In this document: piece after piece, positions 1 to 40,859 of the stretch
Layout of the letters: the number at the start of each line of letters is the position of its first letter
Position numbering within the stretch: position 1 is the stretch's first letter
NCBI GenBank assembly: GCA_018435125.1
Contig: JAHDNZ010000019.1
Span: 1 to 40,859 of the forward strand
Source of the DNA: Bacillota bacterium
GTDB lineage: Bacteria; Bacillota; DTU065
Direction: 5' to 3'
Length of the DNA stretch: 40,859 bases
Made by a program: the position numbers and the translations under genes
The notes under the pieces: generated by a model
Told to the model about the DNA's origin: nothing
The model's database searches: none
The model's input: the letters and a program-made list of their open reading frames with translations, nothing else

Positions 1-128
1 ATAAATTTCGCAATTCCATCGGTATCTGTAGAATTTTCCGGCTCCTCGATAGCTATTAATGATAATCCGTTTATTTCTGCAAGTTTTAGTCATATTAGCG
101 AAAATATTTTTCCATTTCCATTCCAATA
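1..128 (-). pseudogene. Remnant of a predicted AAA-type (AAA_21-like) ATPase, cut by window edge
   Basis: Reading the minus strand in one frame from about 128 to the window edge gives a fragment containing LSLIAIEEPENS, which resembles the Walker B region of RecF/SMC-like predicted ATPases (usually EEPENGLHP or similar). The upstream part NGNGKIFSLI is separated from LKLAEINGLS by an in-frame TGA, and a TAG lies a few codons further upstream, so no intact reading frame exists in the window. The expected HPRLL-type continuation is not obvious after EPENS. I read this as a decayed gene end or internal fragment; it is short and the match is from memory of the motif only. Confidence 0.4.
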
Positions 129-181
129 GACAAAATACTACTTCCTAGTACCTAGATTTAGGTTTCAAAAATACTGAATAG

Positions 182-219
182 AAAAAGGACTGCTACACAG
201 TTAGTTTGTTGTGTAACAG
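182..219 (-). terminator. Stem-loop terminator-like, minus strand
   Basis: The minus strand has a 10-bp stem (arms 210-219 and 190-199, one G-U pair), a 10-base loop and then TCCTTTTTC (182-189). It lies beyond the terminator of the PEGA gene and in front of the ATPase remnant, so its original gene is not in the window. Such CTGTTACACA hairpins remind me of those at the 3' ends of insertion-sequence transposases, but that is inference. Confidence 0.55.
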
Positions 220-324
220 CCTAGCATAATAGCAGATCGAAAAAAGACCACGGATTCAATTTCTTGAAAAAATTATGCCTTAATTTACACTGACCTTCTA
301 AATTTCCAAGAATAAGTTTTGAAT

Positions 325-347
325 AAAAAAAGGGAGTCTCGCTCCCT
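325..347 (-). terminator. Rho-independent terminator after the PEGA gene
   Basis: Minus-strand stem AGGGAG/CTCCCT (342-347 with 331-336), five-base loop, followed by a run of seven T on the transcribed sense (325-331). It sits 42 bases past the stop of the PEGA-repeat gene. Confidence 0.75.
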
Positions 348-389
348 ACTTTATTAGTAGTTTTGCGTTCCTCCCTTCTTGTCTTAAAA

Positions 390-2654
390 TCAGAAGGTTA
401 AACCTATCGCTATTCTTCCTTCAATATTACTGATAGGACTTGAGCCAAGCTTAGCTCCGAAAATCAAATTGGAAATTCCTGTTTTAATATGGCATTCCGC
501 TTCCCAATAGGGACGTAAGAGTCTTTGATAACTTGCTCCTAATCTAGCGTTAAAGACAAATACCTCTGGGTTAATTACCCGATAGACCAATCCAGCACCT
601 GCTTCGCCAAAACTATCACCTTTAGGATGCACGCGGTATCTGGCAAAGCTAAAGATGCCAAGACCACTTCCAAAGTAATAGTCACTGCCAGCCAAGAAAG
701 AGTTGTAATAAGCATACTCGCCATAACCACCGCCAAAGTCGCCACCATAATTAGCTAGCTCGGCTTTACAAGTTAGGTTTTTAGAAATCGGAAAGCTGGT
801 ATTTAACCCTACTACTAATGGCGTAGCCTGGAAATCAGCCCCTATAAAACCAACTATTCTCTTTTCGATGTTCTTTAGCTGCCAATAGGGCATCAGTTTG
901 ATGGTTATTTCTTTTCTTTCGCGATCCAAGATCTCCACCTTGGATCTTGAGGCTAGATTACCACTTGATAATTCTAGAGTATACTGGTCCTCAGGTAAAT
1001 CCTCTAGGGTAAGTGGGGTCTTACCTCGATAAATACCATCAAGATAAACCTCAGCCTTTTCAGGTAGCGATTGAACAGTTAAGGTGCCAATTTTACGTTC
1101 TAGTGTTTCTTCAACTACCAGACGTTCATTGCTATAGATATTAATATTTTTAACTACACTGCGATACCCATCTTTAGAGATCTCTACTGTAATAAGACCC
1201 GGACCGGCTTCGGAATAGGTAAACGGTGTTTTACCCACTTCTTTGCCATCTACCTTGATCGTTGCTCTCGCCGGTTCGGAATAAAAAGTAATGGTGCCGG
1301 GCGGTAGTTGCAGCGTAGCTTTTACTAACTCTTTTTTTCCTGAAGTAAAAAGTAATCTCTCATTCCAGTCTCTCCAGCCAGGTTTACTCATTTTTACATC
1401 ATGATAACCCGGTTCCACAAAGAAAGGCCCATACGGCGAATTGGCAACAAAACTGCCATCAATATAAACCATAGCTCCAGTAGGGTCGGATTCAAAATAG
1501 AGTTCAGCTGGTGAGCCGGTAACATGGAAAAAGACTGTTGAACTTAAACCCGGTGAAATCCAAACCGACTGCTCCTGGTTAGGATAACCGGGTACAGCTA
1601 GTTCTAAGCGGTAAAAACCCTTAGGAAGATCCAAAATCAAAGGGGTTTTACCTTGTTTAACATTATTTACATAACAATCGCCCTGGACATTGGAGTTAAT
1701 CTGAAGTCTACCAAGCTTCTCAGGTAAAACAGGTGTGATTTTGTTTACAGTATCGGCCTTTACCTTGACTTTTTCGATTAAGTCTTCATGAAGTGGCTCC
1801 TTGAAAACAAGTTTGTATGTTCCTTCCGGTACACTTCTTATCGTTAAGGGAGTCTTACCGATTAAAAAATCATCAATAAATACAGTAGCTCCTCTGGGAA
1901 TAGAATCGATCTCTAGGGTTCCATATCCAGCAACTATCTGCCTGCTCACAAAATCTCCTATCTTAATACGTAAATAAGAATCTTCTTTAATTATTTTGGC
2001 AGTCGCACGATTGCCATTGACTGAGGTAACTTCTATTTCGCCCACCCTTACCAAAGGAGAACGAGTATACTTAACAAAAGCTGGATTAGGTTCTTCCTTT
2101 CGGTAGACATTAAAAACCTGTCCTTTAAATATCCCTATCCCGCCACCACTTAATAGTTCAACAGTTAATCCGCTTACCATGGTAATTTTATGTTCGGTAG
2201 TTAGTGCAACATTCAATCTTTGTAAAAGTCCATTAGCCAGGTTCTTATCGATTGTTAAGGGGTTACCTGCTAAAACATACTCTAAACTCTGTCCACTTTT
2301 TAAATTATAAAAGCGAATCGCAGTTTGGTAGCTCGCCCCGGCAGGTTTAATTTCACCTATTATAACCGCATCTACCTTGTTAACTGCCAGTACTTCTCCG
2401 GGATATTTTTCTAAAAACGCTTTTCTGTCACCGATTAAAGTATCTACTTCACCACTGGTTAAAACCTTAAAATCTTTTTGGTTATTAAAAGTTTTATATA
2501 AAGTTCCACTGATCTTTTCTGCTGCCACCCACTGATCAGAAGTATAAGGTTTAACGCCAATTATAGCTACCTCGATAGCTGTTGCTGCCAAACTTAGCAT
2601 AAATACCAGAGAGATACCTGTTAGATATTTTTTTAATATGCTACTCTTTGTCAT
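390..2654 (-). CDS. Secreted five-PEGA-repeat protein with C-terminal beta-barrel-like domain
   Basis: 754 residues with a signal peptide (about 1-26, ending AATA). Residues 27-240 form a domain recalling CsgG/FlgT-type envelope proteins: an N-terminal alpha/beta part, then a small beta domain with GIGIFKGQVFNVYR and IKIGDFV. Five PEGA repeats follow at about 245-311, 315-380, 383-450, 453-518 and 523-587; repeats 1, 2, 4 and 5 show the GKTPL/GKTPF turn and repeat 3 has lost it (ANSPYGPF). Residues 595-754 are rich in alternating Gly/aromatic strands and end in GLTF, like an outer-membrane beta-barrel with a terminal Phe. The ATG is preceded by GGGAGGGGTGA. It is last in a run with 2740-3861 and 3906-4127. 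Inferred role: a periplasmic spacer or wall-binding chain attached to an outer-membrane anchor. Function not established. Confidence 0.85.
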   Translation of the reverse strand: MTKSSILKKYLTGISLVFMLSLAATAIEVAIIGVKPYTSDQWVAAEKISGTLYKTFNNQKDFKVLTSGEVDTLIGDRKAFLEKYPGEVLAVNKVDAVIIGEIKPAGASYQTAIRFYNLKSGQSLEYVLAGNPLTIDKNLANGLLQRLNVALTTEHKITMVSGLTVELLSGGGIGIFKGQVFNVYRKEEPNPAFVKYTRSPLVRVGEIEVTSVNGNRATAKIIKEDSYLRIKIGDFVSRQIVAGYGTLEIDSIPRGATVFIDDFLIGKTPLTIRSVPEGTYKLVFKEPLHEDLIEKVKVKADTVNKITPVLPEKLGRLQINSNVQGDCYVNNVKQGKTPLILDLPKGFYRLELAVPGYPNQEQSVWISPGLSSTVFFHVTGSPAELYFESDPTGAMVYIDGSFVANSPYGPFFVEPGYHDVKMSKPGWRDWNERLLFTSGKKELVKATLQLPPGTITFYSEPARATIKVDGKEVGKTPFTYSEAGPGLITVEISKDGYRSVVKNINIYSNERLVVEETLERKIGTLTVQSLPEKAEVYLDGIYRGKTPLTLEDLPEDQYTLELSSGNLASRSKVEILDRERKEITIKLMPYWQLKNIEKRIVGFIGADFQATPLVVGLNTSFPISKNLTCKAELANYGGDFGGGYGEYAYYNSFLAGSDYYFGSGLGIFSFARYRVHPKGDSFGEAGAGLVYRVINPEVFVFNARLGASYQRLLRPYWEAECHIKTGISNLIFGAKLGSSPISNIEGRIAIGLTF

Positions 2655-2739
2655 CTTTTATCACCCCTCCCAAAGATTTTTTATTGTTATTAGCAATTAA
2701 AGAATTATTCTTCATACCACATTTGGACTCCCTAATATC

Positions 2740-3861
2740 CTAAACGTTACAGTTTTTTTTGCTATCCTCTTCCAAGATATCCATTATAGCGTAGCTTAGA
2801 ATACCGGCTAAAGTAGCAACTTTACGAAATGTTGTGGTTACAGGAGTTTTATTGGGATCAGCTTCCTTTTTTTCTGGTGGTTGGAAATATTCTACTCCCT
2901 GATCTAAAACCTCGTTAACAATCTCTCTCAGTTGTAAAAGAGCATAGTGACGAGCTTTTTCTAGACGGCGTTCTTTAATTAATGCCAGTAAAACTTCAGG
3001 ACAACGGTTCCAGGATACAGCCCACCAAACAGGCTCAACTTCTTTTAGTGGCAAATCTTTTTCAATACATTCTAAGACTTTTAGCATACCTTGTTCTAGG
3101 ACCTGACTAAATTCTGTAGCTAAAATACTGTCTTTGAGCCCAGAAAGAATATCATGGCCAAAAGCTACAATAGTAGCTTGATAGCCTAAGCTATTGCCAA
3201 CACTAATGCTCCCGTCAAAATACTCGGCATAAGGCCACCAGTTATTTGAGTGCACACCAAACCTGGCGATTAAGTGTTTGGCTACATCGGCTGCTAAATC
3301 ATGGTAAATAATATCATTAGTCACTTGGTAGGTACGCATTAGGGCTGCTCCTGCATAGGCATCACCATTTAAAACATCATGTTCTTTGGCATCCAATCTT
3401 TTATAATAGACACCAGCTACAGAAGGATGCTGCATTTGCAAGAGAAATTTAGCTGTTCCAATTAAAATATCCTTAGCTTCATCAGCTTTAGCATAGTGAT
3501 AAAGATAATAAAGTGCATCTGCTGCCGCACCTATTTCAGCGATATCTTTGGTTTGTTCTTTACCTCGGATAATATAAAATGGCTGTCCTAATGCCCCATC
3601 GGAGTGTTGCCTTTTAAGTGCCTTCTTTACTAAACACTTGGAGATTAACTGATAATTAGGAGAACCCTCAAAGACAAACTCTGCACAAAAAAGAGCAAGC
3701 GCTGCTTCTAGTGTAGTACAAGCACTAGCCATCTCCCCTAGTTCGCTATCTATTATATCGAAACTGTTTTGAGAAGTAACTATTTGCTTATTAAAATAGG
3801 GACAAAAAACCTTAAACAATTCACTTGCTAAACTCTTAATTTCATTGTTAAATAAGTCCAT
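2740..3861 (-). CDS. Hypothetical protein, alpha/alpha-toroid-like
   Basis: 373 residues, no signal peptide and no membrane segment. The sequence is helix-rich with repeated aromatic/acidic loops (FYIIRGKEQ, VLNGDAYAGAALMR, NNWWPYAEYFDGS, VEPVWWAVSWNRCPE), a pattern typical of six-hairpin glycosidase or epimerase-like (alpha/alpha) toroids. I do not recognise the family and see no certain catalytic pair. It starts 44 bases after the small membrane protein gene and ends 85 bases before the PEGA gene, all on the minus strand, so the three are probably co-transcribed. The ribosome-binding site is weak (AAAGGGTTGGTG about 8 bases before ATG). A cytoplasmic carbohydrate-active or binding role is possible but is inference only. 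Confidence 0.7.
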   Translation of the reverse strand: MDLFNNEIKSLASELFKVFCPYFNKQIVTSQNSFDIIDSELGEMASACTTLEAALALFCAEFVFEGSPNYQLISKCLVKKALKRQHSDGALGQPFYIIRGKEQTKDIAEIGAAADALYYLYHYAKADEAKDILIGTAKFLLQMQHPSVAGVYYKRLDAKEHDVLNGDAYAGAALMRTYQVTNDIIYHDLAADVAKHLIARFGVHSNNWWPYAEYFDGSISVGNSLGYQATIVAFGHDILSGLKDSILATEFSQVLEQGMLKVLECIEKDLPLKEVEPVWWAVSWNRCPEVLLALIKERRLEKARHYALLQLREIVNEVLDQGVEYFQPPEKKEADPNKTPVTTTFRKVATLAGILSYAIMDILEEDSKKNCNV

Positions 3862-3905
3862 TATTTTTCACCAACCCTTTTTAATTTCAGTTAAAATTAC
3901 AACTT

Positions 3906-4127
3906 TTAGCGATAACGTCTGTAAAATCTGTAATACGAATATGGTAGATAGGTGACAATAGTCAAAGCCAAAAGAACACTGCACCAACTAGGAATTCGCA
4001 AAAAAGAGAGTAGATAACCAGTTACGATCACTATGGCAGCTTGAAACAGAAGCGGTTTAGTGATATTAAAACTGTATTTAGCTTTTCTTTTCTTGCGCTT
4101 CCAATTATTAAAATCAATAACCTTCAT
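3906..4127 (-). CDS. Small two-TM membrane protein, function unknown
   Basis: 73 residues if started at the ATG at 4127, which has AAGGAG eight bases upstream; a GTG three codons earlier is too close to that site. The N-terminus is basic (NWKRKKRKAKYS), followed by two hydrophobic segments (about LLFQAAIVIVTGYLLSFL and WCSVLLALTIVTYLPYSYY) and a basic tail YRFYRRYR. The charge pattern places both ends in the cytoplasm. It is the first gene of the minus-strand group leading to the toroid-like and PEGA proteins. No family recognised. Confidence 0.65.
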   Translation of the reverse strand: MKVIDFNNWKRKKRKAKYSFNITKPLLFQAAIVIVTGYLLSFLRIPSWCSVLLALTIVTYLPYSYYRFYRRYR

Positions 4128-4564
4128 TGGCCTCACTCCTTAGAAGGTTTTTACTTAAAATAAACAGGTTTCTTATTACCGTTGTTCTAGTCAGGATGAT
4201 ATTTCCCTGCCAAATAGACACTCAATACTTAACTATTCACCTTAAGTCCAATTTATTTGCTACGCCATTTATTAATTTTGCCAGTAAACCGTGTTTAGCT
4301 AAGGTTTATTACACTCAAAGGACCTATTATCTACCTGTAGCAGTATTATTAATCCGAGCTTAATGCTTTTTTTCATTATTGTTTAGAAAACCTTTTAACT
4401 CCAGACTGGTAAACTTCCCCTAAAAAGGCCTTTTAAGAAACCTTTTCTTTACTGAAAAGGTAGGATATGATGGGGGTATCTAGACACTTAAAATCAGAAT
4501 CAAATTTTAGGGGTTATTTTTGAGTTTATCTTAGAAAACCATCTATCTTACACGAGGTGATGAT
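4128..4564. other. Divergent intergenic region with a perfect inverted repeat
   Basis: A gap of 437 bases between the divergent small membrane protein and ABC ATPase genes. It should hold both promoters, though no convincing -35/-10 pair was found. It contains a perfect 8-bp inverted repeat (ACCTTTTC at 4440-4447, GAAAAGGT at 4454-4461) next to a 12-bp palindrome AAAAGGCCTTTT (4423-4434), a cluster that could be an operator. An open frame on the plus strand (4127-4363) has no ribosome site and no recognisable protein. Confidence 0.4.
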
Positions 4565-5230
4565 TTGGATATGAAAATAATGCGTGCCATCGAACTTGGT
4601 AAAACTTACCGCGATGGTGAAAAAGAAACAGAAGTATTGCGACAAATAAATCTAGAAATTGAAGAAGGCGAGTTTGTCACCATAGCTGGTCCATCGGGTT
4701 CTGGAAAAAGCACTTTGCTTGGCCTTTTGGCCGGGCTTGATAAACCAACTACCGGTCAGGTGTTTATTGGTGAAAACGAAATAACTTCATTGAATGAGAA
4801 CCTTCTGGCTAAAATCCGCGGTAAAATGCTCGGTTTTGTTTTCCAGTCATTTAATCTAATTCCCACACTTAACACTTTAGAAAATATCGAATTACCATTG
4901 TTTTTAAACAAGATCCATGATGTTAATAGAGCTAAGGAGCTTATCGATCTAGTTGGTTTATCCCATCGCAGTAAACATTACCCCAACCAGCTTTCAGGTG
5001 GCGAGCAACAAAGAGTTGCTATAGCCAGAGCTTTAGTCTGTGACCCTCCCATTATTCTGGCCGACGAACCTACCGGAAACCTAGATAGCAGAAATAGTAA
5101 GACGGTAATCGATCTTTTAGTAAATCTTTCCGCAGAGAAAAGCAAAACTGTCATTGTTGTAACCCATGATCTCGACTTTGCTCAAAAAGCAAAGCGAGTT
5201 ATCCATATTAATGACGGACGGATTCAATAG
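4565..5230 (+). CDS. ABC transporter ATP-binding protein, MacB/LolD-type
   Basis: About 221 residues, the usual length for this family. Walker A is GPSGSGKST (about 39-47), the Q-loop is [10 protein letters not shown], the signature is [15 protein letters not shown], Walker B is [12 protein letters not shown] and the switch His is in VVTHD. Such ATPases power FtsX-like permeases that move lipoproteins, peptides or drugs across or out of the inner membrane rather than importing solutes. GAGGTG at 4554-4559 fits a TTG start at 4565; an ATG two codons later (4571) is the alternative. The permease gene follows after 10 bases, with its ribosome site between the two. No periplasmic adaptor gene (MacA) is next to it. 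Confidence 0.93.
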
Positions 5231-5240
5231 GAGGGTAACT

Positions 5241-7754
5241 ATGCATCTTTTTACCTTTGCCCTGAAAACTTTACCTCAAGAACTAAAAGGCGCTTGGCAA
5301 AGATCACTTTTGATTATACTTTGTCTAGCTGTAGGAATTGCCTCCATCTCAGCTGTTAAGATCTATACCGACTCCGGATTATTGTATTTTACCAGTAATA
5401 TCAAAGACTATTTCGGTGCCGATATTATTATCTCTCTACCGGAAAAATGCACTCAAAGCCAAGAAGAGTTTCTTCTCAGTCAAGACCTTGGGATTCTTAC
5501 CATCGTAGAAAACCACAGTCAGATTGCTTTTAACCCGTTTAACAAGCAAAACAATATGCCAGTTCAAGTCACTGTAATTGACCCCGACATTTATCCTTTG
5601 TATGGATCCTTAAAACTATTAGATGGTAGTTCACCTGCAGCACTACTCCAGGAAAAGCAGTCGGCTGTTGTGTCAGCTTCCCTCTTTGAACAGCTCCAGC
5701 TTAAACAAGATGGTCTTGTAATTGTTGGCAACACTCCCTATATTATTCGGGGTATTTTAGAGAGCAAAGCAGTTCCCGATGGCTTTATGGGACGAATCTA
5801 TACAGCAACAAAACCTGGGCTTTTGGGAGGCTCTTTCTCTACAAGCCAAGCCTATCTTAAGCTTAATCCTGATCTAAAACTTAATACCGCCAAAGAGAAA
5901 ATTACAACCATCTTTGAAAACGAACATATCTCTTCTTATGATGAAGTTAACGCTCATATCAACAAGTCTACCAGAATTTTAAGTAGTGTCGCTCTGATTG
6001 CTTCCCTAGCTTCTTTGCTACTTGGAGGTTTAGGAATAGCTAATGCAGCTTCAGTCATTGCTCGCCAAAAACTTAAACAAAGTGCGCTTATGAAATGCCT
6101 CGGAGGCAACACAGCTCAGATTGTTTTTATTATTGTGCTACAGATAACTTTTATAGCCTTTATAGGAATCTTAATGGGTTTTTTCCTTGGCTGGGCGCTT
6201 ACGGGTGTTTTTCCGTCTTTATTTAAAGATATCATTGCGGTTAATATCCCCATTCAACCGAATTTGGAAATCTTTGGGCAAATAGCTATTATGGGATTAC
6301 TGGTGACTATCTTCTTTGCTTTGCTTCCGGTGGTAAAGTTTACCCGCGTCAGACCTTTGGCAGTCTATAGAGATGACAACCCAGAAAAATTACTGCCAAA
6401 AAGCTCCAAACTGGTTACTAGTTTGGTTGTTTTGGGATTAACCTTAATTATGGGACTTTTTATCGGGGTAATTATTGATTTCCCTCTGGTTGGGGTTGGC
6501 TTTGCTATCGGTACTTTATTCTTTACGGCTCTTATCCACTTGGTAATAAATTTAATTCTCAAATTAATTTTGAAGCTCCCCATTTATGCCACTTCTACCG
6601 CCAAAATGGCCCGCAAAAGTCTAGCCCGACAGTCTGGGCGAGCTTCAGGTGCTGTTTTAGCTCTGGCCTTAGGCATCAGCTCAATTCTTATCATTTCCTT
6701 TATCCAAAAAGATGTTTCAGACTATATGGGTCAACTTCTCAAAGATCAAAAAACACCTAATATAATTGTTCTCCTAGACAGTAAAAGCGGTCCTAGCTCT
6801 ATAGCTGTCGAGGAATATTTGCTTAATGACCAACGCGTCGTTGATATTTCCACACTTAAAATGCTAACAGGTAGTCTCGAGCAGGTTAATCATAGAGCTC
6901 TTAAGACCGAAAATTTGTCTGACCCGCGTTTTGCCATGTTGACCAAAGCTTTTGTCATTGGTGCTGTAGATCCTCTCAATATGCCACTAGAACTTAATTA
7001 CACTGAAGGAGAAAAGCTTACCGCTGATGATGAGATAGTAATGGAAGAATTTATCGCTTCTTCTTTGGGACTTAAACTAGGAGACATTCTACAACTTAAA
7101 ATTGGGGATGAAATGAAAGATCTTAGGCTTGTCGGTTTTTACTCGAATGCTAAAACAGGAGTAAATATCAGTGCAACTAGCTATGCTTCCAATAATGCAC
7201 TAAGTAATCTCAGTTCTTCATTTACCACTGAACTTCTTCTGGCAAGAACCAAGCCAGGGATCTCTGGTAAGGAAGTAATTCAATCCCTACGGGCCAATAT
7301 CGCTAATCTACGTTTTGCTTTTGATATCGGGCAACTCTTTGACATCTTTAACACCATCTTTATAGCTATAACCCGCTTCATGCAGTTTTTGGGAATCTTT
7401 GCCTTAATTGCTGGGCTAATTATACTTGCAGGTACCATGATCCTTAATAAATGGGAAAAGAGAAAGGAAACTGCTCTTATTCGTTGTTTAGGTGGTACAA
7501 CTAAAGATGTTGTTCTTGTACAAATATGGGAAAATGGTATACTAGGAGTACTTTCGGGAATCTTAGGCATTTGGTTTGCTAACAGTATTAGTTGGGCCAT
7601 TGATACTAAAGTATTAAAACTGGAGTTTATTCCTCGGCCTTTGACTAATATCTTTTCTTTCTTGTTAATATTACTTGCAGTATTAACAGTTGGAGCCATT
7701 TCTCTTTGGGATGTTTTAAAAGAACGACCCTTAACTGTACTACGCAATGAATAA
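5241..7754 (+). CDS. FtsX-like ABC permease, large ten-TM type
   Basis: 837 residues from the ATG at 5241, which follows GGAGGGTAACT; a longer open frame reaches back into the ATPase gene but has no ribosome site. TM1 is near 22-42, followed by a large extracytoplasmic domain (about 45-240), three TMs with a cytoplasmic SALMKCLGG segment between the first two, then two more TMs, another TM (ASGAVLALALGISSILI), a second extracytoplasmic domain (about 500-690) and three C-terminal TMs, again with TALIRCLGG after the first. This duplicated FtsX layout matches YbbP/SalY-type permeases. It forms one transporter with the ATPase just upstream. Substrate unknown; lipoprotein or lipid handling would fit a diderm cell, but that is inference. 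Confidence 0.92.
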   Translation: MHLFTFALKTLPQELKGAWQRSLLIILCLAVGIASISAVKIYTDSGLLYFTSNIKDYFGADIIISLPEKCTQSQEEFLLSQDLGILTIVENHSQIAFNPFNKQNNMPVQVTVIDPDIYPLYGSLKLLDGSSPAALLQEKQSAVVSASLFEQLQLKQDGLVIVGNTPYIIRGILESKAVPDGFMGRIYTATKPGLLGGSFSTSQAYLKLNPDLKLNTAKEKITTIFENEHISSYDEVNAHINKSTRILSSVALIASLASLLLGGLGIANAASVIARQKLKQSALMKCLGGNTAQIVFIIVLQITFIAFIGILMGFFLGWALTGVFPSLFKDIIAVNIPIQPNLEIFGQIAIMGLLVTIFFALLPVVKFTRVRPLAVYRDDNPEKLLPKSSKLVTSLVVLGLTLIMGLFIGVIIDFPLVGVGFAIGTLFFTALIHLVINLILKLILKLPIYATSTAKMARKSLARQSGRASGAVLALALGISSILIISFIQKDVSDYMGQLLKDQKTPNIIVLLDSKSGPSSIAVEEYLLNDQRVVDISTLKMLTGSLEQVNHRALKTENLSDPRFAMLTKAFVIGAVDPLNMPLELNYTEGEKLTADDEIVMEEFIASSLGLKLGDILQLKIGDEMKDLRLVGFYSNAKTGVNISATSYASNNALSNLSSSFTTELLLARTKPGISGKEVIQSLRANIANLRFAFDIGQLFDIFNTIFIAITRFMQFLGIFALIAGLIILAGTMILNKWEKRKETALIRCLGGTTKDVVLVQIWENGILGVLSGILGIWFANSISWAIDTKVLKLEFIPRPLTNIFSFLLILLAVLTVGAISLWDVLKERPLTVLRNE

Positions 7755-7784
7755 AGATAATAGTACTTCTTTGGAGGTGTTAAA

Positions 7785-8891
7785 GTGGAAGGACCACGTC
7801 CGGTAAAAAAAGAAGAATTAGCAGATCTAATTAATCTTATTAACTATGTCTTTAGGACTAGCTCAGGTAAAATGCCCGATATGCAGATCTGTTTTCCGCT
7901 TTTTCTTAGTGAAAAAAACCTTGAACACCTACTAATAATGGCTGACAACGGTCAACCGGTCAGTCATACGGGTCTATGGCTAAATGATTTTCAATACTTT
8001 AGCCAAACCATGAAAGTAGGTTATCTGGGTTCTGTTTGTACCGAACCAAACTATAGAGGTATGGGATTGGCAACAACCCTTATGGAAGCTGTTTTAAATC
8101 ACCTGGAAGAAAATGGTGTCGACCTCCTTTTAGTCTCCGGAGGAAGGGGGCTTTACCAGCAAGCGGGTTGTTTAAAAGAAGGCTCGGTAAACTGGTATTC
8201 CATACCCAAACAAGCCCCAGATTGCCGCTTTGATATTACAATTAACCCCCCGGTAGCTCTCATGAACGAGCTCTGGATAAAAGAACCTCTCCATAGCAAA
8301 CGCTCTTTATCTAATTTTGAGGCTTTAGTGGAGGCTGCTGCTTTAGCTCGCTGTATTGATCGAGAATCGAAAGTCTACTTAGCTGGAACTATGGATACTC
8401 CGCTTGCCTATATACAAGCTGTCCATGGCCATGATGGCTCGGTTTTTATTTACGAATGGGCCGGTGAAAGAACAGTCCTTATAGAAATTGCGGCCTTTAT
8501 AGCCAGTTTACCAAACTCCAAAGAAGTGCGTTGGCCTATTCCTTCCTGGGAAAAAGCGCTCCTCAGTTTAATGCCAAAAATTAAAGGAATAGCCAAAGAT
8601 ACCGAGAAACTCTCTGGCACCTATAAGATTGTGCGTTTTGCTTCTTTTATTGATAAAATCAGTAACTATCTTAGTGAAAGATATGGTCTTAGTCCGATAA
8701 AAGGTTGCGATCAAGAAGAGTTTCAGGCCCTTTACTATGAAGATGAAGCTCTTAAACTAAAACCCAAAGATATGCAAAAAATGTTACTAAGTGGTGTTTT
8801 GCCTGCCAATATCCCTCCCAAAATGAAAGAGGCTTTTTTACAAGCCTTACCCTTGCCTTTGCCTTGGCCAATTGGTTTTGATTTTATTTAA
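7785..8891 (+). CDS. GNAT-family N-acetyltransferase with C-terminal extension
   Basis: 368 residues from a GTG start preceded by GGAGGTG at a good distance. The N-terminal 150 residues are a GNAT domain: the strand VGYLGSVCTEPN leads into the acetyl-CoA loop YRGMGLATTLM, followed by GGRGLYQQAG. The remaining 210 residues form a second domain, reminiscent of two-domain acetyltransferases, with no motif I can name. Substrate unknown. It lies 30 bases after the permease gene on the same strand, so it may belong to the same transcript, which ends at the strong hairpin at 8907-8940. Confidence 0.85.
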   Translation: MEGPRPVKKEELADLINLINYVFRTSSGKMPDMQICFPLFLSEKNLEHLLIMADNGQPVSHTGLWLNDFQYFSQTMKVGYLGSVCTEPNYRGMGLATTLMEAVLNHLEENGVDLLLVSGGRGLYQQAGCLKEGSVNWYSIPKQAPDCRFDITINPPVALMNELWIKEPLHSKRSLSNFEALVEAAALARCIDRESKVYLAGTMDTPLAYIQAVHGHDGSVFIYEWAGERTVLIEIAAFIASLPNSKEVRWPIPSWEKALLSLMPKIKGIAKDTEKLSGTYKIVRFASFIDKISNYLSERYGLSPIKGCDQEEFQALYYEDEALKLKPKDMQKMLLSGVLPANIPPKMKEAFLQALPLPLPWPIGFDFI

Positions 8892-8906
8892 ATAAAAAAC
8901 ATAACC

Positions 8907-8940
8907 ATCATAAAAAGGGCTTATTAGCCCTTTTTATGAT
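8907..8940 (+). terminator. Terminator hairpin, 15-bp perfect stem
   Basis: Arms 8907-8921 and 8926-8940 (ATCATAAAAAGGGCT and its exact complement) with a four-base loop. The T run lies inside the 3' arm (AGCCCTTTTTATGAT). It sits 16 bases after the GNAT stop and likely ends the 4565-8891 transcript. Confidence 0.8.
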
Positions 8941-9247
8941 CTAAATACTCGCGCAGGAATTTTACAAAGAGTGTTGAATTGTATAAATTACCAAGAACGT
9001 CAGCTAAACCTTAATGTAAACACTTAGCAGTAATATATAAAAGCCCTTTTTCACCTCCTCGAAGACCAATCATCATACAAGTAAAATACTTAAAAATTTA
9101 GGTTGTGGTATAAACTGCCATTAATGGGCATGCTAACCTTAACTAAGCTTTTAGGTTTTTTATTTGGTATTGTCCTCGAAAAACAAGTTTTTACTAGGGC
9201 CCTACCAGCTTAGCTGGCTTTTAATATCTTAAAGAGGAGGCAAATTT
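8941..9247. other. Intergenic leader of the outer-membrane-like gene
   Basis: Upstream of the 163-residue protein. I see no clear -35/-10 pair. A short inverted repeat CCAGC-TTA-GCTGG lies at about 9209-9221, about 25 bases before the GAGGAGG ribosome site of the next gene, and could fold in the leader. Nothing else is supported here. Confidence 0.3.
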
Positions 9248-9739
9248 ATGCAAAGGACTTTAGTACTGTTTTCAACGCTGTTACTTTTAGTAGTATTAAC
9301 CCTCACAGTAAGTGCCTACGATAAGTGTGTTGCAGTTAATGCTTTATCGTTAACTTACGGCTCTATAGGCGCTACCTATGAAACCCGTCATAACGATACT
9401 TTTTCCTTAGTTTTAGGTGCTCGGGTTAGTAGTTATGGTCTAAGCAGAGCTAGTTTTACCGGTTTAGCCGGTGTCCGTTATTACAAAGATTCAACCAACA
9501 TGGATGGAATTTATTTGGAAGGTAAAGGTTTTGCCGGAATTACTGTTTATGGTGTAGGTTCTTCGGCAACCTTTATGATTGGACCTGGGGTAAGTGGTGG
9601 CTACAAATACGTCTTTGATAAAGGCTATACTATTGATGCAGGATTGGGACTGGGAATTCCTTTTTATATCAATACCACCTCTGGTTTTTGGGTGGGCGTA
9701 GACTTTGAGCCACGTATTGCCTTAGGATATTCATGGTAA
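9248..9739 (+). CDS. Small secreted beta-barrel-like (outer membrane) protein
   Basis: 163 residues with a clear signal peptide (about 1-23, LTVSA-YDK). The mature part alternates hydrophobic and polar residues in Gly/Tyr-rich strands (TYGSIGATYETR, FSLVLGARVSSYG, GLAGVRYY, VSGGYKYVF, IDAGLGLGIPF, FWVGVDFEPRIALGYSW) and ends in Trp, the classical terminal aromatic of an outer-membrane barrel. The length would suit about eight strands. The ATG follows AAAGAGGAGG. It stands alone between two terminators. No sequence family recognised; the fold call comes from pattern only. Confidence 0.75.
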   Translation: MQRTLVLFSTLLLLVVLTLTVSAYDKCVAVNALSLTYGSIGATYETRHNDTFSLVLGARVSSYGLSRASFTGLAGVRYYKDSTNMDGIYLEGKGFAGITVYGVGSSATFMIGPGVSGGYKYVFDKGYTIDAGLGLGIPFYINTTSGFWVGVDFEPRIALGYSW

Positions 9740-9775
9740 CCAAGCTTTGCAACCTTTAAAACCAATAGATTTTTT

Positions 9776-9805
9776 AAAAAACCCCTTAGCTAGCTAAGGG
9801 GTTTT
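9776..9805. terminator. Bidirectional terminator, perfect palindrome
   Basis: Arms 9778-9789 and 9794-9805 (AAAACCCCTTAG and its complement) around CTAG, with A and T runs on the two outer sides, so it can act on both strands. It separates the convergent outer-membrane-like gene and the aldo/keto reductase gene. Confidence 0.85.
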
Positions 9806-9807
9806 AA

Positions 9808-10896
9808 TTAGGCTAAATCTTTAACTACTTCTTCTAATTGAGCAACAACCTTGATCTTTTGCGGACATTTGGCTTCGCACTGATAACATTGAATACAGCT
9901 GGCAGCTGCTTTTTTTTCTGCTGCCAATTTCTGATAACCTTCTTTGGCAGTGTCTTTGAGCCCATAAACTTTTAGATAGTTCATACTGGTAAAATTAGCT
10001 GGAATATCTACACCTCTTGGACAGGGCATGCAATAGCCACAACCGGTACAGTATAACTCTGCCAGTTTTTTCTTTTCCTCTAAGATCTGCTCGAGAAGTC
10101 TTTTCTCTTCCTCACGGAGAGGCTTTTTTAGAGATGCAATCTTCATATTTTCTACTAACATTTCTCTGGTACTCATTCCAGAAAGTGCTACATCAACATT
10201 GGGATTACTTAAGACAAAACGCAAAGCCATTTCAGCACTGCTTTTTGTTCCACCCGGGATCAAACAACTGATCTCTTTGGAAGGAGCTCCTAATCTTCCT
10301 CCACCTACCGGTCCCATAACTGCCACACCTAATCCTTTTTGCTTAGCATAAGCGATAGCTTGTTCGTTACTTCTATCCAAAAGATTGTATTGGACCAACA
10401 TCGTTTCGAAGTTGCCGGTGTCAATTAACTTAATCAAGTTTTCCGGTTTATCGTGGAAAGAAAAAGATATATGACGAATAAGACCTTCTTCTTTAGCTTT
10501 TCTGGCTTCTTCCAGTGGACCATGTTTAGCAGCAATCCGATTTACATATATATCCCAATTGATTGCCCACATATGATAAAAATCAATATAATCAGTATCA
10601 AGTTTGGCAAGGGAAGTTTCCAGGCGTTTTCTCCAGTTAGCACCACTTGCATCCTCAATAGGGTTTTTAGTCGATAGAATCACCTTATCTCTTTGCCCTT
10701 TAAGAGCCCTACCTACCAAAGTTTCACTTTGACCATCAAGATAATACAAAGCTGTATCTAGGTAGTTAATTCCCAGTTTAATAGCTTCGTTTACAAGCTC
10801 TACTGCAAAATCAGGATCTGTGGCAGGCAGTCGCATGGCGCCAAACCCTAGTCTTGATACCTTAACACCTGTTTTACCAAACTCTTGATATTGCAA
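9808..10896 (-). CDS. Aldo/keto reductase with C-terminal 2[4Fe-4S] ferredoxin-like domain
   Basis: 362 residues. The AKR barrel carries the tetrad Asp47 (YLDTAL), Tyr52, Lys77 (STK) and His108 (DFYH). The C-terminal 85 residues carry two Cys clusters, CTGCGYCMPCP (C283, C286, C289, C292) and CIQCYQCEAKCP (C334, C337, C340, C344), typical of iron-sulfur AKR-like oxidoreductases of anaerobes. The start is a TTG with GGAGGG upstream. It follows the Gfo/Idh/MocA gene by 15 bases, so the two are co-transcribed and may act on the same sugar or polyol. Substrate unknown; the cytoplasm is the likely site. Confidence 0.93.
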   Translation of the reverse strand: MQYQEFGKTGVKVSRLGFGAMRLPATDPDFAVELVNEAIKLGINYLDTALYYLDGQSETLVGRALKGQRDKVILSTKNPIEDASGANWRKRLETSLAKLDTDYIDFYHMWAINWDIYVNRIAAKHGPLEEARKAKEEGLIRHISFSFHDKPENLIKLIDTGNFETMLVQYNLLDRSNEQAIAYAKQKGLGVAVMGPVGGGRLGAPSKEISCLIPGGTKSSAEMALRFVLSNPNVDVALSGMSTREMLVENMKIASLKKPLREEEKRLLEQILEEKKKLAELYCTGCGYCMPCPRGVDIPANFTSMNYLKVYGLKDTAKEGYQKLAAEKKAAASCIQCYQCEAKCPQKIKVVAQLEEVVKDLA

Positions 10897-10911
10897 AATC
10901 GACCCTCCTAA

Positions 10912-11967
10912 TTACTCAATCGTAATAGCTGCTTTAGTCTTTTGTGATGCATAAATAGCATCTTGAATCTTCATAACATTAAGTGCCTCTTCGGGTTTGA
11001 CCAATGGTTCTTTGCCTTCAAGAATACAGTCTACAAAATGTTCAATTTCAGCATGATAGTTGCTGCCTATTTTATCTCGGCGCAAAATTTGATTGATATT
11101 AATTCTTTCATGAGCTTCTGAGACAACAGTTAAAGGCTTGCCACAGTGGAACCTAGCTCCCGATAAGGAACCATAAACTTCAGTGCCAAAGATCTCATCA
11201 TCCATAATATTCATCGCCCACGAGGTCTCTAAAGATAGGGTGGCACCGTTTTTCATTTTTATATAACCAAAAGCTGCATCTTCCACTTGATAATCTTTAG
11301 GATCGTAATCGCGGAAGTTATTGAGGCAACCCTTATCAGCAATCTTGGTATAGCTAGAACCTAAAACTGTTTCCGGTTGGGGGTTACCCATTAAATATAG
11401 TGTAAGATCTAAAGCGTGAGTACCAATATCAACTAGAGGACCGCCACCTTGTTTTTCTAAATTAAGAAAATCTCCCCAAGCAGGGATTCCTCTTCTGCGA
11501 GTAGCGATTGCCTTAGCAAAGTAGATCTCTCCGAATTCACCGTTATCAATTAAGCTTTTAAGAGCTTGTATATCCGGATCAAAACGCCATTGATAGCCTA
11601 CGGTAAGGATTTTTCCACTCTTTTTATATGCTTTTACCATCTCGGCAGCTTCCTTGGCATTTCTGGCCATTGGCTTTTCACAAATAACATGTTTGCCGGC
11701 ATTTAGAGCTGCAATTGTGGCAGGTGCATGAGCATAATTCGGAGTACAGACACTAATAATATCAATCTCATCCATCTCCAGCATTTGGTTATAATCGGTA
11801 AAAACGTGTTTGATCTCTAATTCCGCTGCTTTTTTTTGAGCACGTTCGGGAATAATATCACACAAAGCTACTATCTCAACTTTATCTTTTAATCTAAGAT
11901 AGCCGGGTATGTGAGCACCTTTAGCAATGCCTCCTACACCGATTATTCCTACTTTTAGTTTTCCCAC
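10912..11967 (-). CDS. Gfo/Idh/MocA-family oxidoreductase
   Basis: 351 residues from a GTG at 11967, placed eight bases after AAAGGAG; an in-frame TTG six codons earlier overlaps that site. The N-terminal Rossmann fold starts KVGIIGVGGIAKGAHIPGY, and the family motif HVICEKPMA (EKP) is present, followed by GGGPLVDIGTHALDL with the conserved Asp and His of the substrate site. Members oxidise or reduce sugars, inositols and related compounds with NAD(P). The partner aldo/keto reductase follows directly. Sugar specificity cannot be read from sequence. Confidence 0.93.
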   Translation of the reverse strand: MGKLKVGIIGVGGIAKGAHIPGYLRLKDKVEIVALCDIIPERAQKKAAELEIKHVFTDYNQMLEMDEIDIISVCTPNYAHAPATIAALNAGKHVICEKPMARNAKEAAEMVKAYKKSGKILTVGYQWRFDPDIQALKSLIDNGEFGEIYFAKAIATRRRGIPAWGDFLNLEKQGGGPLVDIGTHALDLTLYLMGNPQPETVLGSSYTKIADKGCLNNFRDYDPKDYQVEDAAFGYIKMKNGATLSLETSWAMNIMDDEIFGTEVYGSLSGARFHCGKPLTVVSEAHERININQILRRDKIGSNYHAEIEHFVDCILEGKEPLVKPEEALNVMKIQDAIYASQKTKAAITIE

Positions 11968-12054
11968 TCTAAAGACTCCTTTCAATTAACCTTAAATGTT
12001 TAGTTAGGTTTTACATGTTTGTTTTCCTCTTGTTATAAATAATAATTGTAAGCC

Positions 12055-12078
12055 AAAAGGGCAGTATTTAATCTGCCC
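12055..12078 (-). terminator. Terminator at the end of the double P-loop-type gene
   Basis: Minus-strand stem GGGCAG/CTGCCC (73-78 with 59-64 of 12000) with an eight-base loop, followed by TTTTGG. It overlaps the stop codon of the 12068-13030 gene and separates it from the oxidoreductase pair. Confidence 0.65.
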
Positions 12079-13030
12079 CTAAAAGATCCTCTATGAAGTT
12101 TTGTAGATATTCATTTAATGCCATAAAATCCATTGCTTCGATATATAGTTTTTCAAGTTCTTCATGGGCTAAAAAAGCTCTGTTGAGTTCGGCAATGCCA
12201 GACTCTTCCTCCCTTGCTAGGTTTTCCAGCAATTCATTAGTGGTTTTTTTTATTTCCGGCCACTTAACTTGAAGATAAATCTTGGCCTCAGGTATATATA
12301 ACCCTTCGTATGAGCTACCATCAAGAGGATCCATAAAAAACCAGCTATCATACCCTGAACCTATAAACAGTTCTGCAAGAGGATCTAAAAAGGTTGGTGT
12401 TAGTGAAGGACTAACACTAATGAGATAGGTTTTATCTGCTTTAATCTCTAATCTTTTTAAGCCCTGGGGTGTATAGGCTGAAATAAAGCGTTTCTCTTTG
12501 TTACCTAGATCCTCTTTGTATCTTACCCCACTTAATTCTCTTAGTTCATCCCAAAGCTTTAGATAGTGTTTTTTTGCCAAAGGTTCTGTACTTTTTTCCA
12601 ACTCCGTACGGATTATTAAAGCTTTAGCTAAGGAAGCGTAAGCCAAATTAAAATGCTGTTTTGTTATGGCAAAAGCTTTTTCAATAGCTACTTGGTTTTT
12701 AATTAACTTTTCTCTTTTTAAAAACCTGCCAAAATCCATTATCTCATCTCTTACACCGGGAAGATTTGGCTCTAGTATATGGGGACTTGTCGCATCACTG
12801 ATAAAGTAGCCAAGAGCATAATCAGCTACTGCATCTAAAGATTGCGGAGCTGAAGCACAGTAAAAAAAGACCGGTTCTTTAGCAATGTTTGCTACCCTAT
12901 TCATAAATGATGACTTTCCAGTGCCTGGGCCACCTTTTATCATAATTCTACGCTTTGCCGAGGGATAAAAATCTTTAGCATAGTTAACCGAGCCCTTACC
13001 CGTATTGCTACCCCAAAAAAACTTTAGCAT
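12068..13030 (-). CDS. P-loop ATPase-like protein of the PRK06851 type, second P-loop degenerate
   Basis: 320 residues. The start MLKFFWGSNTGKG and the Walker A GGPGTGKSS (33-41), followed by VFFYCASAPQSLDAV, match my memory of the PRK06851 family, whose members carry two tandem P-loop halves. Here the second half (about 198-256) keeps the frame KTYLIS...PLDGSSYEGLYIPE, but the P-loop position reads SPSLTPTFLDP (207-217) with no Gly-Lys, so it should not bind nucleotide. The ATG directly follows a TAA and has no ribosome site; AGGAGG lies about 54 bases upstream beyond a hairpin. It follows the CPBP gene on the same strand. Function in the family is not known to me. Confidence 0.75.
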   Translation of the reverse strand: MLKFFWGSNTGKGSVNYAKDFYPSAKRRIMIKGGPGTGKSSFMNRVANIAKEPVFFYCASAPQSLDAVADYALGYFISDATSPHILEPNLPGVRDEIMDFGRFLKREKLIKNQVAIEKAFAITKQHFNLAYASLAKALIIRTELEKSTEPLAKKHYLKLWDELRELSGVRYKEDLGNKEKRFISAYTPQGLKRLEIKADKTYLISVSPSLTPTFLDPLAELFIGSGYDSWFFMDPLDGSSYEGLYIPEAKIYLQVKWPEIKKTTNELLENLAREEESGIAELNRAFLAHEELEKLYIEAMDFMALNEYLQNFIEDLLGAD

Positions 13031-13046
13031 TTAAGCACAAGCTAAG

Positions 13047-13072
13047 CTGTAAACATTTTAAAGTGTTTACAG
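13047..13072. promoter_or_regulatory. 9-bp inverted repeat in the leader of the P-loop gene
   Basis: CTGTAAACA (13047-13055) and TGTTTACAG (13064-13072) are exact complements with an eight-base loop. The repeat lies between the AGGAGG at 13084-13089 and the ATG at 13030, so it could be an operator or an RNA hairpin that affects translation. Confidence 0.45.
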
Positions 13073-13170
13073 ATACCTTGCTTCCTCCTTTCTTTAACCC
13101 TCTTAATATTCCCTGGCAACAACTATGCAACAAGTCCTAGTCCCTGCCGTTAAAATCAAAACCCAGGCTG

Positions 13171-13953
13171 CTATTTATAGCTTAGAAGGGATTGTCTTTT
13201 CAATCTCCACAGGCTTAAACATATAAAAATTAAAAGTACCACGGTAGTAACTAATGATTCCAGATGCAGGTAGTTGGTAAAGTGGCCAACATGAGGTTTT
13301 CCTGCCGGGAAAAAGCAGGTAAAGATCATATTCCAGGCAGAGTGAAAACCAATACATAACCATTTAGAGTGAGTTAATAGATATAAAAGGCCTAAAAAGA
13401 AAGCTAATATAAAGAGATTACTCCAGCCCAGAATGGTTACATAAGGATTATCCCATAAGAATTGCACTACCACAAATACCAAAGCAGAACCAAAAATGGC
13501 CGCGGCTTTGTTATTCATTTCTAATATCTGTTCGAGAACATAGCCTCTGGTTATCATCTCTTCTATATATGCTTCAGCTAGAAAAAAGATAGCTCCTAAA
13601 ACTACTCCAAAATTTAACCCTCTCAAATTAAATATGCGTATTCCACCTGTTAAATTATCAATTGCTACCACCATTAAAGCTGCCAGTGCACCACATAAAA
13701 CTCCTAAGCTTAATTTCTTTAAGGTTGACCTCTCTAATTCGAGGTAGTGGGTAAAATTAGCCTCTCCGAGAATATACTTAAGCCAAGCTTTAATAAGGAA
13801 AGAAAAAACCACTGCCTGAGTTAGCATTTTTAACCAAGGTAGGTTTATTATGGGTAGCTTGTCTACAAAAAGAGAAGTAATCATCATAAATGGGATTATT
13901 AAAAATACAAAAAATAATAGCTTTGCTAAGCGATACTTATCATTAGCTATCAT
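13171..13953 (-). CDS. CPBP (CAAX protease/bacteriocin-processing) family membrane protein, variant motif 2
   Basis: About 260 residues, with some seven or eight hydrophobic segments. Motif 1 is AYIEEMITRGY (EE at 131-132, Arg136), and motif 3 is GFHSAWN (His204, Asn208). Motif 2, normally FxxxH, reads FVVVQ, so the metal-binding His is Gln164. ATG at 13953 follows AGGAGG by eight bases; two GTG codons just before are the alternative starts. Family members are intramembrane metalloproteases or protein scaffolds. The missing His makes peptidase activity doubtful. The next gene on the strand is the P-loop protein, about 140 bases downstream. Confidence 0.85.
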   Translation of the reverse strand: MIANDKYRLAKLLFFVFLIIPFMMITSLFVDKLPIINLPWLKMLTQAVVFSFLIKAWLKYILGEANFTHYLELERSTLKKLSLGVLCGALAALMVVAIDNLTGGIRIFNLRGLNFGVVLGAIFFLAEAYIEEMITRGYVLEQILEMNNKAAAIFGSALVFVVVQFLWDNPYVTILGWSNLFILAFFLGLLYLLTHSKWLCIGFHSAWNMIFTCFFPAGKPHVGHFTNYLHLESLVTTVVLLIFICLSLWRLKRQSLLSYK

Positions 13954-14308
13954 CACCACTTCCTCCTTAGCAAAGGAGTAGCATTAAACGGTTAACCAAA
14001 CCAAATACTTTTATTGGCTAACAATACACTTACTCCTGCGACTTAGCTTATAATAAATTACCCTTTCTAATCTATACCCTATGTAAAAAAACACCTATAA
14101 AAAGTTATTTCTAATTATTCTAACGATTACAAGGGTAAACAATAGTTCTTCTGGAAATAGTCAAGTAAGAAGAAAATAATGTCATCTAAATAATTAGCAA
14201 CCTTTTTATCAGCATATTGGTCTTATTTATTTTTATAAACGTTTTTGGCAAATAGCTTTAGCCAATTGACTTTTCAAGGTCCTATAGTCTTTTGGGGGAG
14301 GAATAATT
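13954..14308. other. Divergent intergenic region
   Basis: A gap of 355 bases, AT-rich, between the CPBP gene (-) and the acetyltransferase gene (+), so promoters for both are expected. A TTGGC...GCCAA inverted repeat lies at 14245-14265. A TTGACT at 14266-14271 has only 11 bases to the TATAGT at 14283, too short for a normal promoter. No further gene or RNA is supported. Confidence 0.35.
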
Positions 14309-14872
14309 ATGGAAATTAAGGTTTTATCAGTTAATGATACTCAGTTTATAAAGGAAGCAGCCATGCTGCTTTTCGATTCTTTTCCGCATAGCTTTCCGGA
14401 TCTAACCTCAGCACTTAATGAGGTATATGAATGTCTTGAAACAGAAAAAGTAACTCTTGTAGCTGTAGAAAAATGGCATGTCATAGGACTAATTGGTGCT
14501 AAACCACAGTACGGTCTAACAGGCTGGGAACTGCACCCTCTGGTTGTCTTAAAAGAAAAGCGTCTTCAAGGTATCGGTTCGAAGCTTGTAGCTCAATTAG
14601 AAAAAGAAATATTAAAACGTGGCGGTATCATGGTTTATCTAGGCTCAGATGATGAGAACAATATGACTAGCCTATCAAACTGCGATCTCTATGATAACCT
14701 CTTTGATAGATTAAAAAATATCCGTAACTTAAAAAACCATCCTTTTGAATTCTACCAAAAACAAGGTTATGGTATAGTTGGAGCTTTCCCTGATGCCAAT
14801 GGTCTTGGCAAGCCTGATATCTGGCTAGCTAAGCGATTAATAGCACAGACCTTCCCTAAAATCAGCTTGTGA
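14309..14872 (+). CDS. GNAT acetyltransferase resembling AAC(6')-Ii-type aminoglycoside 6'-N-acetyltransferases
   Basis: 187 residues, the usual length of the enterococcal AAC(6')-Ii group. Recognisable blocks in order: GWELHPLVV, then RLQGIGSKLVAQLEKE (acetyl-CoA loop QGIGS), MVYLGSDDENN, TSLSNCDLYDN, KNHPFEFYQKQGY, PDANGLGKPDIWLAKR. This order is what I remember for AAC(6')-Ii and close relatives. The ATG follows GGGGGAGGAATAATT. The gene stands alone after a 355-base gap, with no integron or transposon sign, so it looks chromosomal and resident. Whether it acetylates aminoglycosides, or another amine, cannot be told from sequence. Confidence 0.82.
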   Translation: MEIKVLSVNDTQFIKEAAMLLFDSFPHSFPDLTSALNEVYECLETEKVTLVAVEKWHVIGLIGAKPQYGLTGWELHPLVVLKEKRLQGIGSKLVAQLEKEILKRGGIMVYLGSDDENNMTSLSNCDLYDNLFDRLKNIRNLKNHPFEFYQKQGYGIVGAFPDANGLGKPDIWLAKRLIAQTFPKISL

Positions 14873-15031
14873 GTCTACTAATTACCATAAGTTAATAGTA
14901 ACTTATAGCTTTCTCAAAAACATTATTCTCTTAAAAAAATAAGCCCTGTTGGTTAAAGGATATCGTTTAACTTAGAAGAATTATATTCTTAGTATCAGTT
15001 AAAAACAATCTTAAGCAAGGGGGATGGAAGG

Positions 15032-15901
15032 ATGTCTCTGAAAAATTTGCTGACTCTTAGCGGTGTTTTGGTATTTGTTGCCTTGGGAGTATTATTGACT
15101 CCCATAGCTCAAGCTGAAGAAACAACACCGGTAGTACTAAAGGTTATGAGCTATAATATCCAAATTGGTGCAACCACCCAAAACCCGGGCTGGGATGTTA
15201 AAAAATTTAACCTCGATGCCATAGCGGAAGTCATTAGAGAGCAAGATCCCGATATAGTCGCTTTGCAGGAAGTTGATCGGCTGAGATCCAGAAGCGGAAA
15301 AGCTGATCAGGTAGTATATCTGGCTGAAAAACTCGGTATGTATTGGGCCTACTCACCCTCTTATTTTGATATTGAAACAAGAGAGGGCCGAGGCATGTAC
15401 GGTAATGCTATTCTCTCTAAGTATCCTATCGTAAGCAGCTATGCCCATACCCTTTGGAGAAGAGGCCAGCTAATGCCGGGCGAATATGATTGGGTTATTG
15501 AAAAGCGTTCCATCTTGGAGACCAAAATCGATGTAAATGGTCGTCTTATTAATGTCTTCTCCACTCACCTTTCCACCACAGCTGATCAAAGACAGATACA
15601 AACAGCAGAAATCAAAACCCTTTTAACACAGATGAAAGGGCCAAAGATCCTTATGGGAGATTTTAATGCTAAACCTCAAGATCCGGAGATGAAAAACCTT
15701 TCCAGGTATGTTGATGTTTTGGAGCAATCCCCAATAAAGGGCAGTCAAAGAGCAACCTGGCCTAATGGAACTGCATCAACCGAAGCTATCGACTATATTC
15801 TTGTTTCAAAAGAATGGGAGCTTAAAGAAGCCAAGGTTGTGATTGAAGAAACAGGTGCTTCTGATCACAATCCGATTGTAGCTATTATTTCACTCCCCTA
15901 A
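15032..15901 (+). CDS. Secreted endonuclease/exonuclease/phosphatase (EEP) family protein
   Basis: 289 residues with a signal peptide (about 1-28, PIAQA-EE). The EEP fold motifs are complete: SYNIQ (Asn42), LQEVD (Glu80), THLS (His179), GDFNA (Asp210, Asn212), IDYI (Asp254) and SDHNP (Asp278, His279). These Mg-dependent enzymes cut phosphodiesters in nucleic acids, inositol phosphates or sphingolipids. Export to the periplasm or outside is predicted. The substrate is open. ATG follows a purine-rich AAGGGGGATGGAAGG. It is 159 bases after the acetyltransferase gene and ends at a strong terminator. Confidence 0.92.
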   Translation: MSLKNLLTLSGVLVFVALGVLLTPIAQAEETTPVVLKVMSYNIQIGATTQNPGWDVKKFNLDAIAEVIREQDPDIVALQEVDRLRSRSGKADQVVYLAEKLGMYWAYSPSYFDIETREGRGMYGNAILSKYPIVSSYAHTLWRRGQLMPGEYDWVIEKRSILETKIDVNGRLINVFSTHLSTTADQRQIQTAEIKTLLTQMKGPKILMGDFNAKPQDPEMKNLSRYVDVLEQSPIKGSQRATWPNGTASTEAIDYILVSKEWELKEAKVVIEETGASDHNPIVAIISLP

Positions 15902-15913
15902 CAACCTACTCTT

Positions 15914-15939
15914 AGGGAGGGCTAAGCCCTCCCTTTTTT
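15914..15939 (+). terminator. Rho-independent terminator after the EEP gene
   Basis: AGGGAGGGCT (15914-15923) pairs with AGCCCTCCCT (15925-15934) and runs into six T. The opposite side lacks a T run, so it acts on the plus strand only. Confidence 0.85.
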
Positions 15940-16020
15940 AATATCCGTATAGATTAACCTACAAACTAAATCCGATATTGAAGTAATTCTAGCCTTTTAT
16001 TATCCTTCGAGGAACTTTCT

Positions 16021-18150
16021 TTAAATCTTAGCCACAAGCTTTAAGCTTATTCTTTGCCTCTGCTTATCAACCTCAGTTACTTCAACTTCAACAATCTCAC
16101 CCACTGAGATCTGTTTGGTAGGATGAATTCTGTTTCCCTGAGGTAATTTTGAGCTGTGTATTAAGCCGTCTCTTTTTACACCGATATCCACAAAAGCTCC
16201 AAAATCAACTACATTGCGCACTGTACCTTTGAGAATCTGGCCTACTTGCAAATCCTCAAATGTTAGAATGTCACTTCTAAAAACAGGCCCAGGCATATCT
16301 TCTCTGGGATCGCGGCCCGGCTTTTGTAAGGAATCTAAAATATCGACTACCGTTGGTACTCCCGCACTAAAGTTAACAGCAATGGTATTGGTATCTGCTT
16401 CGCTTAGTGCTTTTCTGAATTCCGGTTTTTCTATTTGTTGCAGATCATAACCTAAATGGGTGACAATTTTTTCGGTTAACTGATAGGACTCAGGGTGTAC
16501 AGCTGTGTTATCCAAGACATTTTCTCCACTGGCAATACGCAAGAAACCAGCTGCCTGTTCGAAAGTCTTAGCACCGATACCTTTAATCTCTAAAAGCTCT
16601 TGACGCGAAGAAAATGACCCTTTTTCTTGTCGGTAACTTATAATTCTTTGCGCAAGTGTTTTATTGATGCCACTTACATATTGCAGTAGCGCCCAGGAAG
16701 CTGTATTTAATTCCACTCCTACATGGTTTACAGCCGACATTACCACATAATCAAGTGTTTTGGCTAACTCCTTTTGGTTAACATCATGCTGATACTGCCC
16801 AACCCCTATGCTTTTAGGATCAATTTTTACCAATTCAGCGAGGGGATCTTGAATTCTTCTGGCAATAGAAACCGCACCCCTTAAAGAGACATCTAATTGT
16901 GGAAATTCTTCTTTGGCCAGAGGTGATGCAGAGTATACAGATGCTCCGGCTTCACTTACAATTGCATAGTTAACCTTGGTAACCTCAGCAATATCACTTA
17001 CCAAGGCCTCGGTCTCCCTTGAGGCGGTACCATTGCCTATGGTAATAAGATCGACCTTATATTTTTTAATAAGCTCTATCAATCTCTCTTTTGCCTCTTG
17101 ATAGCGTTTTTGTGGCTCGTGAGGATAGATAGTATCAGTAGCCAGCAGATCGCCCAGATCGTTTACTACCGCTACTTTAGTTCCTGTTCTGTAGCCGGGA
17201 TCCAAACCTAAAACAACTTTCCCTCTCACTGGAGCCAGCAACAGCAAATGTCTGAGGTTTTCCTGAAAAACACTGATGGCTTGCCTGTCTCCGGCTTCGG
17301 TCATCTCCCGGCGAAGATCCCTTTCTATGGACGGAGCTAGAAGCCTTAGGTAGCTATCTGCCAAGGCCAGCTCCAGCTGACCGGTAAATTTAGCTTCGTT
17401 TTTAAGCCAAAGTGCTTTTAAAGATTGGATGAGACTTGCCGAGTCGGCACAAACTTTTACCGTCACAAAACCTTCTTTTTCAGCCCGGTTGATGGCTAAA
17501 ACCTGGTGAGGCGCTACATTCTTCAAAAGGGATTTAAACTCAAAATAATTCTGATAGGTTTTTGCTTCCGCGAGTTCTTGTTTGTCTGGTACTACTTGAA
17601 CCTCTACATTTGCTACTCGGCGGGTAATGCGACGCATCCATTCTCTGGTTTTAAAATCCTCACTGATAACTTCAGCCACAATATCTCTGGCTCCGGCTAA
17701 AGCCTCTTCTAAAGTAGGTACTTCTTCGGTTATAAATTGTTCGGCCTTTGATAGAGGATCTTCTTTTTGAGCGAGAATAATCTCTGATAATGGCTCAAGT
17801 CCCTTTTCTCTGGCAATGGTCGCTCTTGTTCTACGTTTTGGTCTAAACGGCAGGTAGATATCTTCTACGGCTTGTAATATAGTAGCCTCTGCGATATTGG
17901 TCTCAATTTCCGGTGTAAGTTTGTCACCAATTAATCTTAAAACTTCTTCTTTCCTCGCTACCAAAGCCCGCAGATAGGTGACCCTTTCAGAGATATCTCT
18001 GATTTTTGTCTCATCTAAAGAGCCAGTCTTTTCCTTGCGGTAACGGGCAATAAAAGGTATTGTCGCTCCTTCGTCGAGGAGTTCAACGGTTTTTTCCACC
18101 TGCTCTTTTTTAAGCTTGAGTTCCGAAGCCACAAGATTGATAATATCCAA
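16021..18150 (-). CDS. tex: Tex family transcription accessory/RNA-binding protein
   Basis: 709 residues, the standard Tex length. The order is: N-terminal helical domain with FIARYRKEKTGSLDE, a YqgF/RNaseH-like domain near 315-440 (VLGLDPGYRTGTKVAVV, IGNGTASRETE), two helix-hairpin-helix units near 480-560 (VSGINKTLAQRI, LLEIKGIGAKTFEQAAGFLRI), and a C-terminal S1 domain near 637-706 (LKGTVRNVVDFGAFVDIGVK). Tex binds nucleic acid and affects transcription. The start is TTG with AGGAGG nine bases upstream. It follows mreB with only 45 bases between, which include a terminator-like hairpin, so its expression probably depends on read-through. Confidence 0.97.
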   Translation of the reverse strand: MDIINLVASELKLKKEQVEKTVELLDEGATIPFIARYRKEKTGSLDETKIRDISERVTYLRALVARKEEVLRLIGDKLTPEIETNIAEATILQAVEDIYLPFRPKRRTRATIAREKGLEPLSEIILAQKEDPLSKAEQFITEEVPTLEEALAGARDIVAEVISEDFKTREWMRRITRRVANVEVQVVPDKQELAEAKTYQNYFEFKSLLKNVAPHQVLAINRAEKEGFVTVKVCADSASLIQSLKALWLKNEAKFTGQLELALADSYLRLLAPSIERDLRREMTEAGDRQAISVFQENLRHLLLLAPVRGKVVLGLDPGYRTGTKVAVVNDLGDLLATDTIYPHEPQKRYQEAKERLIELIKKYKVDLITIGNGTASRETEALVSDIAEVTKVNYAIVSEAGASVYSASPLAKEEFPQLDVSLRGAVSIARRIQDPLAELVKIDPKSIGVGQYQHDVNQKELAKTLDYVVMSAVNHVGVELNTASWALLQYVSGINKTLAQRIISYRQEKGSFSSRQELLEIKGIGAKTFEQAAGFLRIASGENVLDNTAVHPESYQLTEKIVTHLGYDLQQIEKPEFRKALSEADTNTIAVNFSAGVPTVVDILDSLQKPGRDPREDMPGPVFRSDILTFEDLQVGQILKGTVRNVVDFGAFVDIGVKRDGLIHSSKLPQGNRIHPTKQISVGEIVEVEVTEVDKQRQRISLKLVAKI

Positions 18151-18172
18151 TTAATAAAACCTCCTAACCACT

Positions 18173-18197
18173 AAAAAGGAGCCAAGAAAGGCCCCTT
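18173..18197 (-). terminator. Terminator or attenuator between mreB and tex
   Basis: Minus-strand stem AAGGGGCC/GGCTCCTT (90-97 with 76-83 of 18100, one G-U pair), six-base loop, then TTTTTAG. It overlaps the mreB stop. The tex ribosome site (18160-18165) starts just seven bases past the T run, leaving no room for a promoter. Confidence 0.65.
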
Positions 18198-19218
18198 AAC
18201 GACTTTTAAGCTTGCGTGACTTGAGATTTTTTAAGATCTCAGGATGTTCAAGCACTAAAGCTGTGCCCTTGGCTACAGAAAAAAGTGGTTCTTCAGCGAT
18301 AAAAACGGGTAGATTAGTCTCATGTTTTAAGAGCTTATCTATGTTTTTGATCAAAGCCCCACCGCCGGTTAAGATGACACCATTTTCATAGATATCGGAA
18401 GCAACTTCGGGTTTAGTCTCTTCCAAAGTTGAACGAACTGCTCTTACAATTTCTGACAAAGGTTCTGTGATCGCTTCATTAATCTCGCGAGTATGCACCA
18501 TAAGATTGACCGGTAAACCCGTAACTAAGTTGCGACCTCTTACTTCAATCTCTTCTTCTTTTTCCGGAAAAGCACTGCCGATCTTGATCTTAATCTCTTC
18601 TGCCGAGCGTTCACCAATAACTATGCTATAGGTTCTTCTTAGATACATAATAATAGCCTTGTCCATGGCATTGCCGGCAATTCGAATCGAACGACCTGCA
18701 ACAATACCTCCTAGAGAGGTGACAGCGATTTCAGTGGTACCTCCACCTATATCAACCACCATATGACCTGTGGGTTCTTCGATAGGAATCCCCGCTCCAA
18801 TTGCAGCTGCCATTGGTTCTTCAATTAAATAAACTTCCCTGGCTCCAGCCTTAAAGGCTGCTTCTTCTACGGCTCTTCGCTCTACAGAAGTTGCTCCTCG
18901 GGGAATGCCCACTACTAAACGAGGGTTAAACAACGAGGGTTTGACACATTTACGAATAAAGTAATTTAGCATCTTTTCTGTAACTTCATAATCAGCAATA
19001 ACACCATCTTGAAGTGGCTGCACAGCGATAATATCGCCAGGGGTTCTACCAATCATGGCTTTAGCTTCAGAACCAACTGCTAAAATTTCCTTGGTATCTT
19101 TTCTGATGGCAACAACTGAAGGTTCATTAAGGATTACCTCACCTTTGCGACAGACTAATGTATTGGCAGTACCTAGATCAATGCCAATGTCTTTTCCGAA
19201 GATCATTAAATGTGGCAC
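18196..19218 (-). CDS. mreB: Rod shape-determining protein, MreB/Mbl family
   Basis: 340 residues, actin-like. Visible ATPase motifs are phosphate 1 (DIGIDLGTANTLV), connect 1/phosphate 2 (GHMVVDIGGGTTEIAV) and the adenosine motif (VILTGGGALIKNID); EEPMAAAIGAG is also typical. MreB filaments under the inner membrane guide peptidoglycan synthesis and rod shape. No mreC or mreD follows; tex does. The GTG start is inside a small hairpin next to a run of eight G; an ATG four codons in (19206) gives the more usual MreB beginning but lies far from any ribosome site. The C-terminus KSRKLKSR is basic. Confidence 0.95.
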   Translation of the reverse strand: MPHLMIFGKDIGIDLGTANTLVCRKGEVILNEPSVVAIRKDTKEILAVGSEAKAMIGRTPGDIIAVQPLQDGVIADYEVTEKMLNYFIRKCVKPSLFNPRLVVGIPRGATSVERRAVEEAAFKAGAREVYLIEEPMAAAIGAGIPIEEPTGHMVVDIGGGTTEIAVTSLGGIVAGRSIRIAGNAMDKAIIMYLRRTYSIVIGERSAEEIKIKIGSAFPEKEEEIEVRGRNLVTGLPVNLMVHTREINEAITEPLSEIVRAVRSTLEETKPEVASDIYENGVILTGGGALIKNIDKLLKHETNLPVFIAEEPLFSVAKGTALVLEHPEILKNLKSRKLKSR

Positions 19219-19239
19219 ATTCTTGTGCCTTCCCCCCCC
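19214..19239 (-). promoter_or_regulatory. Start-codon hairpin and G8 run in front of mreB
   Basis: On the mRNA strand a run of eight G (19232-19239) is followed by GGCACA-AGAA-TGTGCC (19214-19229). The GTG start codon (19216-19218) is in the 3' arm of this 6-bp hairpin, so folding would hide it. Confidence 0.45.
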
Positions 19240-19297
19240 TCATTATTCCAAATAAATCCAGTTGGCTAAGAAACTTATATGCTAAGTTTAATTCTAA

Positions 19298-19319
19298 GCC
19301 TGGCAGTATATTGCCAGGC
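19298..19319 (-). terminator. Hairpin between glutaredoxin gene and mreB
   Basis: GCCTGGCA and TGCCAGGC (19312-19319 and 19298-19305) form an 8-bp stem with a six-base loop. No T run follows, so it may be a weak terminator, a pause site or an mRNA processing/stability element. Confidence 0.4.
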
Positions 19320-19339
19320 AATAAATCCCATCAGAGATT

Positions 19340-19582
19340 TTATAATAAATTACAGCCTGCTATTTCTTTGGCATATTGTACAATATCCCACTCATCTAAA
19401 ATAACCTTGTCTCCATCTACTAAAGCGGGGATCCCTCTTTGACCTGTAGCTTTAAACAAAGCCTGGCGGTTTTTGGCTTCTCTCTCTACCCGCACCGGCT
19501 GATATTCGATTCTTAATTTTCTTAGGTTGTCCTCTATCCACAAACATTTAGGACACCATGGTGCACAATATAAGGTTAGCAC
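19340..19582 (-). CDS. Glutaredoxin/NrdH-like thiol protein
   Basis: 80 residues, normal for small glutaredoxins. The redox motif is APWCPKC (Cys10, Cys13), with the cis-Pro loop at RGIPALV and the usual beta-sheet end DGDKVILDEWD. It reduces disulfides or acts as a small electron donor in the cytoplasm. The GTG start follows GGGAGG. It sits between ktrB and mreB on the same strand, probably in one transcript. Confidence 0.88.
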   Translation of the reverse strand: MLTLYCAPWCPKCLWIEDNLRKLRIEYQPVRVEREAKNRQALFKATGQRGIPALVDGDKVILDEWDIVQYAKEIAGCNLL

Positions 19583-19636
19583 AAAGTATTCCTCCCTGCC
19601 ATGAGAATACTTTATGCGTTTAGGAATATATTTGCG

Positions 19637-20977
19637 CTAGCCTACAAGAATCTTTTCTTCCGGATAACGATAATTGGTATTTTTTTGCCGTTTACTCAAA
19701 GCTACCGCTACTGTCATGGGACCAACTCTACCGGCATACATCGTAAGAATTAACATAAACTTGGAAATCGAGCTAAGCTTAGGTGTAATACCTGTAGAAA
19801 GACCAACTGTGCCAAAGGCAGAGACTGTTTCAAAAAGAAGTGCTAAAAAGCTCTTTCCTTCTTCGGCAAAAGTAATAATTATCATATCCACAAATATAAG
19901 CATCATAGCTAAAAACACTACACTCATAGCATCGACTATAGTCTCTTTAGCCACTCGCCTTTGAAAAACCTCTGTCTCGCTTTTACCTCTGATCATATTT
20001 AAAACTGTAACTGCTACCACACCAAAAGTTGTGGTTTTTATACCACCACCTGTAGAAGCAGGCGAGGCCCCGATAAACATCAATACAATGGTTAAAAAGA
20101 GAGTTGGTATTTTAAGTTTTCCGGTTGGTACGGATTCAAAGCCAGCGGTTCTTGGTACAACCCCCGTAAAGTAAGCCGAGATCACTTTGCCACCAAAAGA
20201 TAAAGACCCCAGAGTATCCGGGTTTTTATATTCGGCGAAGAAGACAAAAAACCAACCTACTATGATTAGAATCAATGATACCCTTAAAACCATGCGACTA
20301 TGGAAGGTTAACCTCTTGTTTTTTCTCAGATGTAATAAATCTGTTATAACACCAAACCCAAGACCACCGATGATTAAAAGAGAGGATATGGTAAATAAGG
20401 TTATATAGTCCTGACTAAAGTCTTGCATGCTGTTGCCAAAAAGATCAAAACCGGCATTACAGAAAGCCGAGACCGAATGAAACAAGCCATAATAAAGGGC
20501 TTTCCCTGTCCCCAAAAGTGGCCTCCATCTAAAAAAAAGTATCACCATACCCATACCTTCAATAATAGCGGTGATTCTTAAGATTTGGCGTACTAACTTA
20601 ACTAAGCCGGATAAAGTAAACTGACCTAATTCTCTTTGCATGACCACCCTTTCACGAATGCCGATACGTCTGCCAATCAAAAGAGCTATCAAGGTAGACA
20701 TGGTCATTAAACCCAAACCACCGAATTGAATAAGAAACATAATCACTACCTGACCAAAAATAGTAAATGCCGTCGAGGTATTTACTACCACAAGCCCGGT
20801 AACAGCTGTAGCTGATGTAGCTGTAAAAAGGCTGTCAATCCAAGACATACTGCCCGGTGTTGTTGTAGCAATAGGTAAATGTAGCAAAATAGTCCCAAGA
20901 AGTATCACTGTCAGATAGCCTAAAGCTAAAATCTGAGCTGGGTGCATCTTTTTAATTGGCTTAATTGATATTTTCAA
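19637..20977 (-). CDS. ktrB: TrkH/KtrB-family potassium uptake membrane protein
   Basis: About 446 residues from a TTG at 20977, six bases after GAGGTG; a TTG five codons upstream overlaps that site. Four pore-loop repeats carry the selectivity-filter glycines: SATAVTGLVV, AFCNAGFDLF, VPRTAGFES and AFGTVGLST. Length and pore loops fit KtrB, the shorter branch of the TrkH superfamily, which uses Na+ or H+ with a cytoplasmic RCK partner (KtrA/TrkA). No such partner gene is nearby. The gene lies 44 bases after murB. The protein is an inner-membrane K+ channel-like transporter. Confidence 0.93.
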   Translation of the reverse strand: MKISIKPIKKMHPAQILALGYLTVILLGTILLHLPIATTTPGSMSWIDSLFTATSATAVTGLVVVNTSTAFTIFGQVVIMFLIQFGGLGLMTMSTLIALLIGRRIGIRERVVMQRELGQFTLSGLVKLVRQILRITAIIEGMGMVILFFRWRPLLGTGKALYYGLFHSVSAFCNAGFDLFGNSMQDFSQDYITLFTISSLLIIGGLGFGVITDLLHLRKNKRLTFHSRMVLRVSLILIIVGWFFVFFAEYKNPDTLGSLSFGGKVISAYFTGVVPRTAGFESVPTGKLKIPTLFLTIVLMFIGASPASTGGGIKTTTFGVVAVTVLNMIRGKSETEVFQRRVAKETIVDAMSVVFLAMMLIFVDMIIITFAEEGKSFLALLFETVSAFGTVGLSTGITPKLSSISKFMLILTMYAGRVGPMTVAVALSKRQKNTNYRYPEEKILVG

Positions 20978-21021
20978 AGCATCGCACCTCAATTTAACTG
21001 GGTTAAACCAGGGAGTTTCTA

Positions 21022-21927
21022 TTAAATTTCACCCACAACCCTTATTTCAGGTTCTAAAACGATTCCTTCTTTTTCTTTAATCGTTTTTTGAATCAGTTTA
21101 ATCAAACTAAGGACATCCTCACAAGTTGCGTTGTCAACATTAACAATAAAGCCGGCATGTTTTTTTGATACTTCGGCCCCGCCGATTCTAAAACCCTTAA
21201 GCCCAGCTTTTTCTATCAAAGGTCCTACATAATTATTAGGAGGACGCTTAAAAACAGAACCCGCACAAAAATGCTCAATAGGCTGTTTGGATCGCCTTTG
21301 TTCTGTCAGTTCTTGCATCTTTTTTAAAATCTCTTTCTTATTACCACTTTGAAGTTCAAAGGTAGCTTCCAGAACAATTAAATCTTCTTCTAAAAAGCGA
21401 GAGTGTCTATAGCCAAAATGCAGGTCTTGATTAGCATAGGTCTTTTTATCGCCGTCACGGTCTAAAACCGTAGCTGTTTTTAAGACTTGACTTATCTCGC
21501 CTCCGTATGCCCCGGCATTCATAACCAGAGCTCCGCCTACACTGCCAGGAATACCAACCGCAAATTCAAGGCCGGTTAAGCCAGCTTTTTGAGCTTGTCT
21601 GGAAATGGCTGTCAAAGTAACACCAGCACCGCAGATCAGTAGTTTTTTTACGGTTTTTATTTCATCAAAGCCTGGGCCTATTTTGATAACCACACCTCTG
21701 ATACCCTTGTCGCTGACTAAAAGATTAGAGCCTGCACCCATTATCATAATTGGCGCTTCCATACTTTTTAATATTCCTAATGCTTGGCGTAAATCCTTTA
21801 TTGAATTGGGAATAATCAAAATATCTACCGGTCCGCCAATGTGAAATGTGGTCTGATTTTTCATCGGTTCTTGCCATAAAACCTCACCCTCGAGGTTGTT
21901 TTTAAGTATCTCATACATTTGATGCAC
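21022..21927 (-). CDS. murB: UDP-N-acetylenolpyruvoylglucosamine reductase
   Basis: 301 residues, a type II MurB. FAD-binding blocks [15 protein letters not shown] and [20 protein letters not shown], the substrate block FGYRHSRF, the catalytic Ser in [10 protein letters not shown] and the late Glu in [10 protein letters not shown] are present. It makes UDP-MurNAc from the MurA product with NADPH. The GTG start follows GGGAGGG by seven bases; this ribosome site lies inside the end of a small upstream gene that overlaps murB by 17 bases. It is followed by ktrB. Confidence 0.97.
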
Positions 21928-22087
21928 TTTTTAGCCCTCCCGCATCTTCTGCCCCTACAACATAGTCACAGCATTCAAAACAGAATTCCTCGATATCTAA
22001 ACCAATAAAAAAATGGTTGAGGCAGCAATGATAGCAGATTCTGCCATCTTTATCTCCAATTTCGATAGCATAATCACATACTTCCAT
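21911..22087 (-). CDS. Small Cys-rich protein overlapping murB
   Basis: 58 residues, starting MEVCDYAIEIGDKDGR. It has seven Cys: C4, then CYHCC (18, 21, 22) and CFECC (36, 39, 40), two CxxC pairs 14 residues apart as in zinc ribbons or rubredoxin-like knuckles, each with an extra Cys. The ATG at 22087 has AAGGAG ten bases upstream, a proper ribosome site, and the stop lies 17 bases inside murB, so translation is likely coupled. It appears to be the first gene of the murB-ktrB-grx-mreB-tex run. No family recognised; a metal-binding or redox-sensing role is inference. Confidence 0.72.
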   Translation of the reverse strand: MEVCDYAIEIGDKDGRICYHCCLNHFFIGLDIEEFCFECCDYVVGAEDAGGLKSASNV

Positions 22088-22278
22088 TTAGAAAATTCTC
22101 CTTCCAAATGTTTAATCCTACTTAGCATTTTCAAGAGTTGGGAAAGTAAGTTAAAGTTAAGGCTTTATTTCAATTGCACCTTAGATAGAGAAATAAAGTT
22201 AAAAATATTTGTGTTTCCTTACTATTCTTCCCCATTAATTTAATTAGAGCCTAGTTTGAAGCAGATCAGCTTAAAATA

Positions 22279-22287
22279 TGCTACAAT
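22279..22287 (+). promoter_or_regulatory. Extended -10 promoter candidate for the glycosyltransferase operon
   Basis: TGCTACAAT: a -10 box TACAAT (22282-22287) with the TG of an extended -10. TTGAAG lies 20 bases upstream, too far for a normal -35. The predicted start near 22294 leaves a leader of about 27 bases before the TTG at 22321. Confidence 0.45.
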
Positions 22288-22320
22288 TTTAGCAAAGGAT
22301 TATTATAATGAGGTGAGGAC

Positions 22321-23436
22321 TTGCGCATAGCACAGATTTGCTATTTAGCGCCACCTGCTGTAGGTGGAGTAGAAAAACATGTTTTAGAACTTAGCCGTGC
22401 ACTTAAAAAACGTGGCCATCAGGTAGAGATCCACACCTCAAACTTTTATGATCTAAAAGCAAGCCCCTTACCCCCTATTACCCAGGATGAGATCCCTACC
22501 TATCGCTACTCTTCTAAGTTTGTCAAAAAGACCAAGTTTTTCTCACAGCCTATCCATTTCCCCGGCCTTATCTTGGGTCTTATACGAACTAATCCAGATG
22601 TGATTCATGTTCACTCTATGGCTTCACAGCACTTAGAGATAGGTTATCTTTATGCCAGGCTTTTTCATAAACCCTTAATTGTTACCGGCCACTACAGTGC
22701 AGCCGATCTATTACGCCTATCTACCAAAAGAAAAAAAGGCCAGAAAACAAAACGACTCCTTTATTGGGAGAAAAGACTCAAAAAAATAATGTCTTATGCT
22801 ACTTTAATCGCGCTTACAAACTCTGAAGCCAAAAGTTACCGTGATTTATTTGGATTTCAAAACCTAACTGTTATTCCAAACGGTATTGATCTTAACGAAT
22901 TTGAAGCTTCATTTAACAAAGATAACTATTTGCTTTATATAGGTAGGATTGTACCGGAAAAACGTCTGGAGTTTTTAATTAAAGCGCATAATAAATTACC
23001 GGTTAAAAAACCTTTACTGATTGCTGGCTATGCACCTGATAAAAATTACTTAAAAAAATTAAAGGAACTCTCTTCAAGTGGTATAAGTTTTGTAGCCCCA
23101 GAGAGAGAAAAGCTGTTACAGCTCTTAAAAAAAGCACAAGCCTTGCTGCTTGTCAGTAAAAATGAGGCTTTTGGGATTGTACTTTTAGAAGCCATGGCTT
23201 CGGCCACCCCCATAATTGCTAGTGACTCGGGTGGTTTTCCCGAGGTAGTTGGCGATGCCGGTCTACTTTTTAATCCTGATAGTGAAACTGATCTAATCGA
23301 AAAAATCTGCCTTTTGGAAGATACAACTCTTGCCCATAAGCTACAAGAAAAGGGCTTACAACGAGTCCAAAACTATGCTTGGGATCTTTTAGCTCAAAAA
23401 GTTGAGGAGGTGTATCTTAGCTTTGCCGGAAAGTAA
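22321..23436 (+). CDS. GT4-family glycosyltransferase
   Basis: 371 residues, GT-B fold. The N-terminal acceptor domain starts RIAQICYLAPPAVGGVEKHV (the GGVEKHV loop is typical), and the nucleotide-sugar domain has VIPNGIDLNEF, LYIGRIVPEKRLEFLI and the EX7E motif EAFGIVLLEAMA followed by DSGGFPEVV. It transfers a sugar, with retention, to a lipid-linked or growing glycan at the cytoplasmic face. The TTG start follows GAGGTGAGGAC. First of six overlapping genes, so the operon promoter lies just upstream. Confidence 0.93.
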   Translation: MRIAQICYLAPPAVGGVEKHVLELSRALKKRGHQVEIHTSNFYDLKASPLPPITQDEIPTYRYSSKFVKKTKFFSQPIHFPGLILGLIRTNPDVIHVHSMASQHLEIGYLYARLFHKPLIVTGHYSAADLLRLSTKRKKGQKTKRLLYWEKRLKKIMSYATLIALTNSEAKSYRDLFGFQNLTVIPNGIDLNEFEASFNKDNYLLYIGRIVPEKRLEFLIKAHNKLPVKKPLLIAGYAPDKNYLKKLKELSSSGISFVAPEREKLLQLLKKAQALLLVSKNEAFGIVLLEAMASATPIIASDSGGFPEVVGDAGLLFNPDSETDLIEKICLLEDTTLAHKLQEKGLQRVQNYAWDLLAQKVEEVYLSFAGK

Positions 23437-24328
23437 GATAACTGTAGTTGTCACTGTGTTTAATGAAAAAAATAATATTGAAGCTTTAATTACCAGCCTA
23501 CAAAGTCAGAGCCTAAACCCAATGGAAATCATAATCACCGATGCTAACTCCAGCGATGGCACCTGGGAAATTTTAACTATGCTCGCCCAAAATTATCCGC
23601 AGTTAAAAATATATAAGGTGCCCGGTAATCGATCTAAAGGACGCAATGTCGCCATTGAAAAAGCCAAAACAGAGTTTATCGCCGTTACCGACTCCGGTGT
23701 TATTGCTGATTATAGGTGGCTGGAAGAACTAGCCGATGCTTTGGAAGAAGGCGCTTTTGCGGTAGCCGGCTTTTATAAGCCCTTGACTCAAAATCGTTTT
23801 GAAGAAGCAGTGGCCCAAATGACCATACCTTCACTGAAAACTGTTGACCCTAAGCATTTTCTCCCCTCTAGCCGCTCTGTTGCTTTTAGGAAAACAGCCT
23901 GGGAAAAAGCAGGCGGCTATCCTGAAAATCTTTCCTACAATGAAGATACACCCTATGATCTGGCCCTTCAAAAAGCTGGCTATGAATTTGTCTTTGTACC
24001 GGAGGCTATTGTCTATTGGCGACCGAGAGGTAGTCTTAAAGCTGTATTTCGCCAGTTTTTCTACTATGCTCTAGGTGATGGTGAGGCTGGTATCCAATAT
24101 CAAGACTACCTACCGATTTTTCTAAGATATCTACTTCTTGTTCTTTTCCCATATGGAACCTACCTAGCCTTGGTTTTATGGGCCATAAGATTTTACCGTG
24201 ACTTAACTAAATGTAGAAGCCTGATATTTTTACCTCTACGGCTTACAATTGATATTGCTGATATGTCAGGCTTTTTATATGGTCGGAAAGAAGCGTGGGA
24301 AAAATGGCGCCAAAAATCCTCATCCTAA
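23423..24328 (+). CDS. GT2-family glycosyltransferase, membrane-associated
   Basis: 302 residues from a TTG at 23423, ten bases after GAGGAGGTG; a TTG at 23402 is also open but overlaps that site. GT-A features: VVVTVFNEKNNIEALI, TDANSSDGTWE, a DxG in place of DxD (AVTDSGVI), YNEDTPYDLALQ as the base region. A C-terminal hydrophobic segment (LRYLLLVLFPYGTYLALVL) anchors it to the inner membrane. It overlaps the preceding GT4 gene by 14 bases, so it is translationally coupled and probably acts on the same glycan. Confidence 0.92.
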   Translation: MPESKITVVVTVFNEKNNIEALITSLQSQSLNPMEIIITDANSSDGTWEILTMLAQNYPQLKIYKVPGNRSKGRNVAIEKAKTEFIAVTDSGVIADYRWLEELADALEEGAFAVAGFYKPLTQNRFEEAVAQMTIPSLKTVDPKHFLPSSRSVAFRKTAWEKAGGYPENLSYNEDTPYDLALQKAGYEFVFVPEAIVYWRPRGSLKAVFRQFFYYALGDGEAGIQYQDYLPIFLRYLLLVLFPYGTYLALVLWAIRFYRDLTKCRSLIFLPLRLTIDIADMSGFLYGRKEAWEKWRQKSSS

Positions 24329-25461
24329 CCATAGGTAAATATCCCCACCTTGGTGGTAAATCGGTGCATATTGACTACTTGGAAAAGCTTCTTCCCCAAT
24401 ACAATATTTCGCCTAAAGTAGTTTCTTTATCTAATCTTAATCTCTTAGAAAGAAATATCTGCCACCTACCCAGACTATTTTCTAACCTACCTTTAGATTT
24501 TTCACTTCGGCGTTTCTTTTTAGCTAGGAAACTTCATCAAAGCGATTATAAAAAAGACTACCCTTTATATTTAATTCAAGACACTCCAGCTTACCCTTTA
24601 GCTAAAGACAAACCCTATATCCTAACTATCCATGGCTCGGCAGCCGACGAATATGCCAGCAAAAAAGATATTAAAAAAAATTCCTCTTCCTATCGAAAAC
24701 TGTTGCACGAAGAGGTTTTAGCTGCCCAAAAAGCCTCAGCTGTAATAACTGTAGACACTAATTTAAAGAATCAGATTATAGCTCGTTCGCATATAGATAG
24801 TAGTAAAGTAACTGTTCTAAAAAATGCTGTAGATAGCGAACTCTTCTCTCCCCCAGTGGACAAATCCAGTTGCAAAAGACAGCTAGGTTTTAGTTTAGAC
24901 GATTATCTTACCTTAGTTTTAAGAAGATTAGTACCAAAAAATGGTGTAAAATATGCTATTATGGCCTTAGCTCTCTTACAAAAAAAACAAGTTAAACTAC
25001 TAATTGCCGGTGATGGACCTGAAAAAACTTCTTTAGAGAGATTGGTTAGCTTTTATAACCTTAAGGAGCAGGTTGTTTTTTGGGGAGCAATACCTCATGA
25101 AAAAACACCAAAGCTGCTCCAGGCAGCTGATCTCGCTTTAATTCCTTCTGTCCCGCACGCAAACGTAATTGAAGCTACTTCGATCTCAGCTTTAGAAGCT
25201 ATGGCTTGTTCTCTCCCAATTATTGCCAGTTCCATCGGCGGACTCGTCGAACTCCTAGCTCCTGATGCAGCTTATCTGATACCATCAAATGATAGCCAGG
25301 CCCTAGCCAGAGCCTGGCAGCAAATGATTGATAACCCTGATCTAGCCTCAACTTTTGCCAGAAATGCCAGACAAAGAGTTTTACAAGAATATTCGTTAAC
25401 TAAATGGGCAAAAACCTATACTGAACTAATCGCTACTTGTTTAGGGGGTGGTAGTCATTGA
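24304..25461 (+). CDS. GT4-family glycosyltransferase
   Basis: About 385 residues. The N-terminus PKILILTIGKYPHLGGKSVHI shows the GGxxVH acceptor loop; the donor domain has VLKNAVDSELF, LVLRRLVPKNGVKYAI, IAGDGPEKTSLE and an EX7E-like block EATSISALEAMACSLP followed by SSIGGLVELL. It is a retaining GT-B enzyme. It overlaps the GT2 gene by 25 bases (34 if the GTG at 24295 is used); neither start has a strong ribosome site. Sugar and acceptor unknown. Confidence 0.92.
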   Translation: MAPKILILTIGKYPHLGGKSVHIDYLEKLLPQYNISPKVVSLSNLNLLERNICHLPRLFSNLPLDFSLRRFFLARKLHQSDYKKDYPLYLIQDTPAYPLAKDKPYILTIHGSAADEYASKKDIKKNSSSYRKLLHEEVLAAQKASAVITVDTNLKNQIIARSHIDSSKVTVLKNAVDSELFSPPVDKSSCKRQLGFSLDDYLTLVLRRLVPKNGVKYAIMALALLQKKQVKLLIAGDGPEKTSLERLVSFYNLKEQVVFWGAIPHEKTPKLLQAADLALIPSVPHANVIEATSISALEAMACSLPIIASSIGGLVELLAPDAAYLIPSNDSQALARAWQQMIDNPDLASTFARNARQRVLQEYSLTKWAKTYTELIATCLGGGSH

Positions 25462-26549
25462 AGATAGCAACCTGGCTACTTTTAGCATTTTTTCTTTATC
25501 CTTATTTTATCTACCCATTGATTTTAAAACTCTGGCCTAAACGTGAAAAAAGAAGTTCTTTCCCCAAAACATGGCCGAAAGTAACCCTTTTAATCACTGC
25601 CTACAATGAAGAAAAATTTTTACCGGCCAAAATCGCAAACTCCCTAGCTATCGATTATCCCGATTTAGAAATTATTATTGTCTCCGATGGCTCCACAGAT
25701 AAAACCAATGCTATTTTAGCGGAGTGTCCACATATTAATTACTTAATATTACCTCAAAGAGAAGGTAAACCCACTGCCCTTAAAGCAGGACTTGCCAAAG
25801 CAAAAGGCGAGATCATCTGCTTTTCTGATGTCTCTGCCTTGTACCATAAAAGCAGTCTAAAACTACTAGTTGCTCCTTTGCTCCAGGCTGATGTTGGAGC
25901 TACGGGCGGTATTCTTTCTCTTCAAAAACAAATCTCTCCCCTTAAAGGAGAGATGGCCTATAGCGACTATGAGACTAAACTAAGAAAAATGGAAACTGCT
26001 ATAAGTGGCACAATAGTATTGCCGGGAACCTTTTACGCGGTCAAAAAAGAGAATATCGTCATACCGCCTAAAGATATTATTGCCGATGACTTTTTTATTA
26101 CCTGTTCTCTCCTAAAAAAAGGGTTCAGGCTTCTCCAGATTGAAGAGGCCCAAGCTTTTGAAGAGGCAAGCTTTAACACCGGAGAAGAATTTCAACGAAA
26201 AGCCAGAATTATTGCCGGTGGTATCCAAACCATTTTTCATTTCCCAGAACTTTTTGGGAGTAGATGGGGCTTTTTTCTTCTTTCACATAAGCTTTTGCGC
26301 TGGGCTGCAGTCTTTACCGGTTTGCTTCATTACCTGCTTTTACTTTTTTACCGTTTTTATCCTTGGCTGTTATTGGTAGAAAGTTGTTTGATTCTACTGG
26401 GATTATTAGGTATTCTAGCCGAAAAAAAAGAGCTGAATACACCTCGCGCTGTGGCTCTTTTAAGACATTTCCTAGTAGTGAATACCGCTGTAATCTGGGG
26501 TTTTTTCGGCTTGGTTAGTGGGAGGCAAACAGTTATATGGAAACGCTAA
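25458..26549 (+). CDS. Membrane GT2-family glycosyltransferase
   Basis: 363 residues: an N-terminal TM (about 4-18), a GT-A domain with LLITAYNEEKFLPAKI, IIIVSDGSTDKTN, ICFSDVSALY and DIIADDFFITCSLLKKG, then QRKARIIAGG in the place of QxxRW, and three C-terminal TMs. This layout resembles hyaluronan/cellulose/poly-GlcNAc-type processive synthases, but it is short and the QxxRW Trp is missing, so a single-addition enzyme is also possible. The TTG start overlaps the stop of the preceding gene by four bases (TTGA). Confidence 0.9.
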   Translation: MKIATWLLLAFFLYPYFIYPLILKLWPKREKRSSFPKTWPKVTLLITAYNEEKFLPAKIANSLAIDYPDLEIIIVSDGSTDKTNAILAECPHINYLILPQREGKPTALKAGLAKAKGEIICFSDVSALYHKSSLKLLVAPLLQADVGATGGILSLQKQISPLKGEMAYSDYETKLRKMETAISGTIVLPGTFYAVKKENIVIPPKDIIADDFFITCSLLKKGFRLLQIEEAQAFEEASFNTGEEFQRKARIIAGGIQTIFHFPELFGSRWGFFLLSHKLLRWAAVFTGLLHYLLLLFYRFYPWLLLVESCLILLGLLGILAEKKELNTPRAVALLRHFLVVNTAVIWGFFGLVSGRQTVIWKR

Positions 26550-27310
26550 TCTGGGCTTTAGTTCTCATTTTATTTACTATATTATGGGGTTTTATCTCTG
26601 CCAACAGGGTCTTTTTTAAACAGATCAACCTTAAAATCAAAGACTGGCCCCAAAAAAATACCCGCATACTCCTTTTATCTGATCTGCATACCTCTGGCAG
26701 TGGCCTGAGAATTAAACGCACCATTTCTTTGGCCAAAAATACACCTGCCGATCTTATCTGCATCACCGGTGATTTAATCGTCAGACGCATAGATCAAGAA
26801 GAGAAGGTGGCCCAGGCCTTACAAAAGATAACCGCCGGACGCCCCACTTTTCTTGTCTGGGGCAATAACGATTATAACCGCGAAATCGATCGCCAATATC
26901 TCTATGAGCTTTTAGAAAAACAAGGCATCAAAGTTTTGGTAAATGAAAGCACTACCTTTGAAAACCTTGTAATAGGTGGACTGGGAGACCCTTTTTGGCA
27001 TAAAGACGATCTGGAAAAAACCCTCTTAACTGATGTAGACCTACTGCTTTCCCATACTCCTGAACCTATTATGAAGGCTGCGGGAAAAGTGAAACTTTTA
27101 CTGGCAGGACATACCCATGCCGGACAATTTTGCTGGCCAGATGGTTCACCGCTATTACCGGAATTAAAGAAAGAAAAGGCCTTCTCTTATGGGCTTCACT
27201 TCTATAAGGGTACCTTTATTTACACCACTTCAGGAATTGGTACCACTAGACTCCCTTTAAGGTATTTTTGCTACCCTGAATTGGTTTTATTGGAGGTTAC
27301 ACCCGAATGA
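26537..27310 (+). CDS. Membrane-anchored calcineurin-like metallophosphoesterase (YaeI-like)
   Basis: 257 residues. An N-terminal TM (about 4-24) precedes the phosphoesterase: LLLSDLHTSG, CITGDLI, VWGNNDYNRE, LLLSHTPEP, LLAGHTHAGQF. This is the membrane type (UDP-2,3-diacylglucosamine pyrophosphatase-like or YaeI/YkuE-like) with two metals. The usual GNHD reads GNND. The ATG is inside the end of the GT2 gene (13-base overlap), so it is coupled to glycan synthesis and may cleave a lipid- or nucleotide-phosphate made in the pathway. Confidence 0.92.
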   Translation: METLIWALVLILFTILWGFISANRVFFKQINLKIKDWPQKNTRILLLSDLHTSGSGLRIKRTISLAKNTPADLICITGDLIVRRIDQEEKVAQALQKITAGRPTFLVWGNNDYNREIDRQYLYELLEKQGIKVLVNESTTFENLVIGGLGDPFWHKDDLEKTLLTDVDLLLSHTPEPIMKAAGKVKLLLAGHTHAGQFCWPDGSPLLPELKKEKAFSYGLHFYKGTFIYTTSGIGTTRLPLRYFCYPELVLLEVTPE

Positions 27311-27774
27311 CTAGATTATATTTGCTATGTGGACTGCCCGCAGCTGGCAAAAGTAGTCTTTGTAGGCTTAGACAAGGCCGCATTATCACCTCAGATATTA
27401 TAAGATTAGCTGTTTTAGGAAATACAGGTGATTCATCCCACGATGAGTTTGTTTGGAATCTGGCCTTAGAAGCGGTGGAGTACTTTTTAGAGTTTAGCGA
27501 CGTCTACTATGATGCAACCAACACCACCCAAAAAAGGCGAGCTCCTTTTATCTCGTTGGCTCAAAGACTAGGTAAAGAAGTTATCTGTGTCTGGGTTAGC
27601 ACTCCCAAAAAGCAATGTCTAAAGCAAAACCAAAAGCGTCTGGGGTCTTTGCCTGACTGGGTTATTGAAAATGTAGCCAGAGATTTTGAAGAGCCCTCTC
27701 TCGATGAAGGTTTTGCCTGGATCGAAAGCTGGATAGCCAGCGAAAACGGTTTTAAGGGGTATTTTTCTCATTAA
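27307..27774 (+). CDS. P-loop kinase, polynucleotide-kinase-like (AAA_33 type)
   Basis: 155 residues. Walker A is CGLPAAGKSS (about 8-17), followed by IITSDIIRLAVLG, the substrate-side strand VYYDATNTTQKRR, and VWVSTPKKQCLKQNQKR as the lid. This is the zeta-toxin/PNK-like kinase fold seen in T4 Pnk and many small-molecule kinases. ATG overlaps the stop of the phosphoesterase gene (ATGA), last in the six-gene operon. Substrate unknown; a sugar, nucleoside or RNA end are all possible. Confidence 0.87.
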   Translation: MTRLYLLCGLPAAGKSSLCRLRQGRIITSDIIRLAVLGNTGDSSHDEFVWNLALEAVEYFLEFSDVYYDATNTTQKRRAPFISLAQRLGKEVICVWVSTPKKQCLKQNQKRLGSLPDWVIENVARDFEEPSLDEGFAWIESWIASENGFKGYFSH

Positions 27775-27807
27775 AAAGCTGTTGCTTTTAATTAGCAACA
27801 GCTTTTT
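27773..27807. terminator. Bidirectional terminator between convergent genes
   Basis: AAAAAGCTGTTGCT (27773-27786) pairs exactly with 27794-27807 around a seven-base loop, with A and T runs on the two outer sides. It ends the glycosyltransferase operon and the opposing guanylyltransferase gene. Confidence 0.9.
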
Positions 27808-27809
27808 AT

Positions 27810-28760
27810 TTAAGCAAATCCCGGATACTTTTGCCGTATTTCCTCTAAAACCTGGGGTATTTGGCTTTCATCCTCTTTTTTCATCACTAAAACAATGCCA
27901 TCTTTGACTACTACCAAAGCATCCCTAATGCCATCTAAAACAACTAGTGTATCTTCAGCATAAACAAGACTGTTATCTGAGTTGTGCTTTATAAATTGGC
28001 CCTTTTCACCGGCATATTTTAGATAGCTCCCCCAAGAGCCGATATCTTCCCAAAAAACCTTGAGAGGATAGCCAAAAAGCCTCTTTGACTTTTCTATGAC
28101 ACCTCGGTCGAGGGAGACAGGATATAAAGATGTAAATAAAGATGAATCTCTGCTTTGGGCTGCTCTAAAATGGCGGGGTAAAAAACAACCGATTTCAGCC
28201 AGGAGTTTTCTGGCCCAAGCAGCATAGATACCGCTGTTTATATAGTAGCCAGCCTCTAGAAGCTCTTTGGGATTTTCTGGTTTTTCTCTAAAAGCGACTA
28301 CTTTTTTCATCTTTTTGTCGGAAACCTCCGTCTTAAAATAACCATACTGTCTTGATGGTTTATCGGCACAAATAGCCAAAGCTGTAATACTTCCCTGTGT
28401 CTTTATATCATAAAGAGCCTCAATTACATTTTCAAAGGGACTAATTAAGTGATCTATTGGAAATATCCCCACAAAAGCATCTTTGTCTATAGCCAGAATC
28501 TGAGCTAACCCCCAGGCTACAGCGGCTGCGGTGTTTTTACGGGCTGGTTCTAAAATTAACTTACAACCATAGGTAGGAATAACTTTGGAGGAAACAATCC
28601 AAATCCTATCTTTTGTTACCCACTGAGATACTCTAGCTATAGTTAACTCCAGCATGGTATTAGAAGCAAGGTTAATAGCTTCTTTAGTCTTTGTCTGTTT
28701 GCGAGACAGTGGCCAGAGTCTTTCACCCAAGCCCCCTGCTAGAACTAGTGCGTGATCCAT
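27810..28760 (-). CDS. manC: Mannose-1-phosphate guanylyltransferase
   Basis: 316 residues from the ATG at 28760, after AAAGAG; a TTG three codons earlier is open but lies on that site. The nucleotidyltransferase signature is LAGGLGERLWPLSR (the usual GTR is GER), then LEPARKNTAAAVAWGL, FPIDHLI, FREKP, YYINSGIY and FWEDIGSW. It makes GDP-mannose from mannose-1-P and GTP. The phosphomannose isomerase domain of long ManC proteins is absent. Together with the Gmd at 38630 it can supply GDP-deoxyhexose to the adjacent glycosyltransferases. Confidence 0.9.
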   Translation of the reverse strand: MDHALVLAGGLGERLWPLSRKQTKTKEAINLASNTMLELTIARVSQWVTKDRIWIVSSKVIPTYGCKLILEPARKNTAAAVAWGLAQILAIDKDAFVGIFPIDHLISPFENVIEALYDIKTQGSITALAICADKPSRQYGYFKTEVSDKKMKKVVAFREKPENPKELLEAGYYINSGIYAAWARKLLAEIGCFLPRHFRAAQSRDSSLFTSLYPVSLDRGVIEKSKRLFGYPLKVFWEDIGSWGSYLKYAGEKGQFIKHNSDNSLVYAEDTLVVLDGIRDALVVVKDGIVLVMKKEDESQIPQVLEEIRQKYPGFA

Positions 28761-28914
28761 AATATTCAACTCTTTTCAAACAATTAAGTTACTTTTTCAA
28801 TCATTAAGACCTTTATTAACTAATAGTAACTAAAGAAAAAGCAGAAGAAACTCTTATTCCTCAGGCTTTAATCCAGACCATAACACCAACTTACACCCAT
28901 TAGTGATTTCTCAT

Positions 28915-28945
28915 AAAAAAGCAAAAGACCCCCTAGTTAGGGTCT
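28915..28945 (-). terminator. Terminator after the phosphofructokinase gene
   Basis: Minus-strand stem AGACCC/GGGTCT (28940-28945 with 28926-28931) with a short loop, followed by TTTTGCTTTTTT. It lies 16 bases past the stop. Confidence 0.75.
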
Positions 28946-28960
28946 ACTTTCACTTATAGG

Positions 28961-30004
28961 TTATAGGAAAGTCATCTCTCTAACCATGGCTATTACCTCT
29001 GGAGAAACCCCTTTAGTACCACAAGCTAGAGCTAAGGGTACCGGTTTTAAACAACCGTCTTTGTAGGCCACCATTAGATTATTTTGACCCTCTTGCAGTA
29101 GTTTAATAGCTTTTCGTCCAAAGCTTAAGGCCATAAAGACTTCGTAGGCAGTCGGCACTCCACCTCTTTGAATGTAGCTAAGCACAATAGCTCTGGTTTT
29201 TTTCTGTAATTTATCTTGAAGGTAATCTCTCAAACTCAGCCCAATTCCCGCCAACATTACATTCCCGAATGCATCTGTACCGGCTTCGATCTTGTGATGA
29301 TCAAAACCTTTTACACCCTCTGCCACTACAATAACATTACTATTAAAGTTCTGTTCATGCCGGAGTTTTAGTTTTTCAACCAGGTTTAGTACATCAAAAC
29401 TCATCTCCGGTAAAAGGATAAACTCGCTACTTGCGGTTAAGCCCGCAACAGCTGCGATCCAACCGCTTTCTCGTCCCATTACTTCAACTACAATATCCTC
29501 TTTATGAGATTGGCATGTAGCTCTAACATTGTTGATAGCGGCAACTACGTTGTGGATAGAGGTATTAAAGCCCACACAGTAATCCGTCTGGGGCACATCA
29601 TTGTCTATGGTTTGAGGTATACCTACTACCTTAAGCTCTAAATCATTAGCTATTTTACTAGCTACTGTAAGAGTATCGTTGCCTCCGATAGCAATAAGTC
29701 CATCTAAAGCTAGGTCTTTTACATTTTTAGCTATGACTTGGACTTGTCCTTTTTGTTTATAGGGGTTTGTCCTTGATGTTCCAAGGATAGTTCCGGAGTT
29801 ATTAACTACACTAAAGGTTTTCTCTAAAGATAAAGGTAGGTAGTTTTTTCCCAGTACACCCGCCCAGCCATCTATAAAGCCAATTACTTCGATTTCTGCT
29901 TGCCTTGCTTCAAGACAGATCCCATGAAGTACAGCATTTATGCCAGAGGAGTCCCCCCCTCCTGTTAAGACACCAATCTTTTTTAAAGAGCTTTGAGGTT
30001 TCAC
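28961..30004 (-). CDS. pfkA: 6-phosphofructokinase-family protein, phosphoryl donor unclear
   Basis: 347 residues, the bacterial PFK length. N-terminal GVLTGGGDSSGINAVL, catalytic PQTIDNDVPQTD (Asp134/136), substrate loop VVEVMGRESGWIA, EGVKG and the late YIQRGGVPTAYEVFMAL are present. The donor site is unusual: GGNDT (Asn109, Asp110), where ATP enzymes have GGDG and pyrophosphate enzymes GGDD, and Gln131 where ATP enzymes have Gly and pyrophosphate enzymes Lys. The GTG start has AGGAGGAG nine bases upstream. It works in glycolysis; it is 200 bases upstream of the guanylyltransferase gene on the same strand, with a terminator between. Confidence 0.92.
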   Translation of the reverse strand: MKPQSSLKKIGVLTGGGDSSGINAVLHGICLEARQAEIEVIGFIDGWAGVLGKNYLPLSLEKTFSVVNNSGTILGTSRTNPYKQKGQVQVIAKNVKDLALDGLIAIGGNDTLTVASKIANDLELKVVGIPQTIDNDVPQTDYCVGFNTSIHNVVAAINNVRATCQSHKEDIVVEVMGRESGWIAAVAGLTASSEFILLPEMSFDVLNLVEKLKLRHEQNFNSNVIVVAEGVKGFDHHKIEAGTDAFGNVMLAGIGLSLRDYLQDKLQKKTRAIVLSYIQRGGVPTAYEVFMALSFGRKAIKLLQEGQNNLMVAYKDGCLKPVPLALACGTKGVSPEVIAMVREMTFL

Positions 30005-30256
30005 TTCCTTTAGCTCCTCCTTTGAAAACTCAGTTAGTAATTCTTACTGATTATCTCTTTCCCGGGTAATTTTAATTCTCTTTGTATCTGCTTATACCTC
30101 TTTTTAAACTCTTTTAAATAGTGTGAAATCGATACCAATTGAATAATTCTGTATTTTATAACCATATTATTACCGAGGAGCCTTTTTCTTCTTTCCTGAA
30201 AATTTAAAAAAGGTAAGTGCAAAGGTTCCCTAATAAAACAATAAAGGGGTATGAGT

Positions 30257-30934
30257 ATGCAAAAAGGTTGGCTTTTTTTTATTATAGCTATGCTAGTCTT
30301 TTTAATAGCTAGTGGAGCTATAGCAGACGAGGTCTATTTAAGGGTTGCTTATGTTAAAAAAGGCCCTAAAATCGATGGAAAACTAGATGATGAGGCCTGG
30401 AAAATTGCAGAACAAAAAGGTGGCCAAGGTGTCCTAGAGTGGCATTTACATGGTAAACCAGCTACCTACAAATCCGATCTTTTCATCTGCTTTGATAACG
30501 ATAACCTTTATATTGCCTATAAAAACTACCAGAAGAAAGATACGGTAATTGCTACCTTTACCACCGATGGTAGCCCCTCTTGGACCAAAGACGATGATAT
30601 TGGCTCGTTTATCTCTACCACTTACCCTGCAACTACTTGGATGCAGGCGCTATCAAACCCAAACAGCATTCGCACTACATATAACATGGGCAGCAACGAT
30701 TCTTGGGATGTTGCTTGTGCTGTTTATGACGATTACTGGGTCGTAGAGCAGTGCATTCCCTTTGATAACTTCAATGTGTGGCCTGAAGCCGGTGATGAAT
30801 GGGCTGGTAACTTTACTCGCCATATTGGTGCTAATACCGGTGCCGGAGATATTGAGTGGTTAAGCTGGAGTCCTCTGGTTAAGGCTACCTTCCTTGATGC
30901 CACAACCATGTGTCTTTTGGAGTTTGTAAAATAA
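30257..30934 (+). CDS. Secreted CBM9-like domain protein (copy 1)
   Basis: 225 residues from the ATG at 30257, which has AGGGG seven bases upstream; an ATG two codons earlier is on the ribosome site. A signal peptide (about 1-24, SGAIA-DE) is followed by one family 9 carbohydrate-binding-like domain: GPKIDGKLDDEAWKIAE, LFICFDNDNLYIAYKN, KDDDIGSF and WSPLVKATFLDA. There is no catalytic domain. CBM9 binds sugar chain ends, or in cellobiose dehydrogenase-like relatives has other roles. It is a paralog of the gene at 31280; the two share their start and end blocks (GDEWA.NF.RH.G, EFVK end). Confidence 0.85.
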   Translation: MQKGWLFFIIAMLVFLIASGAIADEVYLRVAYVKKGPKIDGKLDDEAWKIAEQKGGQGVLEWHLHGKPATYKSDLFICFDNDNLYIAYKNYQKKDTVIATFTTDGSPSWTKDDDIGSFISTTYPATTWMQALSNPNSIRTTYNMGSNDSWDVACAVYDDYWVVEQCIPFDNFNVWPEAGDEWAGNFTRHIGANTGAGDIEWLSWSPLVKATFLDATTMCLLEFVK

Positions 30935-30953
30935 ACTTAAAAGCTATCTACTG

Positions 30954-30988
30954 CACAAAGGCTTTTAATAAAAGCCTTTGTGTTTTTT
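30954..30988 (+). terminator. Terminator after CBM9 copy 1
   Basis: CACAAAGGCTTTT (30954-30966) pairs exactly with 30970-30982 around AAT, then six T (30983-30988). So the two CBM9 genes have separate transcripts, at least in part. From here to about 31200 the AT-rich gap holds nothing else I can support. Confidence 0.85.
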
Positions 30989-31207
30989 GTTTTAGAGTCT
31001 TTTCGCTTAAGTCTAATTTCCCGCAAACCACCTTTTAAATCTTCATTTTACTTGATTATCCCCAACCCTTATTTAGTTATTTTAAAAACCTGTTTTTACC
31101 AATTTTAGCTCACAAAATACAAAAACTTAACAATAACTACACTTTTTAACTTTTGGGTGGCCTTTCTTGCAGGAAAATCTTTTCTCGATTAGAAGTTATC
31201 TATTAAG

Positions 31208-31283
31208 TAGAGGCCTTGATGTGGGGGAGGAGAGCAAATAGCCTCTAATGTTCATCCTAAACTTAAGGGGGTACATTTTGTGA
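31208..31283 (+). promoter_or_regulatory. Leader of CBM9 copy 2: inverted repeat and 11-codon leader ORF
   Basis: TAGAGGC (31208-31214) pairs with GCCTCTA (31241-31247); the 26-base loop holds GGGGGAGGAGAG, a ribosome-site-like stretch. An ATG follows directly at 31248 and gives an 11-residue frame (MFILNLRGYIL) whose TGA overlaps the GTG start of the CBM9 gene (31280). Such a layout can control translation, but nothing beyond the pattern supports it. Confidence 0.35.
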
Positions 31284-31951
31284 AGAAAAATTTCTCATTC
31301 TTTCTAATTGCTATTTTGGTGCTCGCCATTGCTGGCTTGGCAATTGCTGCCGATGTCTCAGTGAGCGCTCCTCAAGTTAAAAAAGCTCCCAAACTTGATG
31401 GAAAATTAGATGACGAAGCCTGGAAGATCGCTGCCGATAAAGGTGGCAAAATTTCCTTAAATTATCACCTTAACGGCAAAGCTGCTTCTAAAGATTTCCC
31501 AACCGAAGTCTATCTATGCTGGGATGTCGACAATCTTTATGTTGCCTATAAATGTTTCCAACCGGAAAATACAGTTATTGCCACTGTAACAAACGATGGA
31601 GGCTCAACCTGGACCTGTGACGATGATATTGAGTTTTTTATCGATACCCAATATCCTGCAGCCACATACAAACAGTTTGTCAGCAATCCTAACGGCATTC
31701 TCTCCGTTACCCTAAATGACTGGGAAGCAGTAGCTGAGATCTACAAAGATCACTGGGTAGTTGAAATGGCTATTGCTTTTGACGTCTTTGGAGAATGGCC
31801 AGATGTAGGCGACGAATGGGCAGCTAACTTCTCCCGCCACCTTGGTAACTTTAACGGTGCAGGAGATACAGAGTGGCTTACCTGGAGTCCTCTCGTACAA
31901 TCAACCTTCCTTAGTGCTGCTACACTCTGTTCTGTGGAGTTTGTTAAGTAA
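31280..31951 (+). CDS. Secreted CBM9-like domain protein (copy 2)
   Basis: 223 residues from a GTG start with AAGGGGGT upstream. Signal peptide about 1-23 (GLAIA-AD). A single CBM9-like domain: APKLDGKLDDEAWKIAA, VYLCWDVDNLYVAYK, TCDDDIEFFIDTQYP, GDEWAANFSRHLGNFNGAG, LTWSPLVQSTFLSAATLC. It is clearly a tandem duplicate of the gene at 30257, but more acidic and with a different 80-130 region. Both end EFVK. A secreted or surface carbohydrate-binding role is inferred; no enzyme domain is attached. Confidence 0.85.
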   Translation: MKKNFSFFLIAILVLAIAGLAIAADVSVSAPQVKKAPKLDGKLDDEAWKIAADKGGKISLNYHLNGKAASKDFPTEVYLCWDVDNLYVAYKCFQPENTVIATVTNDGGSTWTCDDDIEFFIDTQYPAATYKQFVSNPNGILSVTLNDWEAVAEIYKDHWVVEMAIAFDVFGEWPDVGDEWAANFSRHLGNFNGAGDTEWLTWSPLVQSTFLSAATLCSVEFVK

Positions 31952-31955
31952 AAAA

Positions 31956-32014
31956 GAATAACAGCGTTGCAGTTATTCTCCTCCCGAAAAAGCTTCCGGT
32001 TATCCGGAAGCTTT
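31956..32014. terminator. Two hairpins between convergent genes
   Basis: First hairpin GAATAAC/GTTATTC (31956-31962, 31972-31978). Second AAAGCTTCCGG/CCGGAAGCTTT (31989-31999, 32004-32014) with a four-base loop; on the minus strand it runs into TTTCGGG and on the plus strand into ATTATTAT. The second is the likely terminator for the CBM9 gene (+) and the PBP gene (-). Confidence 0.75.
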
Positions 32015-32025
32015 ATTATTATAGC

Positions 32026-34026
32026 TTAAAACCCAAAGAAACGTTGCCAGAACTGTTGCAGTTTTTCGGTTACTTCATTGATAAAGCCTACCCTATCTTT
32101 AGCCGGGAGATTATCCTTCGTAAAAGCATAGTAACGCAAAAGCACTTTATCACTGGAACTTTGTTTGCCTGTATAAACATCAATACTGACCCTTTGGACA
32201 TTCTGCGGCATCTTAAAATCAATAACCGGGTAATCTTTAAGATACTCCTTGGCAAACACTTGAAAAATTCTGGCCGACATCGAACTGCCAATAACCGTGT
32301 TTCCATACTGCATCGGTTCTGATTGTCTATCATTGCCAATCCAAACTGAAACAGCTATCTCAGGCGTAAAGCCCACAAACCAGGCATTGGTGTAATTATC
32401 TGCTATCCCGGTTTTACCGGCTGCAGGTCTACCTATTCTAGCGGCTTTACCTGTACCATATTCCACCACATTTCTTAACATGTCGGTAATCATAAAAGCC
32501 TCATCAGCCTTGATAACTTTTTGAGTTTTTCTCTTTGCAGAATAAACAGTCTTCCCTCTTTGGTCTTTTACCTCGTAAACATAATAAGGTTTAATATAGA
32601 TGCCTTCTCTGGCAAAGGTTGCATAGGCTCCTACCATATCAAGCGGAGTTACACCATCAGTCAAACCCCCCAAAGCCAAAGCCAAGTTGCGATCTTTTTC
32701 TTTGGTAATAGAGTGAATGCCTAAACTATTGGTAAGCTGAATAACCTGCTCTACCCCTACATCAGCTAGCACTTTAATCGCTGCTATATTGCGCGAACGT
32801 TCAAGAGCATAACCCATAGCAATATCTCCCAAAAACTGATTGTCATAGTTGTTGGGTTGCCAGCCATCTGCAAAATTTACCGGAGTGTCTGGTACTAAAG
32901 TAGCGGCGTTGTGACCTTTTTGCAAAGCAGCTAAATAGATAAAAGGTTTTAGGGTGGAACCGGGTTGTCTAAAAGCCATAGTCGCTCGGTTAAACTGATC
33001 CTCTCCCCTGCCTCCAACCATAGCCTTAATACCGCCACTTTCAATATCGAGGACTACTAAGGCAGCCTGTGGCTGAGTTAAACCGTTTTGATCTATTTGC
33101 CCATTAGGTAAAGTAGCCAGAACTGTCTCTTCAGCTATTTTCTGGGCTTTAAGATCAAGAGCTGTATATATTTTATAGCCCTTTGTTTGGAGTTGATTAA
33201 GATCAAAGCCTACACTTGTTAGTTCCTTAAGAGTTTCAGAAACATAATAAGCTGGTGCCATATTTTTAGGAGCTTGTTTGGTATTAATGCTTTCCTCCGC
33301 AGCTTTTTGCGCTTCTTCTAAACTTATATAACCCATATCAGCCATAGCCTCTAGAACAATCTGTCTTCGCTTAGAAGCATTTTCTAGATTGATAAAAGGC
33401 GAATAGTAACCTGGCCCGTTAATAATACCTCCGAGAAGAGCAGCTTCCGAGAGGTTTAACTCAGAGACCGGTTTTTGAAAATAGTATTCGGAGGCAGTCT
33501 GAACTCCATAAATATTAGGCCCAAGATAGATCAAGTTAAGATAATATTCAAGAATTTCTTCTTTGGTATAGCGGGTTTCGACCATAAGAGCTAGGGCAAT
33601 TTCCTTAATCTTTCTAATCAAAGTCTTATCATGACTAAGAAACATGTTCTTAACTAACTGCTGAGTAATAGTACTCCCACCCTGAGCTTTGCGCCTTTCT
33701 TTTATATCTACGATAACCGCTCGCAATAAACTTTTAAAATTAACTCCTTTATGTTGCCAAAAAGCCTTATCTTCAATAGCTACTACAGCTTTTTGAAGAT
33801 TTTGAGGGATCTTTTCTAAAGGTACATATTCTCTATTTTCATGGTAAAGGTAACTGACAATATTGCCATTTTGATCGTAAATCACACTACGTTTGGCAAA
33901 GTTAAATTCTAAATCGTGAGCGAAAACACTTCTGGCCAAAAAAGCCGTACCAATTGTTATACTTATTAATATAAGGGCAAGAAAAATCAAGATAATTCTA
34001 ACAAACCGTTTTTTTCTAAAACTCAT
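32026..34026 (-). CDS. Class A penicillin-binding protein (PBP1a-type)
   Basis: 666 residues. A basic N-terminus and one TM (about 10-30) precede the GT51 transglycosylase: IEDKAFWQHKG (catalytic Glu85), QGGSTITQQLVKN, and LEYYLNLIYLG. The transpeptidase has SxxK at Ser357 (RQPGSTLKPF), SRN at 411-413 and KTG at 538-540. It polymerises lipid II and cross-links peptidoglycan in the periplasm. No beta-lactamase-like insert or PASTA domain is seen; the C-terminus is short. ATG follows AAGGTGAT. It is divergent from the GHL10 gene. Confidence 0.96.
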   Translation of the reverse strand: MSFRKKRFVRIILIFLALILISITIGTAFLARSVFAHDLEFNFAKRSVIYDQNGNIVSYLYHENREYVPLEKIPQNLQKAVVAIEDKAFWQHKGVNFKSLLRAVIVDIKERRKAQGGSTITQQLVKNMFLSHDKTLIRKIKEIALALMVETRYTKEEILEYYLNLIYLGPNIYGVQTASEYYFQKPVSELNLSEAALLGGIINGPGYYSPFINLENASKRRQIVLEAMADMGYISLEEAQKAAEESINTKQAPKNMAPAYYVSETLKELTSVGFDLNQLQTKGYKIYTALDLKAQKIAEETVLATLPNGQIDQNGLTQPQAALVVLDIESGGIKAMVGGRGEDQFNRATMAFRQPGSTLKPFIYLAALQKGHNAATLVPDTPVNFADGWQPNNYDNQFLGDIAMGYALERSRNIAAIKVLADVGVEQVIQLTNSLGIHSITKEKDRNLALALGGLTDGVTPLDMVGAYATFAREGIYIKPYYVYEVKDQRGKTVYSAKRKTQKVIKADEAFMITDMLRNVVEYGTGKAARIGRPAAGKTGIADNYTNAWFVGFTPEIAVSVWIGNDRQSEPMQYGNTVIGSSMSARIFQVFAKEYLKDYPVIDFKMPQNVQRVSIDVYTGKQSSSDKVLLRYYAFTKDNLPAKDRVGFINEVTEKLQQFWQRFFGF

Positions 34027-34129
34027 TACTCTAGATCACCTTCTTGTTAGCTAAATAAATCAGCTATCCATTTCTTATTAGATTCACGAATAACCCTCAA
34101 GCTACCTGCAGGAGAACTTTTCCTACGGG

Positions 34130-34177
34130 GAAGGTTATTACCTTCGGTCCTCGAAATTATCATCATGATGATATAAT
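34130..34177 (+). promoter_or_regulatory. Palindrome overlapping a -10 box upstream of the GHL10 gene
   Basis: TATCATCATGATGATA (34158-34173) is a perfect 16-bp palindrome and overlaps TGATATAAT, an extended -10 (TATAAT 34172-34177). A 6-bp hairpin GAAGGT-TATT-ACCTTC lies at 34130-34145. The palindrome is a good operator candidate, but the predicted start (about 34184) leaves very little leader before the TTG at 34196. Confidence 0.45.
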
Positions 34178-34195
34178 GTTAAAGAGGTGACTGTT

Positions 34196-36001
34196 TTGAA
34201 AATAAATCGGGTTTTATGGCTCTTTTTGATCTTATCCCTGATAGTACTGGCCAAACCACACCTCGCCCTGGTTGGTGATTGGGATCTATATCTTAGTACC
34301 TGGTTAACTGAAGCCGATGTCTCTTTTCTAAATTTATCATTTTCAGATTTAGAACCTTCTTTATTGGAACAATTAGATGTTCTTATTATAAACCAAGCTC
34401 CTAAACTTGGTGAAGGGGTGGTAAAAAACCTTAAACGCTACTTACGTTCCCATAAAAAGCTGGTTATCTTTAGTGAAGTTATAGCCCAAGATCTTATCGA
34501 AGGCGCTTTAGAAGATGACAGTATTGCCTATACTCTGGGAATAACAAACCTAAATCCACTTACAAATGTCGAGCTGGTTTTAGGTGATAAAACCCTTCCC
34601 CTAAAGGAAGCCTATAGTTTTAGTCAAAGAAAAGCAACCGAGTTAGCTATATATAATAACAACGAAGTTGCTGTCTCTTACAATAATAATGCTCTTCTCA
34701 TTGGTCTTAGATCCTTATCTTTTGAGCTAGCTCAAAACAATGATTTAAAAGAGCTTTTTTTTGCAGCCTTAAAAAGCTTTTTAATAACTAGAAAGCCCTT
34801 AGAACAAGCCCGAAATAAGATCCCCCTTGCCGACTTACCCCATGACAAAATCAACCTCTATGAAAAAGCTTTGGAATTAGAAAGGGGACTGGATAAGGTG
34901 AGCCTTGGAAAAGCTCTAAGTGATTACGATGAAGCTTTAGCCCTTTATAAAGAAGCCTACCTCTACACTCTGCCATCTAGAGATAGAGAAACAAGGGCAC
35001 TCTGGTTTAGACCTCCGTCTAGTAAAAGAGAGATAACCGAATCTTTAGACCAAATGGCAAGTTTGGGAATTAATTTAATTTTTGTAGAAACCTGGTGGGA
35101 AGGTAGCTTACTCTATCCAAATGGTCCTGTAAATCAAAGGCCTGAATTTAGGGGTTGGGACCCCCTTGAGTATATTATCACTGAAGCCAAAAAAAGAAAT
35201 ATTGAAGTCCATGCCTGGTTAGAGGTCTTCTTTTCCGGTTATAAAAAACCAGGTGAGATTCTGGAAAAACATCCTAACTGGGCTGCTGTGGGTATAGATG
35301 GCAAGATACCTGTCAGAGCTGAGGATGATAAATACTTTATCGATCCTGCCAACCTTGAAGCCCAAGCTTTTTTAATAGATATGTTTGTAGATATGGTTAA
35401 GAGATATAACCTTGACGGGTTGCACCTAGACTATATTCGCTATCCTCTTCAAACTCCGGTTGCCTATAGTTTTTCTCTCTCTAGTAAAAAACGTTTCGCT
35501 CAAACTACCGGGCTCGAATTTCCAACCGGTACTTCTCATCCTAATTGGGTAGCTTTTAGTAAATTTAAGGAAGAGCAAGTGACTAATTTTGTCGCCTCAT
35601 TACGTGAAGCTGTTCTTAAATTTAGACCTTTACAAATTTCAGCAGCTGTATTCCCGGGTAACGATGCCATTATTAATAAAAACCAAAACTGGCCTTTATG
35701 GATTGAAAAGGGGTATTTAGATTTTATTAGCCTGATGCTCTATAGCCGATCTACTGCCACGGTAGAAAACTGGATTCAAGATTCTAAAAGGCAAATAGGT
35801 GACAAGATCCCCTATTACCCTGCTTTAGCTGCTATAAGTATCCCCGAAGGAGACCTCTTAATAGAACAAACACTCTTAATCCAAAAATACACTCTTCCCG
35901 GTGTGGCCTTTTTTGCCTGGAACCATTTTAACACTGATATTATTAATAAACTAAGCCTAGGACCTTTCCGTATTAAGGCCAAACGGGAAGAGTTTAAATA
36001 A
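34196..36001 (+). CDS. GHL10/DUF187 family glycoside hydrolase-like protein with N-terminal alpha/beta domain
   Basis: 601 residues from a TTG at 34196 (GAGGTG six bases upstream). A signal peptide (about 1-20) is followed by an alpha/beta domain (about 25-200: LDVLIINQAP, KKLVIFSEVIAQDLI) that looks like a glutamine-amidotransferase/ThuA-like fold, then GHL10 from about 265: RETRALWFRPP, GINLIFVETWWEGSLLYP, IEVHAWLEVFFSGY, DGLHLDYIRYP and WIEKGYLDFISLMLYSR. The HLDYIRYP block is the family hallmark. Role: degrading or binding an extracellular or periplasmic polysaccharide; substrate unknown. It is divergent from the PBP gene. Confidence 0.88.
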   Translation: MKINRVLWLFLILSLIVLAKPHLALVGDWDLYLSTWLTEADVSFLNLSFSDLEPSLLEQLDVLIINQAPKLGEGVVKNLKRYLRSHKKLVIFSEVIAQDLIEGALEDDSIAYTLGITNLNPLTNVELVLGDKTLPLKEAYSFSQRKATELAIYNNNEVAVSYNNNALLIGLRSLSFELAQNNDLKELFFAALKSFLITRKPLEQARNKIPLADLPHDKINLYEKALELERGLDKVSLGKALSDYDEALALYKEAYLYTLPSRDRETRALWFRPPSSKREITESLDQMASLGINLIFVETWWEGSLLYPNGPVNQRPEFRGWDPLEYIITEAKKRNIEVHAWLEVFFSGYKKPGEILEKHPNWAAVGIDGKIPVRAEDDKYFIDPANLEAQAFLIDMFVDMVKRYNLDGLHLDYIRYPLQTPVAYSFSLSSKKRFAQTTGLEFPTGTSHPNWVAFSKFKEEQVTNFVASLREAVLKFRPLQISAAVFPGNDAIINKNQNWPLWIEKGYLDFISLMLYSRSTATVENWIQDSKRQIGDKIPYYPALAAISIPEGDLLIEQTLLIQKYTLPGVAFFAWNHFNTDIINKLSLGPFRIKAKREEFK

Positions 36002-36097
36002 CCTCTTATAAAGGAATGGGATTTAATTTAAAGAAATATAGCTTTAGGTCATCCACTAAAAATTTAAAACTAAGCCAGCTTAGCCATTTTTCCCAAT

Positions 36098-36124
36098 ATT
36101 GATATCAGCCATATAAATATCAAT
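36098..36124. promoter_or_regulatory. 8-bp inverted repeat upstream of the PilZ gene
   Basis: ATTGATAT (36098-36105) and ATATCAAT (36117-36124) are exact complements 11 bases apart, 57 bases before the TTG start. It may be an operator. A weak terminator-like CTAAG-CCAG-CTTAG followed by CCATTTTT lies at about 36070-36090. Confidence 0.35.
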
Positions 36125-36180
36125 GAAGAATCTTCAATTTAACTGCGAAAAAATGTTTTAAAAATTAGAGGTGACATTCT

Positions 36181-37149
36181 TTGGTATTTGATCTTCTTAA
36201 AAACATTTTTCATTCACCGGTTGATCTGACTGATTTAATTAATAGTAAAGACCTTTCTAGTATAATGTCTTTTATAGCTACGGACGCACAAGGAGAAATT
36301 ATCTATCTTAGCAGTCAGGGTCAAATCATTCTAAGAGATCTAGCTAAGCAAAAAAAGCTACCCCCCGTTTTAGAAAACCAACCCTTAGAAAAAATATTAG
36401 GTAAACCATTTAGAGAAACTGTGCTTGGCCTAACTATCTCTTCCAAAGAAGAGATAGTCTCACAGTTACTGCAAATAGGTAGAACAAATTATGTTGTGAC
36501 AACCAAACTATTACAAGATGAAAAGACCGGGGCAATTACTGGTTGTATTGCCTGTTATGTAAAAACAAATCCTCAAAGTGATCACACGGTTAAAAAAGCC
36601 CTGAGCTCTTTTATTAAAAATGTCCTCCAAACAAGAAACTATAATATCATAGGCTGGGTAGACCATATCAGTGCATCCCATGCCATCCAGCTGATACAGT
36701 GTGTTTTAAATGTAGGGCACAAAATTCGCATACCAGATTACTGTCCTTATAAAGAAGTCTGTGCTTTTCATCCCATTAATGGCTATTGTGCTCTTGATAG
36801 ACGTTCTTATGCTCGTTTTCCCATAGAAAAAAACCTTAGAATAAGTCTTGAAACAAGTCAAGCTGGCATGGATGTTTCTCCTGACTTAAAGGGTAAGTTT
36901 ATTCATGGCTCTTCACTTGATATAAGTGCCGGTGGCATTAGGTTTTTCAGTCCGCTTCGCTTTCCCCCGGGATGTGTTTTAAAAATCCATCTTGAAAATG
37001 AGCCCCCCATCAGAGTTAATGCCGAAGTAGTATGGCTGACTCCACAAAATAACGGCTTTGTCCATGGCTGTAAATTCATCGACCTTAACCCACAAGCTTC
37101 AGCTACCATTTTGCAACTAATTTATCAATTCCAGATCGCCGATAAATAG
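36181..37149 (+). CDS. PilZ-domain protein with PAS-like N-terminus and Cys-rich linker
   Basis: 322 residues. Residues 25-130 resemble a PAS sensor (FIATDAQGEIIYLSSQGQII; ends in TGCIACYV). Residues 170-206 hold a Cys-rich segment, QCVLNVGHKIRIPDYCPY then CAFHPINGYCALD (C174, C188, C194, C203). The C-terminal PilZ domain has the c-di-GMP motifs RSYAR (208-212) and DISAGG (247-252), ending GCKFIDL. It should respond to c-di-GMP, perhaps together with a signal felt by the PAS/Cys part. TTG start with GAGGTG seven bases upstream. The neighbours are glycan genes. Confidence 0.87.
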   Translation: MVFDLLKNIFHSPVDLTDLINSKDLSSIMSFIATDAQGEIIYLSSQGQIILRDLAKQKKLPPVLENQPLEKILGKPFRETVLGLTISSKEEIVSQLLQIGRTNYVVTTKLLQDEKTGAITGCIACYVKTNPQSDHTVKKALSSFIKNVLQTRNYNIIGWVDHISASHAIQLIQCVLNVGHKIRIPDYCPYKEVCAFHPINGYCALDRRSYARFPIEKNLRISLETSQAGMDVSPDLKGKFIHGSSLDISAGGIRFFSPLRFPPGCVLKIHLENEPPIRVNAEVVWLTPQNNGFVHGCKFIDLNPQASATILQLIYQFQIADK

Positions 37150-37222
37150 TTTGACTTTTAAATATCTGTATCTAAACAGTTTGTTGGTTTAGTTTTAGTA
37201 CTACGATAAGGGGAGGATAGAC

Positions 37223-38521
37223 TTGAGTAAAAAAATTGTGTTGGTTTTTATTGTCCTTGCAATTAGTGTATCTGCTTTGGCTGCTACCAAAGAGATTGAT
37301 GTCTGGCTAACCGGTCACAGTAATGAAGAGCTACGCATAATTAACGAGGTCACCGAAAGTGATTTTACAGTTGCAACCGGGATTAAAGTCAACTATACCA
37401 CACTGAGTTGGTCTGATAACGAAAATCGCTTTCTTCTAGGGGCTGCTTCTGGAGATGCTCCGGATGTAGGCGGTACAGGTCCGCTTCTACTGCCGGAACT
37501 GGGCTTAAGAGGGGCTTTAATGGACCTAACCAATATGCCGGGATTTAAGGAAATATATAACCAATCATATCCCAATTTCTACCGTTCTTTGCAATATAAA
37601 GGCTTAACCTTTGGTCTTCCTTATTTTTCCACTGTAACCACTGCTTATATTCGCGACGATATCTTTAGAGATCTGGGTATTAAAAGCATCGCTACCTGGA
37701 CAGAATTAAAACAAGTTTTACCAAAACTCCAAGCTAAAAAATCTAACCTGCTTTTACAATTTGGCCTGGGTGAGATTCTTTATGCCGATGTCAATATGTT
37801 CATGTGGCAAAGAGGTGCAGATGACTATACTCCTGATTTAACCAAATCAGGCTATGACTCACCTGAATGTATCGCTGCTTTTAAAGAGTATGTAGAACTT
37901 TACACCAAATATAAAATCCCAAGCGAAACACCTATGTTCCAGGGCTTTGTTAGCGGTGATTTGTCCATAGTGCTCCAATACCCCTTCTTTTACCAAAACC
38001 TAACTCATGGAGCACCTCAGATTGCCGGTAAATGGAGCATAGCTGAAGTACCCGGTACCATTTTAGATGGTAAGCTAGATCGAACTACTAATGCTGGTGG
38101 TTCGGCAATTGGTATCTTCCAAAGCTCTAAAAAGAAAAATGAGGCTTGGGAATATCTAAAATGGTTTTCTAGCGATAAAACTCAAATCAGTATTGCTAAT
38201 CGCATCCACAACGAAATCCCAGGCGCGTTTTTTATGCCAAGCAACCGCAAGGCGATTCCCAAAATCGACTTTAACAAAGAAGCCCTTTCTCTGTTTAGCA
38301 AGGCTCTAGAAAGTGGTTCGCGCTCGATCTATGGTCTGGTGGCACCTAGACATCGCAGACGTTATCTCCAGATGGCGACTCAAAGATGTGTTTTGCAAGG
38401 TGAAGACCCGGAAAAGTCCATTCGCTCAGCTGCTGAAGAGCACAATGCTGAAATCAATAAAAAGCAAGTTGAATACGATAGATTTATTAAAAAGCTCTTG
38501 GAATTACAAAAAAAGAATTAG
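37223..38521 (+). CDS. ABC-transporter family 1 extracellular solute (sugar)-binding protein
   Basis: 432 residues. The signal peptide (1-20, VSALA-AT) has a signal peptidase I site with no lipobox Cys, so the protein should be free in a periplasm. The mature part has the family 1 features IDVWLTGHSNEE, GDAPDVGGTGPLLLPEL, YKGLTFGLPYFS, and TNAGGSAIGIFQSSKKKNEAWEYLKWF. It binds an oligosaccharide for an ABC importer. No permease or ATPase genes are next to it. TTG start after GGGGAGGAT. Confidence 0.92.
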   Translation: MSKKIVLVFIVLAISVSALAATKEIDVWLTGHSNEELRIINEVTESDFTVATGIKVNYTTLSWSDNENRFLLGAASGDAPDVGGTGPLLLPELGLRGALMDLTNMPGFKEIYNQSYPNFYRSLQYKGLTFGLPYFSTVTTAYIRDDIFRDLGIKSIATWTELKQVLPKLQAKKSNLLLQFGLGEILYADVNMFMWQRGADDYTPDLTKSGYDSPECIAAFKEYVELYTKYKIPSETPMFQGFVSGDLSIVLQYPFFYQNLTHGAPQIAGKWSIAEVPGTILDGKLDRTTNAGGSAIGIFQSSKKKNEAWEYLKWFSSDKTQISIANRIHNEIPGAFFMPSNRKAIPKIDFNKEALSLFSKALESGSRSIYGLVAPRHRRRYLQMATQRCVLQGEDPEKSIRSAAEEHNAEINKKQVEYDRFIKKLLELQKKN

Positions 38522-38600
38522 CTCCCTAGAAAATCTGCTTTACTAGCCGAGCTAATAGGAAATCTCTAGTAGAATTTGTTAATTAAAAAGTTGACCTAAA

Positions 38601-38634
38601 AAACAGAGTGCCATTTACGGCACTCTGTTTTAAC
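38601..38634. terminator. Bidirectional terminator between convergent genes
   Basis: AAACAGAGTGCC (38601-38612) pairs exactly with 38619-38630 around ATTTAC, with an A run before and a T run after. It ends the sugar-binding protein gene and overlaps the stop of the opposing dehydratase gene. Confidence 0.9.
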
Positions 38635-39583
38635 GTTCTCTTTCCAGATCAGCTTCTACCATCTCGGTAATTATCTCTTTTAAGGTTGTTTTGGCTTGCC
38701 AGCCCAGCTCTTTTTTAGCCAGAGAACTGTCTCCGCAAAGCTCTGGAACATCGGCCGGTCTTAAAAAGGCCTTGTTTGAAACAACATAATCTTTATAATC
38801 CAAATCCACAACCTCAAAAGCCATCTTGACCAAATCGCGAACCGAATAGGTTTTGCCGGTTGCAATTACATAATCTTTGGGCTTACTGTTTTGCAGCATA
38901 AGCCACATAGCTTCGACATATTCCGGGGCATAACCCCAGTCTCTTTTAGCCTCCAGATTGCCAAGACACAGTTTTTTCTGTTTTTTTAAGGCTATTCTAG
39001 CCACAGCTTGGCTAATTTTCCTGGAGACAAACTCTTCTCCCCGACGAGGTGATTCATGATTAAACAGAATCCCAGCACAGCAAAACATCTGATAGGATTC
39101 GCGGTAGTTAAGCGTCATATAATGGGCATAAGCCTTGGCTGCCGCATAGGGACTACGCGGATGAAAGGGAGTTGTTTCTTTTTGCGGGCTCTCAGATGCT
39201 AAGCCAAAGAGCTCAGAGCTTGATGCCTGGTAAAATTTAATCTCCGGGTTAAATCTATAGCAGGCTTCCAGCATTCTGGCTGCTCCAAGACCGGTTATAT
39301 CTCCTGTAAGGATTGGCTGATTCCAAGAAGTGGCCACAAAGGATTGTGCGGCCAGATTGTATACTTCATCCGGTTTTGCCTTCTTTAAGGCCAATAAAAG
39401 GGAACCACTATCAGCCAGATCCCCTTCGATAAGTTCGATTTGATCTAGGTAGGGTTCGATTCTCCAGTAATTGGCTGTACTTAAGCGGCGTACAAGTCCA
39501 TAAACTTGATAGCCCTTTTTTAACAAAAACTCTGCCAGGTAACTGCCGTCTTGCCCTGTAATGCCTGTGATTAATGCACGCAT
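38630..39583 (-). CDS. gmd: GDP-mannose 4,6-dehydratase
   Basis: 317 residues of the SDR family. NAD(P) motif GITGQDGSYLAEFLL, then NLAAQSFVATSW, catalytic SSELFG and Tyr146/Lys150 (YAAAK), and the GMD-specific NHESPRRGEEFVSRKI and RDWGYAPEYVEAMWLML. It makes GDP-4-keto-6-deoxymannose, the precursor of GDP-fucose, GDP-rhamnose or GDP-perosamine; the enzyme for the next step is not in the window. ATG follows AGAGGTGATACC. Confidence 0.96.
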   Translation of the reverse strand: MRALITGITGQDGSYLAEFLLKKGYQVYGLVRRLSTANYWRIEPYLDQIELIEGDLADSGSLLLALKKAKPDEVYNLAAQSFVATSWNQPILTGDITGLGAARMLEACYRFNPEIKFYQASSSELFGLASESPQKETTPFHPRSPYAAAKAYAHYMTLNYRESYQMFCCAGILFNHESPRRGEEFVSRKISQAVARIALKKQKKLCLGNLEAKRDWGYAPEYVEAMWLMLQNSKPKDYVIATGKTYSVRDLVKMAFEVVDLDYKDYVVSNKAFLRPADVPELCGDSSLAKKELGWQAKTTLKEIITEMVEADLERER

Positions 39584-39660
39584 GGTATCACCTCTTCTAA
39601 CATCTTAAATGCGGCAAACGTTTAAGTGCTTAATCCCACTAACAATATATGTCTCTTTGC

Positions 39661-39684
39661 AAAAGGGCCTGCCAAAGCAGGCCC
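39661..39684 (-). terminator. Terminator after the DUF4091 gene
   Basis: Minus-strand stem GGGCCTGC/GCAGGCCC (39677-39684 with 39665-39672) around four bases, followed by TTTTGC. It lies between the DUF4091 gene and gmd, so gmd likely has its own promoter. Confidence 0.7.
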
Positions 39685-39715
39685 CTTTATAGAAAACTTT
39701 AGGGTCCTTTGTTTA

Positions 39716-40859
39716 TTATCTAATTAGGCGCCACTTATTATAAACCCTTTCAATTATCTTAGTATTATCATCTTTAATAACGGTAATGGTAATCCTAGAA
39801 TTTTCGGGTGTGAGATAAACTTTAGCTTTGAAATAACCATCGCCCTCCAGCAAAACACCGTTTAAATACACCTTAGCATCTTTTTCTGTATAGATTTCCA
39901 CGGTGTTTTCCACTTCTTCTCTCAGTGTTTTATCCTCGGTTATTTCAGTTGCCACAATAGCTTTAGGCCCTTTATCTAGCTCTGCAATTTCCCGCAGTAG
40001 TTTTTCTCTTGCGGCAAGCATCTCTAAAGGATCTTTAGTATAGTTAATCAGTGATGGCATTACCGTTTGGGCAATTTCTTTAGCTCTAGCATCAGCTTCT
40101 ACCGGAGCCTTTAATTCTTTGGCCACCTCTTGCATTTTCTGGGTGTGAAGCAAGAAATATTCGTAGTCTTCTATACCTTCTCGCATGGCTTCATAGCGCA
40201 GTGCAGGCACTAAATTCTTAGCTGTAGGATAGACAATCCATCCATCACCGGGAGCATATCCTACCTCAAAAGCTCTCCACCAATTATAACCCCAGTGGAG
40301 ATAACCGGTTGCATCATAGATAAAATTGGCCCAATGAAGAATCCTTGTTTTATAAAGAGGATAGTCTAACAGCCGGTTAGGATAGTTTCCCTGGGGTAGC
40401 CAGCAAGTATAAAACCACAGTTCTATCCGGCCTTCTTCCTGTTCTTTTCTCAGTCTCACCTTGTTTTGATTGAAATAATCAAGCTGGGGAATGGAGACAT
40501 CCAGGTAGTCACTAAGGACGGTATAGTGAAGCGCTTCCATGATCTTAAGCTCCGGGGCACCCTTTTTAACCTCTTTGGCCAGGGTTATCCAAGATTGGTA
40601 GTTGGCCGGAGTCGGCTCATCGGCCACATGAATATAGGCAGCCTCAAGCCATCCCTTTTGTCTTAGATGCTCCTGGATAAGATGGACATAATCAGTCAGA
40701 GGCACATCTCTGGCTGTCTTTATAACCGGGCTATATGCCTGGCGTTTCCAATATCCAAAATCGCTGTTCCAATCACCGACTCTGCCGCCTATGTGACTAA
40801 GTTCGATATATTTAAAGCCATGCTTGAAAAAGCTTGAAACCCAACGGTCAAATTTACTA
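39716..40859 (-). CDS. DUF4091 (GH123-like) glycoside hydrolase-like protein, 5' end outside window
   Basis: At least 380 residues; the frame is open to the window edge, beyond a GTG at 40705, so the N-terminus is missing. The visible part begins SKFDRWVSSFFKHGFKYIEL. The barrel section has AAYIHVADEPTPANY (acidic EP), WFYTCWLPQGNYPNR, YDATGYLHWGYNWW and the family hallmark LRYEAMREGIEDYEYF. A C-terminal 80-residue beta domain follows (about KLREEVENTVEIYTEKDAKV). Related GH123 enzymes are N-acetylgalactosaminidases; this member's substrate is unknown. It fits the glycan context with GHL10 and the CBM9 pair. Confidence 0.85.
   Translation of the reverse strand, partial: SKFDRWVSSFFKHGFKYIELSHIGGRVGDWNSDFGYWKRQAYSPVIKTARDVPLTDYVHLIQEHLRQKGWLEAAYIHVADEPTPANYQSWITLAKEVKKGAPELKIMEALHYTVLSDYLDVSIPQLDYFNQNKVRLRKEQEEGRIELWFYTCWLPQGNYPNRLLDYPLYKTRILHWANFIYDATGYLHWGYNWWRAFEVGYAPGDGWIVYPTAKNLVPALRYEAMREGIEDYEYFLLHTQKMQEVAKELKAPVEADARAKEIAQTVMPSLINYTKDPLEMLAAREKLLREIAELDKGPKAIVATEITEDKTLREEVENTVEIYTEKDAKVYLNGVLLEGDGYFKAKVYLTPENSRITITVIKDDNTKIIERVYNKWRLIR

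Follow-up and report, generated by a model that had tools for sequence, protein, structure and literature searches.

A single protein of 754 amino acids, encoded near one end of the window (the whole 40,859-nucleotide stretch of DNA analysed here, from a Bacillota bacterium of the DTU065 lineage), combines a putative signal peptide, a two-domain head, a stalk of five PEGA domains and a predicted C-terminal barrel, and it is probably an outer-membrane-anchored periplasmic arm that positions a docking domain close to the wall or the inner membrane. The chain would be exported by Sec, with its signal peptide then removed, and BamA would insert the predicted ten-stranded barrel into the outer membrane. 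Because the strand number is even and the C-terminus would be periplasmic, the N-terminus of the barrel would be periplasmic as well and the stalk would run inward; with seven modelled strands per sandwich, entry and exit would lie at opposite ends of each bead, and the stalk is estimated at roughly 3 nm per bead, or 15–18 nm in total. The TolB-N/LpoB-like and FlgT_C-like head would be held near the peptidoglycan or the inner membrane, docking on an envelope partner, and through this putative partner the arm could also be linked mechanically to the wall. The barrel would replace the lipid anchor of outer membrane lipoproteins such as LpoB, a reading that agrees with a review whose relevant excerpt describes outer membrane lipoproteins as lacking in diderm Terrabacteria. 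The features discussed are listed below, with the basis of each assignment in brackets.

390–2654, minus strand: whole ORF, 754 aa, with signal peptide, N-domain, FlgT_C-like domain, five PEGA domains and C-terminal barrel
2577–2654, minus strand: putative signal peptide, residues 1–26, Sec/SPase I type, no lipobox (by eye)
2196–2576, minus strand: N-domain, residues 27–153, TolB-N/FlgT_M/LpoB/PelC-like alpha/beta fold (AlphaFold2 and VIA-align)
1935–2195, minus strand: small beta domain, residues 154–240, FlgT_C-like (F1-ATPase-beta-N-like barrel) (sub-threshold PF16538 and VIA-align)
1722–1925, minus strand: PEGA 1, residues 244–311 (Pfam and AlphaFold2)
1512–1721, minus strand: PEGA 2, residues 312–381 (Pfam and AlphaFold2)
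1305–1511, minus strand: PEGA 3, residues 382–450 (Pfam and AlphaFold2)
1098–1304, minus strand: PEGA 4, residues 451–519 (Pfam and AlphaFold2; 2nsm match)
891–1097, minus strand: PEGA 5, residues 520–588 (Pfam and AlphaFold2)
393–872, minus strand: predicted C-terminal ten-stranded barrel, residues 595–754, ending GRIAIGLTF (AlphaFold2, VIA-align, face conservation)
2740–3861, minus strand: upstream neighbour, 373 aa, weakly GlcNAc 2-epimerase-like (PF07221, 15.7 bits, cut-off 23.4)
9248–9739, plus strand: small secreted barrel-like protein, DUF3575, Trp end (PF12099, 23.3 bits, cut-off 21.1)

The ORF runs from an ATG start in a single unbroken frame on the minus strand, and the order of signal peptide, N-domain, five PEGA repeats, barrel and terminal Phe proposed in the original prediction was recovered on that strand. 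A plus-strand reading of 390–2654 was rejected, as it contains stops throughout. By eye, the proposed signal peptide shows a hydrophobic N-terminus and an Ala-x-Ala-like site before residue 27, whose position is shared by three orthologs; no lipobox Cys is seen there, and no membrane anchor at the N-terminus of the mature chain. A PDB sequence search with the whole chain, the N-domain or the barrel returned no meaningful match. The LIC10124 family lipoprotein model NF047815 reached 78.3 bits against a cut-off of 650, with its best stretch (residues 453–562) inside the PEGA region. The chain was scanned against Pfam at E<=10, although most matches with E above roughly 0.1 are removed by the filters of HMMER.

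The AlphaFold2 models rest on four to five sequences. For the whole chain, modelled from five aligned rows, only the best model is good (mean pLDDT 77.1, pTM 0.38; the other four 68.7, 62.6, 60.2 and 55.0), and its low pTM means that the relative placement of the domains is not fixed by the model. Its secondary structure comprises an alpha/beta domain at 27–153, a small beta domain at 154–240, five seven-strand repeats at 244–586 and ten strands at 599–753, while residues 1–25 fall below a pLDDT of 50. The five PEGA repeats that had been read from the sequence were borne out by an HMM search (PF08308, five stretches, E 2.4e-64; 213.6 bits, cut-off 20.8), and the region 244–586 was modelled as beta strands, free of helix. 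PEGA 4 takes the form of a transthyretin-like sandwich as in carboxypeptidase N/D; in VIA-align it matches this domain in carboxypeptidase N (2nsm) at Z 8.8, with 67 residues aligned and an rmsd of 1.6. Among the 18 readable repeats from four genomes, those at the same position are on average 63.8% identical across genomes (24 pairs) versus 23.8% for repeats at different positions (96 pairs; 23.9% within one chain, 33 pairs), so the array has been kept in register as distinct beads in a fixed order. The built-in periplasmic spacer that was originally proposed thus fits the five predicted PEGA sandwiches, the predicted barrel and the diderm lineage described below.

The layout was found in four of the five genomes of the family (the window's own, G000, and G001, G004 and G003) and nowhere else among the 41 genomes searched. 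The ortholog in G001 (L012, contig C72) is complete, the one in G004 (L013, C29) ends early in the barrel, that copy being spread over two contigs that were not joined, and the one in G003 (L014, C21) is partly masked; all three keep the domain order, at 42–65% identity row by row. The fifth genome, G002 (85% complete, 450 contigs), has neither the gene nor its neighbour gene, and absence there is not separable from loss. The remaining matches in the 41-genome search covered PEGA regions only, in a glucosaminidase-like G000 protein and one G015 protein. A barrel profile run against 41 genomes and an N-domain profile run against 61 each matched four genomes, all of family f1. In a collection of genomes from 84,980 species, the protein alone as query gave six pattern matches and no confirmed relative, and the alignment as query gave 118 pattern matches, of which three were confirmed. 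These are the G001, G004 and G003 contigs, from Clostridia bacterium DTU065, a Bacillota MAG (isolate STF2_155) and Firmicutes bacterium UBA4881; since the scan used two short N-domain peptides, distant relatives in other phyla may escape it. PEGA domains themselves are more widespread, with matches in 22 of 81 genomes, including all five of the family; outside the family there are at most three per genome, the maximum being in G015 (three matches on three contigs), and four outside-family PEGA proteins that were read through (L006, L030, L035 and L037) do not have the layout of five PEGA domains plus barrel. A lipoprotein-like protein elsewhere in the window's genome (L002 1420–2739, G000:C57) has a pair of PEGA domains together with a glucosaminidase-like region (22.5 bits, cut-off 30.2); the gene after it has a similar C-terminal part, and by reading, G002 encodes a similar protein with one PEGA match (L036).

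An outer membrane for the barrel to sit in is indicated by the gene content of the lineage. Omp85/BamA was found in 13 of the 41 genomes searched and in all five of the family, the window's own included, and LpxC in 11 of 41 and in four of the five, again including the window's genome. That genome also has an outer membrane cluster with Omp85, OmpH, LptD_N, LptF/LptG and LptC matches, and by reading the same region holds LpxA, LpxB, LpxD and LpxI. BamA, LpxC and the Lpx/Lpt cluster together mark the lineage as diderm, and two membranes with LPS are, as judged from these genes, well supported for the DTU065 family; a single-membrane relative lineage, the case named at the outset as counting against a tether, is not what these genomes point to. 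In an excerpt of PMC11456536, DTU065 is placed in a class sister to Limnochordia, within Firmicutes G of GTDB. Within the outer membrane biogenesis cluster (L041 13516–14967, G000:C43), two small secreted Phe-ending proteins lie between LpxD and LptF/LptG, and one of them matches YjbH at 25.6 bits, just over the cut-off of 24.

Proteins of this general kind are known. OmpM/SlpA, as described in parts of PMC10628300 and PMC9388160, joins a periplasmic SLH head, a coiled-coil stalk and a C-terminal outer membrane barrel in one chain. The PEGA protein shares with it the periplasmic head, the long stalk and a C-terminal transmembrane-type beta-barrel, the last being supported here by prediction and conservation. 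Unlike OmpM/SlpA, it has neither SLH (no match at Pfam E<=10) nor coiled coil (244–586 being beta), and has instead a five-sandwich stalk, a small ten-stranded barrel and a TolB/LpoB-like head. In Veillonella parvula, the long MlaD has been proposed to span the periplasm as one polypeptide with an outer membrane barrel at its C-terminus (PMC10665443, in part); its inner-membrane helix, MCE domain and helical stalk were not seen in the PEGA protein, in which the MCE family gave no Pfam match at E<=10. LpoB, the outer membrane lipoprotein that activates PBP1B, has a similar head fold and a spacer that holds the head off the outer membrane, reaching up to 145 A according to the portion of PMC4632607 consulted, but it relies on a lipid anchor and a disordered linker where the PEGA protein has a barrel and PEGA beads. 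In excerpts of PMC9388160 and PMC3387000, Thermotoga Omp-alpha is a spacer of the diderm periplasm built from SLH, coiled coil and a transmembrane helix; it resembles the PEGA protein as a periplasmic spacer, and its build is found in separate SLH proteins of the DTU065 family. The kind is therefore known from OmpM/SlpA and long MlaD, the PEGA protein swapping every module save the barrel idea, and what is new in the layout is how known parts are combined. In the set of open-licence PMC papers searched, we found no paper on PEGA domains with outer membrane barrels in diderm Firmicutes, and none that brings together at least three of LpoB, TolB, CsgG and FlgT. Work on envelope evolution has yet to settle how an outer membrane is wired to the wall and the inner membrane without outer membrane lipoproteins, and a barrel anchor joined through five beads to a head of the TolB/LpoB class would be a testable wiring candidate in a little-studied branch of diderm Bacillota.

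The original prediction had gone further, to a tether between outer membrane and peptidoglycan, and this was only partly supported: the predicted barrel, the spacer and the diderm lineage stand, but no wall-binding domain was found and Omp-alpha-like SLH proteins occur in the family. A direct tether, in which the PEGA or N-domain would bind peptidoglycan or a wall polymer in OmpM's place, overlaps with the periplasmic arm, so that the odds of the two need not sum to one; we regard it as rather unlikely. It has the general layout of OmpM/SlpA on its side, and the glucosaminidase-like region on the other G000 PEGA protein hints at PEGA near the wall. Against it, the chain has no SLH, OmpA, LysM or SPOR match (Pfam, E<=10), and PEGA is not known to have wall-binding activity. 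OmpA-like wall-binding domains occur in 11 of 13 chosen genomes, including all five of the family; in the window's genome the domain belongs to a MotB-like gene. The SLH proteins bear on both sides of the question. At E<=0.001 each of the five family genomes has three (L048, L053 and L057 in the window's own genome; L044–L047, L049–L052, L054–L056 and L058 in the others), which apparently form three ortholog groups, and all 15 share a build in which a single SLH match is accompanied by a long charged stretch and, at the C-terminus, a hydrophobic helix (14 were analysed by script and L057 by reading; coiled coil was assigned by reading). None shows a barrel, so an SLH-barrel OmpM, a type described as widespread in diderm Terrabacteria in part of PMC10628300, was not seen in the five genomes at this threshold, which a very divergent SLH could escape; this favours a direct tether in OmpM's place. 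The same proteins look, from sequence, Omp-alpha-like, a known tether type, so that the PEGA protein is not the family's only candidate tether.

A docking or regulatory role for the arm is no less likely than that of a peptidoglycan tether. More tentatively, the job of OmpM could be divided in this class of diderm Bacillota, in which no SLH-barrel OmpM was found, with Omp-alpha-like SLH rods serving as tethers and the PEGA arm, anchored by its barrel, as a ruler of fixed length, a scheme that we offer as speculation with some chance of being right. Such a ruler would bring the LpoB/TolB-like head to the peptidoglycan machinery and, if true, would amount to a lipoprotein-free coupling of the outer membrane to wall synthesis. 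Counting against a docking arm, a Pfam scan (E<=0.001) of the class A PBP encoded in the window showed only transglycosylase and transpeptidase, and no domain on which an LpoB-like head could dock. Together with the Omp-alpha-like proteins found where OmpM was expected, the arm suggests that the tethering and docking parts of this class differ from the ones described in Negativicutes.

The head had been labelled CsgG/FlgT-like, and this label rests on fold and not on HMM matches: CsgG (PF03783) gave no match in the chain (Pfam, E<=10) or in the N-part, and FlgT_C (PF16538) stayed below its cut-off of 27 (14.6 bits for the whole chain, 16.7 for the N-part; 19.0 was also obtained). By fold, the predicted model of the N-domain places it in the TolB-N/FlgT_M/LpoB class. 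In VIA-align comparisons, residues 26–153 matched the TolB N-domain (2hqs_B; Z 11.8, 117 aligned, rmsd 2.8), and residues 19–240 matched FlgT (3w1e; Z 9.8, 194 aligned, with an rmsd of 12.5 over both domains). The N-domain further matched the LPHT ring (8z5n; Z 9.7, 122 aa, rmsd 4.2), PelC (5t0z_A; Z 8.7, 115 aa, rmsd 3.5) and LpoB (4q6l; Z 8.6, 103 aa, rmsd 3.1), and the head matched GNA1162 (Z 9.3). The small beta domain, with VIA-align rows on about 153–239 at Z 8.3–9.3, resembles FlgT_C by fold only, on the same predicted model. TolB carries a propeller, which is absent here; the N-domain fold is shared with both TolB and FlgT, and the barrel and PEGA domains are additions to it, with no Pfam match to either above cut-off. 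A separate secreted protein in another genome (G023, L081 808–1743) combines CsgG (E 8.3e-31) with FlgT_C (29.7 bits), also scoring 22.6 bits to LpoB, and has no PEGA or barrel; G023 also carries Omp85 and LpxC.

The likeness to FlgT raises the possibility of an envelope machine part, such as a flagellar outer ring with a FlgT-like subunit that brings its own outer membrane anchor. The N-terminal pair matches the middle domain and then the C-terminal domain of FlgT, in FlgT's own order; Foldseek ranks FlgT (3w1e) third and the LPHT ring (8z5n) fourth, and by reading, the window's genome has a MotB-like gene with a FliL-like one after it. We nevertheless consider such a role improbable, as no flagellar gene was read in the window (the contig ends 390 bases past the gene) or around the L012 copy, the FlgT_C match is sub-threshold, and the N-domain fold is common to many different envelope proteins.

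Whether the C-terminal region is a membrane or a soluble barrel was judged from models and from conservation. Modelled alone from four sequences, it again gave ten strands (pLDDT 78.6, pTM 0.71; mean pLDDT of the five models 78.6, 69.0, 46.6, 35.6 and 30.3), so that the best models of both chain and region predict a ten-stranded barrel at 595–754, where at least eight strands had been called for, and not a soluble beta sandwich. Among the matches listed, the best-scoring solved folds are outer membrane or designed transmembrane barrels, namely, by VIA-align on the Foldseek top chains, omptin Pla (2x4m_A; Z 14.7, 159 aligned, rmsd 3.0), the designed barrel TMB10 (8uzl_A; Z 14.5, 141 of 143 aligned, rmsd 2.8) and OpcA (1k24; Z 14.1, 151 aligned, rmsd 3.1); the barrel part of the full-chain model matched 8uzl_C at Z 13.9 (VIA-align). 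Pfam gave only DUF481, in one of four members (E 0.021). Soluble nitrobindin-type barrels also match, at lower scores (2fr2, Z 12.7; 3wjb, Z 12.2), and with Z values of about 12–12.7 for these the fold alone does not decide between membrane and soluble. Hydrophobic alternation in the ten strands was matched by only 1 of 5000 within-strand shuffles (p 0.0002), which, together with the same domain order in three orthologs, makes the layout more than chance; PEGA strands alternate as well (p 0.009), so alternation by itself is no proof of a membrane barrel.

The question was then tested by the conservation of the two strand faces. In four orthologous sequences, the hydrophobic face of the barrel is 34.6% identical and 0.5% charged, and the other face is 57.7% identical and 29.3% charged; the face was chosen by hydrophobicity and not from coordinates, which biases the charge figures and the identity figures much less. 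The identity difference was reached in 3 of 10,000 label permutations. The PEGA strands (19 strands of seven or more residues, three orthologs) show the reverse, the hydrophobic face being 67.5% identical versus 53.2% for the other, and the same two sequences compared over both regions gave 27.5% versus 61.5% in the barrel and 63.6% versus 44.4% in PEGA. A variable hydrophobic face is expected of one that faces lipid and a conserved one of a buried core, and the modelled C-terminus is therefore favoured as a membrane rather than a soluble barrel. The chain ends in Phe; counted back from it, residues 3, 5 and 7 are hydrophobic and residue 9 is Gly, which but for that Gly comes close to the porin 1-3-5-7-9 pattern given in an excerpt of PMC3387000. 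The other three readable C-termini end in IGLTF, IGFTF and LGISF. A soluble periplasmic protein with a lipocalin/nitrobindin-like, ligand-binding C-terminal barrel would suit the nitrobindin-type matches, but it is very unlikely given a face conservation opposite to that of the soluble PEGA domains and an outer-membrane-type C-terminal strand with a final Phe in all four readable C-termini. An autotransporter-like display, in which the barrel would export the N-terminal part to the cell surface, is hardly credible: N-terminal passenger and C-terminal barrel follow the classical order and the BrkA, EstA, NalP, EspP, Hbp and AIDA-I barrels appear lower in the structure list (Z 8.3–9.2), but the type V translocator barrel is twelve-stranded while the models here have ten strands, in about 160 residues versus the 245–305 of the barrel-only autotransporter chains listed, and periplasmic proteins are where the fold class of the head is known from.

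The proposed outer-membrane-anchored arm is encoded beside a conserved neighbour. The epimerase-like gene at 2740–3861 lies 85 bases from the PEGA gene on the same strand, and the two are likely co-transcribed. Its counterpart was found in four of the five family genomes; it adjoins the PEGA gene in L012 and L013 (369 aa each), and in G003 it is split by a contig end, its tail preceding the PEGA gene. Small ORFs resembling the barrel-like protein at 9248–9739 lie near the PEGA gene in L012 and L013, and the three of these ORFs that were tested gave no Pfam match at E<=0.1. Beyond the epimerase-like gene, positions 4565–7754 on the plus strand encode an ATPase and an 862-aa duplicated FtsX/MacB-type permease, a YbbA/YbbP-like ABC pair; the best NCBIfam match of the permease is YbbP, at 83 bits far below the cut-off of 999. 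The pair adjoins a GNAT gene, in an order that is the same in L012, L013 and L071. Further along, positions 30251–30934 and 31280–31951 on the plus strand encode adjacent secreted proteins that appear to be paralogs, of which the latter matches CBM9_1 (28.8 bits, cut-off 23.4) and the former does not.
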